Shown piece by piece: positions 1 through 64,000 of a stretch of DNA of 64,000 bases. The notes beneath the pieces are model-generated. The model was not told the DNA's origin. It searched no databases and worked only from the letters and a program-made list of their open reading frames with translations. Within the stretch, counting starts at the first letter, position 1, and every line of letters starts with the position of its first letter. Both the position numbers and the translations under genes were made by a program. The DNA comes from an uncultured Prevotellaceae bacterium (lineage in GTDB: Bacteria > Bacteroidota > Bacteroidia > Bacteroidales > Bacteroidaceae). Location of the stretch: NCBI GenBank assembly GCA_947170495.1, contig CAMVUB010000001.1, positions 1 to 64,000 of the forward strand, given 5' to 3'.

Positions 1-273
1 TAAACAGATAACAGCAGATGATCTATTCAGAAAAGTGTAAATTGTCTCCGAGTATAATTTCATACTTTATCCAAGTATGAAGGTTAAAGATACTCAAAGG
101 CACTTATTTTTATGTGGATAGATAAGAATAAATGGAATAAATAGAGTAACCATTCCGATGAATCATTGTTCATGTGAACTTCAACTTGTTTTCGCAGTCG
201 CACAAGATTGCAAAAACTTGCTTAAAATGGAGTCGAACTCAAACCGATTGTTTTCGCATTGTTTTCGCAAAAC

Positions 274-314
274 AAAAATCAGCAACTTGAATTTCTTCTA
301 AGTTGCTGATTTTT
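274..314. terminator. Perfect 15-bp inverted repeat, 11-nt loop (AAAAATCAGCAACTT...AAGTTGCTGATTTTT)
   Basis: Read directly; A/T-flanked stem next to the tRNA 3' end. Confidence 0.6.
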
Positions 315-317
315 CAG

Positions 318-391
318 TGGACCAGCTAGGGCTTGAACCTAGGACCTCCAGATTATGAGTCTGTTGCTCTAACCAACTGAGCTACAAGTCC
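318..391 (-). tRNA. tRNA-Met (CAT anticodon; could be Ile2-CAT)
   Basis: Reverse complement GGACTTGTAGCTCAGTTGGTTAGAGC..CTCATAA..GGTTCAAGCCCTAGCTGGTCCA has cloverleaf arms, T-loop and CAT anticodon. Confidence 0.92.
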
Positions 392-650
392 AGCGCATCG
401 GGCTTTTTCCGAGAGGAAAGCGGCCTTTGCGGCTGCAAAAGTAAGGATAATTTATGAGGTACGGTGTACAATGCACGTTTTTTTTCGTTTTTTTCATTCA
501 TTTTTTACTTTCCACGCTTTCTTTTAATGCTTTTTGAGCCGTCATTCTCACTTTTCACTTTTCACTTTCCATTTTTTATTTCTAAAATGCTTATCTTTGC
601 ACCCACAACGCTCCGGCGCTGCATAATATAACGAATAACCCATCAGAACA

Positions 651-1532
651 ATGACCCGCACAACCGACATAAAACGGACTGCCATCCTACTCCTTCACTG
701 CCCCGACCAGCCGGGCATCATCTCCGAGATTACCAAGTTCATCACCGACAATAAAGGTAATATCGTCTATCTCGACCAATATGTCGATCGTGAGGACGGC
801 ATGTTCTTCATGCGCATTGAATGGGAGCTGGAGCGCTTCCTCATCCCCAAGGACAAGATCAAGGAGTATCTTTCCACACTCTACGCGCAGCGCTACCAGA
901 TGACATTCAACCTGTATTTCTCCGACGAGCGTCCCCGCATGGCCATCTTCGTGAGCAAGATGAGCCACTGCCTCTACGACCTGTTGGCGCGCTACAAGGC
1001 TGGCGAGTGGGTTGTCGATATTCCCTGCATCATCAGCAACCATGAGGACCTGCGCTACGTAGCTGAACAGTTCGACATCCCCTACTATGTATGGAGCATC
1101 AACAAGGACCACTCCAACAAAGCCGAGGTGGAGGCCGCCGAGATGGAGCTGCTGCGCGAGAACCGCATCACGTTCATCGTGCTGGCACGCTATATGCAGA
1201 TTATCAGCGATGAGATGATTGCCGCCTACCCCCACCACATCATCAACATCCACCACTCCTTCCTGCCCGCCTTCGTGGGCGCCAAGCCCTACCATCAGGC
1301 ATGGGAGCGTGGCGTGAAGATCATCGGTGCCACCAGCCACTATGTGACTGCCGAGCTCGACGCTGGTCCCATCATCGACCAGGACGTAGCGCGCATCAGC
1401 CATAAGGACACCCCCGAGAGCCTCGCCCTCAAAGGCAAAGACCTCGAGAAAATCGTCCTCTCACGCGCCGTCACCAAGCACATCCAGCGCAAGATCCTCA
1501 CCTACAAAAATAAAACGATTATCTTTAGCTAA
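651..1532 (+). CDS. purU: Formyltetrahydrofolate deformylase
   Basis: ACT-type N-terminus (CPDQPGIISEITKFI) plus formyltransferase domain (IINIHHSFLPAFVGAKPYHQA). Confidence 0.95.
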   Translation: MTRTTDIKRTAILLLHCPDQPGIISEITKFITDNKGNIVYLDQYVDREDGMFFMRIEWELERFLIPKDKIKEYLSTLYAQRYQMTFNLYFSDERPRMAIFVSKMSHCLYDLLARYKAGEWVVDIPCIISNHEDLRYVAEQFDIPYYVWSINKDHSNKAEVEAAEMELLRENRITFIVLARYMQIISDEMIAAYPHHIINIHHSFLPAFVGAKPYHQAWERGVKIIGATSHYVTAELDAGPIIDQDVARISHKDTPESLALKGKDLEKIVLSRAVTKHIQRKILTYKNKTIIFS

Positions 1533-1540
1533 AAAGTAAT

Positions 1541-1574
1541 GCCCACCGGTTTGGCGGGCATTTCTTTTTTACAT
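1541..1574. terminator. Terminator between convergent purU and metY
   Basis: ATGCCCACC-GGTTT-GGCGGGCAT stem followed by TTTCTTTTTT. Confidence 0.7.
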
Positions 1575-2888
1575 CTTGTTCATCGCCTGCTGGAGGTCGG
1601 CGATGATGTCCTCGACATTCTCAAGGCCTACGCTGAGGCGGATGAGATCGGGGGCGACGCCGGCTTCGCGCAGCTGCTCATCGGAGAGCTGACGGTGGGT
1701 GTGGCTGGCGGGATGGAGGACACAGGTGCGGGCATCGGCCACGTGGGTCACGATGCTCACGAAGTCCAGGTTATCCATGAACTTAATGGCATCCTCGCGC
1801 GTGCCCTTCAGACCGAAGGCGATGACGCCGCAGGAGCCGTTGGGCAGGTACTTCTGCGCCAGGGCGTAGTACTTGTTCGAGGGCAGACCGCAGTAGTTGA
1901 CCCACGCCACACGCGGGTTCTTCTCCAGCCACTCAGCCACGCGCTGGGCGTTCTCGCAGTGGCGCGGCATACGCAGGTGCAGCGTCTCCAAACCCAGGTT
2001 CAGCAGGAAGCAGTTCTGGGGGGCAGGGATGCTGCCCAGGTCGCGCATCAGCTGCGACACGAGCTTGGTGACATAGGCCTGCTTGCCGAAGGCCTTGGTG
2101 TAGGTGAGACCGTGGTAGCTCTCATCGGGGGTCGTGAGGCCAGGGTATTTGGGGGTTGAGGGTTGAGGGTTTATCGTTGAGGGATCGCCTAAGTGGGTGC
2201 AAGTTTCCCAATCGAAATTGCCGCTGTCGATGATGGCGCCGCCGACTTGTGTGGCGTGGCCGTCCATGTACTTGGTCGTGGAGTGTGTCACGATGTCGCA
2301 GCCCCACTCGAAGGGTCGGCAGTTGATGGGCGTGGCGAAGGTGTTATCCACGATGAGGGGCACACCGTGCTTATGGGCCATCTTGGCGAAGCGCTCGATG
2401 TCGAAGACGTTGCCGCCCGGGTTGGAGATGGTCTCGCCGAAGAAGCACTTCGTATTCGGACGGAAGGCGGCTTCGATGCGCGCATCGTCCCAGTCGGGAT
2501 CCACGAACGTGCACTCGATGCCCAGCTTCTTCATCGTGACACCGAAGAGGTTATAGGTGCCGCCATAGATGTTGTTCGAGGTGATGAAATGGTCACCAGC
2601 CTGGCAGATATTGAAGACAGCGTAGAAGTTGGCAGCCTGACCCGACGAGGTCAGCATGCAGCCCACACCGCCTTCGAGGGCGTTGATCTTAGCGGCCACA
2701 GCGTCGTTGGTGGGGTTGGCCAGACGTGTATAGAAATAACCTGACTCCTCGAGGTCGAAGAGCTTGGCCATCTGTTCGCTGGTGTCGTACTTGAACGTGG
2801 TGCTCTGGAAGATTGGCAGCTGCTGCGGCTCACCCTTGGTGGGATGCCAACCGCCATGAATGCAGAGCGTTTCGAGATTCTTTTTCAT
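1569..2888 (-). CDS. metY: O-acetylhomoserine aminocarboxypropyltransferase/cysteine synthase family PLP enzyme (MetY-like, copy 1)
   Basis: Cys/Met metabolism PLP family (CIHGG.., STTKYMDGHATQVGG). Confidence 0.9.
   Translation of the reverse strand: MKKNLETLCIHGGWHPTKGEPQQLPIFQSTTFKYDTSEQMAKLFDLEESGYFYTRLANPTNDAVAAKINALEGGVGCMLTSSGQAANFYAVFNICQAGDHFITSNNIYGGTYNLFGVTMKKLGIECTFVDPDWDDARIEAAFRPNTKCFFGETISNPGGNVFDIERFAKMAHKHGVPLIVDNTFATPINCRPFEWGCDIVTHSTTKYMDGHATQVGGAIIDSGNFDWETCTHLGDPSTINPQPSTPKYPGLTTPDESYHGLTYTKAFGKQAYVTKLVSQLMRDLGSIPAPQNCFLLNLGLETLHLRMPRHCENAQRVAEWLEKNPRVAWVNYCGLPSNKYYALAQKYLPNGSCGVIAFGLKGTREDAIKFMDNLDFVSIVTHVADARTCVLHPASHTHRQLSDEQLREAGVAPDLIRLSVGLENVEDIIADLQQAMNKM
2150..2184. 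repeat. Short tandem GGGTTGAGGGTTGAGGG repeat inside metY coding sequence
   Basis: Reads in frame as STINPQPSTPKYP on minus strand. Confidence 0.6.
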
Positions 2889-2982
2889 ACTCTTTATTAT
2901 TATAGGGCTTATAAGGCTTATGGGGCCTATGGGAGCTTTAAAGAAGCAGCGGAAGCTTCCTGCGAAGCCTCCGCCTTGCCTG

Positions 2983-3064
2983 TACCCAGAGCCGGGGTCG
3001 AACCGGCACGGGTTGCCCCACTGGTGTTTGAGACCAGCGCGTCTACCGATTCCGCCATCTGGGC
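2983..3064 (-). tRNA. tRNA-Leu (CAA anticodon)
   Basis: Reverse complement GCCCAGATGGCGGAATCGGTAGACGCGCTGGTCTCAAACACCAGTGGGGCAACCCGTGCCGGTTCGACCCCGGCTCTGGGTA; class II tRNA. Confidence 0.95.
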
Positions 3065-3189
3065 TTCAAAAGCGGGTGCAAAGGTAGTGCAAGTTGAGAG
3101 AACTACCAAATTTTGAAAGAAAAAAATGTGTTTTGTTTTGTCTGTCGATAGAAAATGAGTACCTTCGCGGCGTAAAATGTGAACTTTTC

Positions 3190-4659
3190 ATGGCAAAACT
3201 GAATGGCTTGATGAAGGATACCGCCATCTATGGGCTCAGCAGCATCATAGGGCGCTTCCTCAACTATCTCCTCGTACCCCTCTACACCCACTACATGCCC
3301 AAGGAGTCGGGCGACTATGGCGTGAGCACCAATATCTATGCCTACACGGCATTGCTGCTGGTGCTGCTGACCTTTGGCATGGAGACGACGCTCTTCCGCT
3401 ATGCCAACGACAACCCCACCTCTGACAGCAACGGGCATTGGCCGGACACGGTGTTCACGACAGCCTTTGCCACCATCGGCACGCTGACGGCTCTCTTCCT
3501 GGCGCTGCTCTTCGGGTTCATCACCCCCATCGCCAGCTATCTGGGCTACGCAGAGCACCACGAGTACCTGCTGATGATGGGGGCCGTGGTGGCGATGGAT
3601 GCCTTGCAGGCAATCCCTTTCAGCTTTCTGCGTTTCCAGAAGCGCGCCATCAGGTTTGCCTCGCTCAAGCTGCTGTTCATCTTCCTGAACATCGGCCTTA
3701 ATCTACTCTATTTTGTGGTGCTGGGCAAGACGAGCGTGTTCTATGTCTTCTTCATCAACCTCCTGTGCACGGGCTTCATATCGCTGTGCTTTGTGCCGGA
3801 GCTGTTCAAGATCCACTGGCATTTCGACGGTGCCCTGCTCCGCCGCATGCTATCTTACTCATGGCCTATTCTCATCCTCGGCATCGCTGGCATCCTGAAC
3901 CAGGTGGCCGACAAGATCCTCTTCCCGCTCGTCTATCCCGATGAGGCACAGGCGAATGTGCAGTTGGGTATCTACGGCAGCTGTGTGAAGATAGCGATGA
4001 TTATGGCGATGATCACGCAGGCGTTCCGCTATGCCTACGAGCCCATCGTCTTCGCCAAAGCCAAGGATGCCGACAGCCGCGAGTACTATGCCGCAGCGAT
4101 GAAGTACTTCCTGATCTTCACACTTCTGGCCTTCCTCGGCGTGGTCGGCTATATGCCGATACTACAATATATAATAGGTGCCGGCTATCGCGAGGGCCTC
4201 GGCGTGGTGCCGATTGTGATGGCGGCTGAAATCATGATGGGCGTGTATTTCAACCTCTCGTTCTGGTACAAGCTCATCGACAAGACCATCTACGGCGCCA
4301 TCTTCTCCATCGTCGGCTGTGTCGTACTCGTGGCCGTGAACATCCTGTTCATCCCACAATACGGCTACTGGGCGTGCGCCTGGGGTGGTGTGGCAGGCTA
4401 CGGCACCGCCATGGTGCTGAGCTACATCATCGGTCAGCGGAAGAACCCCATCAACTACCCGATGAAGGATATCTGCATCTACGTGGTGCTCACCGTCGTG
4501 CTGTATGCAGCGATGGTGTATATAACAAAGGTAGCACCCGTGTGGGCACAGCTCATCGTCAACACACTCCTCATCTGCCTCTTCGTGGGGTATATCGTCA
4601 AGAAGGACTTGCCACTCAGCCACTTACCCGTTGTGGGGAAATACTTCAAACGTCACTAA
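3190..4659 (+). CDS. Polysaccharide biosynthesis/flippase (Wzx-like, MATE/MOP superfamily)
   Basis: Multi-TM protein, MKDTAIYGLSSIIGRFLNYLLVPLYTHYM; start at MAKLNGL preferred to the track's longer start. Confidence 0.85.
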   Translation: MAKLNGLMKDTAIYGLSSIIGRFLNYLLVPLYTHYMPKESGDYGVSTNIYAYTALLLVLLTFGMETTLFRYANDNPTSDSNGHWPDTVFTTAFATIGTLTALFLALLFGFITPIASYLGYAEHHEYLLMMGAVVAMDALQAIPFSFLRFQKRAIRFASLKLLFIFLNIGLNLLYFVVLGKTSVFYVFFINLLCTGFISLCFVPELFKIHWHFDGALLRRMLSYSWPILILGIAGILNQVADKILFPLVYPDEAQANVQLGIYGSCVKIAMIMAMITQAFRYAYEPIVFAKAKDADSREYYAAAMKYFLIFTLLAFLGVVGYMPILQYIIGAGYREGLGVVPIVMAAEIMMGVYFNLSFWYKLIDKTIYGAIFSIVGCVVLVAVNILFIPQYGYWACAWGGVAGYGTAMVLSYIIGQRKNPINYPMKDICIYVVLTVVLYAAMVYITKVAPVWAQLIVNTLLICLFVGYIVKKDLPLSHLPVVGKYFKRH

Positions 4660-4671
4660 GCCATTCGCCGC

Positions 4672-6576
4672 ATGCAAAGGAACTATGATGTCATCGTGAT
4701 AGGAGCCGGCCACGCAGGTTGCGAGGCGGCGCACGCCGCTGCGCGCATTGGCGCGCAGACGCTCCTGATCACCATGGACATGAATAAGATCGCGCAGATG
4801 TCCTGCAACCCCGCTGTCGGCGGTATTGCTAAGGGACAGATCGTCAGGGAGATAGACGCTCTCGGAGGTGCCATGGGACGCGTCACCGACGCCACCACCA
4901 TCCAGTTCCGCATGCTCAACCGCTCCAAGGGCCCCGCGATGTGGAGCCCCCGTGCGCAGTGCGACCGCGGCAAGTTCATCTGGGCGTGGCGCGAGGTGCT
5001 GGAGAACACCCCCAACCTGCACATCTGGCAGGACCAGGTGCGCAAATTACTTGTGGACTCCTCCCCTCGGGGAGGTCGGGAGGGGGCCGTAGCCACGGGG
5101 GTCGAGACCTACTTGGGCATGACCTTCACGGCCAAGAGCATCATCCTCACCGCAGGCACCTTCCTGAACGGTCTGATGCACATCGGGCGTGTGAAGCTGC
5201 CTGGCGGTCGCTGTGCCGAACCGCCCTCGTTGGAGCTGGCCGAGAGTATCGCCCAGCACGGCATCCGTGTGGCTCGCATGAAGACGGGCACCCCCGTCCG
5301 CATCGATGCCCGCAGCGTCGATTTCTCCCTCATGACCGAGCAGCCAGGAGACACAGAAGGTAGGAGGTTTTCCTTCATGTCTTGCAAAGGCGCTGTGGCG
5401 CCTTTGCAAGACATGAAGTGCTTCATCACCTATACCAACGAAGCCGTCCACGAGCGCCTGCGGGCTGGACTGCCTGACTCGCCCCTCTACAACGGCCAGA
5501 TACAGAGCATAGGCCCCCGCTATTGCCCTTCAATCGAGACCAAGTTGATGACCTTCCCCGACAAGGATCAGCACCAGCTGTTCTTAGAGCCGGAAGGCAC
5601 CAGCACCAATGAATACTACCTCAACGGCTTCTCATCCTCGCTGCCTATCAACGTACAGATAGAGGCATTGAAGCTGATTCCGGCCTTCCGCAACCTGGAG
5701 ATCTTCCGTCCGGGCTACGCCATCGAATATGACTTCTTCGACCCCACACAGCTGCACCACTCGCTGGAGTCACGCGTCATCAGCGGCCTCTATCTGGCCG
5801 GACAGGTCAACGGCACCACGGGCTACGAAGAAGCTGCCGGACAGGGTCTCGTGGCAGGCATCAACGCCGCCCGTCTTTGCACGGGCGAGGAACCGTTGGT
5901 GCTGAAGCGCGACGAAGCATATATCGGCGTGCTCATCGACGACCTCGTCTGCAAGGGTGTGGATGAACCCTACCGTATGTTCACCAGCCGTGCAGAGTAC
6001 CGCATCCTGCTGCGCCAGGACAACGCCGACGCCCGCCTCACAGAACTCGGACATCGCATGGGTGTCGCCACGACAGAACGTCTGCAGCACTACCAGAAGA
6101 AGCACGAAGAGGTGGAGCGCATCATCCGCTTTGCCGAGGACGAATCCATCAAGATGAATGAGATCAACGGCCTTCTGGAGCAGCTTGGCACTGCCCCTCT
6201 GACGCGCGGCTGCAAGCTGATGGAACTCTTAGGACGCCCGCAGCTGACCTTCGACAACCTCTCCCCTGCCCTACCCCGTCTGCAAGCGTTCATGGACACC
6301 CTCCACGACCGCCGCGAGGAGATCATCGAAGAGGCCGAAATCGAGATCAAATACAAAGGCTATATCCAACGCGAGATGGAACAGGCTGAGAAGATGCACC
6401 GCCTGGAGAACATCCGCATCCGTGGCCGCTTCGACTACGACACGCTCCAATCCATCTCCACGGAAGGGCGCCAGAAACTGGTCAAGCACGACCCCGAGAC
6501 TCTGGCTCAGGCCTCGCGCATCCCAGGTGTCTCGCCTTCGGACATCAATGTCCTGCTGGTGCTGCTCGGACGATAA
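4672..6576 (+). CDS. mnmG: tRNA uridine-5-carboxymethylaminomethyl(34) synthesis enzyme MnmG
   Basis: DVIVIGAGHAGCEAAHAAARIG, MSCNPAVGGIAKGQIVREIDALGG, C-terminal GidA motifs. Confidence 0.97.
   Translation: MQRNYDVIVIGAGHAGCEAAHAAARIGAQTLLITMDMNKIAQMSCNPAVGGIAKGQIVREIDALGGAMGRVTDATTIQFRMLNRSKGPAMWSPRAQCDRGKFIWAWREVLENTPNLHIWQDQVRKLLVDSSPRGGREGAVATGVETYLGMTFTAKSIILTAGTFLNGLMHIGRVKLPGGRCAEPPSLELAESIAQHGIRVARMKTGTPVRIDARSVDFSLMTEQPGDTEGRRFSFMSCKGAVAPLQDMKCFITYTNEAVHERLRAGLPDSPLYNGQIQSIGPRYCPSIETKLMTFPDKDQHQLFLEPEGTSTNEYYLNGFSSSLPINVQIEALKLIPAFRNLEIFRPGYAIEYDFFDPTQLHHSLESRVISGLYLAGQVNGTTGYEEAAGQGLVAGINAARLCTGEEPLVLKRDEAYIGVLIDDLVCKGVDEPYRMFTSRAEYRILLRQDNADARLTELGHRMGVATTERLQHYQKKHEEVERIIRFAEDESIKMNEINGLLEQLGTAPLTRGCKLMELLGRPQLTFDNLSPALPRLQAFMDTLHDRREEIIEEAEIEIKYKGYIQREMEQAEKMHRLENIRIRGRFDYDTLQSISTEGRQKLVKHDPETLAQASRIPGVSPSDINVLLVLLGR
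5058..5090. repeat. REP-like GC-rich hairpin, in frame in mnmG
   Basis: CTCCCCTCGGGGAGGTCGGGAGGGGGCCG; encodes SSPRGGREGAV. Confidence 0.75.
5374..5417. repeat. Perfect 20-bp-stem/4-nt-loop palindrome inside mnmG
   Basis: TTCATGTCTTGCAAAGGCGC-TGTG-GCGCCTTTGCAAGACATGAA. Confidence 0.9.
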
Positions 6577-6644
6577 ACAACGTCTTTTGTTCCACGTGAA
6601 ACATGCGTCAACTATTCAACTACAAACCATTTAAACAATAAGCA

Positions 6645-7172
6645 ATGAACCAACAACTCATCCTCGACAACCTTCGTTGTATTCCTGATTTCCCCAAGAA
6701 AGGAATTAACTTCCGCGATGTGACAACCCTGTACAAGAGTGCCGAGTGCATGCAAGAAATGACCGATGCTCTGTACGAGCTGTACAAAGATAAAGGTATC
6801 ACCAAGATTGTGGGTATCGAAAGCCGCGGCTTTGTAATGGCGTCGGCACTGGCCGTTCGTCTGGGGGCTGGTGTGGTGCTCGCCCGCAAGCCGGGAAAGC
6901 TACCCGCTACCGTCATCAAAGAGTCTTTCTCGAAGGAATATGGTGTAGATACCGTGGAGATGCATATCGATGCCATCGATGAGAACGACGTGGTCCTCAT
7001 CCACGACGACCTCCTCGCTACCGGCGGCACGGCAATGGCCACCTACAAACTCGTACAGCACTTCCACCCCAAGAAGACATACATCAACTTCATCATCGAA
7101 ATTACCGACGAAGGCTTACATGGCCGCGATGTATTTAAGGGTATAGACCTCACCACACTCGTCACCATTTAG
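6645..7172 (+). CDS. apt: Adenine phosphoribosyltransferase
   Basis: CIPDFPKKGINFRDVTTL and VVLIHDDLLATGGTAMA PRPP motif. Confidence 0.96.
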   Translation: MNQQLILDNLRCIPDFPKKGINFRDVTTLYKSAECMQEMTDALYELYKDKGITKIVGIESRGFVMASALAVRLGAGVVLARKPGKLPATVIKESFSKEYGVDTVEMHIDAIDENDVVLIHDDLLATGGTAMATYKLVQHFHPKKTYINFIIEITDEGLHGRDVFKGIDLTTLVTI

Positions 7173-7173
7173 C

Positions 7174-9006
7174 ATGACCAAGGAAGAGGACCGACAGCGC
7201 ATCGAACGCCTGAAGGCTATCGTACTGAACATGCCCGAGAAGCCCGGTAGCTATCAGTACCATGACGAACATGGTACGATTATCTATGTGGGCAAGGCCA
7301 AGAACCTGAAAGCGCGCTGTTCAACCTACTTCCACACCGAGGTCGATCGTTTCAAGACGAAAGTGCTGGTCAGCAAGATTCACGATATCACCTACACCAT
7401 CGTCAAGACAGAAGCAGAAGCACTGCTGCTCGAGAACCAGCTCATCAAACAATTCCAGCCACGCTATAACGTACTGTTGAAAGATGGCAAGACCTATCCA
7501 AGTATTGCCGTCACGAAGGAATATCTGCCACGCATCTTCAAAACGCGTCGGATTGATCGCCGAGGAGCTATGTATTTCGGTCCCTACAGTCATATTCCGA
7601 CCATCAACGGCCTGCTGGAACTCTTCAAAAACCTCTACCCTATTCGTCGTTGCCACCAGCCGATGAGCAAAGAAGGGGTGGAATCGGGGAAATATAAACT
7701 CTGCCTCGAGTACCACATGAAGAACTGCCTGGGACCGTGCGTAGGCTACCAGAGTCATGAGGAATACATGCAATTCATCGATGCAGCCGTGCGAATTTTG
7801 AAAGGAGACACCGCAGCTTTACGTCGTGAGATGATGGCCGAGATGCAACGGCTGGCAGCAGAGATGAAGTTCGAAGAAGCACAGGTGGTGAAGAAACGCT
7901 ACGACCTCATCACGGCTCACCAGGAAAAGAGCCAAGTCATCCTACCCACAGGGCACAATATCGACGTATTCACCATCGAAAACGACGAAAGAATCGCTTA
8001 CATCAACTACTTGCACGTCGTAGAAGGGGCCATTAACCAAGCGTTCACCTTTGAATATAAGAAGAAGTTGGACGAGACGAAAGAGGAACTGCTCGTGCGC
8101 GGCATCATGGATATGCGCGACCGTTGGGGTTCGACAGCGAAAGAAATCGTGCTGCCGTTCCACGTGGAACTTCCCTTGGAGAATGTCGAGATAACGATTC
8201 CTCTTCGAGGCGATAAAAAGCAGCTCTTAGCGCTATCGGAGCTCAACGTGAAGCAATATAAAGTAGATAGTCTGAAGCAGCAAGACAAGCTGAATCCAGA
8301 ACAGAAAGCGGTGCGACTGATGAAGGAGATACAGGATCACCTGAAGCTCCCTACCCTACCCTATCAAATCGAATGTTTCGATAACTCCAATATTTCGGGC
8401 TCAGATGCGGTGGCAGCTTGTGTGGTCTTCAAGAAGTGCAAACCCAGCAAGGCGGACTATCGCAAGTACAACATCAAGACGGTGATAGGTCCCGACGACT
8501 ACGCCTCGATGCAGGAGGTCGTACGGCGTCGCTACAGCCGGATGGTGGACGAGGGCACTCCCCTACCCGACCTCATCATCACAGACGGTGGAATCGGACA
8601 AATGAATGTGGTTCGAGCGGTAGTTGAAGGTGAACTAGGACTCCAGATTCCTATCGCTGGATTGGCGAAAGACGACAAGCATCGAACACATGAACTGCTT
8701 TATGGCAATCCTCCGATGACGGTGGCCCTGAAACAAGACAGCGCCCTCTTCCGTCTGCTCACACAGATCCAGGACGAGGTACACCGCTTCGCCATCACTT
8801 TCCATCGCGACAAGCGCAGCAAGAGCATGGTGAAATCGGAGCTCGACAGCATTCCCGGCATCGGTCCCAAGACCAAACAAGCCCTCCTGAAAGCCTTCAA
8901 GAGTGTGAAACGCATCAAGGAAGCCAACCTCGAAGACCTGGCGAACATCATCGGTGAAGCCAAAGCAAAGACAATGAAACTGCACTTAAACAAAGAACTT
9001 AAATGA
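7174..9006 (+). CDS. uvrC: Excinuclease ABC subunit UvrC
   Basis: GIY-YIG N-terminus (KPGSYQYHDEHGTIIYVGKAKNLKAR), UvrBC motif, HhH C-terminus. Confidence 0.97.
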   Translation: MTKEEDRQRIERLKAIVLNMPEKPGSYQYHDEHGTIIYVGKAKNLKARCSTYFHTEVDRFKTKVLVSKIHDITYTIVKTEAEALLLENQLIKQFQPRYNVLLKDGKTYPSIAVTKEYLPRIFKTRRIDRRGAMYFGPYSHIPTINGLLELFKNLYPIRRCHQPMSKEGVESGKYKLCLEYHMKNCLGPCVGYQSHEEYMQFIDAAVRILKGDTAALRREMMAEMQRLAAEMKFEEAQVVKKRYDLITAHQEKSQVILPTGHNIDVFTIENDERIAYINYLHVVEGAINQAFTFEYKKKLDETKEELLVRGIMDMRDRWGSTAKEIVLPFHVELPLENVEITIPLRGDKKQLLALSELNVKQYKVDSLKQQDKLNPEQKAVRLMKEIQDHLKLPTLPYQIECFDNSNISGSDAVAACVVFKKCKPSKADYRKYNIKTVIGPDDYASMQEVVRRRYSRMVDEGTPLPDLIITDGGIGQMNVVRAVVEGELGLQIPIAGLAKDDKHRTHELLYGNPPMTVALKQDSALFRLLTQIQDEVHRFAITFHRDKRSKSMVKSELDSIPGIGPKTKQALLKAFKSVKRIKEANLEDLANIIGEAKAKTMKLHLNKELK

Positions 9007-9016
9007 TATTTATACG

Positions 9017-9155
9017 CAACATAAATCTTACATTAATCTGAACATAAATCATGTTATAATCCGAACAAAAATCTAACGTAAATCAGAACATAAATCTCTA
9101 TAAAGCTGCACTAAAGAAAAATATTTAGGTTTAGATTTAATGAAGATTTAAGTTC
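9017..9155. repeat. ORF-less cluster of the 34-bp CTTAAATC-type repeat: two forward units (9017-9050, 9063-9096) and one inverted (9122-9155)
   Basis: Units match (G)AACxTAAATCTxACxTAAATCxGAACxTAAATC; the third is the reverse complement. Confidence 0.8.
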
Positions 9156-9183
9156 AAAAAAACTACATGATGATTTAGGTGTT

Positions 9184-9660
9184 ATGAGAATAGTCATTCA
9201 GCGCGCCAAGGGCGCAAGTGTCACGATTGATGGGAACATAACCGCTGAATTCAGCGGTTTAGGGTACGTCATTCTGCTCGGCATCGAGGCCACCGACACT
9301 CTCGAAGATGTCGATTGGCTGGTCAGAAAGGTGGCTGCCCTGCGCGTCTTCGATGACGAAAACGGCGTCATGAACCGTAGCATCATGGACATTCAAGGCG
9401 AGCATGAAGGTGCCGACGGGAACATAATCGTTGTCAGCCAGTTCACGCTCTTCGCCTCGTACAAGAAAGCTAACCGCCCCTCATGGCTTCGGGCTGCGTC
9501 GCATGACATCAGCATCCCCCTCTACGAGGCGTTCCTCCAGCGACTGAGCGCAACCATCGGCCGTCCCGTAGGACACGGTGAATTCGGCGCAGACATGAAG
9601 GTCGCCCTTACCAACGACGGGCCGGTGACGATTATGATGGATACGAAGAATAAAGAGTAG
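9184..9660 (+). CDS. dtd: D-aminoacyl-tRNA deacylase
   Basis: MRIVIQRAKGASVTIDG, DENGVMNRS, VVSQFTLFAS, NDGPVTI. Confidence 0.95.
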   Translation: MRIVIQRAKGASVTIDGNITAEFSGLGYVILLGIEATDTLEDVDWLVRKVAALRVFDDENGVMNRSIMDIQGEHEGADGNIIVVSQFTLFASYKKANRPSWLRAASHDISIPLYEAFLQRLSATIGRPVGHGEFGADMKVALTNDGPVTIMMDTKNKE

Positions 9661-9700
9661 AAGACCCTCCCCCCTGCCCCTCCCTTGTAGGGAGGGGAGT
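9661..9700. repeat. REP-like hairpin abutting the dtd stop codon
   Basis: AAGACCCTCCCCCCTGCCCCTCCCTTGTAGGGAGGGGAGT. Confidence 0.8.
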
Positions 9701-9768
9701 AATTACATGACAAGAATAGATTAAATACGATAATAATCAATATATTAACCATTAAATGAAAGAGTAAT

Positions 9769-10701
9769 ATGGCAAATGTAACAGCTCCCTCCCTACAAGG
9801 GAGGGCGGGGGGTGAGTCTCCCAACAAGTACGAACAAGCGTTGTCACAGTACAACCTGAACATCAGCGAAGCTGAAGTGGCAGCCGCAGTGAAGAAAATC
9901 ATCGATGAAAAGGTGCCTGAGAACGACACCCTAGAAGTGAAGAAATTCCTCATGGGCAGCGTGGAGCTGACGACGCTGAAAACCACCGACTCGGAAGAGA
10001 GCGTGCTGGCCTTCACAGAGAAAGTTAACCAGTTCTACCACGCCTACCCTACCCTACCGCACGTGGCCACCATCTGTGTATATCCCTGTTTCGCCGAGAT
10101 TGTCTCTCAGAGCCTCGAAGTAGATGGCGTTGAGATAGCGTGCGTCAGTGGTAGTTTTCCGAGCTCACAGGCCGTTTTAGAGGTTAAAGTGGCTGAGACA
10201 GCTCTGGCTCTCAGAGACGGTGCTACTGAGATAGATATCGTCATGAGCGTGGGCAAATACCTGAGCGGCGACTATGAGACTGTATGCGATGAAATCGGCG
10301 AATTGAAATGTGTCTGCGGCGACAAGAAGATGAAGGTGATTCTCGAGAGCGGTCTCCTACCCTCTTGCGCCGACATCAAGCGTGCCAGCCTCCTGGCGAT
10401 GTACGCGGGTGCCGATTACATCAAGACATCCACCGGCAAGGAGAAGCCTGCTGCCACACCCGAGGCAGCCTACGTGATGTGTCAGGCCATCAAGGAGTAC
10501 TACGACAAGACCGGCATCCAGATCGGCTTCAAACCCGCCGGCGGTCTGAACACCGTCCACGATGCCCTCGTCTATTACACCATCGTGAAGGAAGTCCTCG
10601 GCGAACAGTGGCTCACGAACCAGTGGCTCCGTCTCGGCACCTCCCGCCTCGCCAACCTCCTCCTCTCGGAAGTCGTCGGCAAGGAAACGAAATTCTTCTA
10701 A
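9769..10701 (+). CDS. deoC: Deoxyribose-phosphate aldolase
   Basis: VATICVYPCFAEIVSQ, EIDIVMSVGKYLSG, YIKTSTGK, GFKPAGGL. Confidence 0.95.
   Translation: MANVTAPSLQGRAGGESPNKYEQALSQYNLNISEAEVAAAVKKIIDEKVPENDTLEVKKFLMGSVELTTLKTTDSEESVLAFTEKVNQFYHAYPTLPHVATICVYPCFAEIVSQSLEVDGVEIACVSGSFPSSQAVLEVKVAETALALRDGATEIDIVMSVGKYLSGDYETVCDEIGELKCVCGDKKMKVILESGLLPSCADIKRASLLAMYAGADYIKTSTGKEKPAATPEAAYVMCQAIKEYYDKTGIQIGFKPAGGLNTVHDALVYYTIVKEVLGEQWLTNQWLRLGTSRLANLLLSEVVGKETKFF
9784..9820. repeat. REP-like hairpin (inverse orientation) in the deoC N-terminal coding region
   Basis: GCTCCCTCCCTACAAGGGAGGGCGGGGGGTGAGTCTC; encodes APSLQGRAGGES. Confidence 0.8.
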
Positions 10702-10736
10702 CGAGGAACTCAAATAACGATGAAATGGTAGAAAGA

Positions 10737-10826
10737 GAACTTAAATCTTGCATAAATTGGAACTTAAATCACCTAAGTGATGGTTACAAAGGGAACATAA
10801 ATCTCACTTAAATCGGAACTTAATTC
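10737..10826. repeat. Two forward 34-bp repeat units (10737-10770; 10793-10826) upstream of the GxxExxY ORF
   Basis: GAACTTAAATCTTGCATAAATTGGAACTTAAATC; GAACATAAATCTCACTTAAATCGGAACTTAATTC. Confidence 0.9.
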
Positions 10827-10836
10827 TTTATTAGAC

Positions 10837-11238
10837 ATGACAGATTATGATAAGATGTATGCCATTGTAGGGATTGCCATGCAGGTCTATAATGAATTGG
10901 GATATGGGTTGGCAGAACCCATCTACCAAGAATGTATGTCTATCATCTGTACAGAAGAAGGTATCCAGTGGGAACGGGAAAAACCTTTGGAAATGTATTT
11001 CCACGGTCAACTATTAAAGAAGAAGTATATAGCCGACTTTGTTTGTTTCGGAGATCTTATTGTGGAGTTAAAAGCGGTTGCTAACATTACCAACGAGCAT
11101 CGCGGACAACTTTTCAATTACCTTCGCATCACACAAAGTTCTGCTGGTGTACTTCTGAATTTTGGGAACCCTACCCGACTCATCTCCGAGCGTTACGTAT
11201 ATGATGACACCACCGACACCTTCACCTTCGTCAAATAA
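10837..11238 (+). CDS. GxxExxY family protein (PDDEXK nuclease-like)
   Basis: GLAEPIY matches GxxExxY; ADFVCFGDLIVELKA resembles a D-x(n)-ExK nuclease core. Confidence 0.85.
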   Translation: MTDYDKMYAIVGIAMQVYNELGYGLAEPIYQECMSIICTEEGIQWEREKPLEMYFHGQLLKKKYIADFVCFGDLIVELKAVANITNEHRGQLFNYLRITQSSAGVLLNFGNPTRLISERYVYDDTTDTFTFVK

Positions 11239-11338
11239 AATTTAAGTTCAGATTTAAGTAAGATTTAAGTTCGATAACAACAGAACATAAATTTTTAACC
11301 TAAATATTTAAGTTCAGATTTAAGTAAGATTTAAGTTC
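11239..11338. repeat. Two inverted 34-bp repeat units (11239-11272; 11305-11338) downstream of the GxxExxY ORF
   Basis: AATTTAAGTTCAGATTTAAGTAAGATTTAAGTTC and TATTTAAGTTCAGATTTAAGTAAGATTTAAGTTC. Confidence 0.9.
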
Positions 11339-11442
11339 CAGAACATCGACCCTCATTTAAGTTCCTTTCCCTTCTGAGAGCTCGAAATTTACGCCCTCGT
11401 GGCTGAGATTTAGATTCTACGCGATTCTCAGAGGCATAAAAA

Positions 11443-11479
11443 GAAGCCCAAGGTGCTTAATATTAGCACCTTGGGCTTC
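11443..11479 (-). terminator. Terminator downstream of the VapE-like gene
   Basis: GAAGCCCAAGGTGCT-TAATATT-AGCACCTTGGGCTTC perfect 15-bp stem; T-run on the minus strand. Confidence 0.75.
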
Positions 11480-11605
11480 AAAATTTCTGTTAGCAAAGGA
11501 CGAGCAACGAGAAACCAATTGTAAAACTTTGCTAAAAATCAGCAGAATCAGCCATCAAGAGGAAGATTTCTCCTGATGCCGTCATTCATGAGAGCGATTT
11601 GTTTT

Positions 11606-12958
11606 CTACGCCGCCTGGCGAGGGATGAGGACGTAGCTGGTGCCGCGATGATGGCGATGCTGTTCGAAACCGCGCTTGCGCATCGCGACCCCTACCCTCA
11701 CCTTCACCGAGGTGCTGGACACCACGTGAGGATAGTGCATGGTGATGAGCTCCATGATCTCAGCCATGCTGTACTCGCGACCCGTCTCGTTGACCTTGGG
11801 CTTACGGAAGCAAGCATGCACGATGTCGTCGATCTCCATGACATGTTCGAACTGCGCATTGTCGAGCTGAATCTGTCGCGTCTCCTCAGGTGCGAACCAA
11901 TAGCGCATCTCACGCTCACAGACCTCCTCCACGACCTGCGCATACAACTGGTCGTAATCGATGGGTGCCTCATTGTCGATGATGCTTCCAGACGTCAGGC
12001 GGATGCAGAGGTAGCGACGCGAGCCCGTGGGGTCGTTCAGCGGACGAGGGTTGTTGGTAGTCGCCAGGAACGAGGCATAGCGGTGGCGCAACACCTGCGC
12101 ACCCTTGAGGATCGGACGCGCATTCACCGTGCTGCGCGAGATGGACTGCTTCAGCGATGCCTGCTGGCTTGTGGTGTACTGGTCGAACTCATCAAGCACG
12201 ACTATCATGTTGTTTGTCAGCGCCATATCCTTATCGAACTTGTTCGACAGGTTGATGCGATCCAGGAAATACTCCTGTAGTGCAGGAGGCAGCACACGGC
12301 GACAGAACACCGTTTTGCCACAGCCCTGATCGCCGATGAGCGTAGGCACGCTGTCGTTGCCGTGCAGCTGATCCTTCTTCAGCCAGTGAGCCACCGCCGA
12401 GCGCAACCAGATGCTGCAGCGGTAGATGTTCTCGCTGCTGATGCCCGGCAGACGACCAAACAGCTCAGCCACACGGTTGTGGCCATCCCAGCGGGGTAGG
12501 GTAGTGAGGTACTCGCGAACGGGGTCATACTCAGGCACTTCCTCGGAGTGCAGGAGCATCGTGAGCATGCCCTTCAGCCCCTTCATCTTCCCCAGCTGCG
12601 TAAGCGCATCGAGAATGATAGAATTCTCCGCTTCGTACGTCAGCTGGCGGAACGCCGACTCGCTGCCGTCGCGCAAGCGAAACTCCAGACGACCAGCCAC
12701 CACATTGTTGCGTAGCTCGTAACGGGCATTCAGGAACTCCTTCAGCGCCAGCACCTCGTCAGCATCGCCTGCATCCTGAGGGCCATTGTCGGCATCGGTC
12801 TCAACGTCCGCTTTTTCGTCATCGTCCTTCGCTTCTTCGATGTTCTCGACGACATTGTTAATACTTTGGTTTTCAGTAGTCTCTGTGTTCTCTGGGAGAC
12901 CTGTGAGGTCGCTTAACTTCACGCCCTCAGCAACATTCTTTTCAAATGTCTCTTTCAT
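11606..12958 (-). CDS. VapE-like P-loop domain protein (virulence-associated E / phage-type primase-helicase)
   Basis: LIGDQGCGKTVFCRRVLPP Walker A, VVLDEFDQ Walker B, SFLATTNN, GSRRYLCIRL. Confidence 0.85.
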   Translation of the reverse strand: MKETFEKNVAEGVKLSDLTGLPENTETTENQSINNVVENIEEAKDDDEKADVETDADNGPQDAGDADEVLALKEFLNARYELRNNVVAGRLEFRLRDGSESAFRQLTYEAENSIILDALTQLGKMKGLKGMLTMLLHSEEVPEYDPVREYLTTLPRWDGHNRVAELFGRLPGISSENIYRCSIWLRSAVAHWLKKDQLHGNDSVPTLIGDQGCGKTVFCRRVLPPALQEYFLDRINLSNKFDKDMALTNNMIVVLDEFDQYTTSQQASLKQSISRSTVNARPILKGAQVLRHRYASFLATTNNPRPLNDPTGSRRYLCIRLTSGSIIDNEAPIDYDQLYAQVVEEVCEREMRYWFAPEETRQIQLDNAQFEHVMEIDDIVHACFRKPKVNETGREYSMAEIMELITMHYPHVVSSTSVKVRVGVAMRKRGFEQHRHHRGTSYVLIPRQAA

Positions 12959-13139
12959 GATATTAATAAGGTATTAAGGTTATGTCTGGCACTATTGCCT
13001 AACTGGTTGCAAAGGTACAAATAATTTTTGATATACGCAATACATTTTGACAAAATCTCGAGGTTAAATTTCCACCTAATGTCACCTTTAACACTCAAGC
13101 AATTTTCATGCCAAATCGATGCTTCCTTGTGGCATGAAA

Positions 13140-13380
13140 GACGCGTCCTTATCGCTTGAACGACGCGTCGTGATGGCCGGAGGGACGCGTCGTAATTGCC
13201 GGAGGGACGCGTCGTGTTTTACTGTTCCATGCATGGAACTTGTCAGAAGACCGTGGTCTTCCGCCCGTAAGACCGCGGTCCTCCTGCCAACACACCGCAC
13301 TGCTCAGCCCGATGCACTGCGGTCCTCAGCCCATCACGCCGCACTGCTCTCGCTTTTCCCACGCATGAGAAAAACTCAAC
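13140..13380. repeat. 22-bp-period array (at least 10-11 units) with variable 8-bp palindromic or near-palindromic cores
   Basis: Core starts at 13140, 13162, 13184, 13206, 13228, 13250, 13272, 13294, 13316, 13338, 13360: GACGCGTC x4, CATGCATG, ACCGTGGT, ACCGCGGT, ACCGCACT, ACTGCGGT, GCCGCACT, CACGCATG. Confidence 0.88.
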
Positions 13381-13422
13381 ACCCCAGCCAGCCTTCGCAG
13401 AGACAAAAAAACAGGAAATCAT

Positions 13423-14052
13423 CGAAAACCCTACACCTCGCGCAAAATCGCCATAACAACCTCTTTATGAACCACTTGTCGCGCGCTCACACCTACGCAA
13501 CCTCGCGCAACCTCGCGCAACCCTACACGCATCCAGCCTATCAAGCGCCTCAGCACATACGCATATTCAAGTTTCGGGAGTCGCTATTATTTCTTTAACC
13601 GCAAAGGACGCAAAGTTTTTAAGGTTGCATGTCCTCGGGTAGCTTGAGCCATTGCGCTTCGCGAGACCGCAGAGCCGAACAAACGTGCTTCGCACAAGGT
13701 TTTGTTCTAGGCAAAGAACGCAAAGAACATGTCCTCTACTTTCTCTGCGCAGCCTTTGCGTCCTTTGCCCTTTGAAACCTGCGAAGCGTTTCAAAGGTTC
13801 TGCGGTCTTCCGATAGGCATAGGACTGACTTTGAGACCTTTAAAATCTTTGAGTCTTTGCGCCTTTGCGGTTAAAAGAAAAGGACAGTTAACTCCCATTT
13901 CTTCTACCATTTTTACTCCCGATAGTTAAGTACGCTTACTGACTGTGCGCGACCTTGCGTGAGGTTGCGCGAGGTTGCGTAGGGTTAAGCGCGCCATAAC
14001 TGTTTGTTTAACAACCATATACAATCATTTTGCGCGAGGTGTGACCTTTTCG
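13423..14052. mobile_element. MITE-like 630-bp inverted-repeat element
   Basis: Ends CGAAAA(N4)ACACCTCGCGCAAAAT (13423-13448) and its reverse complement (14027-14052); inner CGCAACCTCGCGCAACC repeats on both arms. Confidence 0.6.
13591..13879. repeat. Inner nested inverted-repeat element with CGCAAAG-type arms
   Basis: TTCTTTAACCGCAAAGGACGCAAAG..TTTTTAAGGT vs ACCTTTAAAATCTTTGAGTCTTTGCGCCTTTGCGGTTAAAAGAA, plus inner GCAAAGAACGCAAAG / CTTTGCGTCCTTTGC. Confidence 0.75.
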
Positions 14053-14199
14053 CCTATTTCGTTGATTTTTGGCAATGAGCAATCAGCCTCATCGACACCC
14101 ATAACAGCTGAAATAAGAGGGTAGGGGAGAAAAAACGCCCAATCCTTTGGCGCGTTCAAGAAACTTTTGCTACCTTTGCGGCAGAAAAATGCATATATC

Positions 14200-14445
14200 A
14201 TGACCACAACCATCAACATTTCGGTTAACATGCCTTCTACCTATGGCGTAGAACGGATTACACGTCAGCTTACTGAGTACGCCAAACTTCTCATTGCTCA
14301 GGAAGCACAGGAGTCTGTGATAGGTGAACGTATAGCACTTACGACAGAGATGCTTATGGCTGCACAGAAGGCCGAAGAAGAATTCAAGGCCGGAAAATGC
14401 ACTGATATGCAATCTTTTGAGAAAAGGTTCCAGAAATGGCTATGA
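14200..14445 (+). CDS. Putative antitoxin of a RelE/ParE-type pair
   Basis: Small ORF overlapping the downstream toxin-like ORF; promoter-like TACCTTTGC just upstream. Confidence 0.6.
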   Translation: MTTTINISVNMPSTYGVERITRQLTEYAKLLIAQEAQESVIGERIALTTEMLMAAQKAEEEFKAGKCTDMQSFEKRFQKWL

Positions 14446-14738
14446 ACATTCTGTTTAGCTCTCAGTTTCTGGAGAGCCTGGAATCCATTCTCGAGTTTTA
14501 TGATGTTCGTAATGGCAACGACACCTACAGCAGAAAACTCCTACAAAAGTTTCACCATCAGATAAACCAGCTGGCCACAATGCCCGACATCGGCCGGCAA
14601 ACCGACCATCCACATATTAGAATTCTCTTTGTGGACGACTATGGCATTGAATATGAACAGATAGACAATAGCATCCTTATCATTGATATTTATTCATGCT
14701 TAACCAATCCTGCGTTACGCAAATACAGAAAAAAATAA
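14436..14738 (+). CDS. RelE/ParE family toxin-like protein
   Basis: ILFSSQFLESLESILEFYDVRNG..IGRQTDHPHIRILFVDDYGIEYEQIDNSILIIDIYSCL fits ParE/RelE architecture. Confidence 0.7.
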   Translation: MAMNILFSSQFLESLESILEFYDVRNGNDTYSRKLLQKFHHQINQLATMPDIGRQTDHPHIRILFVDDYGIEYEQIDNSILIIDIYSCLTNPALRKYRKK

Positions 14739-14787
14739 GCCTTTCTGCATTTTTGAACCCTTAAATCAATATTTTTCTTTGATTTTC

Positions 14788-14818
14788 TTGCGCGTTGGAA
14801 AATAATGCGTACATTTGC
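14788..14818 (+). promoter_or_regulatory. Bacteroidetes-type promoter of the CXXX operon
   Basis: TTG...TACATTTGC at about -33/-7 spacing. Confidence 0.6.
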
Positions 14819-14853
14819 AGCGGGGTTTACAATTAAATAAAAACGACATACTT

Positions 14854-15504
14854 ATGGACGAACAGAAGAAAAAGAATGAAGAACTACAAACCAGACGTGA
14901 GTTCTTCAAGAAAGCAGCAAAGAAAGTGCTTCCTATGTTAGGTGCAGTAGTGGTAGGGCCTTCCATCATTGCCACCGCTTTTACTTCCTGTGATAAATGT
15001 GATGGGTGTGAGGCTTCTTGTAGTGATGATTGCGAGGGTGGATGCTACTATGCCTGTGATGCTTCTTGTGCAAATGACTGCTATACTGGATGTAGCAGCT
15101 CATGTACAAGTTCTTCTTCAGGATCTTCTTCTTGTTCATATTGTTCCAATACCTGTAAGGGCGATTGCGAAGGTACATCTACAAGTTCGACAACTTGCAC
15201 AGGATCTAGTTGCTCTTCAACTTGCTCAGGTGGTTGTTCTGGCAGTTGCTCTGGCGGCTGCTCAGGTTCGGCTAAAAGCTCATGTTCAGGTTGTGCCACG
15301 ACCTGTAGTACATTGTGTGGAGGTTCTTGCCATTATTCTTGTGGTGGTGCTTGTTATACGAGCTGTACAGGAACTTGCAAATCTACCAATAAATCCGGAG
15401 GATGTAGTGGAACATGTTATGGATCCTGTTCAACTTCATGCGCCACGACCTGTAGGACGTATTGCTATTCTACGTGTAAAAACGTTGGACGTGCCTATTC
15501 TTAA
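14854..15504 (+). CDS. CXXX-repeat target peptide (Cys-rich, 216 aa, 37 Cys) with Tat-like leader
   Basis: TRREFFKKAAKKVLPMLGAVVVG leader then CEASCSDDCEGGCYYACDASCANDCYTGCSSSC..; followed immediately by radical SAM genes. Confidence 0.9.
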   Translation: MDEQKKKNEELQTRREFFKKAAKKVLPMLGAVVVGPSIIATAFTSCDKCDGCEASCSDDCEGGCYYACDASCANDCYTGCSSSCTSSSSGSSSCSYCSNTCKGDCEGTSTSSTTCTGSSCSSTCSGGCSGSCSGGCSGSAKSSCSGCATTCSTLCGGSCHYSCGGACYTSCTGTCKSTNKSGGCSGTCYGSCSTSCATTCRTYCYSTCKNVGRAYS

Positions 15505-15512
15505 AAATTGGT

Positions 15513-16763
15513 ATGATTAACATAAAGGAGAACTCTGACAGTTGGCAATCAGGTAGTTCGAAGAGCATCACGTTTATTGTGACCAAAGACTGCCAGTTGG
15601 CATGTAAGTATTGCTATTTAGTTGGAAAGAATACCAAAGAGCGAATGTCATGGGAGGTGGCAAAGGAAGCCATTGACTATATACTTGACAGGGAAAACGA
15701 GTTTAGGGAAGAGTCTGTAATTTGGGATTTTATCGGTGGAGAGCCATTCCTTGAAATAGACCTGATAGACAAGATCTGCGACTATTTGAAGACAGAGATG
15801 TTTCGCAGGAATCATCATTGGTTTAATTCTTATAGGTTTTCGTTCTCCACCAATGGTATTAATTATCATACATCGAAAGTGCAGCGGTTTATAGAAAAGA
15901 ACCGGTCGCACTTAAGTATCGGTATCACTATTGACGGTACAAAACAGAAGCATGACCTCAACCGCATCTGGAAAACGGCAGATATGGAACAAGGGAACAT
16001 GCCCAAGCCAGAAGAGGAGAAAGGTAGCTACGAAGATGTGGTGAAAAATATTCCGCTGTGGTTGGAACAGTTCCCGAATGCCGCCACGAAGGTAACAATT
16101 GCTTCGGCAGATATACCATATATCAAGGATAGTGTGTTGCATCTCTATGCACTGGGTATCAAAGAGGTAAACATCAACTGCGTGTTTGAGGACGTATGGA
16201 AAGAGGGCGATGATGTACTTTTCGAGGAGCAGCTGACAGAACTTGCTGATGCCATCATCGACCAGGATCTTTACCTCGACCATGCTTGCTCGTTTTACCA
16301 GGAAAACATTGGCAAACCTCTGGATCCCGAACGTGACAACGAAAATTGGTGTGGCGCAGGGCAAATGCTAGCAATTGACGCTGCGGGCAATTTCTATCCT
16401 TGTACACGTTTTGCCGCCTATTCGCTTAGGAGTAAGCCCGCATGGATTATCGGCAACGTGAAAGACGGTATCGATCAGAATAAGTTACGCCCTTTCTTAA
16501 TGCTCGACCGCATCACACAGTCGAAACAAGAATGTATAGACTGTGAGGTGTCTAGTGGATGCGCATGGTGTCAGGGCGAGAACTATGATGCGGCAGACAG
16601 TCATACTATCTATCAACGTGCAACAGCCATCTGCAAGATGCATAAGGCTCGCGTTCGTGCCAATAACTATTATTGGAACAAACTTTTCCGCAAGTTAGAA
16701 TTGATGGATCAGCAAGATGTATATGATAATCTGAAATCTAAAGTGACAGAGCCTGTATGCTGA
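15513..16763 (+). CDS. Radical SAM peptide maturase (CXXX-repeat target family, SPASM-type C-terminus)
   Basis: CQLACKYCY (CxxxCxxC), GGEPFLE, C-terminal CIDCEVSSGCAWCQGENYD. Confidence 0.92.
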   Translation: MINIKENSDSWQSGSSKSITFIVTKDCQLACKYCYLVGKNTKERMSWEVAKEAIDYILDRENEFREESVIWDFIGGEPFLEIDLIDKICDYLKTEMFRRNHHWFNSYRFSFSTNGINYHTSKVQRFIEKNRSHLSIGITIDGTKQKHDLNRIWKTADMEQGNMPKPEEEKGSYEDVVKNIPLWLEQFPNAATKVTIASADIPYIKDSVLHLYALGIKEVNINCVFEDVWKEGDDVLFEEQLTELADAIIDQDLYLDHACSFYQENIGKPLDPERDNENWCGAGQMLAIDAAGNFYPCTRFAAYSLRSKPAWIIGNVKDGIDQNKLRPFLMLDRITQSKQECIDCEVSSGCAWCQGENYDAADSHTIYQRATAICKMHKARVRANNYYWNKLFRKLELMDQQDVYDNLKSKVTEPVC

Positions 16764-17701
16764 CACACCTTATTATACTACTAGATGACACCTGTGTGTC
16801 GTATTGCCATTACAACGTACCACACGTTGATCATAGACTGATTAGTCTTGATGACTTGAAGGCTGGTATTGTATGGGCAATGAAAGAGAATGTGAATATC
16901 CAGTTTGTTTATCCAGACTACAAATTGCCAGACGAATATAATCAAGCAATAGCAAGCATTGACCATACGAAGATAAAGCCTGTCAAGCAGGGGCAAGATG
17001 CCGATGTTGTAGTACTAACAGATTGGAAGGTTTCTGCGGTTGATGATCTTCATCATACAACATGCATCGTTCATGCAAGCAGGAACGATTTGTCTAGCCA
17101 TCTGACAACTTTAAAAGAAATTTTAAGCCAAGTAGCAAGATTGAATATTGTGCTGACTGATGTGGCTGATTTTACTGATGCAGATATTGATGACTATAAA
17201 TTGCTGCTCAGTAAGTTGTCTGATATTGTAGAAGAACAACTAAAGTTGGGCAAGAATGTCCAGATGAATCTCTTGACTGACAGGCTGATGCTCGACGAGA
17301 TGAATAATTGTAATGCTGGGGTAAGTAATGTGACATTAGCTCCTGATGGTAGGTTCTATTTGTGTCCAGCTTTCTATTATGACAAGTCGAAAGGGCACAT
17401 CGGTGGCTTACGGCAAGGGTTGAACATTAAGAACCCACAACTGCTACAGCTAGACCATGCCCCGATATGTCGCAAATGCGATGCTTGGCAATGCAGACGT
17501 TGCGTATGGTTAAACGAACAGCTAACGTTGGACTGTAATACACCTTCACATCAGCAATGTGTGATGGCACACTTGGAGCGCAATGCCTCGCGGAATCTGT
17601 TAGTACGTTTGGAAGAAGAAGGATTCCGATATGGAAGTACCCATCGAATAGAAGAAATGAAAGAGTTAGATCCTTTTAATACTTACAAACAATGGAAATA
17701 A
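16757..17701 (+). CDS. CXXX repeat peptide maturase-like protein (Cys cluster, no CxxxCxxC radical SAM motif seen)
   Basis: CPAFYYDKSKGHIGG..CRKCDAWQCRRCVWLNEQLT..; overlaps the rSAM gene by 7 nt. Confidence 0.82.
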   Translation: MLTHLIILLDDTCVSYCHYNVPHVDHRLISLDDLKAGIVWAMKENVNIQFVYPDYKLPDEYNQAIASIDHTKIKPVKQGQDADVVVLTDWKVSAVDDLHHTTCIVHASRNDLSSHLTTLKEILSQVARLNIVLTDVADFTDADIDDYKLLLSKLSDIVEEQLKLGKNVQMNLLTDRLMLDEMNNCNAGVSNVTLAPDGRFYLCPAFYYDKSKGHIGGLRQGLNIKNPQLLQLDHAPICRKCDAWQCRRCVWLNEQLTLDCNTPSHQQCVMAHLERNASRNLLVRLEEEGFRYGSTHRIEEMKELDPFNTYKQWK

Positions 17702-17976
17702 GAAAAGTTGTGGGGCAGGTTACCCCTGAAGAGAAAGCTGAAATACAAGCCCTCTTTGAACGCAAGAACGGTTTAGCTGAACTTGCCAAGATTGTAAGTG
17801 CAGATAATAATGATTTGTACGAGAAACTAGTAAAGGACATGGGTGAGACAGGGGCCAAATTCCAACAGTGGTGGGACAGCAAAGCCCAACAGTATGGATG
17901 GGAAAGTCACCCGAAAGGAAACTGGGAAATCAATTTCCAAAATGGTGAGATTACCTTGGTCGTAAAAGAAGCATAA
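17692..17976 (+). CDS. CXXX repeat peptide modification system accessory protein
   Basis: 94-aa protein overlapping the maturase gene; operon position and sequence fit the family. Confidence 0.75.
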   Translation: MEIRKVVGQVTPEEKAEIQALFERKNGLAELAKIVSADNNDLYEKLVKDMGETGAKFQQWWDSKAQQYGWESHPKGNWEINFQNGEITLVVKEA

Positions 17977-17996
17977 TGGCTACACAACTGCCATAA

Positions 17997-18827
17997 ATGC
18001 TTTTCAATTCGGTCCCGTTCCTGCTGTTTTTTCCTGTGGTGTGCGCGCTGTACTATTGCATTCCTGCGGCGCTACTGCGGGCGAGGAATCTGTTGCTGCT
18101 CGCGGCCAGCTACTATTTCTACATGAACTGGGAACCGGCGTATGCGCTGCTGTTGTTGACGAGCACGGTGGTGACGTACGTCGCGGCACGTGGCATAGCA
18201 CATTATGCTGACGGGGGAAGGCGGAAGGTGTGTCTGGTGGCGAGCCTTGTGCTGAATCTGGCTATCCTTTTTTTGTTCAAATATTACAATTTCCTGGCCT
18301 CGAACATGGAGGCTGCGCTCCAATATTGCGGGCTTGCCATCCACTTTCCGGTCTCCAAGTTGCTGCTGCCCGTAGGTATCTCGTTTTACACCTTTCAGGC
18401 GCTCGGTTATACCATCGATGTTTATCGAGGTAGTACGCGGGTGGAGCGCGATTTCTGGACATATGCCCTTTTCGTGTCATTCTTCCCGCAGTTGGTGGCT
18501 GGCCCTATCGAACGTTCTAACAATCTGCTGCCGCAATTCAAGTGTTTGCGCGCCTTTGACTATGAGAGAGCCATGCGGGGAGTGCGCATGATGGTGTGGG
18601 GTTACTTCCTGAAGCTTGTGCTGGCCGACCGCTGCGGCACGTATGTAGATGCCGTTTTCAACAGTCTTGACATGCACAATGGCGGTAGCTATCTCATTGC
18701 TTCACTGATGTTTCCCTTCCAAATCTATGGCGACTTCGCGGGTTACTCGCTCATCGCTATCGGTACAACGCGCATCTTTGGGAAAAAGGTGCGAGGCTCT
18801 TCTCCCAGCGCTTTGCACACGATTTAA
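17997..18827 (+). pseudogene. Truncated MBOAT family O-acyltransferase
   Basis: Canonical AlgI/MBOAT N-terminal half (LFNSVPFLLFFPVVCALYY..LLLPVGISFYTFQALGYTIDVYRG..FVSFFPQLVAGPIERSNNLLPQF) ends at SLIAIGTTRIFG then an unrelated tail; the half carrying the conserved His is absent. Confidence 0.75.
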
Positions 18828-18845
18828 AAAACATCTTATTAAAAA

Positions 18846-20027
18846 ATGAATAGGGAAAAACTGTGGAATGCGAACTATGTGAAGATATGGTTGGTGAACT
18901 TTATGGTTCACTTCTCTTTCACGCTGATTGTGCCGCTGTTGCCGTTGTACCTCTACGAGACATTCGGGGCCACGAAGGACACGATTGGTCTTGTGCTGGC
19001 AGGGTACTCTGTGATGGCATTGCTGGTGCGCCCCTTCAGCGGGTTTATCGTGGACAGCTTCCCTCGCAAGGCCGTGCTGATGGTGTGTATCTTCTTTTTC
19101 TTTGCACTCTTTGCGGGTTATATCGTGGCGGGTAGCATCACGATGTTTGCGCTGTTCCGCACGTTGCACGGTGCCCCTTTTGGTGCCACGACGGTGGCGG
19201 CGAGTACGGTGGCGATAGACGTGCTGCCGTCGTCGCGCCGCACAGAGGGTATAGGGTATTATGGTCTGAGCAATAACCTGGCCACGGTGATAGGTCCTGT
19301 GCTGGCAATCTATGTCCTGCAGGCCTTTGGGGGCAATTTCGATGCGCTGTTCTGGCTCTCGATGCTGTTCTCGCTGTTAGGTATCCTTCTGGTAGCTTCC
19401 ATTCACATTCCGGCTCGCGACTATGTGCAGGGCAAGCGGGTGCTGTCGCTGGACCGTTTCTTCCTCGTGAAGGGATGGCGCGAAGCGGTCAGCATGGTTT
19501 GTCTGGCCTTCAGCTACGGTGTGGTGTCCACCTATGTGGCCATCTATGGCAAGCAGCAGTTAGGCATTACGGAGGGCACCGGTCTCTTCTTCTCACTGCT
19601 GGCTGTAGGCCTGATGCTCTCGCGCCTGACGGGAGCTCCGTTTTTACGCAGAAACCTCGTGACGCGCAATGCGTCGTTGGGCATGACGGTGTCGGTGTGC
19701 GGTTACCTGCTCTTTGCCCTGGTGCCCTCGACACCAGCCTACTATGCCTCTGCCTTCATCATTGGTCTTGGCAACGGCCACATGTGGCCCGCCTTCCAGA
19801 CGATGTTCATCAATCTGGCAGAGAACAACCAGCGCGGAACGGCCAACTCATCGATACTGACGGCATGGGATGCCGGCGTGGGGCTTGGCATCCTCTGTGG
19901 CGGCTTTGTGGCGGAGCATACCAGTTATGGCGGCGCCTTCCTCTGTGCCGTCGTCGTAAACGTTATCGGTGTGGCCTACTATTTCCTAAAGGTGAGGCAG
20001 CATTTCGAGGCAAACAAATTGAGATAG
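18846..20027 (+). CDS. MFS transporter
   Basis: 12-TM-like, YGLSNNLATVIGPVLAIYVLQAF, RLTGAPFLRR. Confidence 0.88.
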   Translation: MNREKLWNANYVKIWLVNFMVHFSFTLIVPLLPLYLYETFGATKDTIGLVLAGYSVMALLVRPFSGFIVDSFPRKAVLMVCIFFFFALFAGYIVAGSITMFALFRTLHGAPFGATTVAASTVAIDVLPSSRRTEGIGYYGLSNNLATVIGPVLAIYVLQAFGGNFDALFWLSMLFSLLGILLVASIHIPARDYVQGKRVLSLDRFFLVKGWREAVSMVCLAFSYGVVSTYVAIYGKQQLGITEGTGLFFSLLAVGLMLSRLTGAPFLRRNLVTRNASLGMTVSVCGYLLFALVPSTPAYYASAFIIGLGNGHMWPAFQTMFINLAENNQRGTANSSILTAWDAGVGLGILCGGFVAEHTSYGGAFLCAVVVNVIGVAYYFLKVRQHFEANKLR

Positions 20028-20049
20028 AACAATATAACACCATACAGAT

Positions 20050-20547
20050 ATGAAAGATTTACGAACGATTTTGATCATCCTGGCGCTGGCGTGCCTCACA
20101 CCCCGTCTGGCGGCACAGGTGCAGGATGCAGAGCCTGTCGATGAGGAGTTGCTCCTTGACACAGTGGACGCGCTGTCCGAGGACACGACATTCTTTTATG
20201 AGGGTGAGGACACCACAGAGGTGGTCATGTCCGACGCTGATTTCAATGATTTGATCGAGGAATGGACCTCCGACGACAGCATCCTGCCGCAGTGGCTGAG
20301 GAAACTGTTCGACGGAGGGTGGGGGATTGTCGCCTTGTTGTTGGTGCTCGTGATCTTCCTTTTCCTCTTCATCCTGCTCCTCGCCTTCTGCACGGCCCCC
20401 ATCTGGATTCCGGTGCTCATCATCGTGCTGTTGCTGCGTAAGAACCGCAAGAAGGAACGCCCCACCACCAAGAGCGACGCCGGGCAAAGCAGCGACAAGC
20501 AGAACCAGCAGCAGTCCACGGACAATTACAATAAGAGCGAGAACTGA
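20050..20547 (+). CDS. Hypothetical signal-peptide protein with one hydrophobic segment
   Basis: ORF with N-terminal signal-like segment and IVALLLVLVIFLFLFILLLAF TM. Confidence 0.6.
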   Translation: MKDLRTILIILALACLTPRLAAQVQDAEPVDEELLLDTVDALSEDTTFFYEGEDTTEVVMSDADFNDLIEEWTSDDSILPQWLRKLFDGGWGIVALLLVLVIFLFLFILLLAFCTAPIWIPVLIIVLLLRKNRKKERPTTKSDAGQSSDKQNQQQSTDNYNKSEN

Positions 20548-20553
20548 TACCCG

Positions 20554-21222
20554 CTACTGTTGGGTAATGCGGAAAGCGGTGAGGCGGGTGTGGCTCCAGG
20601 TCGTGCGAAAGGCAAACCAGCCGTGGAGTAGGGGAGAGGGGTCCTGGTAATCCACCAGCAGCTCATCATCGATGAAGTAGCGTGTGCGCCCGTTGGCGGA
20701 GACTTCTATGCGGACGCTGTACCAGTGGTTGGGGCGCAGGAGGTGGGCGCTATCGGTATATTCTTTCAGGATGGCCGGGCGACGGGATGGGTCTGTCACG
20801 GCGAGCGAGTCGCCATCATAGCGACGGAAGCGGGTGGTCGTGTTGTGGTTGCCTCCATAGCCGAGATAGTAACACTGGAGGCGGTAATAGTCGAGGAAGG
20901 CCCCACCCCCGATCCCTCCCCTGTTAGGGAGGAGAGCTTTAGGAGAGAGGGGAAAAGAGGCCATCCAGAAACAATTCAAATCCGAGAGGCGATCGCAGGG
21001 GCCGCCTGCCACCACGACACAAGCACGATAGGATATGGTGCAGGGAGCCGTCAGGGGCTGATGCCACCAGAGGGAGAGGCCCTGGGGGGCGGTGATATCG
21101 AGGGTGTCGCCTCGCATCAGCACACGCGTCGCTGCCGACTCTGCCTCGATGCGCCAAGGGGTGGACTGGGCAAAGGAGGGGAGAGTGAACAATGCAAAAG
21201 TGCAAAATAGGAGAACCTTCAT
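20554..21222 (-). CDS. Secreted DUF6250-like protein (concanavalin-like fold inferred)
   Basis: Signal peptide; LSDLNCFWMAS..YYRLQCYYLGYGGNHNTTTRFRRYDG. Confidence 0.6.
   Translation of the reverse strand: MKVLLFCTFALFTLPSFAQSTPWRIEAESAATRVLMRGDTLDITAPQGLSLWWHQPLTAPCTISYRACVVVAGGPCDRLSDLNCFWMASFPLSPKALLPNRGGIGGGAFLDYYRLQCYYLGYGGNHNTTTRFRRYDGDSLAVTDPSRRPAILKEYTDSAHLLRPNHWYSVRIEVSANGRTRYFIDDELLVDYQDPSPLLHGWFAFRTTWSHTRLTAFRITQQ
20899..20942. repeat. REP-like hairpin in frame in the DUF6250-like gene
   Basis: GGCCCCACCCCCGATCCCTCCCCTGTTAGGGAGGAGAGC; encodes ALLPNRGGIGGGA on the minus strand. Confidence 0.75.
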
Positions 21223-22274
21223 AATCCTTGTTCTGATGATACGTCTTCCAGCTGATGCAGGAGGCCACGCGTGTATTCCATGACCTCGAAGAGCTCCTCG
21301 ACGGTGTCTGCCCGCAGCATCTTGATGCGGGTCTGACGAAAGTCCGGAATGCCCTTGAAGAGCGGCGAGGCAGCCAGATGGCGGCGCACATGGCGAATGC
21401 CGCTCAGCTCGCCCAGACGGGCCACGGAGGTGAGGGTCTGCTCCTTGAGGATGTCGATTTTCCAGTCGAGGGAGAGGCCCGTCGGAGAACCGACGGGAAC
21501 GGTAACGGGGGAGGAGCTAGCCGCTGCTGGGTGAAGGGCCTGATCAATCTCTTTGAAGATCCAGGGGCGGCCGAAGGTGGCACGACCCACCATGATGGCA
21601 TCTACGCCATAGCGCTCGAAAGCCGCCACGGCCTTTTCGGCCGAGGTGATGTCGCCGTTGCCTATGATGGGAATCCTCATGCGAGGGTTGCGCTTCACTT
21701 GGCCGATGAGTGTCCAGTCGGCCTGGTCGGTGTACATCTGCGAGCGTGTGCGGCCGTGAATGGTCAAAGCGGAGATGCCGCAGTCCTGCAACTGCTCAGC
21801 CAGTTCCACGATAATCTTATGCTCATGGTCCCAGCCGAGGCGCGTCTTCACCGTGACGGGCACCTCAGCCCCGACGGCATCTACGACGGCGCGCGTGATC
21901 GCCAACAGCTTGGGCGGGTTCTGCAGCATCCCGGCGCCTGCGCCCTTGCCCGCAATCTTCTTCACGGGGCATCCGAAGTTCAGGTCCAGCACATCGGGGT
22001 GTGCCTGTTCCACCACGATTCGGGCGGCCTCGGCCATCGGCTCCGGCTCCTTGCCGTAGATCTGAATGGCTACGGGGCGCTCTTCGTCGCACACCTCCAG
22101 CTTCTTGAGGCTTTTATTGACCATACGTACCAGGGCATCCGCCGCCACAAACTCGGAATACACCATCGCTGCGCCCATACGTCGGCACAGCAGACGGAAG
22201 CCGATGTCGGTGACGTCCTCCATCGGTGCCAAAAACACGGGCCTTTCGCCCAAATCAAGCTTTCCTATCTTCAT
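21219..22274 (-). CDS. dus: tRNA-dihydrouridine synthase
   Basis: LAPMEDVTDIGFRLLCRR, LNFGCPVKKI, TIHGRTRSQMY, GNGDI; start at MKIGKLDLGERPVFLAPM. Confidence 0.94.
   Translation of the reverse strand: MKIGKLDLGERPVFLAPMEDVTDIGFRLLCRRMGAAMVYSEFVAADALVRMVNKSLKKLEVCDEERPVAIQIYGKEPEPMAEAARIVVEQAHPDVLDLNFGCPVKKIAGKGAGAGMLQNPPKLLAITRAVVDAVGAEVPVTVKTRLGWDHEHKIIVELAEQLQDCGISALTIHGRTRSQMYTDQADWTLIGQVKRNPRMRIPIIGNGDITSAEKAVAAFERYGVDAIMVGRATFGRPWIFKEIDQALHPAAASSSPVTVPVGSPTGLSLDWKIDILKEQTLTSVARLGELSGIRHVRRHLAASPLFKGIPDFRQTRIKMLRADTVEELFEVMEYTRGLLHQLEDVSSEQGL
21478..21497. repeat. Palindrome CCCGTCGG-AGAA-CCGACGGG in dus coding region
   Basis: Perfect 8-bp stem in a low-complexity segment (ASSSPVTVPVGSPTG). 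Confidence 0.6.
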
Positions 22275-22277
22275 ACT

Positions 22278-22347
22278 GGGTGCAAAGTTAAGCACTTTTT
22301 TCGAAACGAGGCGCCTTGTTTCGAAAAAAGTGCTTAACTTTGCGCCC
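22278..22347. promoter_or_regulatory. 70-bp near-perfect palindrome forming the divergent dus/queH promoter
   Basis: GGGTGCAAAGTTAAGCACTTTTTTCGAAAC-GAGGCGCCTT-GTTTCGAAAAAAGTGCTTAACTTTGCGCCC; TTAACTTTGC -7-like box on both strands. Confidence 0.85.
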
Positions 22348-22962
22348 ATGAAAACGAGAACGGCCATCGAAGTGCCCTCTGGTGTGGAGCGCGTGTTGCT
22401 CCATGCCTGTTGTGCGCCCTGCTCCAGTGCCATCGTGGAATGGATGCTGGCGAATGGTGTCCGTCCGACCATCTACTACTACAATCCGAACATCTTTCCA
22501 CGCGAGGAATATGAGACGCGCAAGGCCGAGAGCAAGCGCCACGCCGAGAGCCTGGGCATCGAATGGATCGATGAGGACTGGGACCATGAGGGCTGGCTCG
22601 ACTGTGTCAAGGGCATGGAAGGCGAACCCGAACGCGGCAGCCGCTGCGAGGAATGTTTCACGATGCGCCTGACAGCCGCTGCGCACAAGGCCGTGGAGCT
22701 GGGCATCGGATGGTTCACCACAACGCTGGCCTCCTCGCGGTGGAAGCGCCTGGACCAGATCGAGCGCGCCGGGCTGGCTGCCGAGGCTGCTGTCCCGGGC
22801 TCCCACTTCTGGGCACAGAACTGGCGCAAGGGCGGCTTGCAGGAGCGTCGCAACGAACTGCTGCGAGAATACGATTTCTACAACCAACGGTATTGTGGCT
22901 GTGAGTTCTCCATGAGGAACGAAGATAAGTACGAAAACGATGACGAAAACAAAAACAAATGA
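22348..22962 (+). CDS. queH: Epoxyqueuosine reductase QueH
   Basis: LLHACCAPCSS, YYNPNIFPREEYE, CEECFTMRL, YCGCEFSM. Confidence 0.92.
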   Translation: MKTRTAIEVPSGVERVLLHACCAPCSSAIVEWMLANGVRPTIYYYNPNIFPREEYETRKAESKRHAESLGIEWIDEDWDHEGWLDCVKGMEGEPERGSRCEECFTMRLTAAAHKAVELGIGWFTTTLASSRWKRLDQIERAGLAAEAAVPGSHFWAQNWRKGGLQERRNELLREYDFYNQRYCGCEFSMRNEDKYENDDENKNK

Positions 22963-24233
22963 TGAAACGTGAAGACTTTGAAATCATGGCACCCGTGGGG
23001 TCACGGGAGAGCTTCGCTGCCGCACTACAGGCGGGAGCGGACAGCATCTATTTCGGCATCGAGCACCTGAATATGCGTGCCCACTCGGCATCGGCCTTCA
23101 CCATCAACGACCTGAAGGAGATGGCCGACACCTGCCGCGAGCACGGCGTGAAGAGCTACCTGACCGTGAACACCATCATCTACGGCGAGGACCTGCCGCT
23201 GATGCGCGAGATCCTGGATGCCGCCAAAGAGGCGCACATCAGTGCGGTCATCGCCAGCGACATCGCCGTGATGACCTACGCCCGACAGATAGGCGTGGAG
23301 GTGCATCTCTCTACGCAGCTGAATATCTCCAATATCGAGGCGCTGCGCTTCTATGCCCAGTTCGCAGATGTCGTGGTGCTGGCACGTGAGCTGAATATCA
23401 AACAGGTCAAGGAGATACACGAGACCATCGTGCGCGACCATATCTGCGGCCCCGGCGGCCAGCTCATCCGCATCGAGATGTTCTGCCACGGGGCACTGTG
23501 CATGGCCGTGTCGGGCAAGTGCTATCTCAGCCTGCAGAACACCGGTCGCTCAGCCAATCGCGGCGAGTGCATGCAGATCTGCCGCCGCGGGTATATCGTC
23601 AAAGACAAGGAGACAGACATAGAGCTGGAGGTGGATAACAAATATATCATGTCGCCCAAGGACCTGAAGACCATCCGCTTCCTCGATCAACTCGTAGATG
23701 CCGGCGTACGGGTCTTTAAGATTGAGGGCCGCGCACGAGGACCTGAGTACGTGAAAACCGTTGTGGAATGCTATAGGGAAGCGCTTGAAAGCCTCACCCC
23801 CAACCCCTCTCCAACGGGCGAGGGGAGTAAGTTCCGTGAAAGATTGGACGAGTGGGATGCCCGTCTGGCCACGGTCTTCAACCGCGGTTTCTGGGATGGC
23901 TACTATCAGGGGCAGCGGCTGGGAGAATGGACAGAGGGCTACGGGTCTCAGACCACGGAACGCAAGGTGTATGTGGGGCGCGGCACGAAGTACTACTCGC
24001 GCCTCGGACTGGGTGAGTTCCATATCGAGGCCGCCGAGCTGCACGTGGGCGATAAGTTCCTCATCACCGGCCCCACCACAGGCGCCCTGTATGGCACCAT
24101 CGAGGAGATGCACGACGACACGAACGCCGCTGTTCCCATAGCCAAACAAGGCTCCAATGTCTCCTTCAAAGTAGATGCCAAGATCCGCCACAGCGACAAG
24201 CTCTTCCGCATCGATCCCGTCAGTCCCAACTAG
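22959..24233 (+). CDS. U32 family peptidase
   Basis: IMAPVGSRESFAAALQAGADSIYFG.., HGALCMAVSGKCYLS, GRARGPEYV. Confidence 0.93.
   Translation: MMKREDFEIMAPVGSRESFAAALQAGADSIYFGIEHLNMRAHSASAFTINDLKEMADTCREHGVKSYLTVNTIIYGEDLPLMREILDAAKEAHISAVIASDIAVMTYARQIGVEVHLSTQLNISNIEALRFYAQFADVVVLARELNIKQVKEIHETIVRDHICGPGGQLIRIEMFCHGALCMAVSGKCYLSLQNTGRSANRGECMQICRRGYIVKDKETDIELEVDNKYIMSPKDLKTIRFLDQLVDAGVRVFKIEGRARGPEYVKTVVECYREALESLTPNPSPTGEGSKFRERLDEWDARLATVFNRGFWDGYYQGQRLGEWTEGYGSQTTERKVYVGRGTKYYSRLGLGEFHIEAAELHVGDKFLITGPTTGALYGTIEEMHDDTNAAVPIAKQGSNVSFKVDAKIRHSDKLFRIDPVSPN
23791..23831. repeat. REP-like hairpin in frame in the U32 peptidase gene
   Basis: CCTCACCCCCAACCCCTCTCCAACGGGCGAGGGGAG; encodes LTPNPSPTGEG. 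Confidence 0.85.
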
Positions 24234-24240
24234 TTACCCA

Positions 24241-24273
24241 CTTTAAACTTTAAACCGTAAACTTTAAACTAAT
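24241..24273. repeat. Heptamer tandem repeat (CTTTAAA)n upstream of the alkaline phosphatase gene
   Basis: CTTTAAACTTTAAACCGTAAACTTTAAACTAA. Confidence 0.7.
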
Positions 24274-24287
24274 CAATCCATACGCTT

Positions 24288-25700
24288 ATGAAACTACGTT
24301 TTCTTTCCTGCCTCCTGGCACTCGTGATCACACTATCAGCCTTTGCTGAAAGCCAAGTGAAATATGTCTTCTATTTCATTGGCGACGGCATGGGTGTCAA
24401 TCAGATCAATGTCACAGAGACCTATCTTGCTGCCCTAAAGGGCAAAATCGGTTTTGAACCCATCCTGATGTCGAGCCTGCCTGTGGTGGGTATGGTTAAC
24501 ACGTACTCTGCCACAAACGGCGTCACTGACTCCGCTGCCGGCGGCACGGCGCTCGCCACAGGACACAAGACGAAGAACGGCGCCATCGGTGTACTGGAAG
24601 ACCTGGAGACACCCATCACCAGCATTGCCGCCTGGGCACAGAAGGCCGGCAAGGCCGTAGGCGTAGCCACCACCGTCTCCATCACCCACGCCACTCCCGC
24701 TTCGTTCTATGGCCATCAGCCTAAGCGTCAGATGTACTACGAGCTGGGTCAGGACCTCTGCAAGAGCGGTTATGATTTCTTTGCTGGTTCCGACTTCAAC
24801 AGACCCTTCACCAGGGAGGGCGAACCCAGCCTGCACCAGCAGGCTCAGGAGGCTGGCTACACCATCGTGAAGGGTTACAAGGAGTACCAGAAGAAAGGAC
24901 GCAAGGCTGACAAGCTGATCCTGCTGCAGAGCGACGCACAAAACGAGAAGCTCGGCAACGAACGGGTGCCCTACGGCATGGACCAGACAAAAGACGACCT
25001 GACGCTGGAACAGATGGTTCGCGCTGGTATCAACTATCTGACCTCGAAGCAGAACGACGGTTTCTTCTTCGCTATCGAGGGTGGCCTGATTGACTGGGCC
25101 TGCCACCGCAACGATATCGGCAACGCCATCAATGAAGTCCTTGATATGGACAAAGCGGTGAAAGTGGCCTATGAGTTCTACCAGCAGCACCCCGACGAGA
25201 CCATCATCGTCATCAGTGCCGACCACGAGACGGGCGGTCTGGTGATGGGAACAGGTCCCTATGAACTGCATACCGACCTGCTGAAGTACCAGCGTTGCAG
25301 CATCGAAGAGCTGAAATGGATTCTCAACGAGCAGTACAAGAAGGCGCCCAAGAAGTTCACTTGGACAGCCGTAGAGAAGCAGCTGCGCGAGCTGATGGGC
25401 TTCGGCGGCGGCATCACCCTCAACCAAAAGCAAAGCGATCGCCTGCAGAACCGCTGGAACGCCATCGAGAAGGCCATGCAGGACAACGGCAAGGTCAAGG
25501 ACCGCATCAACGACCTCTGCGAGACCACGAAGCACATCCTCTCAGAGGTGGCCATGATCAGCTGGGCCAGCGGCGGCCACTCCAACGGCTATGTGCCCAT
25601 CTATGCCATCGGCCCGGGCACCGAGGTCTTCCAGGGGCGCATCGACAACATCGATATTGCACCCGCAATGGCCAAGATTGCAGGCTACGAGGCTGAGTAA
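24288..25700 (+). CDS. Alkaline phosphatase (PhoA superfamily)
   Basis: IGDGMGVNQ, TDSAAGGTALATGHKTKNGAIG, SADHETGG. Confidence 0.93.
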   Translation: MKLRFLSCLLALVITLSAFAESQVKYVFYFIGDGMGVNQINVTETYLAALKGKIGFEPILMSSLPVVGMVNTYSATNGVTDSAAGGTALATGHKTKNGAIGVLEDLETPITSIAAWAQKAGKAVGVATTVSITHATPASFYGHQPKRQMYYELGQDLCKSGYDFFAGSDFNRPFTREGEPSLHQQAQEAGYTIVKGYKEYQKKGRKADKLILLQSDAQNEKLGNERVPYGMDQTKDDLTLEQMVRAGINYLTSKQNDGFFFAIEGGLIDWACHRNDIGNAINEVLDMDKAVKVAYEFYQQHPDETIIVISADHETGGLVMGTGPYELHTDLLKYQRCSIEELKWILNEQYKKAPKKFTWTAVEKQLRELMGFGGGITLNQKQSDRLQNRWNAIEKAMQDNGKVKDRINDLCETTKHILSEVAMISWASGGHSNGYVPIYAIGPGTEVFQGRIDNIDIAPAMAKIAGYEAE

Positions 25701-25721
25701 GCCCCAAGCCTGATTGCAGAT

Positions 25722-25760
25722 ACTCATGGCATTAGCCCCCTACAGGTTGATGCCATGAGT
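25722..25760. terminator. Hairpin at the convergent alkaline phosphatase/Lrp 3' ends
   Basis: ACTCATGGCAT...ATGCCATGAGT. Confidence 0.6.
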
Positions 25761-26204
25761 TTGTTTTACCTCGCTCATAACAAAGGTGCTCTCGATAGCA
25801 CCCACGTGCTCAATATCACCGAGTTTGTTGAGAATGAACTCCTGATATTGTTTCATGTCACGTGCGCGAACCATTAAAAGATAGTCATAGGCACCCGAAG
25901 TGTTGTAGCATGCTGTCACCTCAGGGATGCGCTGGATGCGGCGCGTGAAGGCATCGGCTATCTCATGATTGATCTGCTTCAGCTTCACCTTGCAGAATAC
26001 GAGAAGGCCCTGTTGAAGCTTCTCCGGATCCAAGACGGCCACATACTTCAGGATGTACCCTTGTCGCTCCAGACGTTTCTGGCGTTCGAAGACTGGGGTA
26101 GGGGTGAGGTGCACGGCATCAGCCAGCTCCTTGGTGGTTAATTTCGCGTTCTTTTGCAGCGTTCTGAGGATCTGCAAATCAGTGTCGTCTAATTCATTAT
26201 TCAT
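25740..26204 (-). CDS. Lrp/AsnC family transcriptional regulator
   Basis: LDDTDLQILRTLQKNAKLTTKELADAVHLTPTPVFERQKRLERQGYI. Confidence 0.93.
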   Translation of the reverse strand: MNNELDDTDLQILRTLQKNAKLTTKELADAVHLTPTPVFERQKRLERQGYILKYVAVLDPEKLQQGLLVFCKVKLKQINHEIADAFTRRIQRIPEVTACYNTSGAYDYLLMVRARDMKQYQEFILNKLGDIEHVGAIESTFVMSEVKQTHGINL

Positions 26205-26389
26205 GATTCTAAGGGCATTATGCACAGGGTGTAGAATATTATTCTGTTGCAAGGGCTGTCAAGCGCCTCTTTTGGAAGATCTTTCTGTTGATGGCGCAAA
26301 AGTAGGGGATTCTTCCGAATTACGCAAGAAATTTGGAAGATATCTCTAAATCGCCGTACCTTTGCACCGTCGAAACAACACAAAACGCT

Positions 26390-26419
26390 AAACTCTAAAC
26401 TTTAAACTCTAAACTAAAT
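26390..26419. repeat. Tandem (CTAAACTT/CTAAACT)n repeat upstream of metY copy 2
   Basis: CTAAACTCTAAACTTTAAACTCTAAACTAAA. Confidence 0.7.
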
Positions 26420-26425
26420 ACAACT

Positions 26426-27715
26426 ATGGCACAGAAAAATTATCGCTTTGAGACTTTGCAACTCCATGTAGGCCAAGAACAGGCTGACCCCGCAACCGAC
26501 GCTCGCGCTGTACCTATCTATCAGACGACGAGCTACGTGTTCCGCAACTCGCAGCACGCCGCCGACCGTTTCGGCCTGCGCGATGCAGGCAATATCTACG
26601 GTCGCTTGACCAACTCCACGCAGGGCGTGTTCGAAGACCGCGTGGCAGCCCTCGAAGGCGGTGTGGCTGGTCTGGCAGTAGCCTCCGGTGCTGCCGCCAT
26701 CACCTATGCCCTGCAGAACATCGTGCAGGCCGGCGATCACATCGTGGCAGCCGACAACCTCTACGGCGGCAGCTACAACCTCATCACACACACCTTGGCC
26801 ACGCAGGGCATCACCAACACCATCATCAACGTCAACGACCTCGCCGCCCTGGAGGCCGCCATCCAACCCAACACAAAAGTAGTATATGCCGAGACCTTCG
26901 GCAACCCCAACAGCGATGTCCTCGACCTGGAAGGCGTTGCGGCTGTAGCACATAAGCACGGGATCCCCTTCATTGTCGATAACACGTTCGGCACCCCTTA
27001 CCTGATCCGTCCCTTGGAGCACGGAGCAGACATCGTGGTACACTCGGCCACGAAGTTCCTGGGTGGCCACGGCACCTCGCTCGGCGGCGTCATCGTCGAT
27101 GGCGGCAAGTTCGACTGGAAGGCGAACCCCGACAAGTTCCCCACACTGGCCAAGCCAGACCCCAGCTACCACGGCATCGTGTTTGCCGATGCGGTGGGTG
27201 CTGCCGCTTACGTCACACGTATTCGCGCCGTCCTGCTGCGTGACACCGGCGCTGCCATCTCACCCTTCAATGCCTTCATCCTGCTGCAAGGCGTTGAGAC
27301 GCTGAGCCTTCGCGTAGAGCGTCATGTGCAGAACGCCCTCAAGGTGGTTGATTTCCTGAGCAAGCACCCCAAGGTGGCCAAGGTGAACCATCCTGCTTTG
27401 GAGAGCCACCACGATCACCAGCTCTACCAAAAGTACTTCCCCGGCGGCGGCGGCTCCATCTTTACCTTCGAGATCAAAGGCGGTCAGGAAGAGGCTTGGA
27501 AGTTCATTGATGCGCTGCAGATCTTCTCGCTACTGGCCAACGTGGCCGACGTGAAGAGCCTCGTCATCCATCCCTACACGACCACCCACTCCCAGCTCTC
27601 GCCTGAGGAGCTGGCCGAACAGCACATCACACCCTCGACCATCCGCCTCAGCATCGGCACAGAGCATATCGACGATATTCTGGAAGATCTCGCACAGGCG
27701 CTGGACAAGATTTAA
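26426..27715 (+). CDS. metY: O-acetylhomoserine aminocarboxypropyltransferase (MetY-like, copy 2)
   Basis: [51 protein letters not shown]. Confidence 0.94.
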
Positions 27716-27842
27716 AACAATGTGAAAAATGAAAGCATGAAAAGTGATAAATAAATATTTCTTCGTACTTTTGCAGCGCAAAAGAATTTCTAATAAATCA
27801 TAAATCCATCAATAGTCAATCATTAAATCGTCAATCATCACC

Positions 27843-28790
27843 ATGTCACAGATAGCAAAACAGCTGACAGAGCTCATCGGCAACACCCCTCTATTGGAGC
27901 TCAACAAATACTCACAGGCCAAGGGTCTCGCTACCCCGCTCATTGCCAAAGTGGAGTTCTTTAACCCCGGCGGCAGCGTGAAGGACCGCATCGCCTTCGC
28001 CATGATTGAGGATGCTGAAAAGAAAGGCATCCTGAAGCCGGGCGCCACCATCATCGAGCCCACCAGCGGTAACACGGGCGTGGGTCTGGCACTCGTCAGT
28101 GCCGTGAAGGGTTATCACCTCATCCTGACGATGCCCGAGACGATGAGCGTGGAGCGTAGGAATCTGGTGAAGGCATACGGCGCTGAGGTGCGTCTGACAC
28201 CTGGGAAGGATGGTATGCCGGGAGCCATTCGCGCTGCTGAGGAGCTGCGAGACAATATCCCGGGAAGCGTCATCCTGCAGCAGTTCGAGAACGCCGCCAA
28301 CCCCGCCAAGCACTACGCCACCACAGGCCCCGAGGTGTGGCGCGACACCGATGGAAAGGTAGATATCTTCGTGGCGGGCGTAGGCACCGGCGGCACCATC
28401 TCCGGCACGGGACGTTATCTGAAAGAGCAGAACCCCAACGTGAAGATCATCGCCGTGGAACCCAAGTCCTCCGCCGTCCTCAACGGCCAGCCCAGCGGTC
28501 CGCATAAGATTCAGGGCATCGGAGCCGGTTTCGTGCCCAAGACCTACAATGCCGACGTCATTGATGAGGTCTTCGATGTCGAGAACGACGATGCCATCCG
28601 CACAGGCCGCGAGATAGCCCAGCAGGAAGGTCTGCTCGTGGGCATCAGCAGCGGTGCTGCCGCCTTTGCTGCCGCCGAAATCGCCAAGCGCCCCGAGAAC
28701 AAGGGAAAGAAGATTGTGGTGCTGCTGCCTGACACAGGCGAACGCTACCTCTCCACCGTCCTCTACGCCTTCGAGGACTACCCCCTGTAA
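27843..28790 (+). CDS. cysK: Cysteine synthase A
   Basis: [49 protein letters not shown]. Confidence 0.96.
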
Positions 28791-28837
28791 AACCCTCTGA
28801 AAGACACTCTTCTTATCACATTTCGCCTCTTTTGGCC

Positions 28838-28877
28838 GATGCACCATCTTATTCCACAGAGATGGTGCATCTTTTTT
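28838..28877 (+). terminator. Intrinsic terminator of cysK
   Basis: GATGCACCATCT..AGATGGTGCATC followed by TTTTTT. Confidence 0.9.
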
Positions 28878-28889
28878 GCTGTCGCAGAA

Positions 28890-28928
28890 GCAAATAAATC
28901 GCAAATCGTAAATCGTAAATCGTAAATA
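28890..28928. repeat. Octamer tandem repeat (AAATCGTA)n upstream of cysE
   Basis: AAATAAATCGCAAATCGTAAATCGTAAATCGTAAATAATG. Confidence 0.75.
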
Positions 28929-28933
28929 ATGCG

Positions 28934-28942
28934 TACCTTTGC
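28934..28942 (+). promoter_or_regulatory. -7-type box upstream of cysE
   Basis: TACCTTTGC. Confidence 0.55.
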
Positions 28943-28952
28943 CGCCGAAATC

Positions 28953-29873
28953 ATGAATAGCTCTACGCAAACCTTACTGACGACAGTGGCCACGGAACTG
29001 GCCGACCCGAAGTCGTTATGCGGCCTGTTCCACGAACATCGCGACGGTGACCCGCTGCCCTCCCAGCCTGCTTTGGCTGAGATAATGGAATTGTGTCGCA
29101 GTATTCTCTTCCCCGGTTTCTATGGGAAGAGCAATGTCAACAACCAAAACCTCATCTTCCACATCGGCGTCGCCATCGAGCGGCTCTACGGCCTGCTGTG
29201 CGAGCAGATCCAGGCTGGATTGTGCTTCGCTACCGGCTGGAACGAGGTGGAAGCCTACGGTAACACCTATGCTACAGCTCAGGACATTCGCCGCAAGAAG
29301 TCCAGCGAGCTGTCACGCGCTTTCATCGAGCGCCTGCCGGTGCTGCGCCAGACGCTATCAACCGATGTCGAGGCTGCCTACTTGGGCGACCCGGCCGCAG
29401 AGAGCTACGGCGAGGTGATTTCGTGCTACCCCGTCATCAAGGCGCTGACGAACTACCGCGTGGCCCACGAACTGCTGAAGCTGGGTGTGCCACTCATCCC
29501 ACGTATCATCACAGAGATGGCACACTCCGAAACGGGTATCGACATTCATCCGGGAGCCACCATCGGCCACCATTTCACCATCGACCACGGCACGGGTGTC
29601 GTCATCGGAGCCACCTGCGTGATCGGGAACAACGTGAAACTCTATCAGGGTGTCACGTTGGGTGCCAAAAGCTTCCCCCTCGATGATGACGGTCACCCCA
29701 TCAAGGGCATTCCGCGCCACCCCATCCTCGAGGACAACGTCATCGTCTATGCCAACTCCACCATCCTGGGACGCATCACCATCGGTCACGATGCCGTCAT
29801 CGGCGGTAACATCTGGGTCACCGAGGATGTGGATCCCAACACGAAAATACTACAAAACAAATACTGCCATTAA
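28953..29873 (+). CDS. cysE: Serine O-acetyltransferase
   Basis: Left-handed beta-helix signature GIDIHPGATIGHHFTIDHGTGVVIGATCVIGNNVKLYQGVTLGAKSF. Confidence 0.94.
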   Translation: MNSSTQTLLTTVATELADPKSLCGLFHEHRDGDPLPSQPALAEIMELCRSILFPGFYGKSNVNNQNLIFHIGVAIERLYGLLCEQIQAGLCFATGWNEVEAYGNTYATAQDIRRKKSSELSRAFIERLPVLRQTLSTDVEAAYLGDPAAESYGEVISCYPVIKALTNYRVAHELLKLGVPLIPRIITEMAHSETGIDIHPGATIGHHFTIDHGTGVVIGATCVIGNNVKLYQGVTLGAKSFPLDDDGHPIKGIPRHPILEDNVIVYANSTILGRITIGHDAVIGGNIWVTEDVDPNTKILQNKYCH

Positions 29874-29876
29874 TTA

Positions 29877-31391
29877 ATGACAACACCACTTATTGCCAAA
29901 ACCTTCCAGGGCCTGGAACCTCTGTTGGCACAGGAGATCACAGAACTGGGTGCCACGGACATACAGATAGGCCGTCGCATGGTCACCTTCACGGGCGACA
30001 AAGAGATGATGTATCGCGCCAACTTCTGCCTGCGCACAGCCATCCGCGTGCTCAAACCCATCAAGCTGTTCAAGGCCAGGAGCGCCGACGATGTCTATGA
30101 AGCCGTGAAGTCCATCGACTGGTCAGAGTATCTCACGCCGCAGACGACGTTTGCCGTTGACAGCGTAGTCTTCTCGCCCGAGTTCCACCACTCCAAGTTC
30201 GTGGCATACAAGGTGAAGGACGCCATTGCCGACCAGTTCCGTGAGCGCACAGGCTCACGTCCTAATGTCAGCGTCTCCAACCCCGATATACAGCTGCACA
30301 TACATATCTCCGACTACGATGCTACACTGGCGCTGGACAGCAGCGGCGAGAGCCTGCATCGTCGCGGCTATCGTCAGGAGACGGTGGCAGCGCCGCTGAA
30401 CGAAGTCCTGGCCGCCGGCATCATCATGATGACAGGGTGGAAGGGCGAGCGCGATTTCATAGACCCCTTCTGCGGCAGCGGCACCCTGTGCATCGAGGCA
30501 GCCCTTATCGCACGCGGCATTGCGCCCGGCGTGTTCCGTCAAGGCTACGCCTTCGAGAAATGGCCCGATTTCGACCGCGATCTCTTCGAGCGTGTCTATA
30601 ACGATGACACGGGTGAGCGCGAGTTCGAGCACCATATCTATGGCCGCGACATCGACCCGAAGGCCGTAGGCATCGCCACCCGCAACGTAAAAGCGGCAGG
30701 CCTCAGCAAAGACATCACCATCGAAGAGGCCGACTTCACGAAGGCGCCGCTCCAAGTATCCAATGGTCAATCGTCCGGTTGTCCACTGATGGTCACCAAC
30801 CCGCCTTACGGCGAACGCATCTCCAGTCCCGACCTCCTCGGCCTCTACAAGAGCATCGGGCAGAAGCTGAAGCGCGAGTTTACGGGCGGCGAAGCCTGGA
30901 TTCTCAGCTATCGCGAGGAATGCTTCGATGAGATTGGTCTGAAGCCCTCACTGAAGACACCTTTATATAATGGCTCGCTGGAGTGTGAACTGCGCAAATA
31001 TGTGCTCTTTGGCGGACGTCTGGACGAACACCGTGCCAAGGGCGGCATCGTGAAAACCAACGCAGAGCGCCGCGAGATGGCGCAGAAGCGCCGCTTCAAG
31101 CAACACCGCGATGGCTTCAAGGGTGGGTACAATGACGAGGAACGCGAGGAGCGCCGCGACAACCACCGCTTCAACAAGTTCTCCAAGCGCGACGGTGAGT
31201 TTAGCAAGCGCGACGGTGATCATTTTAGCAAGCGTGACGGCGACCGTTTCGGTAAGCGTGAAGGCTTCAAGGGTCGCAGCAGCAGTTTTGGTCGCAAGGG
31301 TGCTGATTTCCACGCGAAAGGTAACGACCGTGCAGCCCGTCAGGAGGCACGTCGCCGTTTCTTCGGAGGAGGGGAGGAGAGTGAGGATTGA
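29877..31391 (+). CDS. rlmL: THUMP domain class I SAM RNA methyltransferase (RlmL/TrmN-like) with KRDG-repeat tail
   Basis: FIDPFCGSGTLCIEAALIA, MVTNPPYGERI; C-terminal KRDGEFSKRDGDHFSKRDGDRFGKREG. Confidence 0.85.
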   Translation: MTTPLIAKTFQGLEPLLAQEITELGATDIQIGRRMVTFTGDKEMMYRANFCLRTAIRVLKPIKLFKARSADDVYEAVKSIDWSEYLTPQTTFAVDSVVFSPEFHHSKFVAYKVKDAIADQFRERTGSRPNVSVSNPDIQLHIHISDYDATLALDSSGESLHRRGYRQETVAAPLNEVLAAGIIMMTGWKGERDFIDPFCGSGTLCIEAALIARGIAPGVFRQGYAFEKWPDFDRDLFERVYNDDTGEREFEHHIYGRDIDPKAVGIATRNVKAAGLSKDITIEEADFTKAPLQVSNGQSSGCPLMVTNPPYGERISSPDLLGLYKSIGQKLKREFTGGEAWILSYREECFDEIGLKPSLKTPLYNGSLECELRKYVLFGGRLDEHRAKGGIVKTNAERREMAQKRRFKQHRDGFKGGYNDEEREERRDNHRFNKFSKRDGEFSKRDGDHFSKRDGDRFGKREGFKGRSSSFGRKGADFHAKGNDRAARQEARRRFFGGGEESED

Positions 31392-31418
31392 GAATTGAGG
31401 ATTGAAGATTGAGGATAT
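31384..31418. repeat. Degenerate GAGGATTGA tandem repeat between rlmL-like and the next ORF
   Basis: GAGGATTGAGAATTGAGGATTGAAGATTGAGGAT. Confidence 0.75.
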
Positions 31419-32558
31419 ATGAATAGTGACATCTGCATAAAGCCCGTCGTCTCGCGTGGTGAGATGAACGATTTCATCCACATCGTGAACCGCATCTACA
31501 ATGACTGCCCACAATATGTCCCCGATTTGGAGAGCGACATCCGTGAGTTCTTCAATATCAAGACCAATCCAGGGCTGGAGTTTTCTGAGGTGCAGCCTTT
31601 CGTGGCCTATCACGGCAAAGAGTGCGTAGGGCGCATCGTGGGCATCATCAACCATCATGCCAATGAGAAATGGCATGTGCGCAACGTGCGCTTCTCCATG
31701 ATAGAGTTCATCGATGACCAAGCAGTTGCCAAAGCACTCTTAGACACTGTTGCAGAATGGGGGCGCCAGCGCGGGATGACAGCCATACAGGGCCCGATGG
31801 GCATCACCGATTTTGACAAGGAGGGAATGCTCGTGGAGGACTTCCACCTCACGGGTACCATGAACACCATCTACAACCACGCCTACTACCCTCGCCATCT
31901 CGAAGCGTTAGGCTTCAAGAAGGAAGCTGACTGGGTGCAGATCCGCGTGACCATCCCCAAAGAGGTGCCCGATAAATACTACCGCGTGGCTGAATTTGCC
32001 CGCAAGCGGTTGCATCTGCGCGTGCTGAAGCTCACCAACGATGACATCAACAAGCGCGACTACGGCCACAAAATCTTCCATCTGCTCAACGAGGCCTACT
32101 CACCCCTCTTCGGCTATTCGGAGCTGTCGGACAAACAAACAGACCTCTTCATCAAGAAATACTTGGGCCTCATCGACAAACGCTTCATGCCCGTCATCGT
32201 CAACGATGACGATGAAGTGGTGGGTGTCGCCATCACGATGGGATGTCTGTCACATGCCATGCAGCGCAGCCACGGCCGCCTGCTGCCATTTGGCTGGTTC
32301 CACTTGCTGAAAAGCCTGAAATGGAAGAACGAAGGTTCCGTGGAGATGCTCCTCATCGCCGTGCGCCCCGACCTGCAAGCCAAGGGTGTTAACGCCCTAT
32401 TCTTCGACGATCTCATCCGCGTCTATAACCAAGCCGGCATCAAATGGGCCGAAACAGGCCCCCAACTTGAATACAACATGCGTGAGCTCTCCCAGTGGGA
32501 ACCCATGTCCCCCGAGTTCGTCAAGCGTCGCCGCTGCTATGCCAAGGAAATAGAATGA
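31419..32558 (+). CDS. GNAT-like N-acetyltransferase family protein
   Basis: IQGPMGITDFDKEGMLVEDF.., VEMLLIAVRPDLQAKGVNALFFDDLI. Confidence 0.75.
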   Translation: MNSDICIKPVVSRGEMNDFIHIVNRIYNDCPQYVPDLESDIREFFNIKTNPGLEFSEVQPFVAYHGKECVGRIVGIINHHANEKWHVRNVRFSMIEFIDDQAVAKALLDTVAEWGRQRGMTAIQGPMGITDFDKEGMLVEDFHLTGTMNTIYNHAYYPRHLEALGFKKEADWVQIRVTIPKEVPDKYYRVAEFARKRLHLRVLKLTNDDINKRDYGHKIFHLLNEAYSPLFGYSELSDKQTDLFIKKYLGLIDKRFMPVIVNDDDEVVGVAITMGCLSHAMQRSHGRLLPFGWFHLLKSLKWKNEGSVEMLLIAVRPDLQAKGVNALFFDDLIRVYNQAGIKWAETGPQLEYNMRELSQWEPMSPEFVKRRRCYAKEIE

Positions 32559-32561
32559 ATC

Positions 32562-32972
32562 ATGACAAACGATACCATGTCTATTAAGGATTTTTTGAAT
32601 CGCACAGACCGCTTCGCAGCCAATGCAGGTTGCCAGATTACCGAGGTCGATGCCCAACATGCCATTGCCGAGATGACCGTCACAGCCAAGCACCTGAATG
32701 GCGGTCATGTCTGCCAAGGTGGTGCTCTCTTTACCCTTGCCGACCTCGCCATTGCCGCCTTGATGAACCACTGCGGCCACCTCACCTTCGGTATCTCCAA
32801 TAGCATCATGTTCGTCTCCAGCGCCCATGAAGGCGATCAACTGCGTGCCGAAGCCGTTTTTGTTGCCAACCACCATAAAATTCCCTCCGTAGAAGTACGC
32901 GTCACTGACCACTCCGGCCGACTCATCTGCCACGTCACAGGCCTTGGCTATCGCAAAGCCGACTCCATTTGA
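32562..32972 (+). CDS. PaaI family (hotdog-fold) thioesterase
   Basis: [25 protein letters not shown]. Confidence 0.9.
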
Positions 32973-33091
32973 ACAAAACTTCGCACATAGAAGTCGAAGG
33001 CATAATAGAAAAAAAGGGAATGAACGTAAGGTTGCCCGAGAAATTCTTTGTACCTTTGCGCCGCAAAATAAACTTTTTTACATACGTATCT

Positions 33092-36061
33092 ATGGAATAC
33101 AATTTCAGAGACATTGAGAAGAAATGGCACCAGCGATGGGTGGCCATGCAGACATATAAAGTGACAGAGGACGAGACACGACAGAAATTCTACGTGCTGA
33201 ACATGTTCCCTTACCCCAGCGGTGCGGGCTTGCATGTGGGTCACCCCTTAGGCTATATCGCCAGCGACATCTATGCCCGCTACAAGCGTCTGCAGGGCTT
33301 CAACGTGCTGAACCCGATGGGCTACGATGCCTATGGTCTTCCCGCAGAACAATATGCCATCAAGACAGGTCAGCATCCTGAGAAGACAACCTTTGCCAAC
33401 ATCGACCGCTACCGCGAGCAGCTGGATAAGATCGGTTTCTCCTTTGACTGGAGCCGCGAGGTTCGCACCTGTGCACCGAACTACTATAAGTGGACACAAT
33501 GGGCCTTCCAGAAGATGTTCAATAGCTTCTACAGCCTCACCCCCCTAACCCCCTCTCCCGTGGGCGAGGGGGAGAACTTGAGCAAGGCACGGCCTATTGA
33601 GGAACTGATAGCGTACTTCAAGAATAATGGCACAGACGGATTGGAGAATTATGGTGTGGCACAGAGCACAGAACTCACATTCACTGCTGAGGAATGGAAC
33701 AGCTGGGATGAGAAGAAACAGAGTGATGTGCTGATGAACTATCGCCTGGCCTTCATGGGTGAGACGATGGTGAACTGGTGCCCTGCATTGGGTACGGTGT
33801 TGGCCAATGACGAGGTAGTCAATGGTGTCAGCGAGCGCGGCGGCTATCCGGTGGAGCAGAAGAAGATGCGCCAGTGGTGTCTGCGCGTCAGCGCCTACAG
33901 CCAGCGTCTGCTGGATGGTCTGGAGACCATTGACTGGAGCGAGAGTATCAAGGAGACCCAGAAGAACTGGATTGGTCGCAGTGAAGGTGCCGAGGTGCTG
34001 ATCAAGGTGGCCGACAGCGATGTGGATTTCACCATCTTCACCACACGTGCCGACACGATGTTCGGCGTGACCTTCTTCGTGCTGGCTCCTGAAAGCGAGT
34101 TGGTGGACAAGGTGACCACGCCTGACCAACGAGAGGCAGTAGATGCTTACATCAAATATGTGAAAGGCCGCACAGAGCGCGAACGCATGATCGACCACAC
34201 TGTGACGGGTGTGTTCTCCGGAGCCTACGGCATCAACCCCATCACTGGCGACAAATGCCCCATCTACGTGGCAGAGTATGTGCTAGCCGGCTACGGCACA
34301 GGTGCCATCATGGCTGTTCCGGCTCATGACAGCCGCGACTACGCCTTCGCCAAGCACTTCGACCTTCCCATTATTCCATTGGTGGAAGGAGCCGACGTGA
34401 GCGAGGAGAGCTACGATGCCAAAGAGGGCATTGTGATGAACTCACCCGTGAGTCCTGACAAGAGCGTGATGTATGATGGCGAATGTCTGGTCTTGAACGG
34501 AAAGACCATCAAAGAGGCCATCGCCGAGACAAAGCGCTTCGTGAAGGCTCATCACCTGGGTCGCGTGAAGGTGAACTACCGTCTGCGCGATGCCATCTTC
34601 AGCCGTCAGCGCTACTGGGGCGAACCCTTCCCCGTCTATTACAAGCATGGGATTCCCCAGATGATACCTGAAGAATGCTTGCCTATTGAGTTGCCTCAGG
34701 TGGATAAGTTCCTGCCTACCGAGACTGGCGAACCTCCATTGGGCAATGCCACCAAGTGGGCTTGGGACGAGAAGAACAAGAAGATTGTGGAGAACAGCCT
34801 CATCGACGACGAGAATGTCTTCCCCATTGAACTTTATACCATGCCTGGCTTTGCTGGATCTTCTGCTTACTACCTCCGCTACATGGATCCCCTGAACGAT
34901 GAGGCTTTGGTGAGTGAGAAGGCTGCCTCGTATTGGCAGAACGTAGATCTCTACGTAGGTGGTAGCGAGCACGCTACGGGCCACTTGATCTACAGTCGTT
35001 TCTGGAATAAGTTCCTCTTCGACCTGGGTGTCAGCAAGAAGGAAGAGCCCTTCCAGAAGCTCATCAACCAAGGGATGATCCAAGGTTGGTCCAGCTTCGT
35101 CTATCGCCTGCGTGGCACCAACAAGTTCGTGAGCTTCGACCTCTTGGAGGAGCAGTACGACGATGCCAAGAAGAAGAATCTCTATTTCTATCAGGGCACT
35201 GAGGCGGATCCCGTATATGCTGACATCAGCATGGTCAGCGGCAATGTGCTGGATGTGGAGAAAATCCGCCAGTGGACAGCCGAGTTCCGCGATGCAGAGT
35301 TCATCCTGAACAAGAACGGACAGTACATCGTCAGCCAAGCCATCGAGAAGATGTCCAAGTCAAAGTACAACGTGGTCAATCCCGATGACATCTGCGAGAA
35401 CTACGGTGCTGACACACTGCGTCTCTACGAAATGTTCCTGGGCCCCATCGAACAGTCGAAGCCTTGGGATGTGGCTGGCATCGACGGTTGCTTCCGCTTC
35501 CTGAAGAAGTTCTGGAATATGTTCAGACCCACCCCCGACCCCTCCCGTGATGGAGGGGAGAGCCTGCGGGTTGATGTCACCGATGAAGCGCCCACGCCTG
35601 CCGAGCTGAAGGCATTGCATAAACTCATCAAGAAGGTGACAGAGGACATCGAAGCCTTCTCTTACAACACCAGCATCCCAGCCTTCATGATCGCCACCAA
35701 CGAGCTCTCCAGCCTCAAGTGCACGAAGCGTGCCGTGCTGGAGCCGATGGTCGTTCTGATAGCTCCCTTCGCACCCCATATCGCTGAAGAGCTGTGGGAA
35801 GCACTCGGCCACACCACCAGCGTCTGCGATGCCCAATGGCCAGTATTCAACGAGAAGTTCTTGGTGGAGGACACCGTGAAGATGATGGTGGCCTTCAACG
35901 GCAAGACCCGTTTCGGTATCGACTTCCCCGCTGATGCCGACAATGCCACCATCGAAGCAGCGGCACGTAACCATGAGCTGACTCCCAAATATCTGGAAGG
36001 CAAGCAGATTATGAAGGTCATCATTGTTCCCAAACGAATGATAAATCTTGTTATAAAATGA
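33092..36061 (+). CDS. leuS: Leucyl-tRNA synthetase
   Basis: [18 protein letters not shown] (HIGH-type), [15 protein letters not shown] (KMSKS); start at [12 protein letters not shown]. Confidence 0.97.
33533..33580. repeat. REP-like hairpin in frame in leuS (copy 1)
   Basis: CCTCACCCCCCTAACCCCCTCTCCCGTGGGCGAGGGGGAG; encodes [12 protein letters not shown]. Confidence 0.85.
35525..35565. repeat. REP-like hairpin in frame in leuS (copy 2)
   Basis: GACCCACCCCCGACCCCTCCCGTGATGGAGGGGAGAG; encodes [13 protein letters not shown]. Confidence 0.85.
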
Positions 36062-36993
36062 AATCTGTCAATCCTGCCGAAGTCATCAAGCAGGTGAAGC
36101 CTGCTGAAGTCATCCGGAAAATTCATCTCTGGGATGAGGTGAAGGACTACTTCTTCATCTCGCTGGGCTGTGCCATCTACTGCGTAGCCTTCTGCCTGTT
36201 CATGCTGCCTTATCACTTCACGCCAGGCGGCATGACGGGTGTCTCAGCTATCATATTCTATGCCACAGGCATTCCTACTCAGTACAGCTACTTCGCCATC
36301 AACGCCCTCCTGTTGGCCATAGGTCTGAAGATTCTTGGCTTCAAGTTCTTCACCAAGACCATCTATGCCACCTTAAACATCACCTTTTTCCTAGGACTTG
36401 TCCAGCAGCTGATTCGACAGCCGGACGGCTCACTGCCTATGGTAGTAGGCGACCAGCCGTTCATGGCAGCTGTCCTAGGAGCCTGCATCGAGGGTGGCGC
36501 CTTGGCGCTGGTGTTCATCAACAACGGCTCCACGGGCGGCACAGATATCATCGCCGCCATCGTGAACAAGTACAAGAACTACTCGATGGGTCGCATCCTG
36601 ATGTGGCTCGACTTCATCATCGTCTCGTCCAGCTTCTTCGTCTTCCACGATTGGAACAAGGTCGTGACGGGTTATGTCATCCTCATCATTTCCATGTTGC
36701 TGTTGGACTACACAATGAACTCCGCCTCACAAAGTGTGCAGTTCACTATTATCTCCAACAAACACAAAGAAATTGCTCAGGCCATCAACGATGAAGTGGG
36801 ACGAGGCATCACCATCCTTCACGGACAAGGCTGGTACTCTAAGGAAGAGAGGCAAGTGCTGATAGTGATGGCACGTCGCCGCGAGAGCACACAGATTTTC
36901 CGTCTCATCAAACACCTCGACAACCAGGCCTTCGTTACCATGACAAAGGTGGTGGGAGTCTATGGCGAAGGCTTTGACCATATCAAGACATGA
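36058..36993 (+). CDS. YitT family membrane protein
   Basis: [40 protein letters not shown]-terminal DUF2179-like. Confidence 0.92.
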
Positions 36994-37583
36994 AGATTGT
37001 ATTTGCCACCAATAACCAGCACAAGCTTGCCGAAGTGCGACAGATTTTGGGCGAACGCTTCGAGGTTGTAGGCCTGAAGGACATCGGCTGCCACGAGGAC
37101 ATCCCTGAGACAGCTGAGACACTGGAAGGCAATGCGCAACAGAAGGCGCATTACGTCAAGGAACACTACGGACTGGACTGTTTTGCCGATGATACAGGTC
37201 TCGAAGTCGCTGCACTCGATGGTGCTCCTGGTGTGCATTCAGCGCGTTATGCTGAACTCTTTGGCAAAGGTGATACGCATGACAGCGATGCCAATATGAA
37301 CCTTCTTCTCAATAATTTAGAAGAAAAAACAGATCGCAGCGCAAGATTTCGCACCGTTATTGCGTTAATATATAAAGGACAGGAATATCTCTTCGAGGGT
37401 ATCTGCCCTGGAAAAATACTGCACGAGCGCCACGGCAGCGAAGGTTTCGGCTACGATCCCATCTTCCAACCAACAGGCTTTGACCAAAGCTTTGCACAGA
37501 TGTCAGCCGAAGAAAAGAATGCCATCAGCCATCGCGGACGTGCCACGCAGAAACTCGCAGAGTTCCTGAAGAGTGAAAAGTGA
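36990..37583 (+). CDS. rdgB: XTP/dITP diphosphatase
   Basis: [42 protein letters not shown]. Confidence 0.96.
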
Positions 37584-37608
37584 ATGAACGAAAAAAGAAA
37601 ATAAAAGA

Positions 37609-39987
37609 GTGACTATGAAAATAGAAAACTTCTATACTGCCTTGAATGATTGCAGACGAAATACACTGCGAAAGATCATCGTATTGTTCACTCTTTCACT
37701 TTTCACTTTTCACTTATCTGCCCATATAGGCACCTGGAAGGTATATCCTGCTTATACCGTCAGCACCAGCAATATTGTCGTTGGCAACCGTGTCTATAGC
37801 AACATGGAAGGCAAATTGATGGCCTATGATATTGAGGACGGGAGTATCACTACTTTTGACTGGTTGCAACAGCTGTCAGATGTCACCGTATCATTCATCC
37901 GTTATAGCGCTGATGCCAAACGCATCATCATCGTCTATGACAACGGCAACATAGACCTGCTTTCCACCGAGGATGATTATGATGTCATCAACCTGGCACA
38001 ATTGAAGAACAGCACCCTCCTCAACAAGGATGTGAACTATGTGCAGGTGATGAAACAATTTGCCTATATCTGCACGAACTTCGGTGTGGTGGTAGTAGAT
38101 ATGGCGAAGGGACTCATCAAAGAAAGCTATGAGCTGGGACTCAAGGTGCGTTCGTGTGCACTCACTGATAAGAACCTTTTTATAGGTACCTCCACAGGCC
38201 TTTGGCGAGGACCTTTGAACACAAATCTAAAGGACAAAGGCAATTGGACACAGCTGAACACCAATTTCAATGCCCAGCACATGGAAACATTTGCCGGACA
38301 TGTATGGATTCATGTGGATCTCTACCTCTTTATCATGAATAGCGATGAAGAGACATGGACCACCTTACAAGCCGGCACACTCAATCCTATACCAGCGTAC
38401 ATGACCGTCAATGATGGAAAGCTCATTATTGGCAATACGAATAAAATGTTCATCTATGAGAGTAAAGATAAGGTAACAGAACTGACAGGTTACTACTACT
38501 GGAAGTGTCTTACTGCTCGTGGTAATGAATATTGGGCCAGCTATGCTGATTACGGACTGCAGTCCTATCGCCTCAACAACCAGACCTTTGAAATCACACG
38601 CGAGAAGATACATCCCAACAGTCCCACACACGATTACAGCTATCACCTGCGCTTTGCCGGTGACAGGTTGATGGTGGCAGGTGGTAATAGACACTATTCA
38701 TATGTCTATCGTGATGGTACAGCTATGATTTTGAATGAAGATCAAACATGGCATATTTTCGATCATCATTCCGTCTATAATCTATATCCAAATGAATTGT
38801 GGAGAAATGTTACAAATATTGTACAGGATCCTAACCAAGAGAATCATTATTATGTAGGAACTACACGTAGTGGTATCTTTGAATTCAAAGATAATCAATG
38901 TATAGGACATATTGGATTAGAGAATAGTCCTTTAAAATCTATTCTTCCTGACAATGATAACCCCCAATGGTTTGTCGTTGGCGATGGATTACAATATGAT
39001 AAAGATGGAAACATGTGGATACTTAACTGCACAGAAGGAAAACAGGACACTACTATTCGCATCAGACGTCCCGATGGAACTTGGACCGGTATTCCTGCTC
39101 CAGAAATAAAACAAGCCTCTACAGTCGATAATATTTTCTTCGACAGTCGCGGATGGGCATGGTTGAACAGCCGACGCATGGACAAACGTGGCATTCTGTT
39201 GCTCAACTACAATGGAACCATTGACTACAGCAAAGATGACAATAGGATATTCTGCGACAAAATCGTCAATCAGGACAACACCAGCTATGCACCTGATGAG
39301 TTCTACTACATCAATGAAGATTTGGACGGCAGCATCTGGATATGTACCAATATGGGTCCTTTCCGCATCCCGGAACCTGAGAAATTTGCTGCGGGTGACT
39401 TGACCTTTGAACAAGTGAAGGTAGCACGTGATGATGGCAGCGGACTGGCAGACTATCTGTTGTCAGGACTTGTCACACAGTGTGTCACCTTCGACGGTGC
39501 TGGGCGAAAATGGTTTGGTACTGCCAATAACGGTGTCTATTTAGTGAGTGAAGACTGTCAGGAAGAATTGGCACACTATACCACAGAGAATTCACCGCTG
39601 CCATCAGATAACATCTATGATATCGCTATCCATCCCGCCACGGGTCGCGTCTTCTTCGCTACTGATAAAGGACTGTGCAGCTACCTCTCCGATGCTTCCG
39701 AATCTGCCGATGGATTGGACAAAGATAATATCTATGCCTTCCCCAATCCTGTAGAACCTGATTACCACGGACCTATTGGCATTCGTGGCTTGGTCAAGGA
39801 TAGTGAAGTGAAAATTGTTTCCGCTACAGGACAGCTCATCTGGAGTGGTACTTCTAATGGTGGCACCTTCGTATGGAATGGTTGCAATCGTTTTGGTGAT
39901 CGCGTAGCTTCTGGCGTATATATCGTCATTGCCAATACACCTGATGGTAAGAATGCAGCTACTACCAAGATTACCATTATACGATAA
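37609..39987 (+). CDS. porZ: PorZ-like beta-propeller protein (type IX secretion-associated)
   Basis: Two-component-regulator-type propeller repeats; C-terminal AFPNPVEPDYHGPIGIRGLVKDSEVKIVSATGQLIW..GVYIVIANTPDGK. Confidence 0.85.
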   Translation: MTMKIENFYTALNDCRRNTLRKIIVLFTLSLFTFHLSAHIGTWKVYPAYTVSTSNIVVGNRVYSNMEGKLMAYDIEDGSITTFDWLQQLSDVTVSFIRYSADAKRIIIVYDNGNIDLLSTEDDYDVINLAQLKNSTLLNKDVNYVQVMKQFAYICTNFGVVVVDMAKGLIKESYELGLKVRSCALTDKNLFIGTSTGLWRGPLNTNLKDKGNWTQLNTNFNAQHMETFAGHVWIHVDLYLFIMNSDEETWTTLQAGTLNPIPAYMTVNDGKLIIGNTNKMFIYESKDKVTELTGYYYWKCLTARGNEYWASYADYGLQSYRLNNQTFEITREKIHPNSPTHDYSYHLRFAGDRLMVAGGNRHYSYVYRDGTAMILNEDQTWHIFDHHSVYNLYPNELWRNVTNIVQDPNQENHYYVGTTRSGIFEFKDNQCIGHIGLENSPLKSILPDNDNPQWFVVGDGLQYDKDGNMWILNCTEGKQDTTIRIRRPDGTWTGIPAPEIKQASTVDNIFFDSRGWAWLNSRRMDKRGILLLNYNGTIDYSKDDNRIFCDKIVNQDNTSYAPDEFYYINEDLDGSIWICTNMGPFRIPEPEKFAAGDLTFEQVKVARDDGSGLADYLLSGLVTQCVTFDGAGRKWFGTANNGVYLVSEDCQEELAHYTTENSPLPSDNIYDIAIHPATGRVFFATDKGLCSYLSDASESADGLDKDNIYAFPNPVEPDYHGPIGIRGLVKDSEVKIVSATGQLIWSGTSNGGTFVWNGCNRFGDRVASGVYIVIANTPDGKNAATTKITIIR

Positions 39988-39990
39988 TTA

Positions 39991-41019
39991 TTATTTTCTT
40001 ATTATAAAACGCTTTTCTATCATAAACCACGAAAGTAAAGAAAGTGTAATTGTTATCAATAATGTAAGAATAAAAGTCATATATATATTGTATTTATCTA
40101 AATGAAAATGCACTAATATCTGAATAACTGGAAAATGATAAAGATATAATCCGTACGATATATTATCATATTTTTGTAAGAAATTTAAAGGCTTACAAAA
40201 ATAAGCTATTCCTATGATAACAATAGCAAAAGATAATGGTTCTATATATAATAAATAAGGTACATGAAATCTACTTGATGCTATGTACAAAATCAATCCA
40301 ATTGGAAAAATCCATCGAATATTACTACAGAATTTATCAAAATATAATAATAGAACAGTACCACCAAAGAAATAAATCATTTGTCCTCCTAATTGATGTT
40401 GCAGCAAAAAATAAAGCTTATTTCCTGTATGAGTAAATAAATATGAGAATATTTCATTATATATAATAGAGAACATAAATACAATAACTATCACTATTTC
40501 CTTTTTAAAACTATATAAAAACCATATCAATAAGGGTACAATTATATAAAATAATACCTCTACCTTCATAGACCAAAGTGATCCATTCATAAAAGGCATA
40601 TAATTATCTGTAAATACACCAGGCAAACAAGGTTCTATGAAATTAAGAAAAAGTATATTTGATATTAAGTATTTATAGGTTTGAGAGTCTGTAATATAAT
40701 CAACAAAAGATAATTGTGTAAACAGCATACCTACTATAAAACAAAAGAGGATGACCATAAAATAGGCAGGGAAAATTCGATTGAAACGCTTCTTTATATA
40801 GAGTTTCAAATTGTTACTCCTTAAATAACTATACACAACAAGAAATCCTGTTATTATAAAAAAAGCCTTAACACGAGTTCCTCCTGTAACAAACCAAAAT
40901 TGTTCATGTTCAGTGACCGTACAGAAATGAACAATAATCAATGAGAGTGCAAAGAAATATCTTATAAAATCAAAGCAATTATTTGATTTAACTCGCTGAA
41001 TAGTTTGGTCTGAAAGCAT
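39991..41019 (-). CDS. Acyltransferase family (acyltransferase_3) membrane protein
   Basis: Multi-TM; NCFDFIRYFFALSLIIVHF, ARVKAFFIITGFLVVYSYL-type motif; strongly AT-rich. Confidence 0.88.
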   Translation of the reverse strand: MLSDQTIQRVKSNNCFDFIRYFFALSLIIVHFCTVTEHEQFWFVTGGTRVKAFFIITGFLVVYSYLRSNNLKLYIKKRFNRIFPAYFMVILFCFIVGMLFTQLSFVDYITDSQTYKYLISNILFLNFIEPCLPGVFTDNYMPFMNGSLWSMKVEVLFYIIVPLLIWFLYSFKKEIVIVIVFMFSIIYNEIFSYLFTHTGNKLYFLLQHQLGGQMIYFFGGTVLLLYFDKFCSNIRWIFPIGLILYIASSRFHVPYLLYIEPLSFAIVIIGIAYFCKPLNFLQKYDNISYGLYLYHFPVIQILVHFHLDKYNIYMTFILTLLITITLSLLSWFMIEKRFIIRK

Positions 41020-41269
41020 TTATTTATTATAATGATTGAATAAACTTTCACAAAGGTAGTTAAAAAAAACGTGACAAAAAAGAATTGTCAATAACATTAT
41101 TAAAAACACTTATAATTATTGACATCATATGTAAATAAGAATAGGATGAACATCTAAAAATGAGGATGCAAAATGTATTTCACATTTCAAAATAAGATAC
41201 CAACAACTTTTAAAATACTTTTAGCATAAATTTCTATAGTTATTGACAAGCTATTTCATTGAAAATATT

Positions 41270-41278
41270 TACCTTTGC
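41270..41278 (+). promoter_or_regulatory. -7-type box upstream of nadA
   Basis: TACCTTTGC. Confidence 0.55.
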
Positions 41279-41363
41279 ACAGTTATTGACAGAATTGACA
41301 GTAAATATATAATCATATATAGCTTTCATTCGAAAAAAAGAAACAAACAAATAATATAATAAG

Positions 41364-42335
41364 ATGTCGAAAAAAGAACTCAAAGAAGAAATTCGCAGAC
41401 TGGCACAAGAGAAGAACGCTGTCATCATGGCACACTACTATGTGGATGGTGAGGTGCAGGATTTAGCGGATTTTATAGGTGACAGTCTTGCACTGGCACA
41501 ACAGGCTGCAAAAACAGATGCTGACATCATCGTGCTCTGTGGCGTTCATTTCATGGGTGAGACGGCTGCCATCTTGTGTCCTGATAAGAAAGTTCTCGTA
41601 CCTGATCCCGAAGCTACCTGTTCGTTGGCTGAAAGTTGCCCGGCAGACGCATTCGCAGATTTTGTAGCTGCACACCCTGGACATACCGTCATTAGTTATG
41701 TAAACACGACAGCTGCCACGAAAGCCGTTACTGATGTGGTTGTCACCAGCAGCAATGCCCGTCAGATTGTAGAGTCGTTCCCAGAGGATACACCTATGAT
41801 CTTCGGACCAGATCAGAATTTGGGTGCTTACATCAATTCCATCACGGGTAGGAATATGTTGTTATGGAACGGTTCCTGCCACGTACATGCACGTTTCAGT
41901 GTAGAAAAGATAGTGGAACTCAAGCGTGAACATCCTCATGCAAAGGTGCTTGTACACCCAGAATGTAAGGGTCCCGTAGTAAAGTTGGCCGATAAAGTGG
42001 GCAGTACAGCAGCACTTTTGAAGTTCGCCATTGCCGACGAGGCTACAGAATTCATTGTAGCTACTGAAAGCGGCATTCTCCATGAGATGCAGAAGAAAGC
42101 ACCGCAGAAGACATTTATCCCTGCACCGCCAGAGGAGGCAATGGTAGAGACACCCGAGGGCAAACGTTCATGTGCTTGCAATGAATGTGAGTATATGAAG
42201 ATGGTTACACTCGAGAAGGTATATCGTTGTCTCCGCGATGAACAGCCTGTAGTGGCTGTCTCACCTGAAATTGCCGAGAAAGCCATCCGTCCCATCAAGC
42301 GTATGCTGGATATCTCTGCCCAACTCAATCTCTAA
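41364..42335 (+). CDS. nadA: Quinolinate synthase
   Basis: IMAHYYVDGEVQDLADFIGDSLALAQQA, VHPECKGPVV, CACNECEYM. Confidence 0.96.
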   Translation: MSKKELKEEIRRLAQEKNAVIMAHYYVDGEVQDLADFIGDSLALAQQAAKTDADIIVLCGVHFMGETAAILCPDKKVLVPDPEATCSLAESCPADAFADFVAAHPGHTVISYVNTTAATKAVTDVVVTSSNARQIVESFPEDTPMIFGPDQNLGAYINSITGRNMLLWNGSCHVHARFSVEKIVELKREHPHAKVLVHPECKGPVVKLADKVGSTAALLKFAIADEATEFIVATESGILHEMQKKAPQKTFIPAPPEEAMVETPEGKRSCACNECEYMKMVTLEKVYRCLRDEQPVVAVSPEIAEKAIRPIKRMLDISAQLNL

Positions 42336-42344
42336 CCCTTTCAA

Positions 42345-42890
42345 ATGTCTTATCGTAAGCTCAAGATAACCGAGATGAACCGCATCAGCGTAGAGCAGTT
42401 TCATGATGCTGAGAAACTGCCGCTGGTGGTCGTTCTTGACGGTGTGCGGTCTCTTTATAATGTAGGCAGTGTCTTTCGTACCAGCGATGCTTTCCGCGTA
42501 GCCGAAGTCATCCTCTGCGGTATCACAGCCACGCCTCCCCATACAGAGATTCACAAAACCGCCTTGGGAGCTGAAGAAAGTGTGAAATGGCGATACTTTA
42601 AAAATACGATAGATGCCGTAAAAGCGCTACGTGAGGAAGGATATCAGCTCTTGTCCATCGAACAATGCGAGGGTAGCACGATGCTACAGGATTTTCATCC
42701 CGATCCATCGCTTCGTTATGCTGTCATCTTAGGCAACGAAGTCAAGGGCGTTCAGCAAGAAGTGATAGATGCCTCCGATGGATGTTTGGAGATTCCTCAG
42801 TATGGTACCAAACACTCCATGAATGTCAGCGTCACCGCCGGCATCGTCATTTGGCACTTTGCTCGTCAGTTGACACTCAATACAGATTGA
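42345..42890 (+). CDS. TrmH/SpoU family RNA methyltransferase
   Basis: VVVLDGVRSLYNVGSVFRTSDAF, AVILGNEVKGV, IPQYGTKHSMNVSVTAGIV. Confidence 0.95.
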   Translation: MSYRKLKITEMNRISVEQFHDAEKLPLVVVLDGVRSLYNVGSVFRTSDAFRVAEVILCGITATPPHTEIHKTALGAEESVKWRYFKNTIDAVKALREEGYQLLSIEQCEGSTMLQDFHPDPSLRYAVILGNEVKGVQQEVIDASDGCLEIPQYGTKHSMNVSVTAGIVIWHFARQLTLNTD

Positions 42891-42907
42891 AAAAGCTGAA
42901 AAATGAT

Positions 42908-47213
<4,306 letters not shown>

Positions 47214-47248
47214 AGACCGTAGTTTCGCGTAATACAAGATCTCCTCAT

Positions 47249-47280
47249 AGCCTTCCCATCCTCGTGGGAAGGCTTTTCCG
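47249..47280 (+). terminator. Terminator of the beta-galactosidase gene
   Basis: AGCCTTCCCA-TCCTCG-TGGGAAGGCT then TTTT. Confidence 0.85.
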
Positions 47281-47324
47281 TGTTTTTCCGTGTTTTTTCC
47301 GCGTTTTTCTGTGCTTTTCTTTTG
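47273..47324. repeat. Degenerate (TTTTTCCGTG)n tandem repeat
   Basis: CTTTTCCGTGTTTTTCCGTGTTTTTTCCGCGTTTTTCTGTGCTTTTC. Confidence 0.7.
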
Positions 47325-47392
47325 CCCAAATCATATTAATCGCTACTTTTGTGGCGTGAATGTTTTAAATTGTTACGATGATTCCAGCTATA

Positions 47393-48598
47393 ATGTTTAA
47401 AAGAACTGTCTTATATGTTTTAGTAATAGCGACATCACTCTTAACATGTTGCTCAACGGAACACGACACATATGTTGTGGTTGTATCAATGGATGCTTTT
47501 CGTTGGGACTATCTGGACTCTCTTGATACTCCTAATTTAAAAGCAATAGCCTCAGAAGGAGTTCAATGTATTATGGAACCATCTTACCCTGCATCTACAT
47601 TTCCTAATCATTACTCAATAGCGACAGGATTGTATCCAGATCATCATGGCATTGTAAATAGTTCTTTTTGGTGCGATGAGACACAGTATCCCTTTTCGAT
47701 GTTAGATAGTACGACACGCTATAACTCTGATTATTATCTGGGTGAACCGATATGGGTAACAGCTGAGAATGCAGGAATTAAAACAGCTTGCATCTATTGG
47801 GTGGGAGCTGACATTCCTATTAAAAACAAGCGCCCCCATTATGTATATCCTTGGTATGATAATCCACATTTATCTTTCGAAAAACGGGCGAACGAAGTCG
47901 TGAATCTGCTTTCGTTACCTCAAGCTGAACGTCCACATCTTGTGATGCTCTATTTTGATGAGCCAGATGAAACTAGTCATCATTATGGTCCTTTAGCCCC
48001 TGAGACCAGAAAGGTTGTTAGTTATTTAGATTCCATTGTAGGCAATATGTATAAGAAATTAAGTAAACTACCATACGGCAATCAGATAAATATTATTATT
48101 ACCTCTGATCATGGGATGACTGACATCAACAATGAACGGTTCATCAATTGGAATGACTATCTGAACCCTTCTTGGTATCATCATATCGTCGGGACAAATC
48201 CAACCAACATCTATGCGAATGATCATTGTATTGATTCTATATTTTTAGCGCTCTCAGGTATAGAGCACCTAAGTGTTTGGCATCATGGAGAAGTCCCTCA
48301 ATCATTGAACTATGGAACCTCTAATCGAACGGGGGACGTGATAGTCGCACCTGATTTGGGTTGGCAATTTGCATCTCAACCAAGAAATCTGGCAAGCGCA
48401 CATGGCTATTCCCCAAAGCAGAAGGACATGCAAGTAGCATTTATAGCTAAGGGGCCAGTTTTCAAGCGTGGGTATAAATCGCATGAGGTACAATTTAAAA
48501 ATGTGGATATTTATCCTATGTTAGCACACATTTTCGGATTCACCCCAGCTACGACGGACGGAAATATATCAAATACTAAAATAATAAGAATAAAATGA
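47393..48598 (+). CDS. Ectonucleotide pyrophosphatase/phosphodiesterase (alkaline phosphatase superfamily), predicted lipoprotein
   Basis: MFKRTVLYVLVIATSLLTCC lipobox-like; VVVSMDAFRWDYLD, PSYPASTFPNHYSIATGLYPDHHGIV, TSDHGMTD. Confidence 0.9.
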   Translation: MFKRTVLYVLVIATSLLTCCSTEHDTYVVVVSMDAFRWDYLDSLDTPNLKAIASEGVQCIMEPSYPASTFPNHYSIATGLYPDHHGIVNSSFWCDETQYPFSMLDSTTRYNSDYYLGEPIWVTAENAGIKTACIYWVGADIPIKNKRPHYVYPWYDNPHLSFEKRANEVVNLLSLPQAERPHLVMLYFDEPDETSHHYGPLAPETRKVVSYLDSIVGNMYKKLSKLPYGNQINIIITSDHGMTDINNERFINWNDYLNPSWYHHIVGTNPTNIYANDHCIDSIFLALSGIEHLSVWHHGEVPQSLNYGTSNRTGDVIVAPDLGWQFASQPRNLASAHGYSPKQKDMQVAFIAKGPVFKRGYKSHEVQFKNVDIYPMLAHIFGFTPATTDGNISNTKIIRIK

Positions 48599-49935
48599 AA
48601 CGTTATGACATCTTCATTTCCTACCGCAGAGAAGATGGTTCTGTTGCGGCAAGGAGTTTATATGATCGTCTTAAGAGAGATGGTTATAATGTCTTTTTAG
48701 ATGTCGCCTCTATGACGCGATGTGAATTCGACAAACAGATAAAAGGCACCATAGAGGCATGCAAGGACTTTATCCTAATATTAAGTAAAAAAGCTCTCAA
48801 CGAGACTACAAATCAAGATGACTGGGTAAGAGAAGAGTTAGCTTATGCGATTGAAAAAGGGAAGAATATCATTCCTGTTTTCCTTCCAGATTTTGAAAAG
48901 TTCCCTCAGAACTTGCCTTCAAATATCTCAGCAATAAGAACTATTAATGGCCTTACTTATAATCACACATATTTTGCGAGTTATTATAACAGCCTAAAAG
49001 ATGATTTTTTGATTTCAAAGCCTAAATCGCATAGACTCATTATTGGGAGCATAGTAATCATTCTGATCTTGTTGATTGTTCTTGCTTTTTTCCAACTTTC
49101 CACAACCAATAGGATTCCTTTGACTTCTGATGTTTCAATATTTAAGAAGGAAATAGATGTACGTTTGGCTAGGATGCCAACTCAAGATGTAATTCATTTT
49201 GTAAAAGTTAATGGTGGAGTATTCCATATGGGCAAAAATCGAGATTCAAGCGGGTTAAGGACAGATGAGTCTCCTATGCATTTAGTTCGATTAGATACAT
49301 TTTGGATAATGGATACCGAAATCACCAATGGGGTATGGCGCCTTCTAAAAGGTGAATTAGACCCAAAAAGAAAAGATGCGAATTATCCAAAAGCAGGAGT
49401 AGATTATAATGATTGTAAGGACATCATAGATTTACTCAACGAGCAAATTCAAGATAAAAGGATAAAATCCATGGGACTTGTCTTCCGATTGCCGACAGAA
49501 GCAGAATGGGAGTATGCTGCTCGAGGTGGTGAACATCACGATGGTTTTATATATAGTGGAAGTGACACTCTTTCGGACGTAACCTCAGTGGATAATATAG
49601 GAGGCATGATAAAAAATCAAGTAAAGTCTTGTGCCCCAAATTCATTAGGAATATATGATATGAGTGGAAATCTGCAGGAATGGTGTTTTGACATCTATGG
49701 ACGAGAGTATTATTATGATTGCAAACGAAGGTTTTATATTTATGAGAACCCCGTTGGCGCTCTAAATGGAGATAGTGTAATTGTAAGGGGCGGATCATAT
49801 ATGTCACCTAAGATATCTAATTGTGAGGTATTAAATAGGCATGCACTAAAACCCACCCGTTGGTGGTGTAAAAGTGCTTATGATGATTGTGGGCTTCGAT
49901 TGGTTCTCGGTAAACCGCTAACGCCAAATCGATAA
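48595..49935 (+). CDS. TIR domain - transmembrane helix - FGE/SUMF1-like domain protein
   Basis: YDIFISYRREDGSVAARSLYDRLKRDGYNVFLDV..DDWVREEL (TIR); LIIGSIVIILILLIVLAFF (TM); HMGKNRDSSGLRTDESPMHLVRLDTFWIMDTEITNGVWR..LPTEAEWEYAARGG..RGGSY (FGE). Confidence 0.93.
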   Translation: MKRYDIFISYRREDGSVAARSLYDRLKRDGYNVFLDVASMTRCEFDKQIKGTIEACKDFILILSKKALNETTNQDDWVREELAYAIEKGKNIIPVFLPDFEKFPQNLPSNISAIRTINGLTYNHTYFASYYNSLKDDFLISKPKSHRLIIGSIVIILILLIVLAFFQLSTTNRIPLTSDVSIFKKEIDVRLARMPTQDVIHFVKVNGGVFHMGKNRDSSGLRTDESPMHLVRLDTFWIMDTEITNGVWRLLKGELDPKRKDANYPKAGVDYNDCKDIIDLLNEQIQDKRIKSMGLVFRLPTEAEWEYAARGGEHHDGFIYSGSDTLSDVTSVDNIGGMIKNQVKSCAPNSLGIYDMSGNLQEWCFDIYGREYYYDCKRRFYIYENPVGALNGDSVIVRGGSYMSPKISNCEVLNRHALKPTRWWCKSAYDDCGLRLVLGKPLTPNR

Positions 49936-49978
49936 ATGTCGTTTCAAGAATTCTATGTTAGTCAATAATATTTTAAGA

Positions 49979-51343
49979 ATGGAAACAAATTCTATAAACT
50001 TTAAGAAACTGCTTGGAGCAGTTCTCGTAACCGTGTTCTCAGTTACAACGGTTTGGGCAGATGTGAAAATTAATCTGACGAACTTCCCCGATGCAAACTT
50101 TCGTAACTGGCTACTCAGTCAGGATTATGGTTCTGATGGCATGCTTACAGATGATGAAATTTCAAAAATTACAAGTATTGATGTGTATAATAAGAATATC
50201 TGTAGTCTTGACGGAATAGAATATTTCACGGCACTGTCTAGTTTGAACTGTAATCATAATAGTCTAACTTCTCTGGATGTGTCCAAAAATATCACGTTGA
50301 AAAAATTGTCCTGCCACTACAATAAATTAACTAAACTGGATGTCTCATCGAACACATCACTTAGGGAATTACATTGTTGCGAAAATCAGCTGACGGAACT
50401 ATACCTACCCTTTAGCAAATCTCTTCAATTTGTTGATTGTAGTTGCAACCCTCTGACGACTCTTGATGTTTCTAGATGCATTGCACTAAGAATATTATAC
50501 TGCCAATACTGTAATCTAACCGCACTAGACCTCTCAAAAAATATAGCCTTAAAAGAATTATGGTGTTACCAAAGTAGTCTAAAAATGGATGTCCTTCTGG
50601 CATTATTACCGAATGTACATGATGGTGAAAAACACGAAATCAAAATTTATCCTTATCCAGAATGTAACATGACAAGCACGCAAATCACCATTGCCAAATC
50701 AAAAGGTTGGACACCAATGTTCTTAAATGAAAATAAAAAGCAGTGGGAAGAATATATAGTGCATGATACAGCATTCAACGAGCAGACATCCATGAACAAT
50801 GTACCAACAAACAGTGAGCATTATCCAAACTTTCCAAAGATAGGCGAGAAATTCAGAGAACTCATCTTGTCAGACGTTGATGATAAAATGGTTAAGTTGA
50901 GTGACTATTGTGGAAAGGGGCATTATACACTTTTGGTTTTTGGCATACATCCTTGTGGGACATATTACCATGATTTAATAGTCTTAAAGAAGAAACTGTA
51001 TAAGTTATGCCACTCCTATGATTTTGACATTGTCGCCGTAAACTCTGAACCGTCGAAAGAAAGTTGGCAGAGTTTTATTAGAGATGCGAGAGGGGCCCTC
51101 AACTATCCGTGGCCATTTATGGCTGATTACCAATCAAATAGAACAATGTTAAGGAATACATATGGAATAAGATTTTATCCTTGCTATTTCTTATTAGATC
51201 CCCAAGGAGTGATTATCGAGACGGGAATAGGAGCATTATTCCCTCTCACTAAATCAACTCCTGCCGAGTCAACTGAGAATTTACGGAATAGACTAAAACA
51301 GCTATTGGGTTTTGAGTATAAAATATACGGAACAAATAACTAA
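49979..51343 (+). CDS. Secreted leucine-rich-repeat protein fused to a TlpA/thioredoxin-like domain
   Basis: Signal peptide; LTSLDVSKNITLKKLSCHYNKLTKLDVSSNTSL repeats; C-terminal FPKIGEKFRELILSDVDDKMVKLSDYCGKGHYTLLVFG..FLLDPQGVIIETG. Confidence 0.85.
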   Translation: METNSINFKKLLGAVLVTVFSVTTVWADVKINLTNFPDANFRNWLLSQDYGSDGMLTDDEISKITSIDVYNKNICSLDGIEYFTALSSLNCNHNSLTSLDVSKNITLKKLSCHYNKLTKLDVSSNTSLRELHCCENQLTELYLPFSKSLQFVDCSCNPLTTLDVSRCIALRILYCQYCNLTALDLSKNIALKELWCYQSSLKMDVLLALLPNVHDGEKHEIKIYPYPECNMTSTQITIAKSKGWTPMFLNENKKQWEEYIVHDTAFNEQTSMNNVPTNSEHYPNFPKIGEKFRELILSDVDDKMVKLSDYCGKGHYTLLVFGIHPCGTYYHDLIVLKKKLYKLCHSYDFDIVAVNSEPSKESWQSFIRDARGALNYPWPFMADYQSNRTMLRNTYGIRFYPCYFLLDPQGVIIETGIGALFPLTKSTPAESTENLRNRLKQLLGFEYKIYGTNN

Positions 51344-51474
51344 TCAATACGGCACAACATACAGGCTTGCTCAAAAAAATATTTCTTAACAAACTTAGTG
51401 CGCACATCGCACGAATTTTCATCCAGCAGGCTGCGTCACCCGATGCAGCTTGTTGTGTAAGGTGATACAGTGCA

Positions 51475-51547
51475 CAATAGTCTCTCGTCTTACCCTCTAT
51501 AGAGACTACGCGCAGAGACTATAGAGGGTCAGGCGATGGAGTAGTAG
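51475..51547. repeat. 22-bp-period array with CTATAG-type cores (4 units)
   Basis: Centres 51477.5 (CAATAG), 51499.5 (CTATAG), 51521.5 (CTATAG), 51543.5 (AGTAGTAG). Confidence 0.75.
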
Positions 51548-51563
51548 TGTCTATTTATTAATC

Positions 51564-51617
51564 CATCATGATGGCTCAATCAATCCATCATGATGGATTC
51601 ATCATTCCATCACGATG
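51564..51617. repeat. 22-bp-period array with CATCATGATG cores (3 units)
   Basis: CATCATGATG, CATCATGATG, CATCACGATG centred at 51568.5, 51590.5, 51612.5. Confidence 0.85.
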
Positions 51618-51657
51618 GATTCATCTATGCACTGTACTCTTTCGGGCATCTGATGCT

Positions 51658-51980
51658 TATGATTCAGGCTACATGACCAAGAAGGAGCTGGAGGCCCGCA
51701 ACGAGGTGAAATGGGAGACCTACACCAAGAAGATTCAGATCGAGGCCCGCGTCCTCGGCGACCTCTCAATGAACCACATCATCCCCGTGGCCACCAGCTA
51801 CCAGAGCTCCCTGCTGAAGAATGTGGAGCGCATGACCGCCGCCTTCCCCGCTGAGAAAGCCGCCGCGCTCAACGCCCGTAACCTGAAGCTCATCGAGGAG
51901 ATTGCCCAGCGCACTGCCACCATCGAGACAAAGGTAGAGGAACTCGTCAGCGCCCGCAAGGTGACCAACAAGATTGCGTA
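51658..51980 (+). pseudogene. C-terminal fragment of type III glutamine synthetase
   Basis: GYMTKKELEARNEVKWETYTKKIQIEARVLGDLSMNHIIPVATSYQSSLLKNVERMTAAFPAEKAAALNARNLKLIEEIAQRT..VEELVSARKVTNKI; the upstream catalytic portion and normal C-terminus are missing. Confidence 0.85.
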
Positions 51981-52039
51981 TTTTGCTTGTCAACAACAAA
52001 AAATAATGCTTTTCGCTCTTTGTTTTGAAAAATAAACCG

Positions 52040-52048
52040 TAACTTTGC
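52040..52048 (+). promoter_or_regulatory. -7-type promoter box of the efflux operon
   Basis: TAACTTTGC with TTTTG upstream. Confidence 0.6.
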
Positions 52049-52122
52049 ACACGCAAAACGAACGTCCGGCGTAAAAAATAAAAGTTTGCGTCAACCGTTG
52101 AGACGAAGGACTCAGATCCGAT

Positions 52123-52183
52123 AAAACGACGGCAGCCGACTTGTGTTCCTCACCAGAGGATGCAACTCGGCTGCCGTCGTTTT
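52123..52183 (+). promoter_or_regulatory. Long structured leader hairpin upstream of the TolC gene
   Basis: AAAACGACGGCAGCCGA / TCGGCTGCCGTCGTTTT perfect 17-bp stem, plus inner TTG/CAA and TCCTC-ACCA-GAGGA. Confidence 0.85.
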
Positions 52184-52224
52184 CGCGTGTGTGATACAAC
52201 CTATAAAAAACAATAAACAAGAAA

Positions 52225-53622
52225 ATGACAAAGCAAAGATTTTCATTACTTCTGCTAAGCCTGCCTCTTGTCCTCAACAGTTGGGGACAGACAGCAGGCC
52301 CATTACCCGAGGCGGCACAGGCCGGCGCCGCTCCTCCGGGATGTCCGATGACACTCGACTCCCTTTTTGCCATTGCCGACCGCAACAGCCAGCAGTTGCG
52401 CATCAGCATGACGGGCGCAGCGTCATCGGGCGAGGCGCTGAAAGCCGCCAAAAGCAATATGTTGCCAGATGTCAACCTTAGCCTTAGCGGGAGCTACATT
52501 GGCACGGCCACTGTGCTGAGCCGTGGTTTCAGCAGCAGCGGCCTGACGACAGTGCCATACGCCATCGGGGTGGGACAGGTGCAGAATGGCCCACAACCTA
52601 CGCCGCATTGGGGCAATGACTTTGTGGCACAGGTGTCGCAGGTGATCTATGCCGGTGGCGGCATAAAGGCTGGTATCCGCATGGCAGAGCTGGGCGAGCA
52701 GATGGCGCTGTTGGATGTGGAGAAGAATCGGCAGGAGGTACGTTTCCTGATAGTGGGGCACTATCTGGAACTCTGTAAACTCAGCAACGAGCGTGAAGTG
52801 GTGGCCGGGAACATCGAACTCGCGGAACAGCTGCTCACCACCATGCGTGCCCGTCAGGAGCAAGGTATGATGCTCAAGACCGACATCACGCGCTATGAGC
52901 TGCAACTCCAGAGCCTTCGTCTCAGCGAGATACAGCTTCGCGACGCCATGAGCATCATGAACCATCGGATTGTCACATTGCTGCATCTGCCTGAAGCTAC
53001 GGAGATTGTGCCGGCGCAGGCACTTTTGGCCGTAGATGGTATGGAGCATCAGCAGTGGCAGGACATAGCCTCCAGCCAGAACATCGCCATCCAGCAGGCG
53101 CGGCTTGCTTCGGAAATAAGCGAGGCAGAGGTGAAAGCCGTGCGCGCTAAGCAGCTGCCGAGCGTAGCGCTGATAGCCGAAGACCATCTGGGAGGCCCCT
53201 ATGTCAACGACCTCATCCCTGTCAACGCCAATATCAATGCCTGGTTCGTTGGCATAGGCATCAAGTATGACCTTGGCAGTCTCTGGCGCGGGAACCACGA
53301 TGTGCGTAGGGCACATCTCAATGCCCGCCAGAGCATCGAAAAGGTGGCCCTTGCCCGGGAAGGCATCAATCAGGCCGTTCAGGCTGATTACACCAATTGG
53401 CGGACATCCTACGTGGAGGTAGAGACGCAGCGCAAGCAGGTGGAACTGGCCACACAGCACTACGATGTGACGCAGAACCGCTACAACAACGGCCTTGCCC
53501 TGCTCACCGACATGCTCGATGCCAGCAATATGAAGCTCTCTGCTGACATGCACCTTGTCAACGCGCAGATCAACCTTATCTACAATTATTACAAACTAAA
53601 ATTCGATACCAGTTCGTTATGA
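52225..53622 (+). CDS. TolC family outer membrane efflux protein
   Basis: Signal peptide; outer membrane efflux protein repeats. Confidence 0.92.
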   Translation: MTKQRFSLLLLSLPLVLNSWGQTAGPLPEAAQAGAAPPGCPMTLDSLFAIADRNSQQLRISMTGAASSGEALKAAKSNMLPDVNLSLSGSYIGTATVLSRGFSSSGLTTVPYAIGVGQVQNGPQPTPHWGNDFVAQVSQVIYAGGGIKAGIRMAELGEQMALLDVEKNRQEVRFLIVGHYLELCKLSNEREVVAGNIELAEQLLTTMRARQEQGMMLKTDITRYELQLQSLRLSEIQLRDAMSIMNHRIVTLLHLPEATEIVPAQALLAVDGMEHQQWQDIASSQNIAIQQARLASEISEAEVKAVRAKQLPSVALIAEDHLGGPYVNDLIPVNANINAWFVGIGIKYDLGSLWRGNHDVRRAHLNARQSIEKVALAREGINQAVQADYTNWRTSYVEVETQRKQVELATQHYDVTQNRYNNGLALLTDMLDASNMKLSADMHLVNAQINLIYNYYKLKFDTSSL

Positions 53623-54638
53623 AAAAGTACATTTACAATACCGTCGTCATCATCTTGCTCATCATTGGTGCCACCATCGTTGTTATGAATTTCTGGCACT
53701 TCGGCAATGTGGAGTTCACGGACAACGCCCGTGTGCGTCAGCACATCACGCCACAGAACACGCGCGTTCAGGGCTTCATCAAGGAAGTGCGCTTCGAGGA
53801 ATTCCAGCACGTCAGGAAGGGCGACACCCTCGTCGTCATCGAAGATGCAGAGTTCCGCCTGCGCCTTGCTCAGGCTGAGGCCGACCTTGCCCGTGCCATG
53901 GAGGGCACGAAAGCCACCGGCAGCAGCATTGCCACGACCGAAGCAGGAATGCACGTTACCGAAGCCGGCATCGAAGAGGCGCGCGTGAATATGGAGAATG
54001 CCCAGCGCGAGGACGCCCGTTTCGAGGCCCTCCTGAAGCAGGATGCCGTCACGCGTCAGCAATATGACAATGTGCATACCGCTTATCTCGCTGCCAAGGC
54101 CCGCTACGAGCAGGTAGCCCGTTCGCGCACCACACAGACGGCTGTCAAGGCCGAGCAGGGCTACCATCTCTCGGCAGCCCAACAATCCCTCGAGTTGGCC
54201 CGTGCCGCCGTTGATCTCGCCCGTCTCAACCTCTCGTATTGCTACATCATTGCCACCTGCGACGGTGTGGTGGGCACTAAGGATATCCAGGAGGGAATGC
54301 TCGTAGGACCGGGTCAGACGATGGTGAATATTGTAGATGAGAGCAGCCTTTGGGTAGAAGCTAACTACAAGGAGAGCCAATTGCCGAACATCCACGAGGG
54401 CAGCGAGGTGAGCATGACAGCCGATGCTGTCCCGGGTGTTGAGTATAAGGGTCGGGTGGAGCGTCTGAGCGATGCCACCGGCAGCGCCTTCTCGCTCATC
54501 CCGATAGACAATGCCACCGGCAACTTCGTAAAGGTGGAGCAGCGTGTCACCGTACGTATCAGGCTCGAGGACAACAAACCCGAAGATCTGGCCAAACTGC
54601 GTGCAGGATATAACATGGAATGTGAGGTAAAATACTAA
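53619..54638 (+). CDS. HlyD/EmrA family periplasmic adaptor
   Basis: FTDNARVRQHITPQNTRVQGFIKEVRFEEFQHVRKGDTLVVIED; LSYCYIIATCDGVVG. Confidence 0.93.
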   Translation: MKKYIYNTVVIILLIIGATIVVMNFWHFGNVEFTDNARVRQHITPQNTRVQGFIKEVRFEEFQHVRKGDTLVVIEDAEFRLRLAQAEADLARAMEGTKATGSSIATTEAGMHVTEAGIEEARVNMENAQREDARFEALLKQDAVTRQQYDNVHTAYLAAKARYEQVARSRTTQTAVKAEQGYHLSAAQQSLELARAAVDLARLNLSYCYIIATCDGVVGTKDIQEGMLVGPGQTMVNIVDESSLWVEANYKESQLPNIHEGSEVSMTADAVPGVEYKGRVERLSDATGSAFSLIPIDNATGNFVKVEQRVTVRIRLEDNKPEDLAKLRAGYNMECEVKY

Positions 54639-54646
54639 AAAGACCT

Positions 54647-56257
54647 ATGCTGCCCCTTCCTCCTCCCCCTCCTGCGGGCATGGGTTTCTGTATGCCCATG
54701 TTCCGCGACTGGGTGCCAAAGCGCATCCAGCCGTGGATATACGTGGTGTGTGTGATGTGCATCCAGTTCTCCGGCGGTATGTATCTTGGCGCTTTAGCCG
54801 ACATACAAGGCACCACCAACTTCATGCTCGAAGACCTCCTGATGCTGCTTTATGCCAACCTCGCGGGCATGGCCATCTATTTCCCCATGCTCTTCCGCAT
54901 GAAGTTCCGCTTCACCAATCAGCAGCTGCTCATAGGATCAGCCATCGTCATTGCCGTGTGCAACCTCATCACCATCCACTCCACCTTCCTTCCCCTGCTC
55001 ATGGTCGTGTGTTTCATCGAGGGCATGGCTAAACTCCAGGGCACCTTTGAGCACATGAGCAATATCCAGCTGTGGATCACTCCGAGGCGCGACTTTGCCG
55101 TCTTCTTCCCCGTGCTCCATATTGTCCTGCTGTCAGCCATCGAGGGCAGCGCCTTTCTCGCCGCATGGTTCGGCTACCACTTCTCGTGGCAGATGATGCA
55201 TGTGTTCATCGTTGGTGCGATGTGCCTTGTCGTGGCTGTGCAGCTCTTCCTCTGCCGTCCCTTCTGTCCTATGCCCCAGCGCCTGAGCCTCAAGGGCATC
55301 GATATAGGTAGCGGCTTACTCATCAGCCTATTGATGCTTGTGTTGTCGTATATCATGGTCTATGGCGACTACCTGATGTGGATGGACAGCCGCCCGCTGC
55401 GCATCCTCGTGGGCGTGGCCATCTTCCTCACGGGTGTGGTGGTGCATCGCCTGTTACGCGTACGTAATCCATACGTTAATCTCCGCATCTTCCGTGCTCG
55501 CAATGTCATCCCTATCATGATTGTCGTGACCGTGTCGGAGTTCCTGCTGGGTGCAGAGCACACCATGGAGGAGATACTCTGTGCCGAAGTGCTTCGGCTG
55601 GAGGAACACACCAAGGAGGAGCTCTTTCTCTGGGCCCTGCCCGGTGTCTATGTGGGCGTAGCCATCGACCTCCTATGGCTGAAGGTGCTGAAATGGAAAG
55701 TCTGGAAACTCTTCGCCATCGGCTTTGCCTTCATCCTCGCTTATGCCCTGCAGATGTATTTCACACTTGATATGCAGGTGAACATAGAGCAGTTCCGCCT
55801 GCCCATCGTCTGCCGCGGAGCCGCCTATGCCATCCTTGCCGCCACGCTGATGTGGTCACTCGATGAATCGCTCCACGATCTCGAACAGTTCTTCATGGGC
55901 CTCTTCGTCTTCAACATCTTCCACATGTATCTCGCCGGAGCAGCAGGCTATGGCATCTACACGACCCTGTTCTCACACTTCATGAACGACGATATCATGT
56001 GTTATTCCCAGCAGCTGACCCTCACACACATCAATCCCTCGCAGCTGGATTTCGGGGCATTCATGGCGGCCTATGTGAAGAGCATGATGAACGTAGCCAT
56101 CAAACAAGTCTATGGCATCATCATCTGGATCAGCGGCCTGATGGCTGCCGTCTTCTTCCTCCTCGACATCCCCGCCGTACGCACCAATGTTCGCAAAGTA
56201 CCCTTGTGGGCTGTCTTCGGCATCGAATACCTCAGCCGCCATGTGCGAAACAGATAG
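54647..56257 (+). CDS. EmrB-like MFS permease of the tripartite efflux operon
   Basis: Multi-TM ORF directly downstream of TolC and HlyD genes; MFS-like. Confidence 0.82.
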   Translation: MLPLPPPPPAGMGFCMPMFRDWVPKRIQPWIYVVCVMCIQFSGGMYLGALADIQGTTNFMLEDLLMLLYANLAGMAIYFPMLFRMKFRFTNQQLLIGSAIVIAVCNLITIHSTFLPLLMVVCFIEGMAKLQGTFEHMSNIQLWITPRRDFAVFFPVLHIVLLSAIEGSAFLAAWFGYHFSWQMMHVFIVGAMCLVVAVQLFLCRPFCPMPQRLSLKGIDIGSGLLISLLMLVLSYIMVYGDYLMWMDSRPLRILVGVAIFLTGVVVHRLLRVRNPYVNLRIFRARNVIPIMIVVTVSEFLLGAEHTMEEILCAEVLRLEEHTKEELFLWALPGVYVGVAIDLLWLKVLKWKVWKLFAIGFAFILAYALQMYFTLDMQVNIEQFRLPIVCRGAAYAILAATLMWSLDESLHDLEQFFMGLFVFNIFHMYLAGAAGYGIYTTLFSHFMNDDIMCYSQQLTLTHINPSQLDFGAFMAAYVKSMMNVAIKQVYGIIIWISGLMAAVFFLLDIPAVRTNVRKVPLWAVFGIEYLSRHVRNR

Positions 56258-56352
56258 TGGATATAGTGTATAAGTGTACCCTCTCAGATACAGAATTATA
56301 CCATCTTAGAGCAATTATATCGAAAAAAATAAGAGTTTCTTGAAAAAGTGTG

Positions 56353-56361
56353 TACCTTTGC
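56353..56361 (+). promoter_or_regulatory. -7-type box upstream of the glycosidase gene
   Basis: TACCTTTGC. Confidence 0.55.
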
Positions 56362-56444
56362 GGCTGAGTGGGTCTAACGGCAAATAAATTGAAAGTACCG
56401 CACACCGCACAAAGCGTTATACAAAGAAACTAGCCTAATATAAT

Positions 56445-59400
56445 ATGATGAAAAAAAACATTCTCTTGACTCTTATTGTGGCGCTTGTTACCATGCAGGC
56501 ATGGGGACAGGCTGTCATTTTTCCGCAGGAGCAACAGGCGGGAATAGCCACTTCATCGGTCAGCGCTGGCACCTATACGCTATCCAACGACCTGCTCTCT
56601 GCCACTTTCATCCACGCTGACGGCCAGCTGTCCTTTGGCGGATGCGAAGCGATGGGGCTACAACCCGGCAATGAGCTGTTCAGCATCCGCCTCGGCAACG
56701 GTACGGAGGTGGCATCCTCTGCCATGACGCTGAACGATGTGCAACTGGTTACCCTTTCGCCCGACGCCTCTGCCGCCAAGGCATCGCTGAAGCTGCCCGG
56801 CAAAGCGGTGGAAGCAAGCTACAGCTATGGCAACCTTGCGCTGACATGGCGTGCTGTGCTGCGCGACGGCTCCCACTACCTTCGCACGGAGTTGGAACTG
56901 ACGGCAGTGTCCGACGTGGCCATGAATGCCATCATTCCCATGCACTACACCGTGGATAACAATAGCAGCGCGCAGGCCCCAGCCGTAGTGGGCAACACGC
57001 GCGGATCCGTCATCGCCAGTGACAAGATCTTCGCCGGACTGGAAACTCCGATGGGCAAGAACAGCATCGTGGGAGCAGTGAACACGGAGCCCTTTGCCTA
57101 TGGCAACTGGACACGCTCCACCTTCTCTTGGGAGCCTGGATCGGAAACACCTCAGGGTATTCTTAACCTCGGCTTACCAGCCAGCGGTGTTCTCGGTGTG
57201 CAGGGCTATCTGGCCATCCTCGGAAGCGGCACACAGACGGTGACATTCCAGTACACGAGCGGCAACCACCGACTGGACATCGCAGGCGTGGATATCGTGA
57301 ACCTCAGCGGCACCGTGGTGGCCAGCGACTACCACAAGGGTTACACTGGCGGCGCCAAGTCCAAAAACGTCTATACGCTCAACATACCCGAACCTGGATT
57401 CTATCTCGTGCGCTACTTCCGCGACACGGTAACCGATGCACAGGCATCGTTCAACAGCAACGGCACCATCACCTGGAGCTGTCAAGTCATTGCGCCAGAA
57501 CCGGTGTTCGATGGCAACATGGAAGCCAACATCCTGCCCGCGGTTGATGGTGCTGACGATACTAACCTGTCAGACTCATGGACATCAAGCACATGGAGCG
57601 TCATGTCGGAAATTCCGGCAGGCGTGAGCAACCTTGGCTTCACCGCCTCCAATGTGGTGAAGAAGGAGAAGGCAGTAGCCTTCAGTGCCGGCGGCACACT
57701 TAGGGTTACCCTCACTTATTCCAGCGGCAGCCACCGACTTAACATCGTGGGCGTGGATTTGCTGAACGGCGAGGATGAAGTGGTGGCCTCTGACTATCAC
57801 GTAGGCCACACGGGTGGAGCGCACAGCAACAATACATACAGCTTCGCAGTGCCCTCAGCTGGCAATTTCCGACTGCGCTACCTCTGTGAGACGAAGACAG
57901 AATCGATAACCTCATCTGGCAATATCGCCATCACATACGATACTGGCTATCCGTTGCTGTCTGTCGGTGGTACTCGCACCGACACATGGAACACTTCGTC
58001 ATGGAGCGCTCCAGCGGTTGTGCCTGCCCGCATCAATGAACTGGGCTACACTTCTGATCGGATCAAGATGATGGAGAAGACGGTTCGCTTCAACCGCGCC
58101 GGCGGAACGTTCGCGGCGCAGTTCATGTACGCCTCCGGCAATCACGGCCTCACCATCGCCGGTGTGGATCTATTGGATGAAGACGGGAATATCGTCGTCT
58201 CAGACTACCACAGCGGTTTCTCAGGCACTGCCAAGACCGATAATGTCTATTCATTTGTCGTGCCTGCGACCGGCAGCTACACAATCCGCTATTTTGCTGT
58301 CCTCAACCCCAACGGCTCGGACAACACATCATCGGGCAACATCAACCTGAGCTACAACAAGAGCGAATATATCCACCTGCCCGCACCCACACAGACTGAG
58401 TTCAAGGGCGAATGGAGCCGACAGACAACACTGGCTGCCGGCAAGACATGGAAGGTGGGAGCCGTCATTGGTCTCATCGCTCCGGGTCAGGCCCGCCGCT
58501 CATTCCTCTGCTATAGCGAGCGCGAGCGTGCCGTGCCTTGGCGCGCATTCCCGATGTACAACTCGTGGTTCGAGCTGAACATCGACCGCAACAACAGTGC
58601 CGACTACAGCGGTAACTTCACAGAGGCACAATGTGACGAAGTACTCGACCAGTGGAAAACTCACCTCTACGACGCCTACGGCGTGGGTATCGGCTCATTC
58701 ATGTGGGACGACGGATGGGATGAGTACGGCACTTGGGAGTTCAACCCCAACTTCCCCAATGGCTTCCAGCCGCTGAGCGATAAGGCATGGGCCATGAACT
58801 CTCAGATTGGTGCTTGGCTCGGTCCCGTGGGCGGTTACGGCACCAGCGGCAACTACCGCCGCAACTACTGGCGCTCGCGAGGTGGAATGCAACTCTCCAA
58901 CCCCGCCTACTACGAGGTATTCCTCAACCGCACCAGCTTTATGCTCAACAACTACCACTTCAACTTCTTCAAGTTCGACGGCATCAGCGCTCAGTTCAGC
59001 TCCGTAGGACCCGATGCGGGTGCCACGGGCGAAGAGAATGCAGAGGGCATCATCGCTATCGAGCAGGAACTCCGTAAGGTAAAGCCCGACGTGTTCTTCA
59101 ACACCACCGTGGGAACATGGGCATCGCCCTTCTGGTTCCAGGTGAGCGATGCCGTATGGCGTCAGGAGAACGACTGGGGCACCGCCGGCAACCAGGGCAA
59201 CACGCGCGAGCAGTGGATCACATACCGCGACCGCCTCGTCTATCAGAACTACGTGCAAAATTCACCGCTCTGCCCCATCAATGCCATGATGACCCACGGC
59301 TTCATCCTCTCCAACTACGGTGGCGGTGTAGCCAACATGAGCCGTAACTACAACGATGTTCTCCGCGAGATGCGCTGCGCCTTTGCCTGCGGCAGCGAAC

Positions 59401-59972
59401 TGGTGGAGGTCTATGCCGACTTCGCCCTGATGAACAGCATCAATGGCGGTGCACTATGGGGCGACCTAGCCGAGTGCATACGCTGGCAGAAGGCACAGGA
59501 GGATGTGTTGCCCGACGTGCATTGGGTAGGAGGAAACCCGTGGGACGGCAGCCGTGCCAACGTCTATGGTTGGGCATCCTGGAACGGCAGAAAGGCCACC
59601 TTGGCACTGCGCAATCCGGCGGCTTCGGCACAGACGTTCACCACCACACTGCGCGAAGCTCTCGAGATACCGGAATACATCCACACCACCATCACACTCT
59701 CTGATGCCTTCACGCAAAGCGCCCTCAGCGGACTGACCACCGGAACGCCTATTGACATCGACACACCGTTGACGCTCAATCTCGCTGCATCATCAGTATA
59801 TATTTATAATGGTGAGGACGGCAGTAACCCCACCAGCATCAGAGGGCTTGCCAACAAGCAGCCCACTGGCGGCGACTCACTGTGGTACACCCTCGATGGA
59901 CGCTGTCTGCAGGGTAAACCCGCCAAGCAAGGCGTGTATATCAACAACGGCAAGAAAGCAATCATCAAATAG
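56445..59972 (+). CDS. Secreted alpha-galactosidase/alpha-GalNAcase-like glycosidase with triplicated accessory domain
   Basis: Signal peptide; FMWDDGWDEYGTWEFNPNFPNGFQPL..FNFFKFDGI; three copies of SGNHxLxIAGVDxL..SDYHxG..NxYxxxVP; C-terminal WYTLDGRCLQGKPAKQGVYINNGKKAIIK. Confidence 0.7.
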   Translation: MMKKNILLTLIVALVTMQAWGQAVIFPQEQQAGIATSSVSAGTYTLSNDLLSATFIHADGQLSFGGCEAMGLQPGNELFSIRLGNGTEVASSAMTLNDVQLVTLSPDASAAKASLKLPGKAVEASYSYGNLALTWRAVLRDGSHYLRTELELTAVSDVAMNAIIPMHYTVDNNSSAQAPAVVGNTRGSVIASDKIFAGLETPMGKNSIVGAVNTEPFAYGNWTRSTFSWEPGSETPQGILNLGLPASGVLGVQGYLAILGSGTQTVTFQYTSGNHRLDIAGVDIVNLSGTVVASDYHKGYTGGAKSKNVYTLNIPEPGFYLVRYFRDTVTDAQASFNSNGTITWSCQVIAPEPVFDGNMEANILPAVDGADDTNLSDSWTSSTWSVMSEIPAGVSNLGFTASNVVKKEKAVAFSAGGTLRVTLTYSSGSHRLNIVGVDLLNGEDEVVASDYHVGHTGGAHSNNTYSFAVPSAGNFRLRYLCETKTESITSSGNIAITYDTGYPLLSVGGTRTDTWNTSSWSAPAVVPARINELGYTSDRIKMMEKTVRFNRAGGTFAAQFMYASGNHGLTIAGVDLLDEDGNIVVSDYHSGFSGTAKTDNVYSFVVPATGSYTIRYFAVLNPNGSDNTSSGNINLSYNKSEYIHLPAPTQTEFKGEWSRQTTLAAGKTWKVGAVIGLIAPGQARRSFLCYSERERAVPWRAFPMYNSWFELNIDRNNSADYSGNFTEAQCDEVLDQWKTHLYDAYGVGIGSFMWDDGWDEYGTWEFNPNFPNGFQPLSDKAWAMNSQIGAWLGPVGGYGTSGNYRRNYWRSRGGMQLSNPAYYEVFLNRTSFMLNNYHFNFFKFDGISAQFSSVGPDAGATGEENAEGIIAIEQELRKVKPDVFFNTTVGTWASPFWFQVSDAVWRQENDWGTAGNQGNTREQWITYRDRLVYQNYVQNSPLCPINAMMTHGFILSNYGGGVANMSRNYNDVLREMRCAFACGSELVEVYADFALMNSINGGALWGDLAECIRWQKAQEDVLPDVHWVGGNPWDGSRANVYGWASWNGRKATLALRNPAASAQTFTTTLREALEIPEYIHTTITLSDAFTQSALSGLTTGTPIDIDTPLTLNLAASSVYIYNGEDGSNPTSIRGLANKQPTGGDSLWYTLDGRCLQGKPAKQGVYINNGKKAIIK

Positions 59973-60029
59973 AGTCTTACGTTTCATAGATGTAAAAAAC
60001 ATGAAGTGAACAACAAAATAATGTACCCT

Positions 60030-60102
60030 CTATAGTCCCTCGCCTGACCCTCTATAGTGTCTGCGCGTACCCTCTATAGAGGGTCAGGCGAGGGAGTAGT
60101 AG
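60030..60102. repeat. 22-bp-period array with CTATAG cores (4 units)
   Basis: CTATAG centred at 60032.5, 60054.5, 60076.5 and AGTAGTAG at 60098.5. Confidence 0.85.
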
Positions 60103-60137
60103 TGTCTTGTGTGTAGGGATGGGAATAACTTTTGTTG

Positions 60138-60207
60138 AAAACACTACGAACACTACGCAGATGGGAAGGAGAGAAGGATGGCGGGTTGCGTAATGTTCGT
60201 AGTGTTT
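60138..60207. repeat. Inverted repeat (21 bp, one mismatch) between convergent genes
   Basis: AAACACTACGAACACTACGCA ... TGCGTAATGTTCGTAGTGTTT. Confidence 0.85.
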
Positions 60208-60247
60208 AGCGCAAAACTTTTTTCTTTAGATGAACGTGTGAATAGAA

Positions 60248-60453
60248 GGACGCGACCTTTTTGTTTTTCTCACGTGAGAAAAACAATTTGTCACTGATGG
60301 CCAATGCTTTTGTCACGCGTGGCAGATGGTTTTGCCACCAGTGGCAAAAGACGGAAGACCATGCTCTTTCAATCCGAAGACCTAAGGGTTATGAGAAAAA
60401 GCCTTAAGGGTTTTGCGCTGAAGCCCTGATGGTTTTGGGAGAATGTCCTAAGG
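60248..60453. repeat. 22-bp-period array (9-10 units) with variable near-palindromic cores
   Basis: Cores at 22-bp steps: GGACGCGA, TCACGTGA, CACTGATG, CACGCGTG, CACCAGTG, ACCATGCT, ACCTAAGG, CCTTAAGG, CCCTGATG, TCCTAAGG. Confidence 0.88.
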
Positions 60454-60472
60454 GTTTCGGAGTGTGGTGCGT

Positions 60473-62740
60473 TTATCTGACGACTTTGCGGCCGTTGTGG
60501 ATGTAGATGCCGTGCTTTATTGAGGATTGATGATTGAGGATTGAGGATTGAGGAATGCGGCGGCCGGAGAGGTCGTACCAGCTCCCCTCTTTGAAAGAGA
60601 GGGGTAGGGGGTGAGTCTCTATACCATCGTAGATTTCCTTGGTGCCGAGGTAGGTGAGGCGGAAGCGGTCGAAGATGGTCCAGTCGTTGCCGATGAGGGT
60701 GCTTTTGCGGATGCCGAGGCGCAGGCGGTTGTCGGTGACGGTGACGAGGAGCTCGTTGGCTGTGTAGCCGTTGGCCGTGAAGACGGTGCTGGCGTCGGTC
60801 ATGGTGTTGGGGACATAGACGTTGCCGGCTTTCGTGGTGTAGCCGCTGCCGCTGGTGCGCTTGCCGCCGTCGAGGATGTTCATGAGGGGGGTCTCTACGT
60901 CGTTGGCATAGAGGTAGGCGTTGCGGTCGGTGGCTGTGGTGCCTGTGCCGCCAGCGCGATAGAAGCCTTGGCAGGTGAGGCGATAGACGCCGTTGGGCAC
61001 GCCGGCGATGATCTGGTTGACGTCGAAGTTAAGGTTCCAGCGTTCTGCACACTGGTTCGCGCCCGACGAGCTGGCATCGGGGCCTCCCAGCACGGGGCCG
61101 CCGTCCCAAGCGCCAAAGCGTGTGTCGTTGCGCCCGAAGTCGGGGCAGGCGATGAGGAAGCTGGCATCTACGGGGTTGGCTGGTGAGGCTGCGGCGAAGC
61201 GCTCCAGCATCTGTGCGTGGGTGAGGCGCCGCCATTGGGCGTGCTGGTTGGTCTTCACGGTTGAAGTGGCGTTCTTGGTGAGGCCTTTGTTCTTCGTGGC
61301 GCCATAGAGGTAGTTTTTGTTGTCGGTGGTGAGGAGATAGGTGCCGCTGCCGGCGCTGGTCTCCTCCAGTGTCCAACCGACGGCGGGCTGGTCGCAGTAC
61401 AGTTCGCTCCATCCGAGATAGTGGCTGTCGCCGCCGTTGTTGATGCCGGTGTCGATGGTGTAGGTGCCGTTGGGCAGTTGCTCAAAGTAGAGGGGGAGTG
61501 CTACGTCGCCGAGGGAGGCTTGCGTGCCCCAGGCGTTGCCGGCACAGAGGAACTGGTTGTGAAAGACATTCTCGAGGTAGCCCAGCTGTCCTTCGACATG
61601 CGGCGTGTTGGTGTTGAACTGCGTCTTCAGCACCTGGATGGCGCCGACGCCTTCCTGGCAAAGCACCACGTAGGCGGCTCCGGGCGTCTCGCTGTAGCCT
61701 GTCGAGGAGACGGTGTAGTCGCGCACGCCGTTGTACTCGTTGTACGCCCAGCGATGGGTGTGGCCGGAGAAGTGGATGGGGTTCTTGGTGAGGTTGATGA
61801 TGCTGGCGAGCTTGTCCTTTTTCTTCGTGGCGAATGCACGGGCATTGGCATCGTCGGTCCATTTGCCGAGGTCATCGTTGGTGCCGTAGGCTGACCAGTC
61901 GGTGGTCTTGATGTAGCGCCCCACGTCGTTCTGGTCGAGCCACCAGCGGTCGCAGTCGCTGCCGGCGAGGAAGGGGTAGTGCTGTGTCCAGATGGAGGGC
62001 TCGCTGGCATGCTCGCGTGCGAAGGACTCCAAGGTGTTGATGAGGGCATCGGGGGCATACATCTTATCGAGGCCCGTGACATAGCCCATAATCTTATTGA
62101 CTGTATAGCCTTTCTGGAACCAATAGGTCTGTCCGCAGTAGAAGCGCACGCCGCGGAAGCGGAAGGTGAACACATCTGGTTGGCGATGGCCGCTACCGTC
62201 CGAGAAGGTGTACACATCCTCGCAGCCGAGCTGCGCTGCGCTCTGTCTGAAGTGGTTCACGGTGGCCTTGGTGGTCTCGTTGTCTGCGATGCCTCCGGAG
62301 TCGCCGCCTGTGAGGCCTTCGTCGCCATCAGCGCCTGTCCAGTATTCGGGGACGTAGTCATGGTTGCCGGCCATGGTGATGAAGGGAATGCCGGCGTTAG
62401 GGAAGCCGCTCATGACGCTCTCGAAGTCGTTGTGGTCGTCCTTGCTGTCGCCGTCCATATCGCCCAGACACATGACGAGGTCGGCCGTGGGCACGTAGTC
62501 CGGGGCGGCGGGGAAGATGATGCGCTTGCCGCCCGGGCGCCCCATGCCGCAGATGTTCTGCACGTAGGCCTGCATCTGCTCGATGCTGGTGCCGTCGTGA
62601 CCGGTGAGTGCCAGATGGGGGTCAGAGAAGATGACGACGGTGAAGTAGTTCTGAGCGTTCAGAGTGAGGCAAGCCGAGAGTGTCAGAAGGAGGGGGAGGA
62701 GATGGCGGCGTTTCATAGCGGGGCTATTTTTAGGTTTCAA
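60473..62740 (-). CDS. Secreted metallophosphoesterase (calcineurin-like) with C-terminal sorting-like tail
   Basis: FSDPHLAL, CLGDMDGD, MAGNHDYVPEYW, FSGHTHRWAY; C-terminal WYDLSGRRI..GIYIHNGRKVVR. Confidence 0.9.
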   Translation of the reverse strand: MKPKNSPAMKRRHLLPLLLTLSACLTLNAQNYFTVVIFSDPHLALTGHDGTSIEQMQAYVQNICGMGRPGGKRIIFPAAPDYVPTADLVMCLGDMDGDSKDDHNDFESVMSGFPNAGIPFITMAGNHDYVPEYWTGADGDEGLTGGDSGGIADNETTKATVNHFRQSAAQLGCEDVYTFSDGSGHRQPDVFTFRFRGVRFYCGQTYWFQKGYTVNKIMGYVTGLDKMYAPDALINTLESFAREHASEPSIWTQHYPFLAGSDCDRWWLDQNDVGRYIKTTDWSAYGTNDDLGKWTDDANARAFATKKKDKLASIINLTKNPIHFSGHTHRWAYNEYNGVRDYTVSSTGYSETPGAAYVVLCQEGVGAIQVLKTQFNTNTPHVEGQLGYLENVFHNQFLCAGNAWGTQASLGDVALPLYFEQLPNGTYTIDTGINNGGDSHYLGWSELYCDQPAVGWTLEETSAGSGTYLLTTDNKNYLYGATKNKGLTKNATSTVKTNQHAQWRRLTHAQMLERFAAASPANPVDASFLIACPDFGRNDTRFGAWDGGPVLGGPDASSSGANQCAERWNLNFDVNQIIAGVPNGVYRLTCQGFYRAGGTGTTATDRNAYLYANDVETPLMNILDGGKRTSGSGYTTKAGNVYVPNTMTDASTVFTANGYTANELLVTVTDNRLRLGIRKSTLIGNDWTIFDRFRLTYLGTKEIYDGIETHPLPLSFKEGSWYDLSGRRIPQSSILNHQSSIKHGIYIHNGRKVVR
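60518..60556. repeat. TTGAGGA tandem repeat in the metallophosphoesterase coding region
   Basis: TTGAGGATTGATGATTGAGGATTGAGGATTGAGGAATG; encodes IPQSSILNHQSSI. Confidence 0.8.
60580..60621. repeat. REP-like hairpin in frame in the metallophosphoesterase C-terminus
   Basis: AGCTCCCCTCTTTGAAAGAGAGGGGTAGGGGGTGAGTCTC; encodes THPLPLSFKEGS. Confidence 0.85.
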
Positions 62741-62815
62741 GTTTCAAGTTTCAGGTTTCAGGTTTCAAGAGCCAACAGCCAAGAGCCAAGAGCCAAGGGC
62801 CAAGAGCCAAAGGCT
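62728..62815. repeat. Tandem repeat (TTTCAAG)n followed by (AGAGCCAA)n
   Basis: TTTCAAGTTTCAAGTTTCAGGTTTCAGGTTTCAAGAGCCAACAGCCAAGAGCCAAGAGCCAAGGGCCAAGAGCCAA. Confidence 0.9.
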
Positions 62816-62823
62816 GAGGGAAG

Positions 62824-63282
62824 TTATTTCCGTCCAAAGTCCGCCGGTATCTCGCCCCACTGCTCTGTCTCCCATTTGAGGAGAGGGTAGGGGATGCCGT
62901 TCTGTCGGAGCCACGCCTCAGCGCGTGCCACGAGCTGCAGCAGCGGCTGGTTCTCGGGTGTGGGTGCCAGCGTGGTCTTCGCTTTGCGCTTATTGACCCA
63001 GATGATGGCCGTTCGGCTGTCACTATAGACAGGCATCGAGAGGCCCTTCTGCTTCATCAGCGCCATGGCGTGGACGATAGCCAGGAACTCGCCGATGTTG
63101 TTGGTGCCGTGGACGGGGCCGAAGTGAAACACTTCCTTGCCCGATGGCAGGTGAATACCCCGATACTCCATAGGACCGGGGTTGCCGGAGCAGGCGGCAT
63201 CGACACAGAGGGCAGACCCACCCCCCTGCCCCTCCCTTGTAGGGAGGGGAGTAATTACCTGTGCCGTTGGTTTGTCAGCCAT
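62824..63282 (-). CDS. RNase H family protein
   Basis: CVDAACSGNPGPMEYRGI, NNIGEFLAIVHAMAL, VYSDSRTAIIWV. Confidence 0.9.
   Translation of the reverse strand: MADKPTAQVITPLPTREGQGGGSALCVDAACSGNPGPMEYRGIHLPSGKEVFHFGPVHGTNNIGEFLAIVHAMALMKQKGLSMPVYSDSRTAIIWVNKRKAKTTLAPTPENQPLLQLVARAEAWLRQNGIPYPLLKWETEQWGEIPADFGRK
63211..63255. repeat. REP-like hairpin in frame near the RNase H N-terminus
   Basis: GACCCACCCCCCTGCCCCTCCCTTGTAGGGAGGGGAGTAATTAC; encodes VITPLPTREGQGGGS. Confidence 0.85.
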
Positions 63283-63319
63283 AATCTGTATATAATGGTT
63301 CTAAATCTTGAAAGTGACC

Positions 63320-63358
63320 ACTCCCTCCCTCCAAGGGAGGGCGGGGGGAGGGTCTTTA
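63320..63358. repeat. REP-like hairpin (inverse) abutting the argS stop codon
   Basis: ACTCCCTCCCTCCAAGGGAGGGCGGGGGGAGGGTCTTTA. Confidence 0.85.
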
Positions 63359-63997
63359 CATGCGCTCCGGCACCTCGATGCCCAGCAGTCCCATGCCGGT
63401 CTTGATGACCTTAGCGACAGCTTCGCAGAGGGCGAGGCGGACGGCGCGCTTCTGCTCATCGGGCTCCTTCAAGATCTGGTAGTCGTGGTAGAAGCCGTTG
63501 AACTCCTTGGCCAGGTCATAGCAGTAGTTGGCGATGACGCTGACGTTGTAGTCGCTGCCTGCCTGCTGCACGGCGGCGCCGAAGGCGGCGAGCTGCTGGA
63601 TGAGGGAGATTTCCTTCGGAGAGAGCGTGGCCCCCCCTACGGCCCCCGAGGGGGCTTCTGTTGTTTTTCTGAGAATGCTGCGAATGCGAGCGTAGGTATA
63701 TTGGATGAAGGGGCCGGTGTTGCCGTTGAAGTCGATACTTTCTTCGGGGTTAAAGAGCATGTTCTTGCGGGCATCGACTTTGAGGATGAAGTACTTCAGT
63801 GCACCCATGCCTACGATGCGTGCAATCTCCTGAGCCTCTTTCTCGCTGATGCCTTCGAGTTTGTTCACCTTGTCCTCGCTCATCATGCGGGCATCCTCAA
63901 TCATCTTGGCGATGAGGTCGTCGGCATCCACGACAGTGCCTTCGCGCGACTTCATCTTGCCGTTGGGGAGCTCCACCATGCCGTAGGAGAAATGCAC
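63356..63997 (-). CDS. argS: Arginyl-tRNA synthetase, C-terminal part (continues beyond the window)
   Basis: MHFSYGMVELPNGKMKSREGTVVDADDLI.., FNPEESIDFNGNTGPFIQYTYARIRSIL; C-terminal VGMGLLGIEVPERM. Confidence 0.95.
   Translation of the reverse strand: MHFSYGMVELPNGKMKSREGTVVDADDLIAKMIEDARMMSEDKVNKLEGISEKEAQEIARIVGMGALKYFILKVDARKNMLFNPEESIDFNGNTGPFIQYTYARIRSILRKTTEAPSGAVGGATLSPKEISLIQQLAAFGAAVQQAGSDYNVSVIANYCYDLAKEFNGFYHDYQILKEPDEQKRAVRLALCEAVAKVIKTGMGLLGIEVPERM
63626..63662. repeat. REP-like/variant GC hairpin in frame in argS
   Basis: CGTGGCCCCCCCTACGGCCCCCGAGGGGGCTTCTG; encodes EAPSGAVGGATL. Confidence 0.7.
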
Positions 63998-64000
63998 GAG

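Follow-up and report, generated by a model that had tools for sequence, protein, structure and literature searches.

Array A and its surroundings

The window analyzed here is the whole 64,000-nucleotide stretch of DNA, and all coordinates are positions within it. Array A occupies 13140-13382 in a VapE-flanked locus and is built of 22-bp units, each consisting of an 8-bp core and a 14-bp linker. The sequence-only reading had reported eleven units at an exact 22-bp step, and both the starts (13140, 13162 and so on to 13360, that is 13140 + 22n) and the listed cores were borne out. The first four units carry the core GACGCGTC at 22-bp spacing (13140-13227), and this core class occurs at 24 pairs in the source genome. 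The next unit, CATGCATG (13228-13249), keeps its centre in all four orthologues and is an example of the array A dyads that reach 16 bp, forming the perfect dyad GTTCCATGCATGGAAC. Five units of the ACCNNGGT class follow (13250-13359), with the cores ACCGTGGT, ACCGCGGT, ACCGCACT, ACTGCGGT, and GCCGCACT, the last three of which are degraded. The terminal CACGCATG unit (13360-13381) has the flanks tttcc and agaaaaa, and a similar unit is found on the inverted-repeat side of another array, L016. Intact orthologues revealed a twelfth, decayed unit with the core GATGCTTC at the start of the array (13118-13139); its orthologue is GACTAGTC in genome G130 and GATGCATC in G107, with flanks alike.

The palindromy of the cores is far above that of composition-matched shuffles. 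The best 11-unit score of array A is 36 of 44 core pairs, against a mean of 16.5 and a maximum of 23 in 2,000 dinucleotide-preserving shuffles, and with each distinct core counted once, 24 of 32 pairs are complementary (binomial p ~2e-8). When spacings from 14 to 33 were compared, 22 was a clear peak (0.82), 33 (1.5 x 22) was second at 0.59, and the rest were at or below 0.41. The description of the cores as perfect or near palindromes holds for most of them but was slightly generous, because ACCGCACT has two of four pairs and GCCGCACT has one of four. The observation of array A itself is confirmed.

A large inverted repeat adjoins array A. Its left arm (13404-13520) is 71% complementary to its right arm (13955-14071), and copies of it adjoin arrays at four other loci (L011, L015, L016, and L019) with similar junctions; the junctions between arrays and large inverted repeats are conserved on one side. 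The loop at L016 is only about 24 bp. Nested in the loop next to array A is a separate 321-bp palindromic repeat (13580-13900), which has been recently mobile, since a 100% identical copy is present on contig 21 (G000:C21:291-611). A second inverted repeat adjoins arrays at L012, L018, L022, and L026, and a CTATAG inverted-repeat module with dozens of copies in relatives lies beside other 22-bp arrays (51478-51552 and 60033-60107 in the window). The window also contains a small ORF pair (14167-14738), the second of which encodes a ParE-type toxin. At 14815-16763 lies a possible RiPP locus, made up of a Cys-rich 229-amino-acid peptide and, after it, an ORF with a Cys motif whose product resembles a radical-SAM protein.

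Distribution of the arrays and their fixed spacing

Two more 22-bp dyad arrays are present in the window. One has a different core, TCCATCATGATGGA (51553-51625), and the other includes TCACGTGA, CACGCGTG, CACCAGTG, and CCTTAAGG among its cores (60252-60460). Genome-wide statistics were obtained from about 0.6 Mb of sampled source-genome stretches together with pattern searches, and this sample holds about 29 such arrays, array A among them. A DNA search of the source assembly gave about 40 local matches. Viewed unit by unit, these are full 22-bp lattices with a recurring order of cores: GACGCGTC three times, CACGCGTG or CATGCATG once, ACCGCGGT or ACCATGGT a variable number of times, sometimes ATCGCGAT, and then CCTTAAGG a variable number of times. 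By mechanical ORF calls, 28 of the 29 distinct arrays are outside long ORFs, the exception (L021) being within a 673-amino-acid ORF call. The 29 arrays have no clear preference in orientation relative to genes. Coding constraint was rejected as the cause of the period, as 22 is not divisible by 3, and the arrays lie outside long ORFs.

The expected enrichment at lag 22 was found beyond array A. In a 464-kb sample that includes the window, there are eight strong-dyad pairs at lag 22, whereas other lags average 0.29. Between periods 14 and 45, a strict threshold leaves four chains at period 22, one each at 33 and 44, and no others. The full array set, which was partly picked for similarity to array A, gives counts of 80 at lag 22, 23 at lag 33, and 63 at lag 44 over a background of about 4, and lags 21 and 23 are at background level (7 and 2). 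The lag-33 cases are mostly core-to-linker dyads, which form an 11-bp half-lattice of alternating orientation. Genome G035 has arrays (L098 6016, L102 11206, and L105 17772) in which the dyads TACATGTA and TCAATTGA alternate at 22 bp with 11-bp half-steps; the core family is different and the lattice unchanged. The window also has many short tandem arrays whose heptamer words differ while the period is always 7 bp (548, 2149, 24240, 26383, 28895, 31382, 37687, 60519, 62734, and 62766), possibly another period-locked repeat class.

The 22-bp dyad arrays are a genus-specific family. The pattern GACNNGTC-N14-GACNNGTC was matched in 53 of 139 genomes of the source genome's genus, with 169, 88, 88, 55, 42, 31, and 26 copies in the richest genomes and usually 0-3 for a reversed control. 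The 295 genomes of the order outside the genus have 16 matches in all, which is the control level. Within a species the 8-bp dyad core is conserved across loci and the linkers vary, and each lineage has typical cores with diverse linkers: GACCGGTC in G016 and G067, GACCYGTC in G010 and G057, GACGCGTC in the source genome (G000), and ACCCGGGT in G124. The core centres are CG in G016 and G067, CC or CT in G010 and G057, GC in G000, AC, GT, or GC in G005, G033, and G071, and CA or TG in G063. Triplets of GACGCGTC at 22-bp spacing also occur in more distant sequences. An Actinomycetes MAG, Co_bin.55, has several (L044, L048, L056, L060, and L064) that seem to be plain direct repeats, and a viral contig has one (L106, 8285-8336). 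Kinship with loci of Actinobacteria and myxobacteria carrying three GACGCGTC words at 22 bp was considered and rejected; the actinobacterial loci have no surrounding lag-22 dyad excess and look unrelated.

Dyad symmetry and exchange of cores between relatives

The arms of the units are under constraint to remain complementary, and their covariation goes well beyond column composition. Symmetry was measured in 29 arrays with 172 units, and the expectation was taken from column composition. From position 1 to position 8, counted from the centre, the observed complementarity is 0.81, 0.87, 0.85, 0.92, 0.73, 0.72, 0.69, and 0.52, while the expected values are 0.51, 0.69, 0.38, 0.34, 0.45, 0.41, 0.39, and 0.34. 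The arrays were detected by these very dyads, and the result was therefore cross-checked on flanks left out of the detection: when units were detected from their inner four pairs only, positions 5-7 still paired at 0.64, 0.66, and 0.60 versus an expected 0.38-0.44. Adjacent units that differ at position 4 have 46 complementary double changes versus eight broken pairs. Taken class by class, the flanks covary strongly in CAYGYRTG, moderately in ACCNNGGT, and not at all in GACGCGTC. The 8-bp core is therefore the minimal dyad, and some classes extend it. Position 5 is anti-complementary in G035 (0.12 versus 0.48), showing that only the 8-bp core is dyadic there, as would suit a duplex site better than a hairpin.

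The locus of array A was compared in four genomes, G000 (the source), G114, G130, and G107. The units stay on the 22-bp lattice despite strong sequence divergence, and at this one locus the order and orientation of the linkers are collinear between the four species. G114 keeps the GC centre and G107 has ACCATGGT. In G130, cores resembling GACTAGTC and ACC[TA][AT]GGT take the place of the GACGCGTC and ACCGCGGT of the source genome. Between G000 and its close relative G130 the central dinucleotide is replaced in nearly every unit; identity is 0.12 in the centres, about 0.8 in the arms, and 0.70 in the linkers (Fisher p ~2e-7), with the pairing of some orthologous units ambiguous. The switch is array-by-array and not genome-wide, as other G130 arrays keep GC centres.

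Copy number shifts by whole 22-bp units between relatives. At the array at 60252-60460, G130 differs by exactly +22 bp, or one unit, in a region that is otherwise nearly identical, and G107 has only about one unit left. Another array, at a DUF5686 locus, is absent in the relatives G107 and G073. Thus arrays come and go. In G130 the DUF5686 locus has four CCCTATAT units in which core symmetry is lost; this locus was downgraded as clean proof of core exchange because amplification of one variant unit explains these units. The sequence-only reading had missed the exchange of core centres between relatives, the genus specificity, and the composite-element context.

Possible explanations

The best explanation, on which our confidence is evenly divided, is that the arrays are helically phased sites for a putative dimeric DNA-binding protein of drifting specificity. 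The sequence-only reading had proposed stacked dimeric proteins on one face of the helix. Several features agree with it: the two-turn spacing is locked at 22 bp (with 33 and 44 but not 21 or 23), copy number moves in 22-bp steps, a duplex-sized core is fixed in each lineage and the linkers are free to vary, and the G.U bias typical of RNA is lacking. These features support that proposal in part. The unit would be a double-stranded site with an 8-bp dyad core, such as GAC-NN-GTC or ACC-NN-GGT, and in many cases the symmetry reaches 16 bp. Placement at two helix turns would set copies of the protein side by side on one DNA face, as a lattice. The constraint would then come from the protein, whose specificity, above all for the central dinucleotide, may drift between lineages with the sites following. 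Units would be gained and lost by tandem duplication. The array and the large inverted repeat would make up a dispersed composite element, the array either travelling with the repeat or expanding next to it. The bound lattice could serve the host, in chromosome organization, supercoiling, or regulation, or only the element. Against such a lattice, the several core classes per array need one loosely coded protein or several paralogues, and some arrays lose core symmetry, as the four CCCTATAT units of G130 do. A co-evolving protein is not needed for replacement of the centre where a variant unit simply amplifies, some unit pairs of array A are ambiguous, and the switch in G130 goes array by array.

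Chief among the rivals is the idea that the arrays are a selfish minisatellite carried by a MITE-like element that resembles BrickBuilt. It would expand and contract by 22 bp without host function, and its symmetry would go back to a palindromic founder unit, with template-switch correction preserving it. This is rather unlikely, although much fits it. The arrays are dispersed and intergenic with no orientation preference towards genes, large inverted repeats adjoin them with conserved junctions, near-empty sites exist in relatives, the CCCTATAT unit has been amplified in G130, and the MITE BrickBuilt of Porphyromonas gingivalis contains a 23-nt minisatellite (PMC4596501). Neutral decay, however, should break dyads and add single-base indels, yet the arms covary and the spacing stays 22; in addition, GACCGGTC is held at many G067 loci with freely variable linkers. 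Tandem hairpins of RNA or single-strand DNA are less likely still and are disfavoured. Each unit would fold on itself into a covarying stem, with CNNG at the centre forming the loop. Such hairpins would account for the stem-like covariation and for folding z-scores of -3.4 and -5.1 on the + strand, but any dyad array would give significant z-scores. The mismatches have no G.U excess (45 G.T, 53 A.C, and 173 other; per-array heterogeneity p = 0.26), the G035 units mismatch at position 5, and hairpins would not require an exact 22-bp spacing. An Rfam search of 12900-14200 with E up to 1 matched no described covariance model, which speaks against a structured RNA family, and 3.8 kb of arrays contain no Bacteroidetes promoter motif.

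Serine recombinase crossover sites, in which mismatched exchange would convert only the central dinucleotide, are very improbable. The exchanged part is indeed the central dinucleotide and the flanks stay, and ACC-NN-GGT may resemble the hix/gix core with its 2-bp overlap. On the other side, no recombinase is linked to the arrays, and the linker order and orientation kept between relatives (one locus in four species) reveal no inversions. Chance or ordinary composition can be practically dismissed, as the shuffles never came near the observed value, only period 22 scores, and the pattern recurs throughout the genus.

The putative protein lattice could go further than a set of phased sites. It is possible, though we propose it tentatively, that these arrays are a previously undescribed chromosomal DNA-protein lattice of one Bacteroidales genus, with dozens to hundreds of intergenic 22-bp dyad sites. 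The units of an array would change their core word together, mainly at the central dinucleotide, and retain their arms, linkers, and helical phase. This would imply a fast-evolving partner and arms-race or drive-like co-evolution. With a protein behind the constraint, the cores of the different lineages would provide a ready-made set of sites, each matched to its own protein variant, and abundant gut and rumen bacteria would have a chromosomal docking lattice of a new kind. Without one, the arrays are a clear example of structural constraint acting on a selfish minisatellite.

Comparison with known systems

Bacterial intergenic repeats are usually described by a consensus sequence. Here the sequence is exchanged and the geometry of two helix turns and the symmetry are kept, and therefore genome sequences show the constraint directly. 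A literature search that took in few of the subscription journals found no description of 22-bp dyad arrays in Prevotella or Bacteroidales. The comparisons suggest that the arrays are a variant form of intergenic tandem or palindromic repeats, and it is quite possible that they are more than that.

CRISPR arrays, which combine identical repeats with unique spacers and cas genes, were rejected because the cores vary within an array, the linkers are 14 bp, and the genome has dozens of arrays. Iteron arrays and repressor operator clusters have protein sites about two turns apart; in contrast, the present arrays occupy dozens of chromosomal loci per genome and have no linked initiator or repressor gene. 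We know of no description of dyad symmetry and core exchange for the STAR elements of Staphylococcus aureus. These elements are, like the arrays, interspersed, intergenic, and genus-limited, and they consist of direct repeats (PMC3532100). The REP/BIME sequences of enterobacteria, for which an associated RAYT (Y1 transposase) gene is typical, are likewise intergenic palindromic units in alternating orientation with many copies per genome. A REP unit is a palindrome of 20-40 bp that carries a tag of the GTAG or CGTC type (PMC3733652). The units here, by contrast, are tag-free and 22 bp long, with a locked lattice and exchanged cores. Membership in REP/BIME was rejected, as positional composition of the 172 units has no constant tag of the GTAG or CGTC type at the unit edge.

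The closest parallel, BrickBuilt, comes from the same order and is also intergenic and dispersed with a variable number of units; its tandem units span about two helix turns and are joined to inverted-repeat modules (PMC4596501). BrickBuilt is always intergenic, and the same is true of 28 of the 29 arrays here. Its repeat is flanked by a leader and a tail with short terminal inverted repeats (PMC4596501). The BrickBuilt unit, however, is a 23-nt direct repeat with one consensus, AGAYCATARTATCCTCTCRTRTG, and is not a dyad (PMC4596501), whereas the present arrays have 22-bp dyads with several interchangeable cores. Membership was rejected on these grounds, the unit being exactly 22 bp and the dyadic cores unrelated to AGAYCATARTATCCTCTCRTRTG. 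Array A and its large inverted repeat are a dispersed composite element that is comparable to the BrickBuilt MITE and distinct from it.

Follow-up and report, generated by a model that had tools for sequence, protein, structure and literature searches.

Array B, nine dyad-symmetric units set exactly 22 bp apart in a 64,000-nucleotide stretch of an uncultured Prevotellaceae genome (the window), is one of a few dozen intergenic arrays dispersed through that genome. These arrays are a real, genus-wide intergenic class with a conserved architecture and a fluid sequence. They appear to act as phased arrays that bind multiple dimers, their genomic habits resemble those of REP/BIME elements, and they fit no known family that was tested. 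The arrays and adjoining modules of the window, none assigned to a strand, are as follows.

60263 to 60460: array B, nine dyad-symmetric 22-bp units, axes at 60274 + 22n, lattice score above those of 60 Markov null windows
60246 to 60259: degenerate leading unit AAGGACGCGACCTT, axis 60253, 21 bp ahead of the first array B unit and one base out of register
60136 to 60205: inverted-repeat module AACACTACGAACACTACGCA ... TGCGTAATGTTCGTAGTGTT, related to, but diverged from, the GAAAACCCTATGAGCCCTACGCA...TGCGTAGGGCTCATAGGGTTTTC module adjoining other arrays
60024 to 60110: CTATAG module, TACCCTCTATAG three times ... AGGCGAGGGAGTAGTAGTGTCT, itself about 22-bp periodic and present in the sister genome too
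13111 to 13374: array A, 12 units on a 22-bp step, with orthologous arrays in the related genomes G142 and G145
51558 to 51623: third array, made up of 3 TCCATCATGATGGA units and identical in G145, the sister genome

The dyad axes of array B fall at 60274, 60296, 60318, 60340, 60362, 60384, 60406, 60428 and 60450. The original prediction, that array B shares the exact 22-bp step of array A, is borne out by these positions, and all nine of the cores it listed lie on them. Three cores (TCACGTGA, CACGCGTG and CCTTAAGG) are perfect palindromes, CACCAGTG has a mismatch at the centre pair only, and each remaining core is imperfect by 1-3 mismatches. The AAGGACGCGACCTT unit looks like an array B unit that has lost one base; with this tenth unit included, the improved limits are 60246-60460. 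The array is enclosed by convergent ORFs, as had also been predicted: 56445-59972 on the plus strand (1175 aa) and 60473-62740 on the minus strand (755 aa), the latter encoding a putative metallophosphatase-like protein, named by eye. Tandem repeats of a 7-bp period (ATTGAGG, GTTTCAA, TGAGGAT) are numerous in the window, at 60519-60554, 62734-62810, 31382-31416 and elsewhere, some of them inside ORF ends.

The 22-bp lattice of array B is more than chance. We scored the palindromy of the central 8 bp summed on a fixed step, for steps of P=12-44 over the 64-kb window, and arrays appeared at P=22, 33 and 44 only. Array B scored 23.8 and array A 46.5 (over 13122-13320). In 60 first-order Markov windows of 64 kb with the same dinucleotide make-up, the best score per window had a median of 13.9 and reached 19.2 at most. 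TRF, run independently, reported a period of 22 at 60287-60348 and 60376-60457. Across ten genomes (1.64 Mb sampled), the same scan called 43 arrays at P=22, and every other period yielded about 3.

Within its own genome, array B has 13 similar places by DNA search, and one well-preserved composite used as a query gave 70 matches. About two dozen arrays were read in targeted stretches of this genome. The well-preserved ones follow a unit order of GACGCGTC three times, CACGCGTG, ACCGCGGT, ACCATGGT, GCGCGGT, TCGCGA, ACCATGGT and CTTAAG three times. Many adjoin an inverted repeat with arms of about 20 bp and a CTATAG module, both of which array B has; the inverted repeat has the same pairing at array B as in other copies, with different letters. 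A composite of hairpin module, inverted-repeat module and array occurs in at least six places in G145 (L278, L280-L284), in the order seen here. Palindromic motifs at regular spacing recall CRISPR arrays, but here the palindromes vary, the whole unit is 22 bp, and the arrays are many and dispersed. CRISPR was rejected: in place of near-identical repeats with unique spacers, the arrays hold 163 distinct units, and cores vary within an array.

The class extends well beyond this genome. In the ten-genome lattice sample, this genome, G145, G016, G012, G078 and G003 were positive, G067 and G135 had one array each, and the samples of G011 and G137 had none; 22-bp arrays were thus found in samples of seven of nine relatives, with species-specific cores. 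Eight genomes (this one, G016, G142, G139, G078, G012, G003 and G135) share the 22-bp pitch with unrelated cores. The G016 lattice has GACCGGTC and CACCGGTG where this genome has GACGCGTC and CACGCGTG, and CTATAG itself builds a 22-bp array there; the core is TCAACGTGTTGA in G078, ATGGTTAACC in G012 and CGTCTATACG in G003. The pattern TTTYYCACNNGTGRRAAA occurs in 17 of 121 genus genomes, up to 42 times each, with NN specific to the species; its neighbouring matches often lie exactly 22 or 44 bp away, and the reversed control is almost absent. In another Prevotellaceae-type metagenome-assembled genome (L063), a CTCCACGGAG array lies 25 bp past the orthologue of the 1175-aa gene. A small sample (287 kb) drawn from the order's remaining families held no convincing 22-bp array, and we found no description of 22-bp palindrome lattices in the open-licence literature. 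A 21-bp-step array of AT-rich palindromes TGAGAAAATATATTTTCTCA at L051:4332-4437, in another Prevotellaceae-type assembly, may be a variant of the class.

Arrays are gained and lost between close relatives, and by whole units. In the sister genome G145, whose protein is 97.7% identical in the gene neighbouring array B, the array B region keeps the CTATAG module and a single unit. This one presence/absence boundary has neither terminal inverted repeats nor a target-site duplication, and the difference could be a deletion in the sister rather than an insertion here. The original prediction had called for a sister comparison and held that a region without the 22-bp period would imply coincidence. 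G145 does lack nearly all of array B; the difference, however, is a clean one of presence or absence that leaves one unit, and in the same sister both array A and the 51.5-kb array keep their step, which does not point to coincidence. A comparable intergenic element of the Bacteroidales is the BrickBuilt MITE of Porphyromonas gingivalis, whose short tandem array (23 nt) varies in copy number among strains. Its repeat of 23 nt is conserved and its ends are inverted repeats of the transposon type, whereas the arrays here step by 22 bp and consist of palindromic, diverged units (PMC4596501). No BrickBuilt-type terminal repeats were seen at array B.

Array A keeps its unit types in unchanged order in G145 and has exactly one whole unit fewer in G142. 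The array A gap of G142 also holds an extra 11-unit array that is not in the window (L243:740-1030; G142 C1:133.1-133.4 kb), flanked by opposite AAGCTTCACAC-type repeats. Array A is nearer to its G142 version than to that of the sister G145. It adjoins a large inverted repeat, CCCTACACCTCGCGCAAAA ... TTGCGCGAGGTGT, at 13425-14060, where noncoding blocks are up to 92% identical to G142 and the adjacent gene is 77% identical. Within the loop of this repeat lies a 360-bp sequence with inverted ends TTTCTTTAACCGCAAAG ... CTTTGCGGTTAAAAGAAA (13548-13907); it is missing from the orthologous G142 site and is therefore likely a recent nested insertion.

Whole-unit gain and loss is what neutral tandem-repeat dynamics would produce, with slippage adding 22-bp units and template switching in quasi-palindromes maintaining the symmetry, all without function. 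Template switching is a known route to the perfecting of quasi-palindromes, and some arrays are homogenised (L249, L063). Slippage, however, gives no reason why unrelated arrays should step by 22 and hardly ever by 21, 23 or 24 bp, and neutrality does not account for half-sites that are conserved relative to spacers in orthologues or for placement skewed to gene 3′ ends. We consider a purely neutral origin very improbable.

The conservation of half-sites was measured on eight unit pairs from a single orthologous array pair, array A here and in G145, paired by order. Substitutions affected 6 of 48 positions in the half-site core at k=1-3 from the axis (12%), 15 of 48 in the outer arms at k=4-6, 26 of 64 in the spacers (41%) and 11 of 16 at the centre pair (69%); the core differs from the spacers at p=0.0014 and from the centre at p=4e-5. 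This is the pattern of a putative dimer-binding site with a free centre. Selection or copying had been predicted to act on spacing and symmetry rather than on one motif. The first part stands, as geometry is kept and the motif changes within the genome, between orthologues and among species. The second part goes too far: each species has preferred half-sites, and in orthologues the half-site letters are kept and the central pair drifts. Conserved half-site letters therefore point to sequence recognition besides symmetry.

In lambda operators, phage L5 stoperators and parC iterons, protein dimers cooperate on several sites, dyad or direct, that are spaced by nearly two turns (or one turn), and the lambda half-sites resemble TTTATCAC..GTGATAAA units. 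The marks of such tandem operator or centromere arrays (kept half-sites, free centre and spacers, a fixed helical phase) are found in the one orthologous array pair. Known operator and centromere arrays, however, occupy few loci with one motif each, whereas the present class comprises dozens of chromosomal arrays, the longest with 13 units, whose half-sites change.

We propose that the arrays are predicted sites, in double-stranded DNA, for a dimeric and probably cooperative DNA-binding protein, a reading that we judge about evenly poised between right and wrong. Each unit would be a dyad of two half-sites, with a core that lies 1-3 bp from the central pair, arms reaching to about 7 bp, and a central base pair step left free between the half-sites. 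A pitch of 22 bp is about two helical turns and would place successive dimers near the same face of the helix, where they could touch. Arrays grow and shrink by whole units, and whole arrays come and go from one species to another; the letters that the protein recognises would drift among species, presumably along with the candidate protein, and the geometry stays constant. Against the dimer-site proposal, half-sites vary from unit to unit of an array, which would be unusual for one regulator; 22 bp is two turns plus 0.1 turn; the samples of G011 and G137 hold no arrays; and units in this genome, G142 and G145 are often fair hairpins as well.

If the arrays are transcribed, the hairpins themselves could be what is selected, terminating transcription or shielding mRNA 3′ ends through pairing rather than protein-DNA contact. 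Folding is indeed strong in some species. RNA folding z-scores are −5.65 for array B and −8.07 for the composite at 60018-60465, whole arrays of this genome, G142 and G145 are much more stably folded than their shuffled versions (z −5.7 to −8.1), and the inverted-repeat module beside the arrays keeps its long pairing with letters that differ by copy. The strong whole-array folding stems in part from the repeated palindromes themselves. About 40% of units fold below −5 kcal/mol in this genome, G142 and G145, against 3% in G078, and units of G139 and G016 have little hairpin stability. Symmetry extends about 7 bp from the axis in this genome, G142, G145 and G016 and about 4 bp in G078, and the centre pair is symmetric here and not in G139 (0.13) or G078. 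The G078 units are symmetric at k=1-4 only and fold at a mean of −0.9 kcal/mol, against −1.2 for shuffles. The instability and limited symmetry of these units favour double-stranded dyad recognition, and the per-unit RNA hairpin was rejected as a general basis; hairpin formation is possible as an extra in some species. In array A conservation is highest in the pairs that flank the centre, which a hairpin would not predict and which supports dimer sites, and RNA hairpins need no fixed 22-nt step. At gathering score, the only Rfam families in the window are two tRNAs. The 3′-end position of the arrays would suit RNA hairpins, an explanation that we nonetheless regard as improbable.

Arrays prefer gene 3′ ends. 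Taking the longest ORFs as genes, at approximate positions, 40 arrays with genes on both sides lie in 15 convergent, 22 tandem and 3 divergent gaps, compared with 60, 148 and 71 for other gaps. Divergent gaps are avoided (3/40 vs 71/279, p=0.009), convergent gaps are favoured (15/40 vs 60/279, p=0.04), and the median distance to the nearest gene 3′ end is 85 bp. Such placement suggests that the predicted protein-bound arrays would serve as a transcription roadblock, a boundary or a nucleoid-organising site.

Gene 3′ ends are also where enterobacterial BIMEs lie and affect mRNA. The arrays could be REP/BIME-like, with units recognised as single-stranded DNA hairpins and spread by RAYT (TnpA-REP) HUH transposases. 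Both are short extragenic palindromes, dispersed, clustered, species-specific and placed at gene 3′ ends (PMC2817692, PMC6006769, PMC3733652). Short imperfect palindromes in many extragenic copies are found here too, and the arrays of this genome fold strongly. RAYT-like Y1 proteins are common in the genus (they occur in 82 of 121 genomes, with 9 matches in this one and as many as 11 divergent matches in a genome) and sometimes adjoin an array, as at C39, C51 and C13 of this genome, G065 C30 and G142 C2. A 22-bp array lies within 1.5 kb of a RAYT at 14 of 41 loci, compared with 17 of 143 background segments (p=0.0015), but the enrichment fades as the array threshold is tightened (p=0.018 at 18, 0.10 at 20). 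These RAYT-like (HUH) proteins are 350-510 aa long, match the NCBIfam REP-associated tyrosine transposase model weakly and below its cut-off, have invariant PDHxH and YxxxNP motifs, and carry a long C-terminal domain with weak profile similarity to DprA (E 0.65). Loci of this large and diverse family include L162:3335-4705, L163:3414-4580 and L213, and C39, C51 and C77 of G000. No TnpA-Y1 subclass tabulated in PMC6006769 pairs this length with a Y[LVI]xDNP motif, and no relative was found in viral contigs.

RAYTs as the sole driver, a strong candidate at first, were weakened by control genomes. G078 (97% complete) has no Y1_Tnp or RAYT profile match and G012 no RAYT profile match, yet each has about 5 arrays per 100 kb; conversely, G137 has 5 RAYT matches and zero arrays in 120 kb. 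The REP foot GT[AG]G is present in 0-12% of units, close to its frequency in shuffled sequence, and CGTC in 2-6%. Many units form no hairpin, and rather than a cognate RAYT flanked by its own REPs, we found only the loose enrichment near RAYT genes. Unlike REP/BIME elements, the arrays have an exact 22-bp tandem step, half-sites that vary within an array, no GTAG/CGTC foot and often no stable hairpin, and they occur in genomes where no RAYT or Y1 transposase was detected. Because the defining foot and the obligatory RAYT both fail, none of the known families tested fits. RAYTs may help to spread some arrays and are unlikely to be the general cause; the REP/BIME explanation as a whole we consider doubtful.

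A class defined by spacing and symmetry eludes the usual sequence-based repeat finders, and a simple lattice score detects such arrays. Returning to the dimer-site proposal, we tentatively suggest a chromosome-wide system, its geometry conserved across much of the genus, in which a predicted dimeric protein would form short filaments on 22-bp-phased dyads at gene ends, with fast co-evolution of protein and letters writing a species code on a common lattice. We think this larger scheme possible, if on the unlikely side. Should the arrays be protein lattices, they would represent a new type of boundary at gene ends, or of nucleoid element, in abundant rumen bacteria. With letters that change quickly on a fixed pitch, the co-evolution of protein and sites could then be tested directly in dozens of species.
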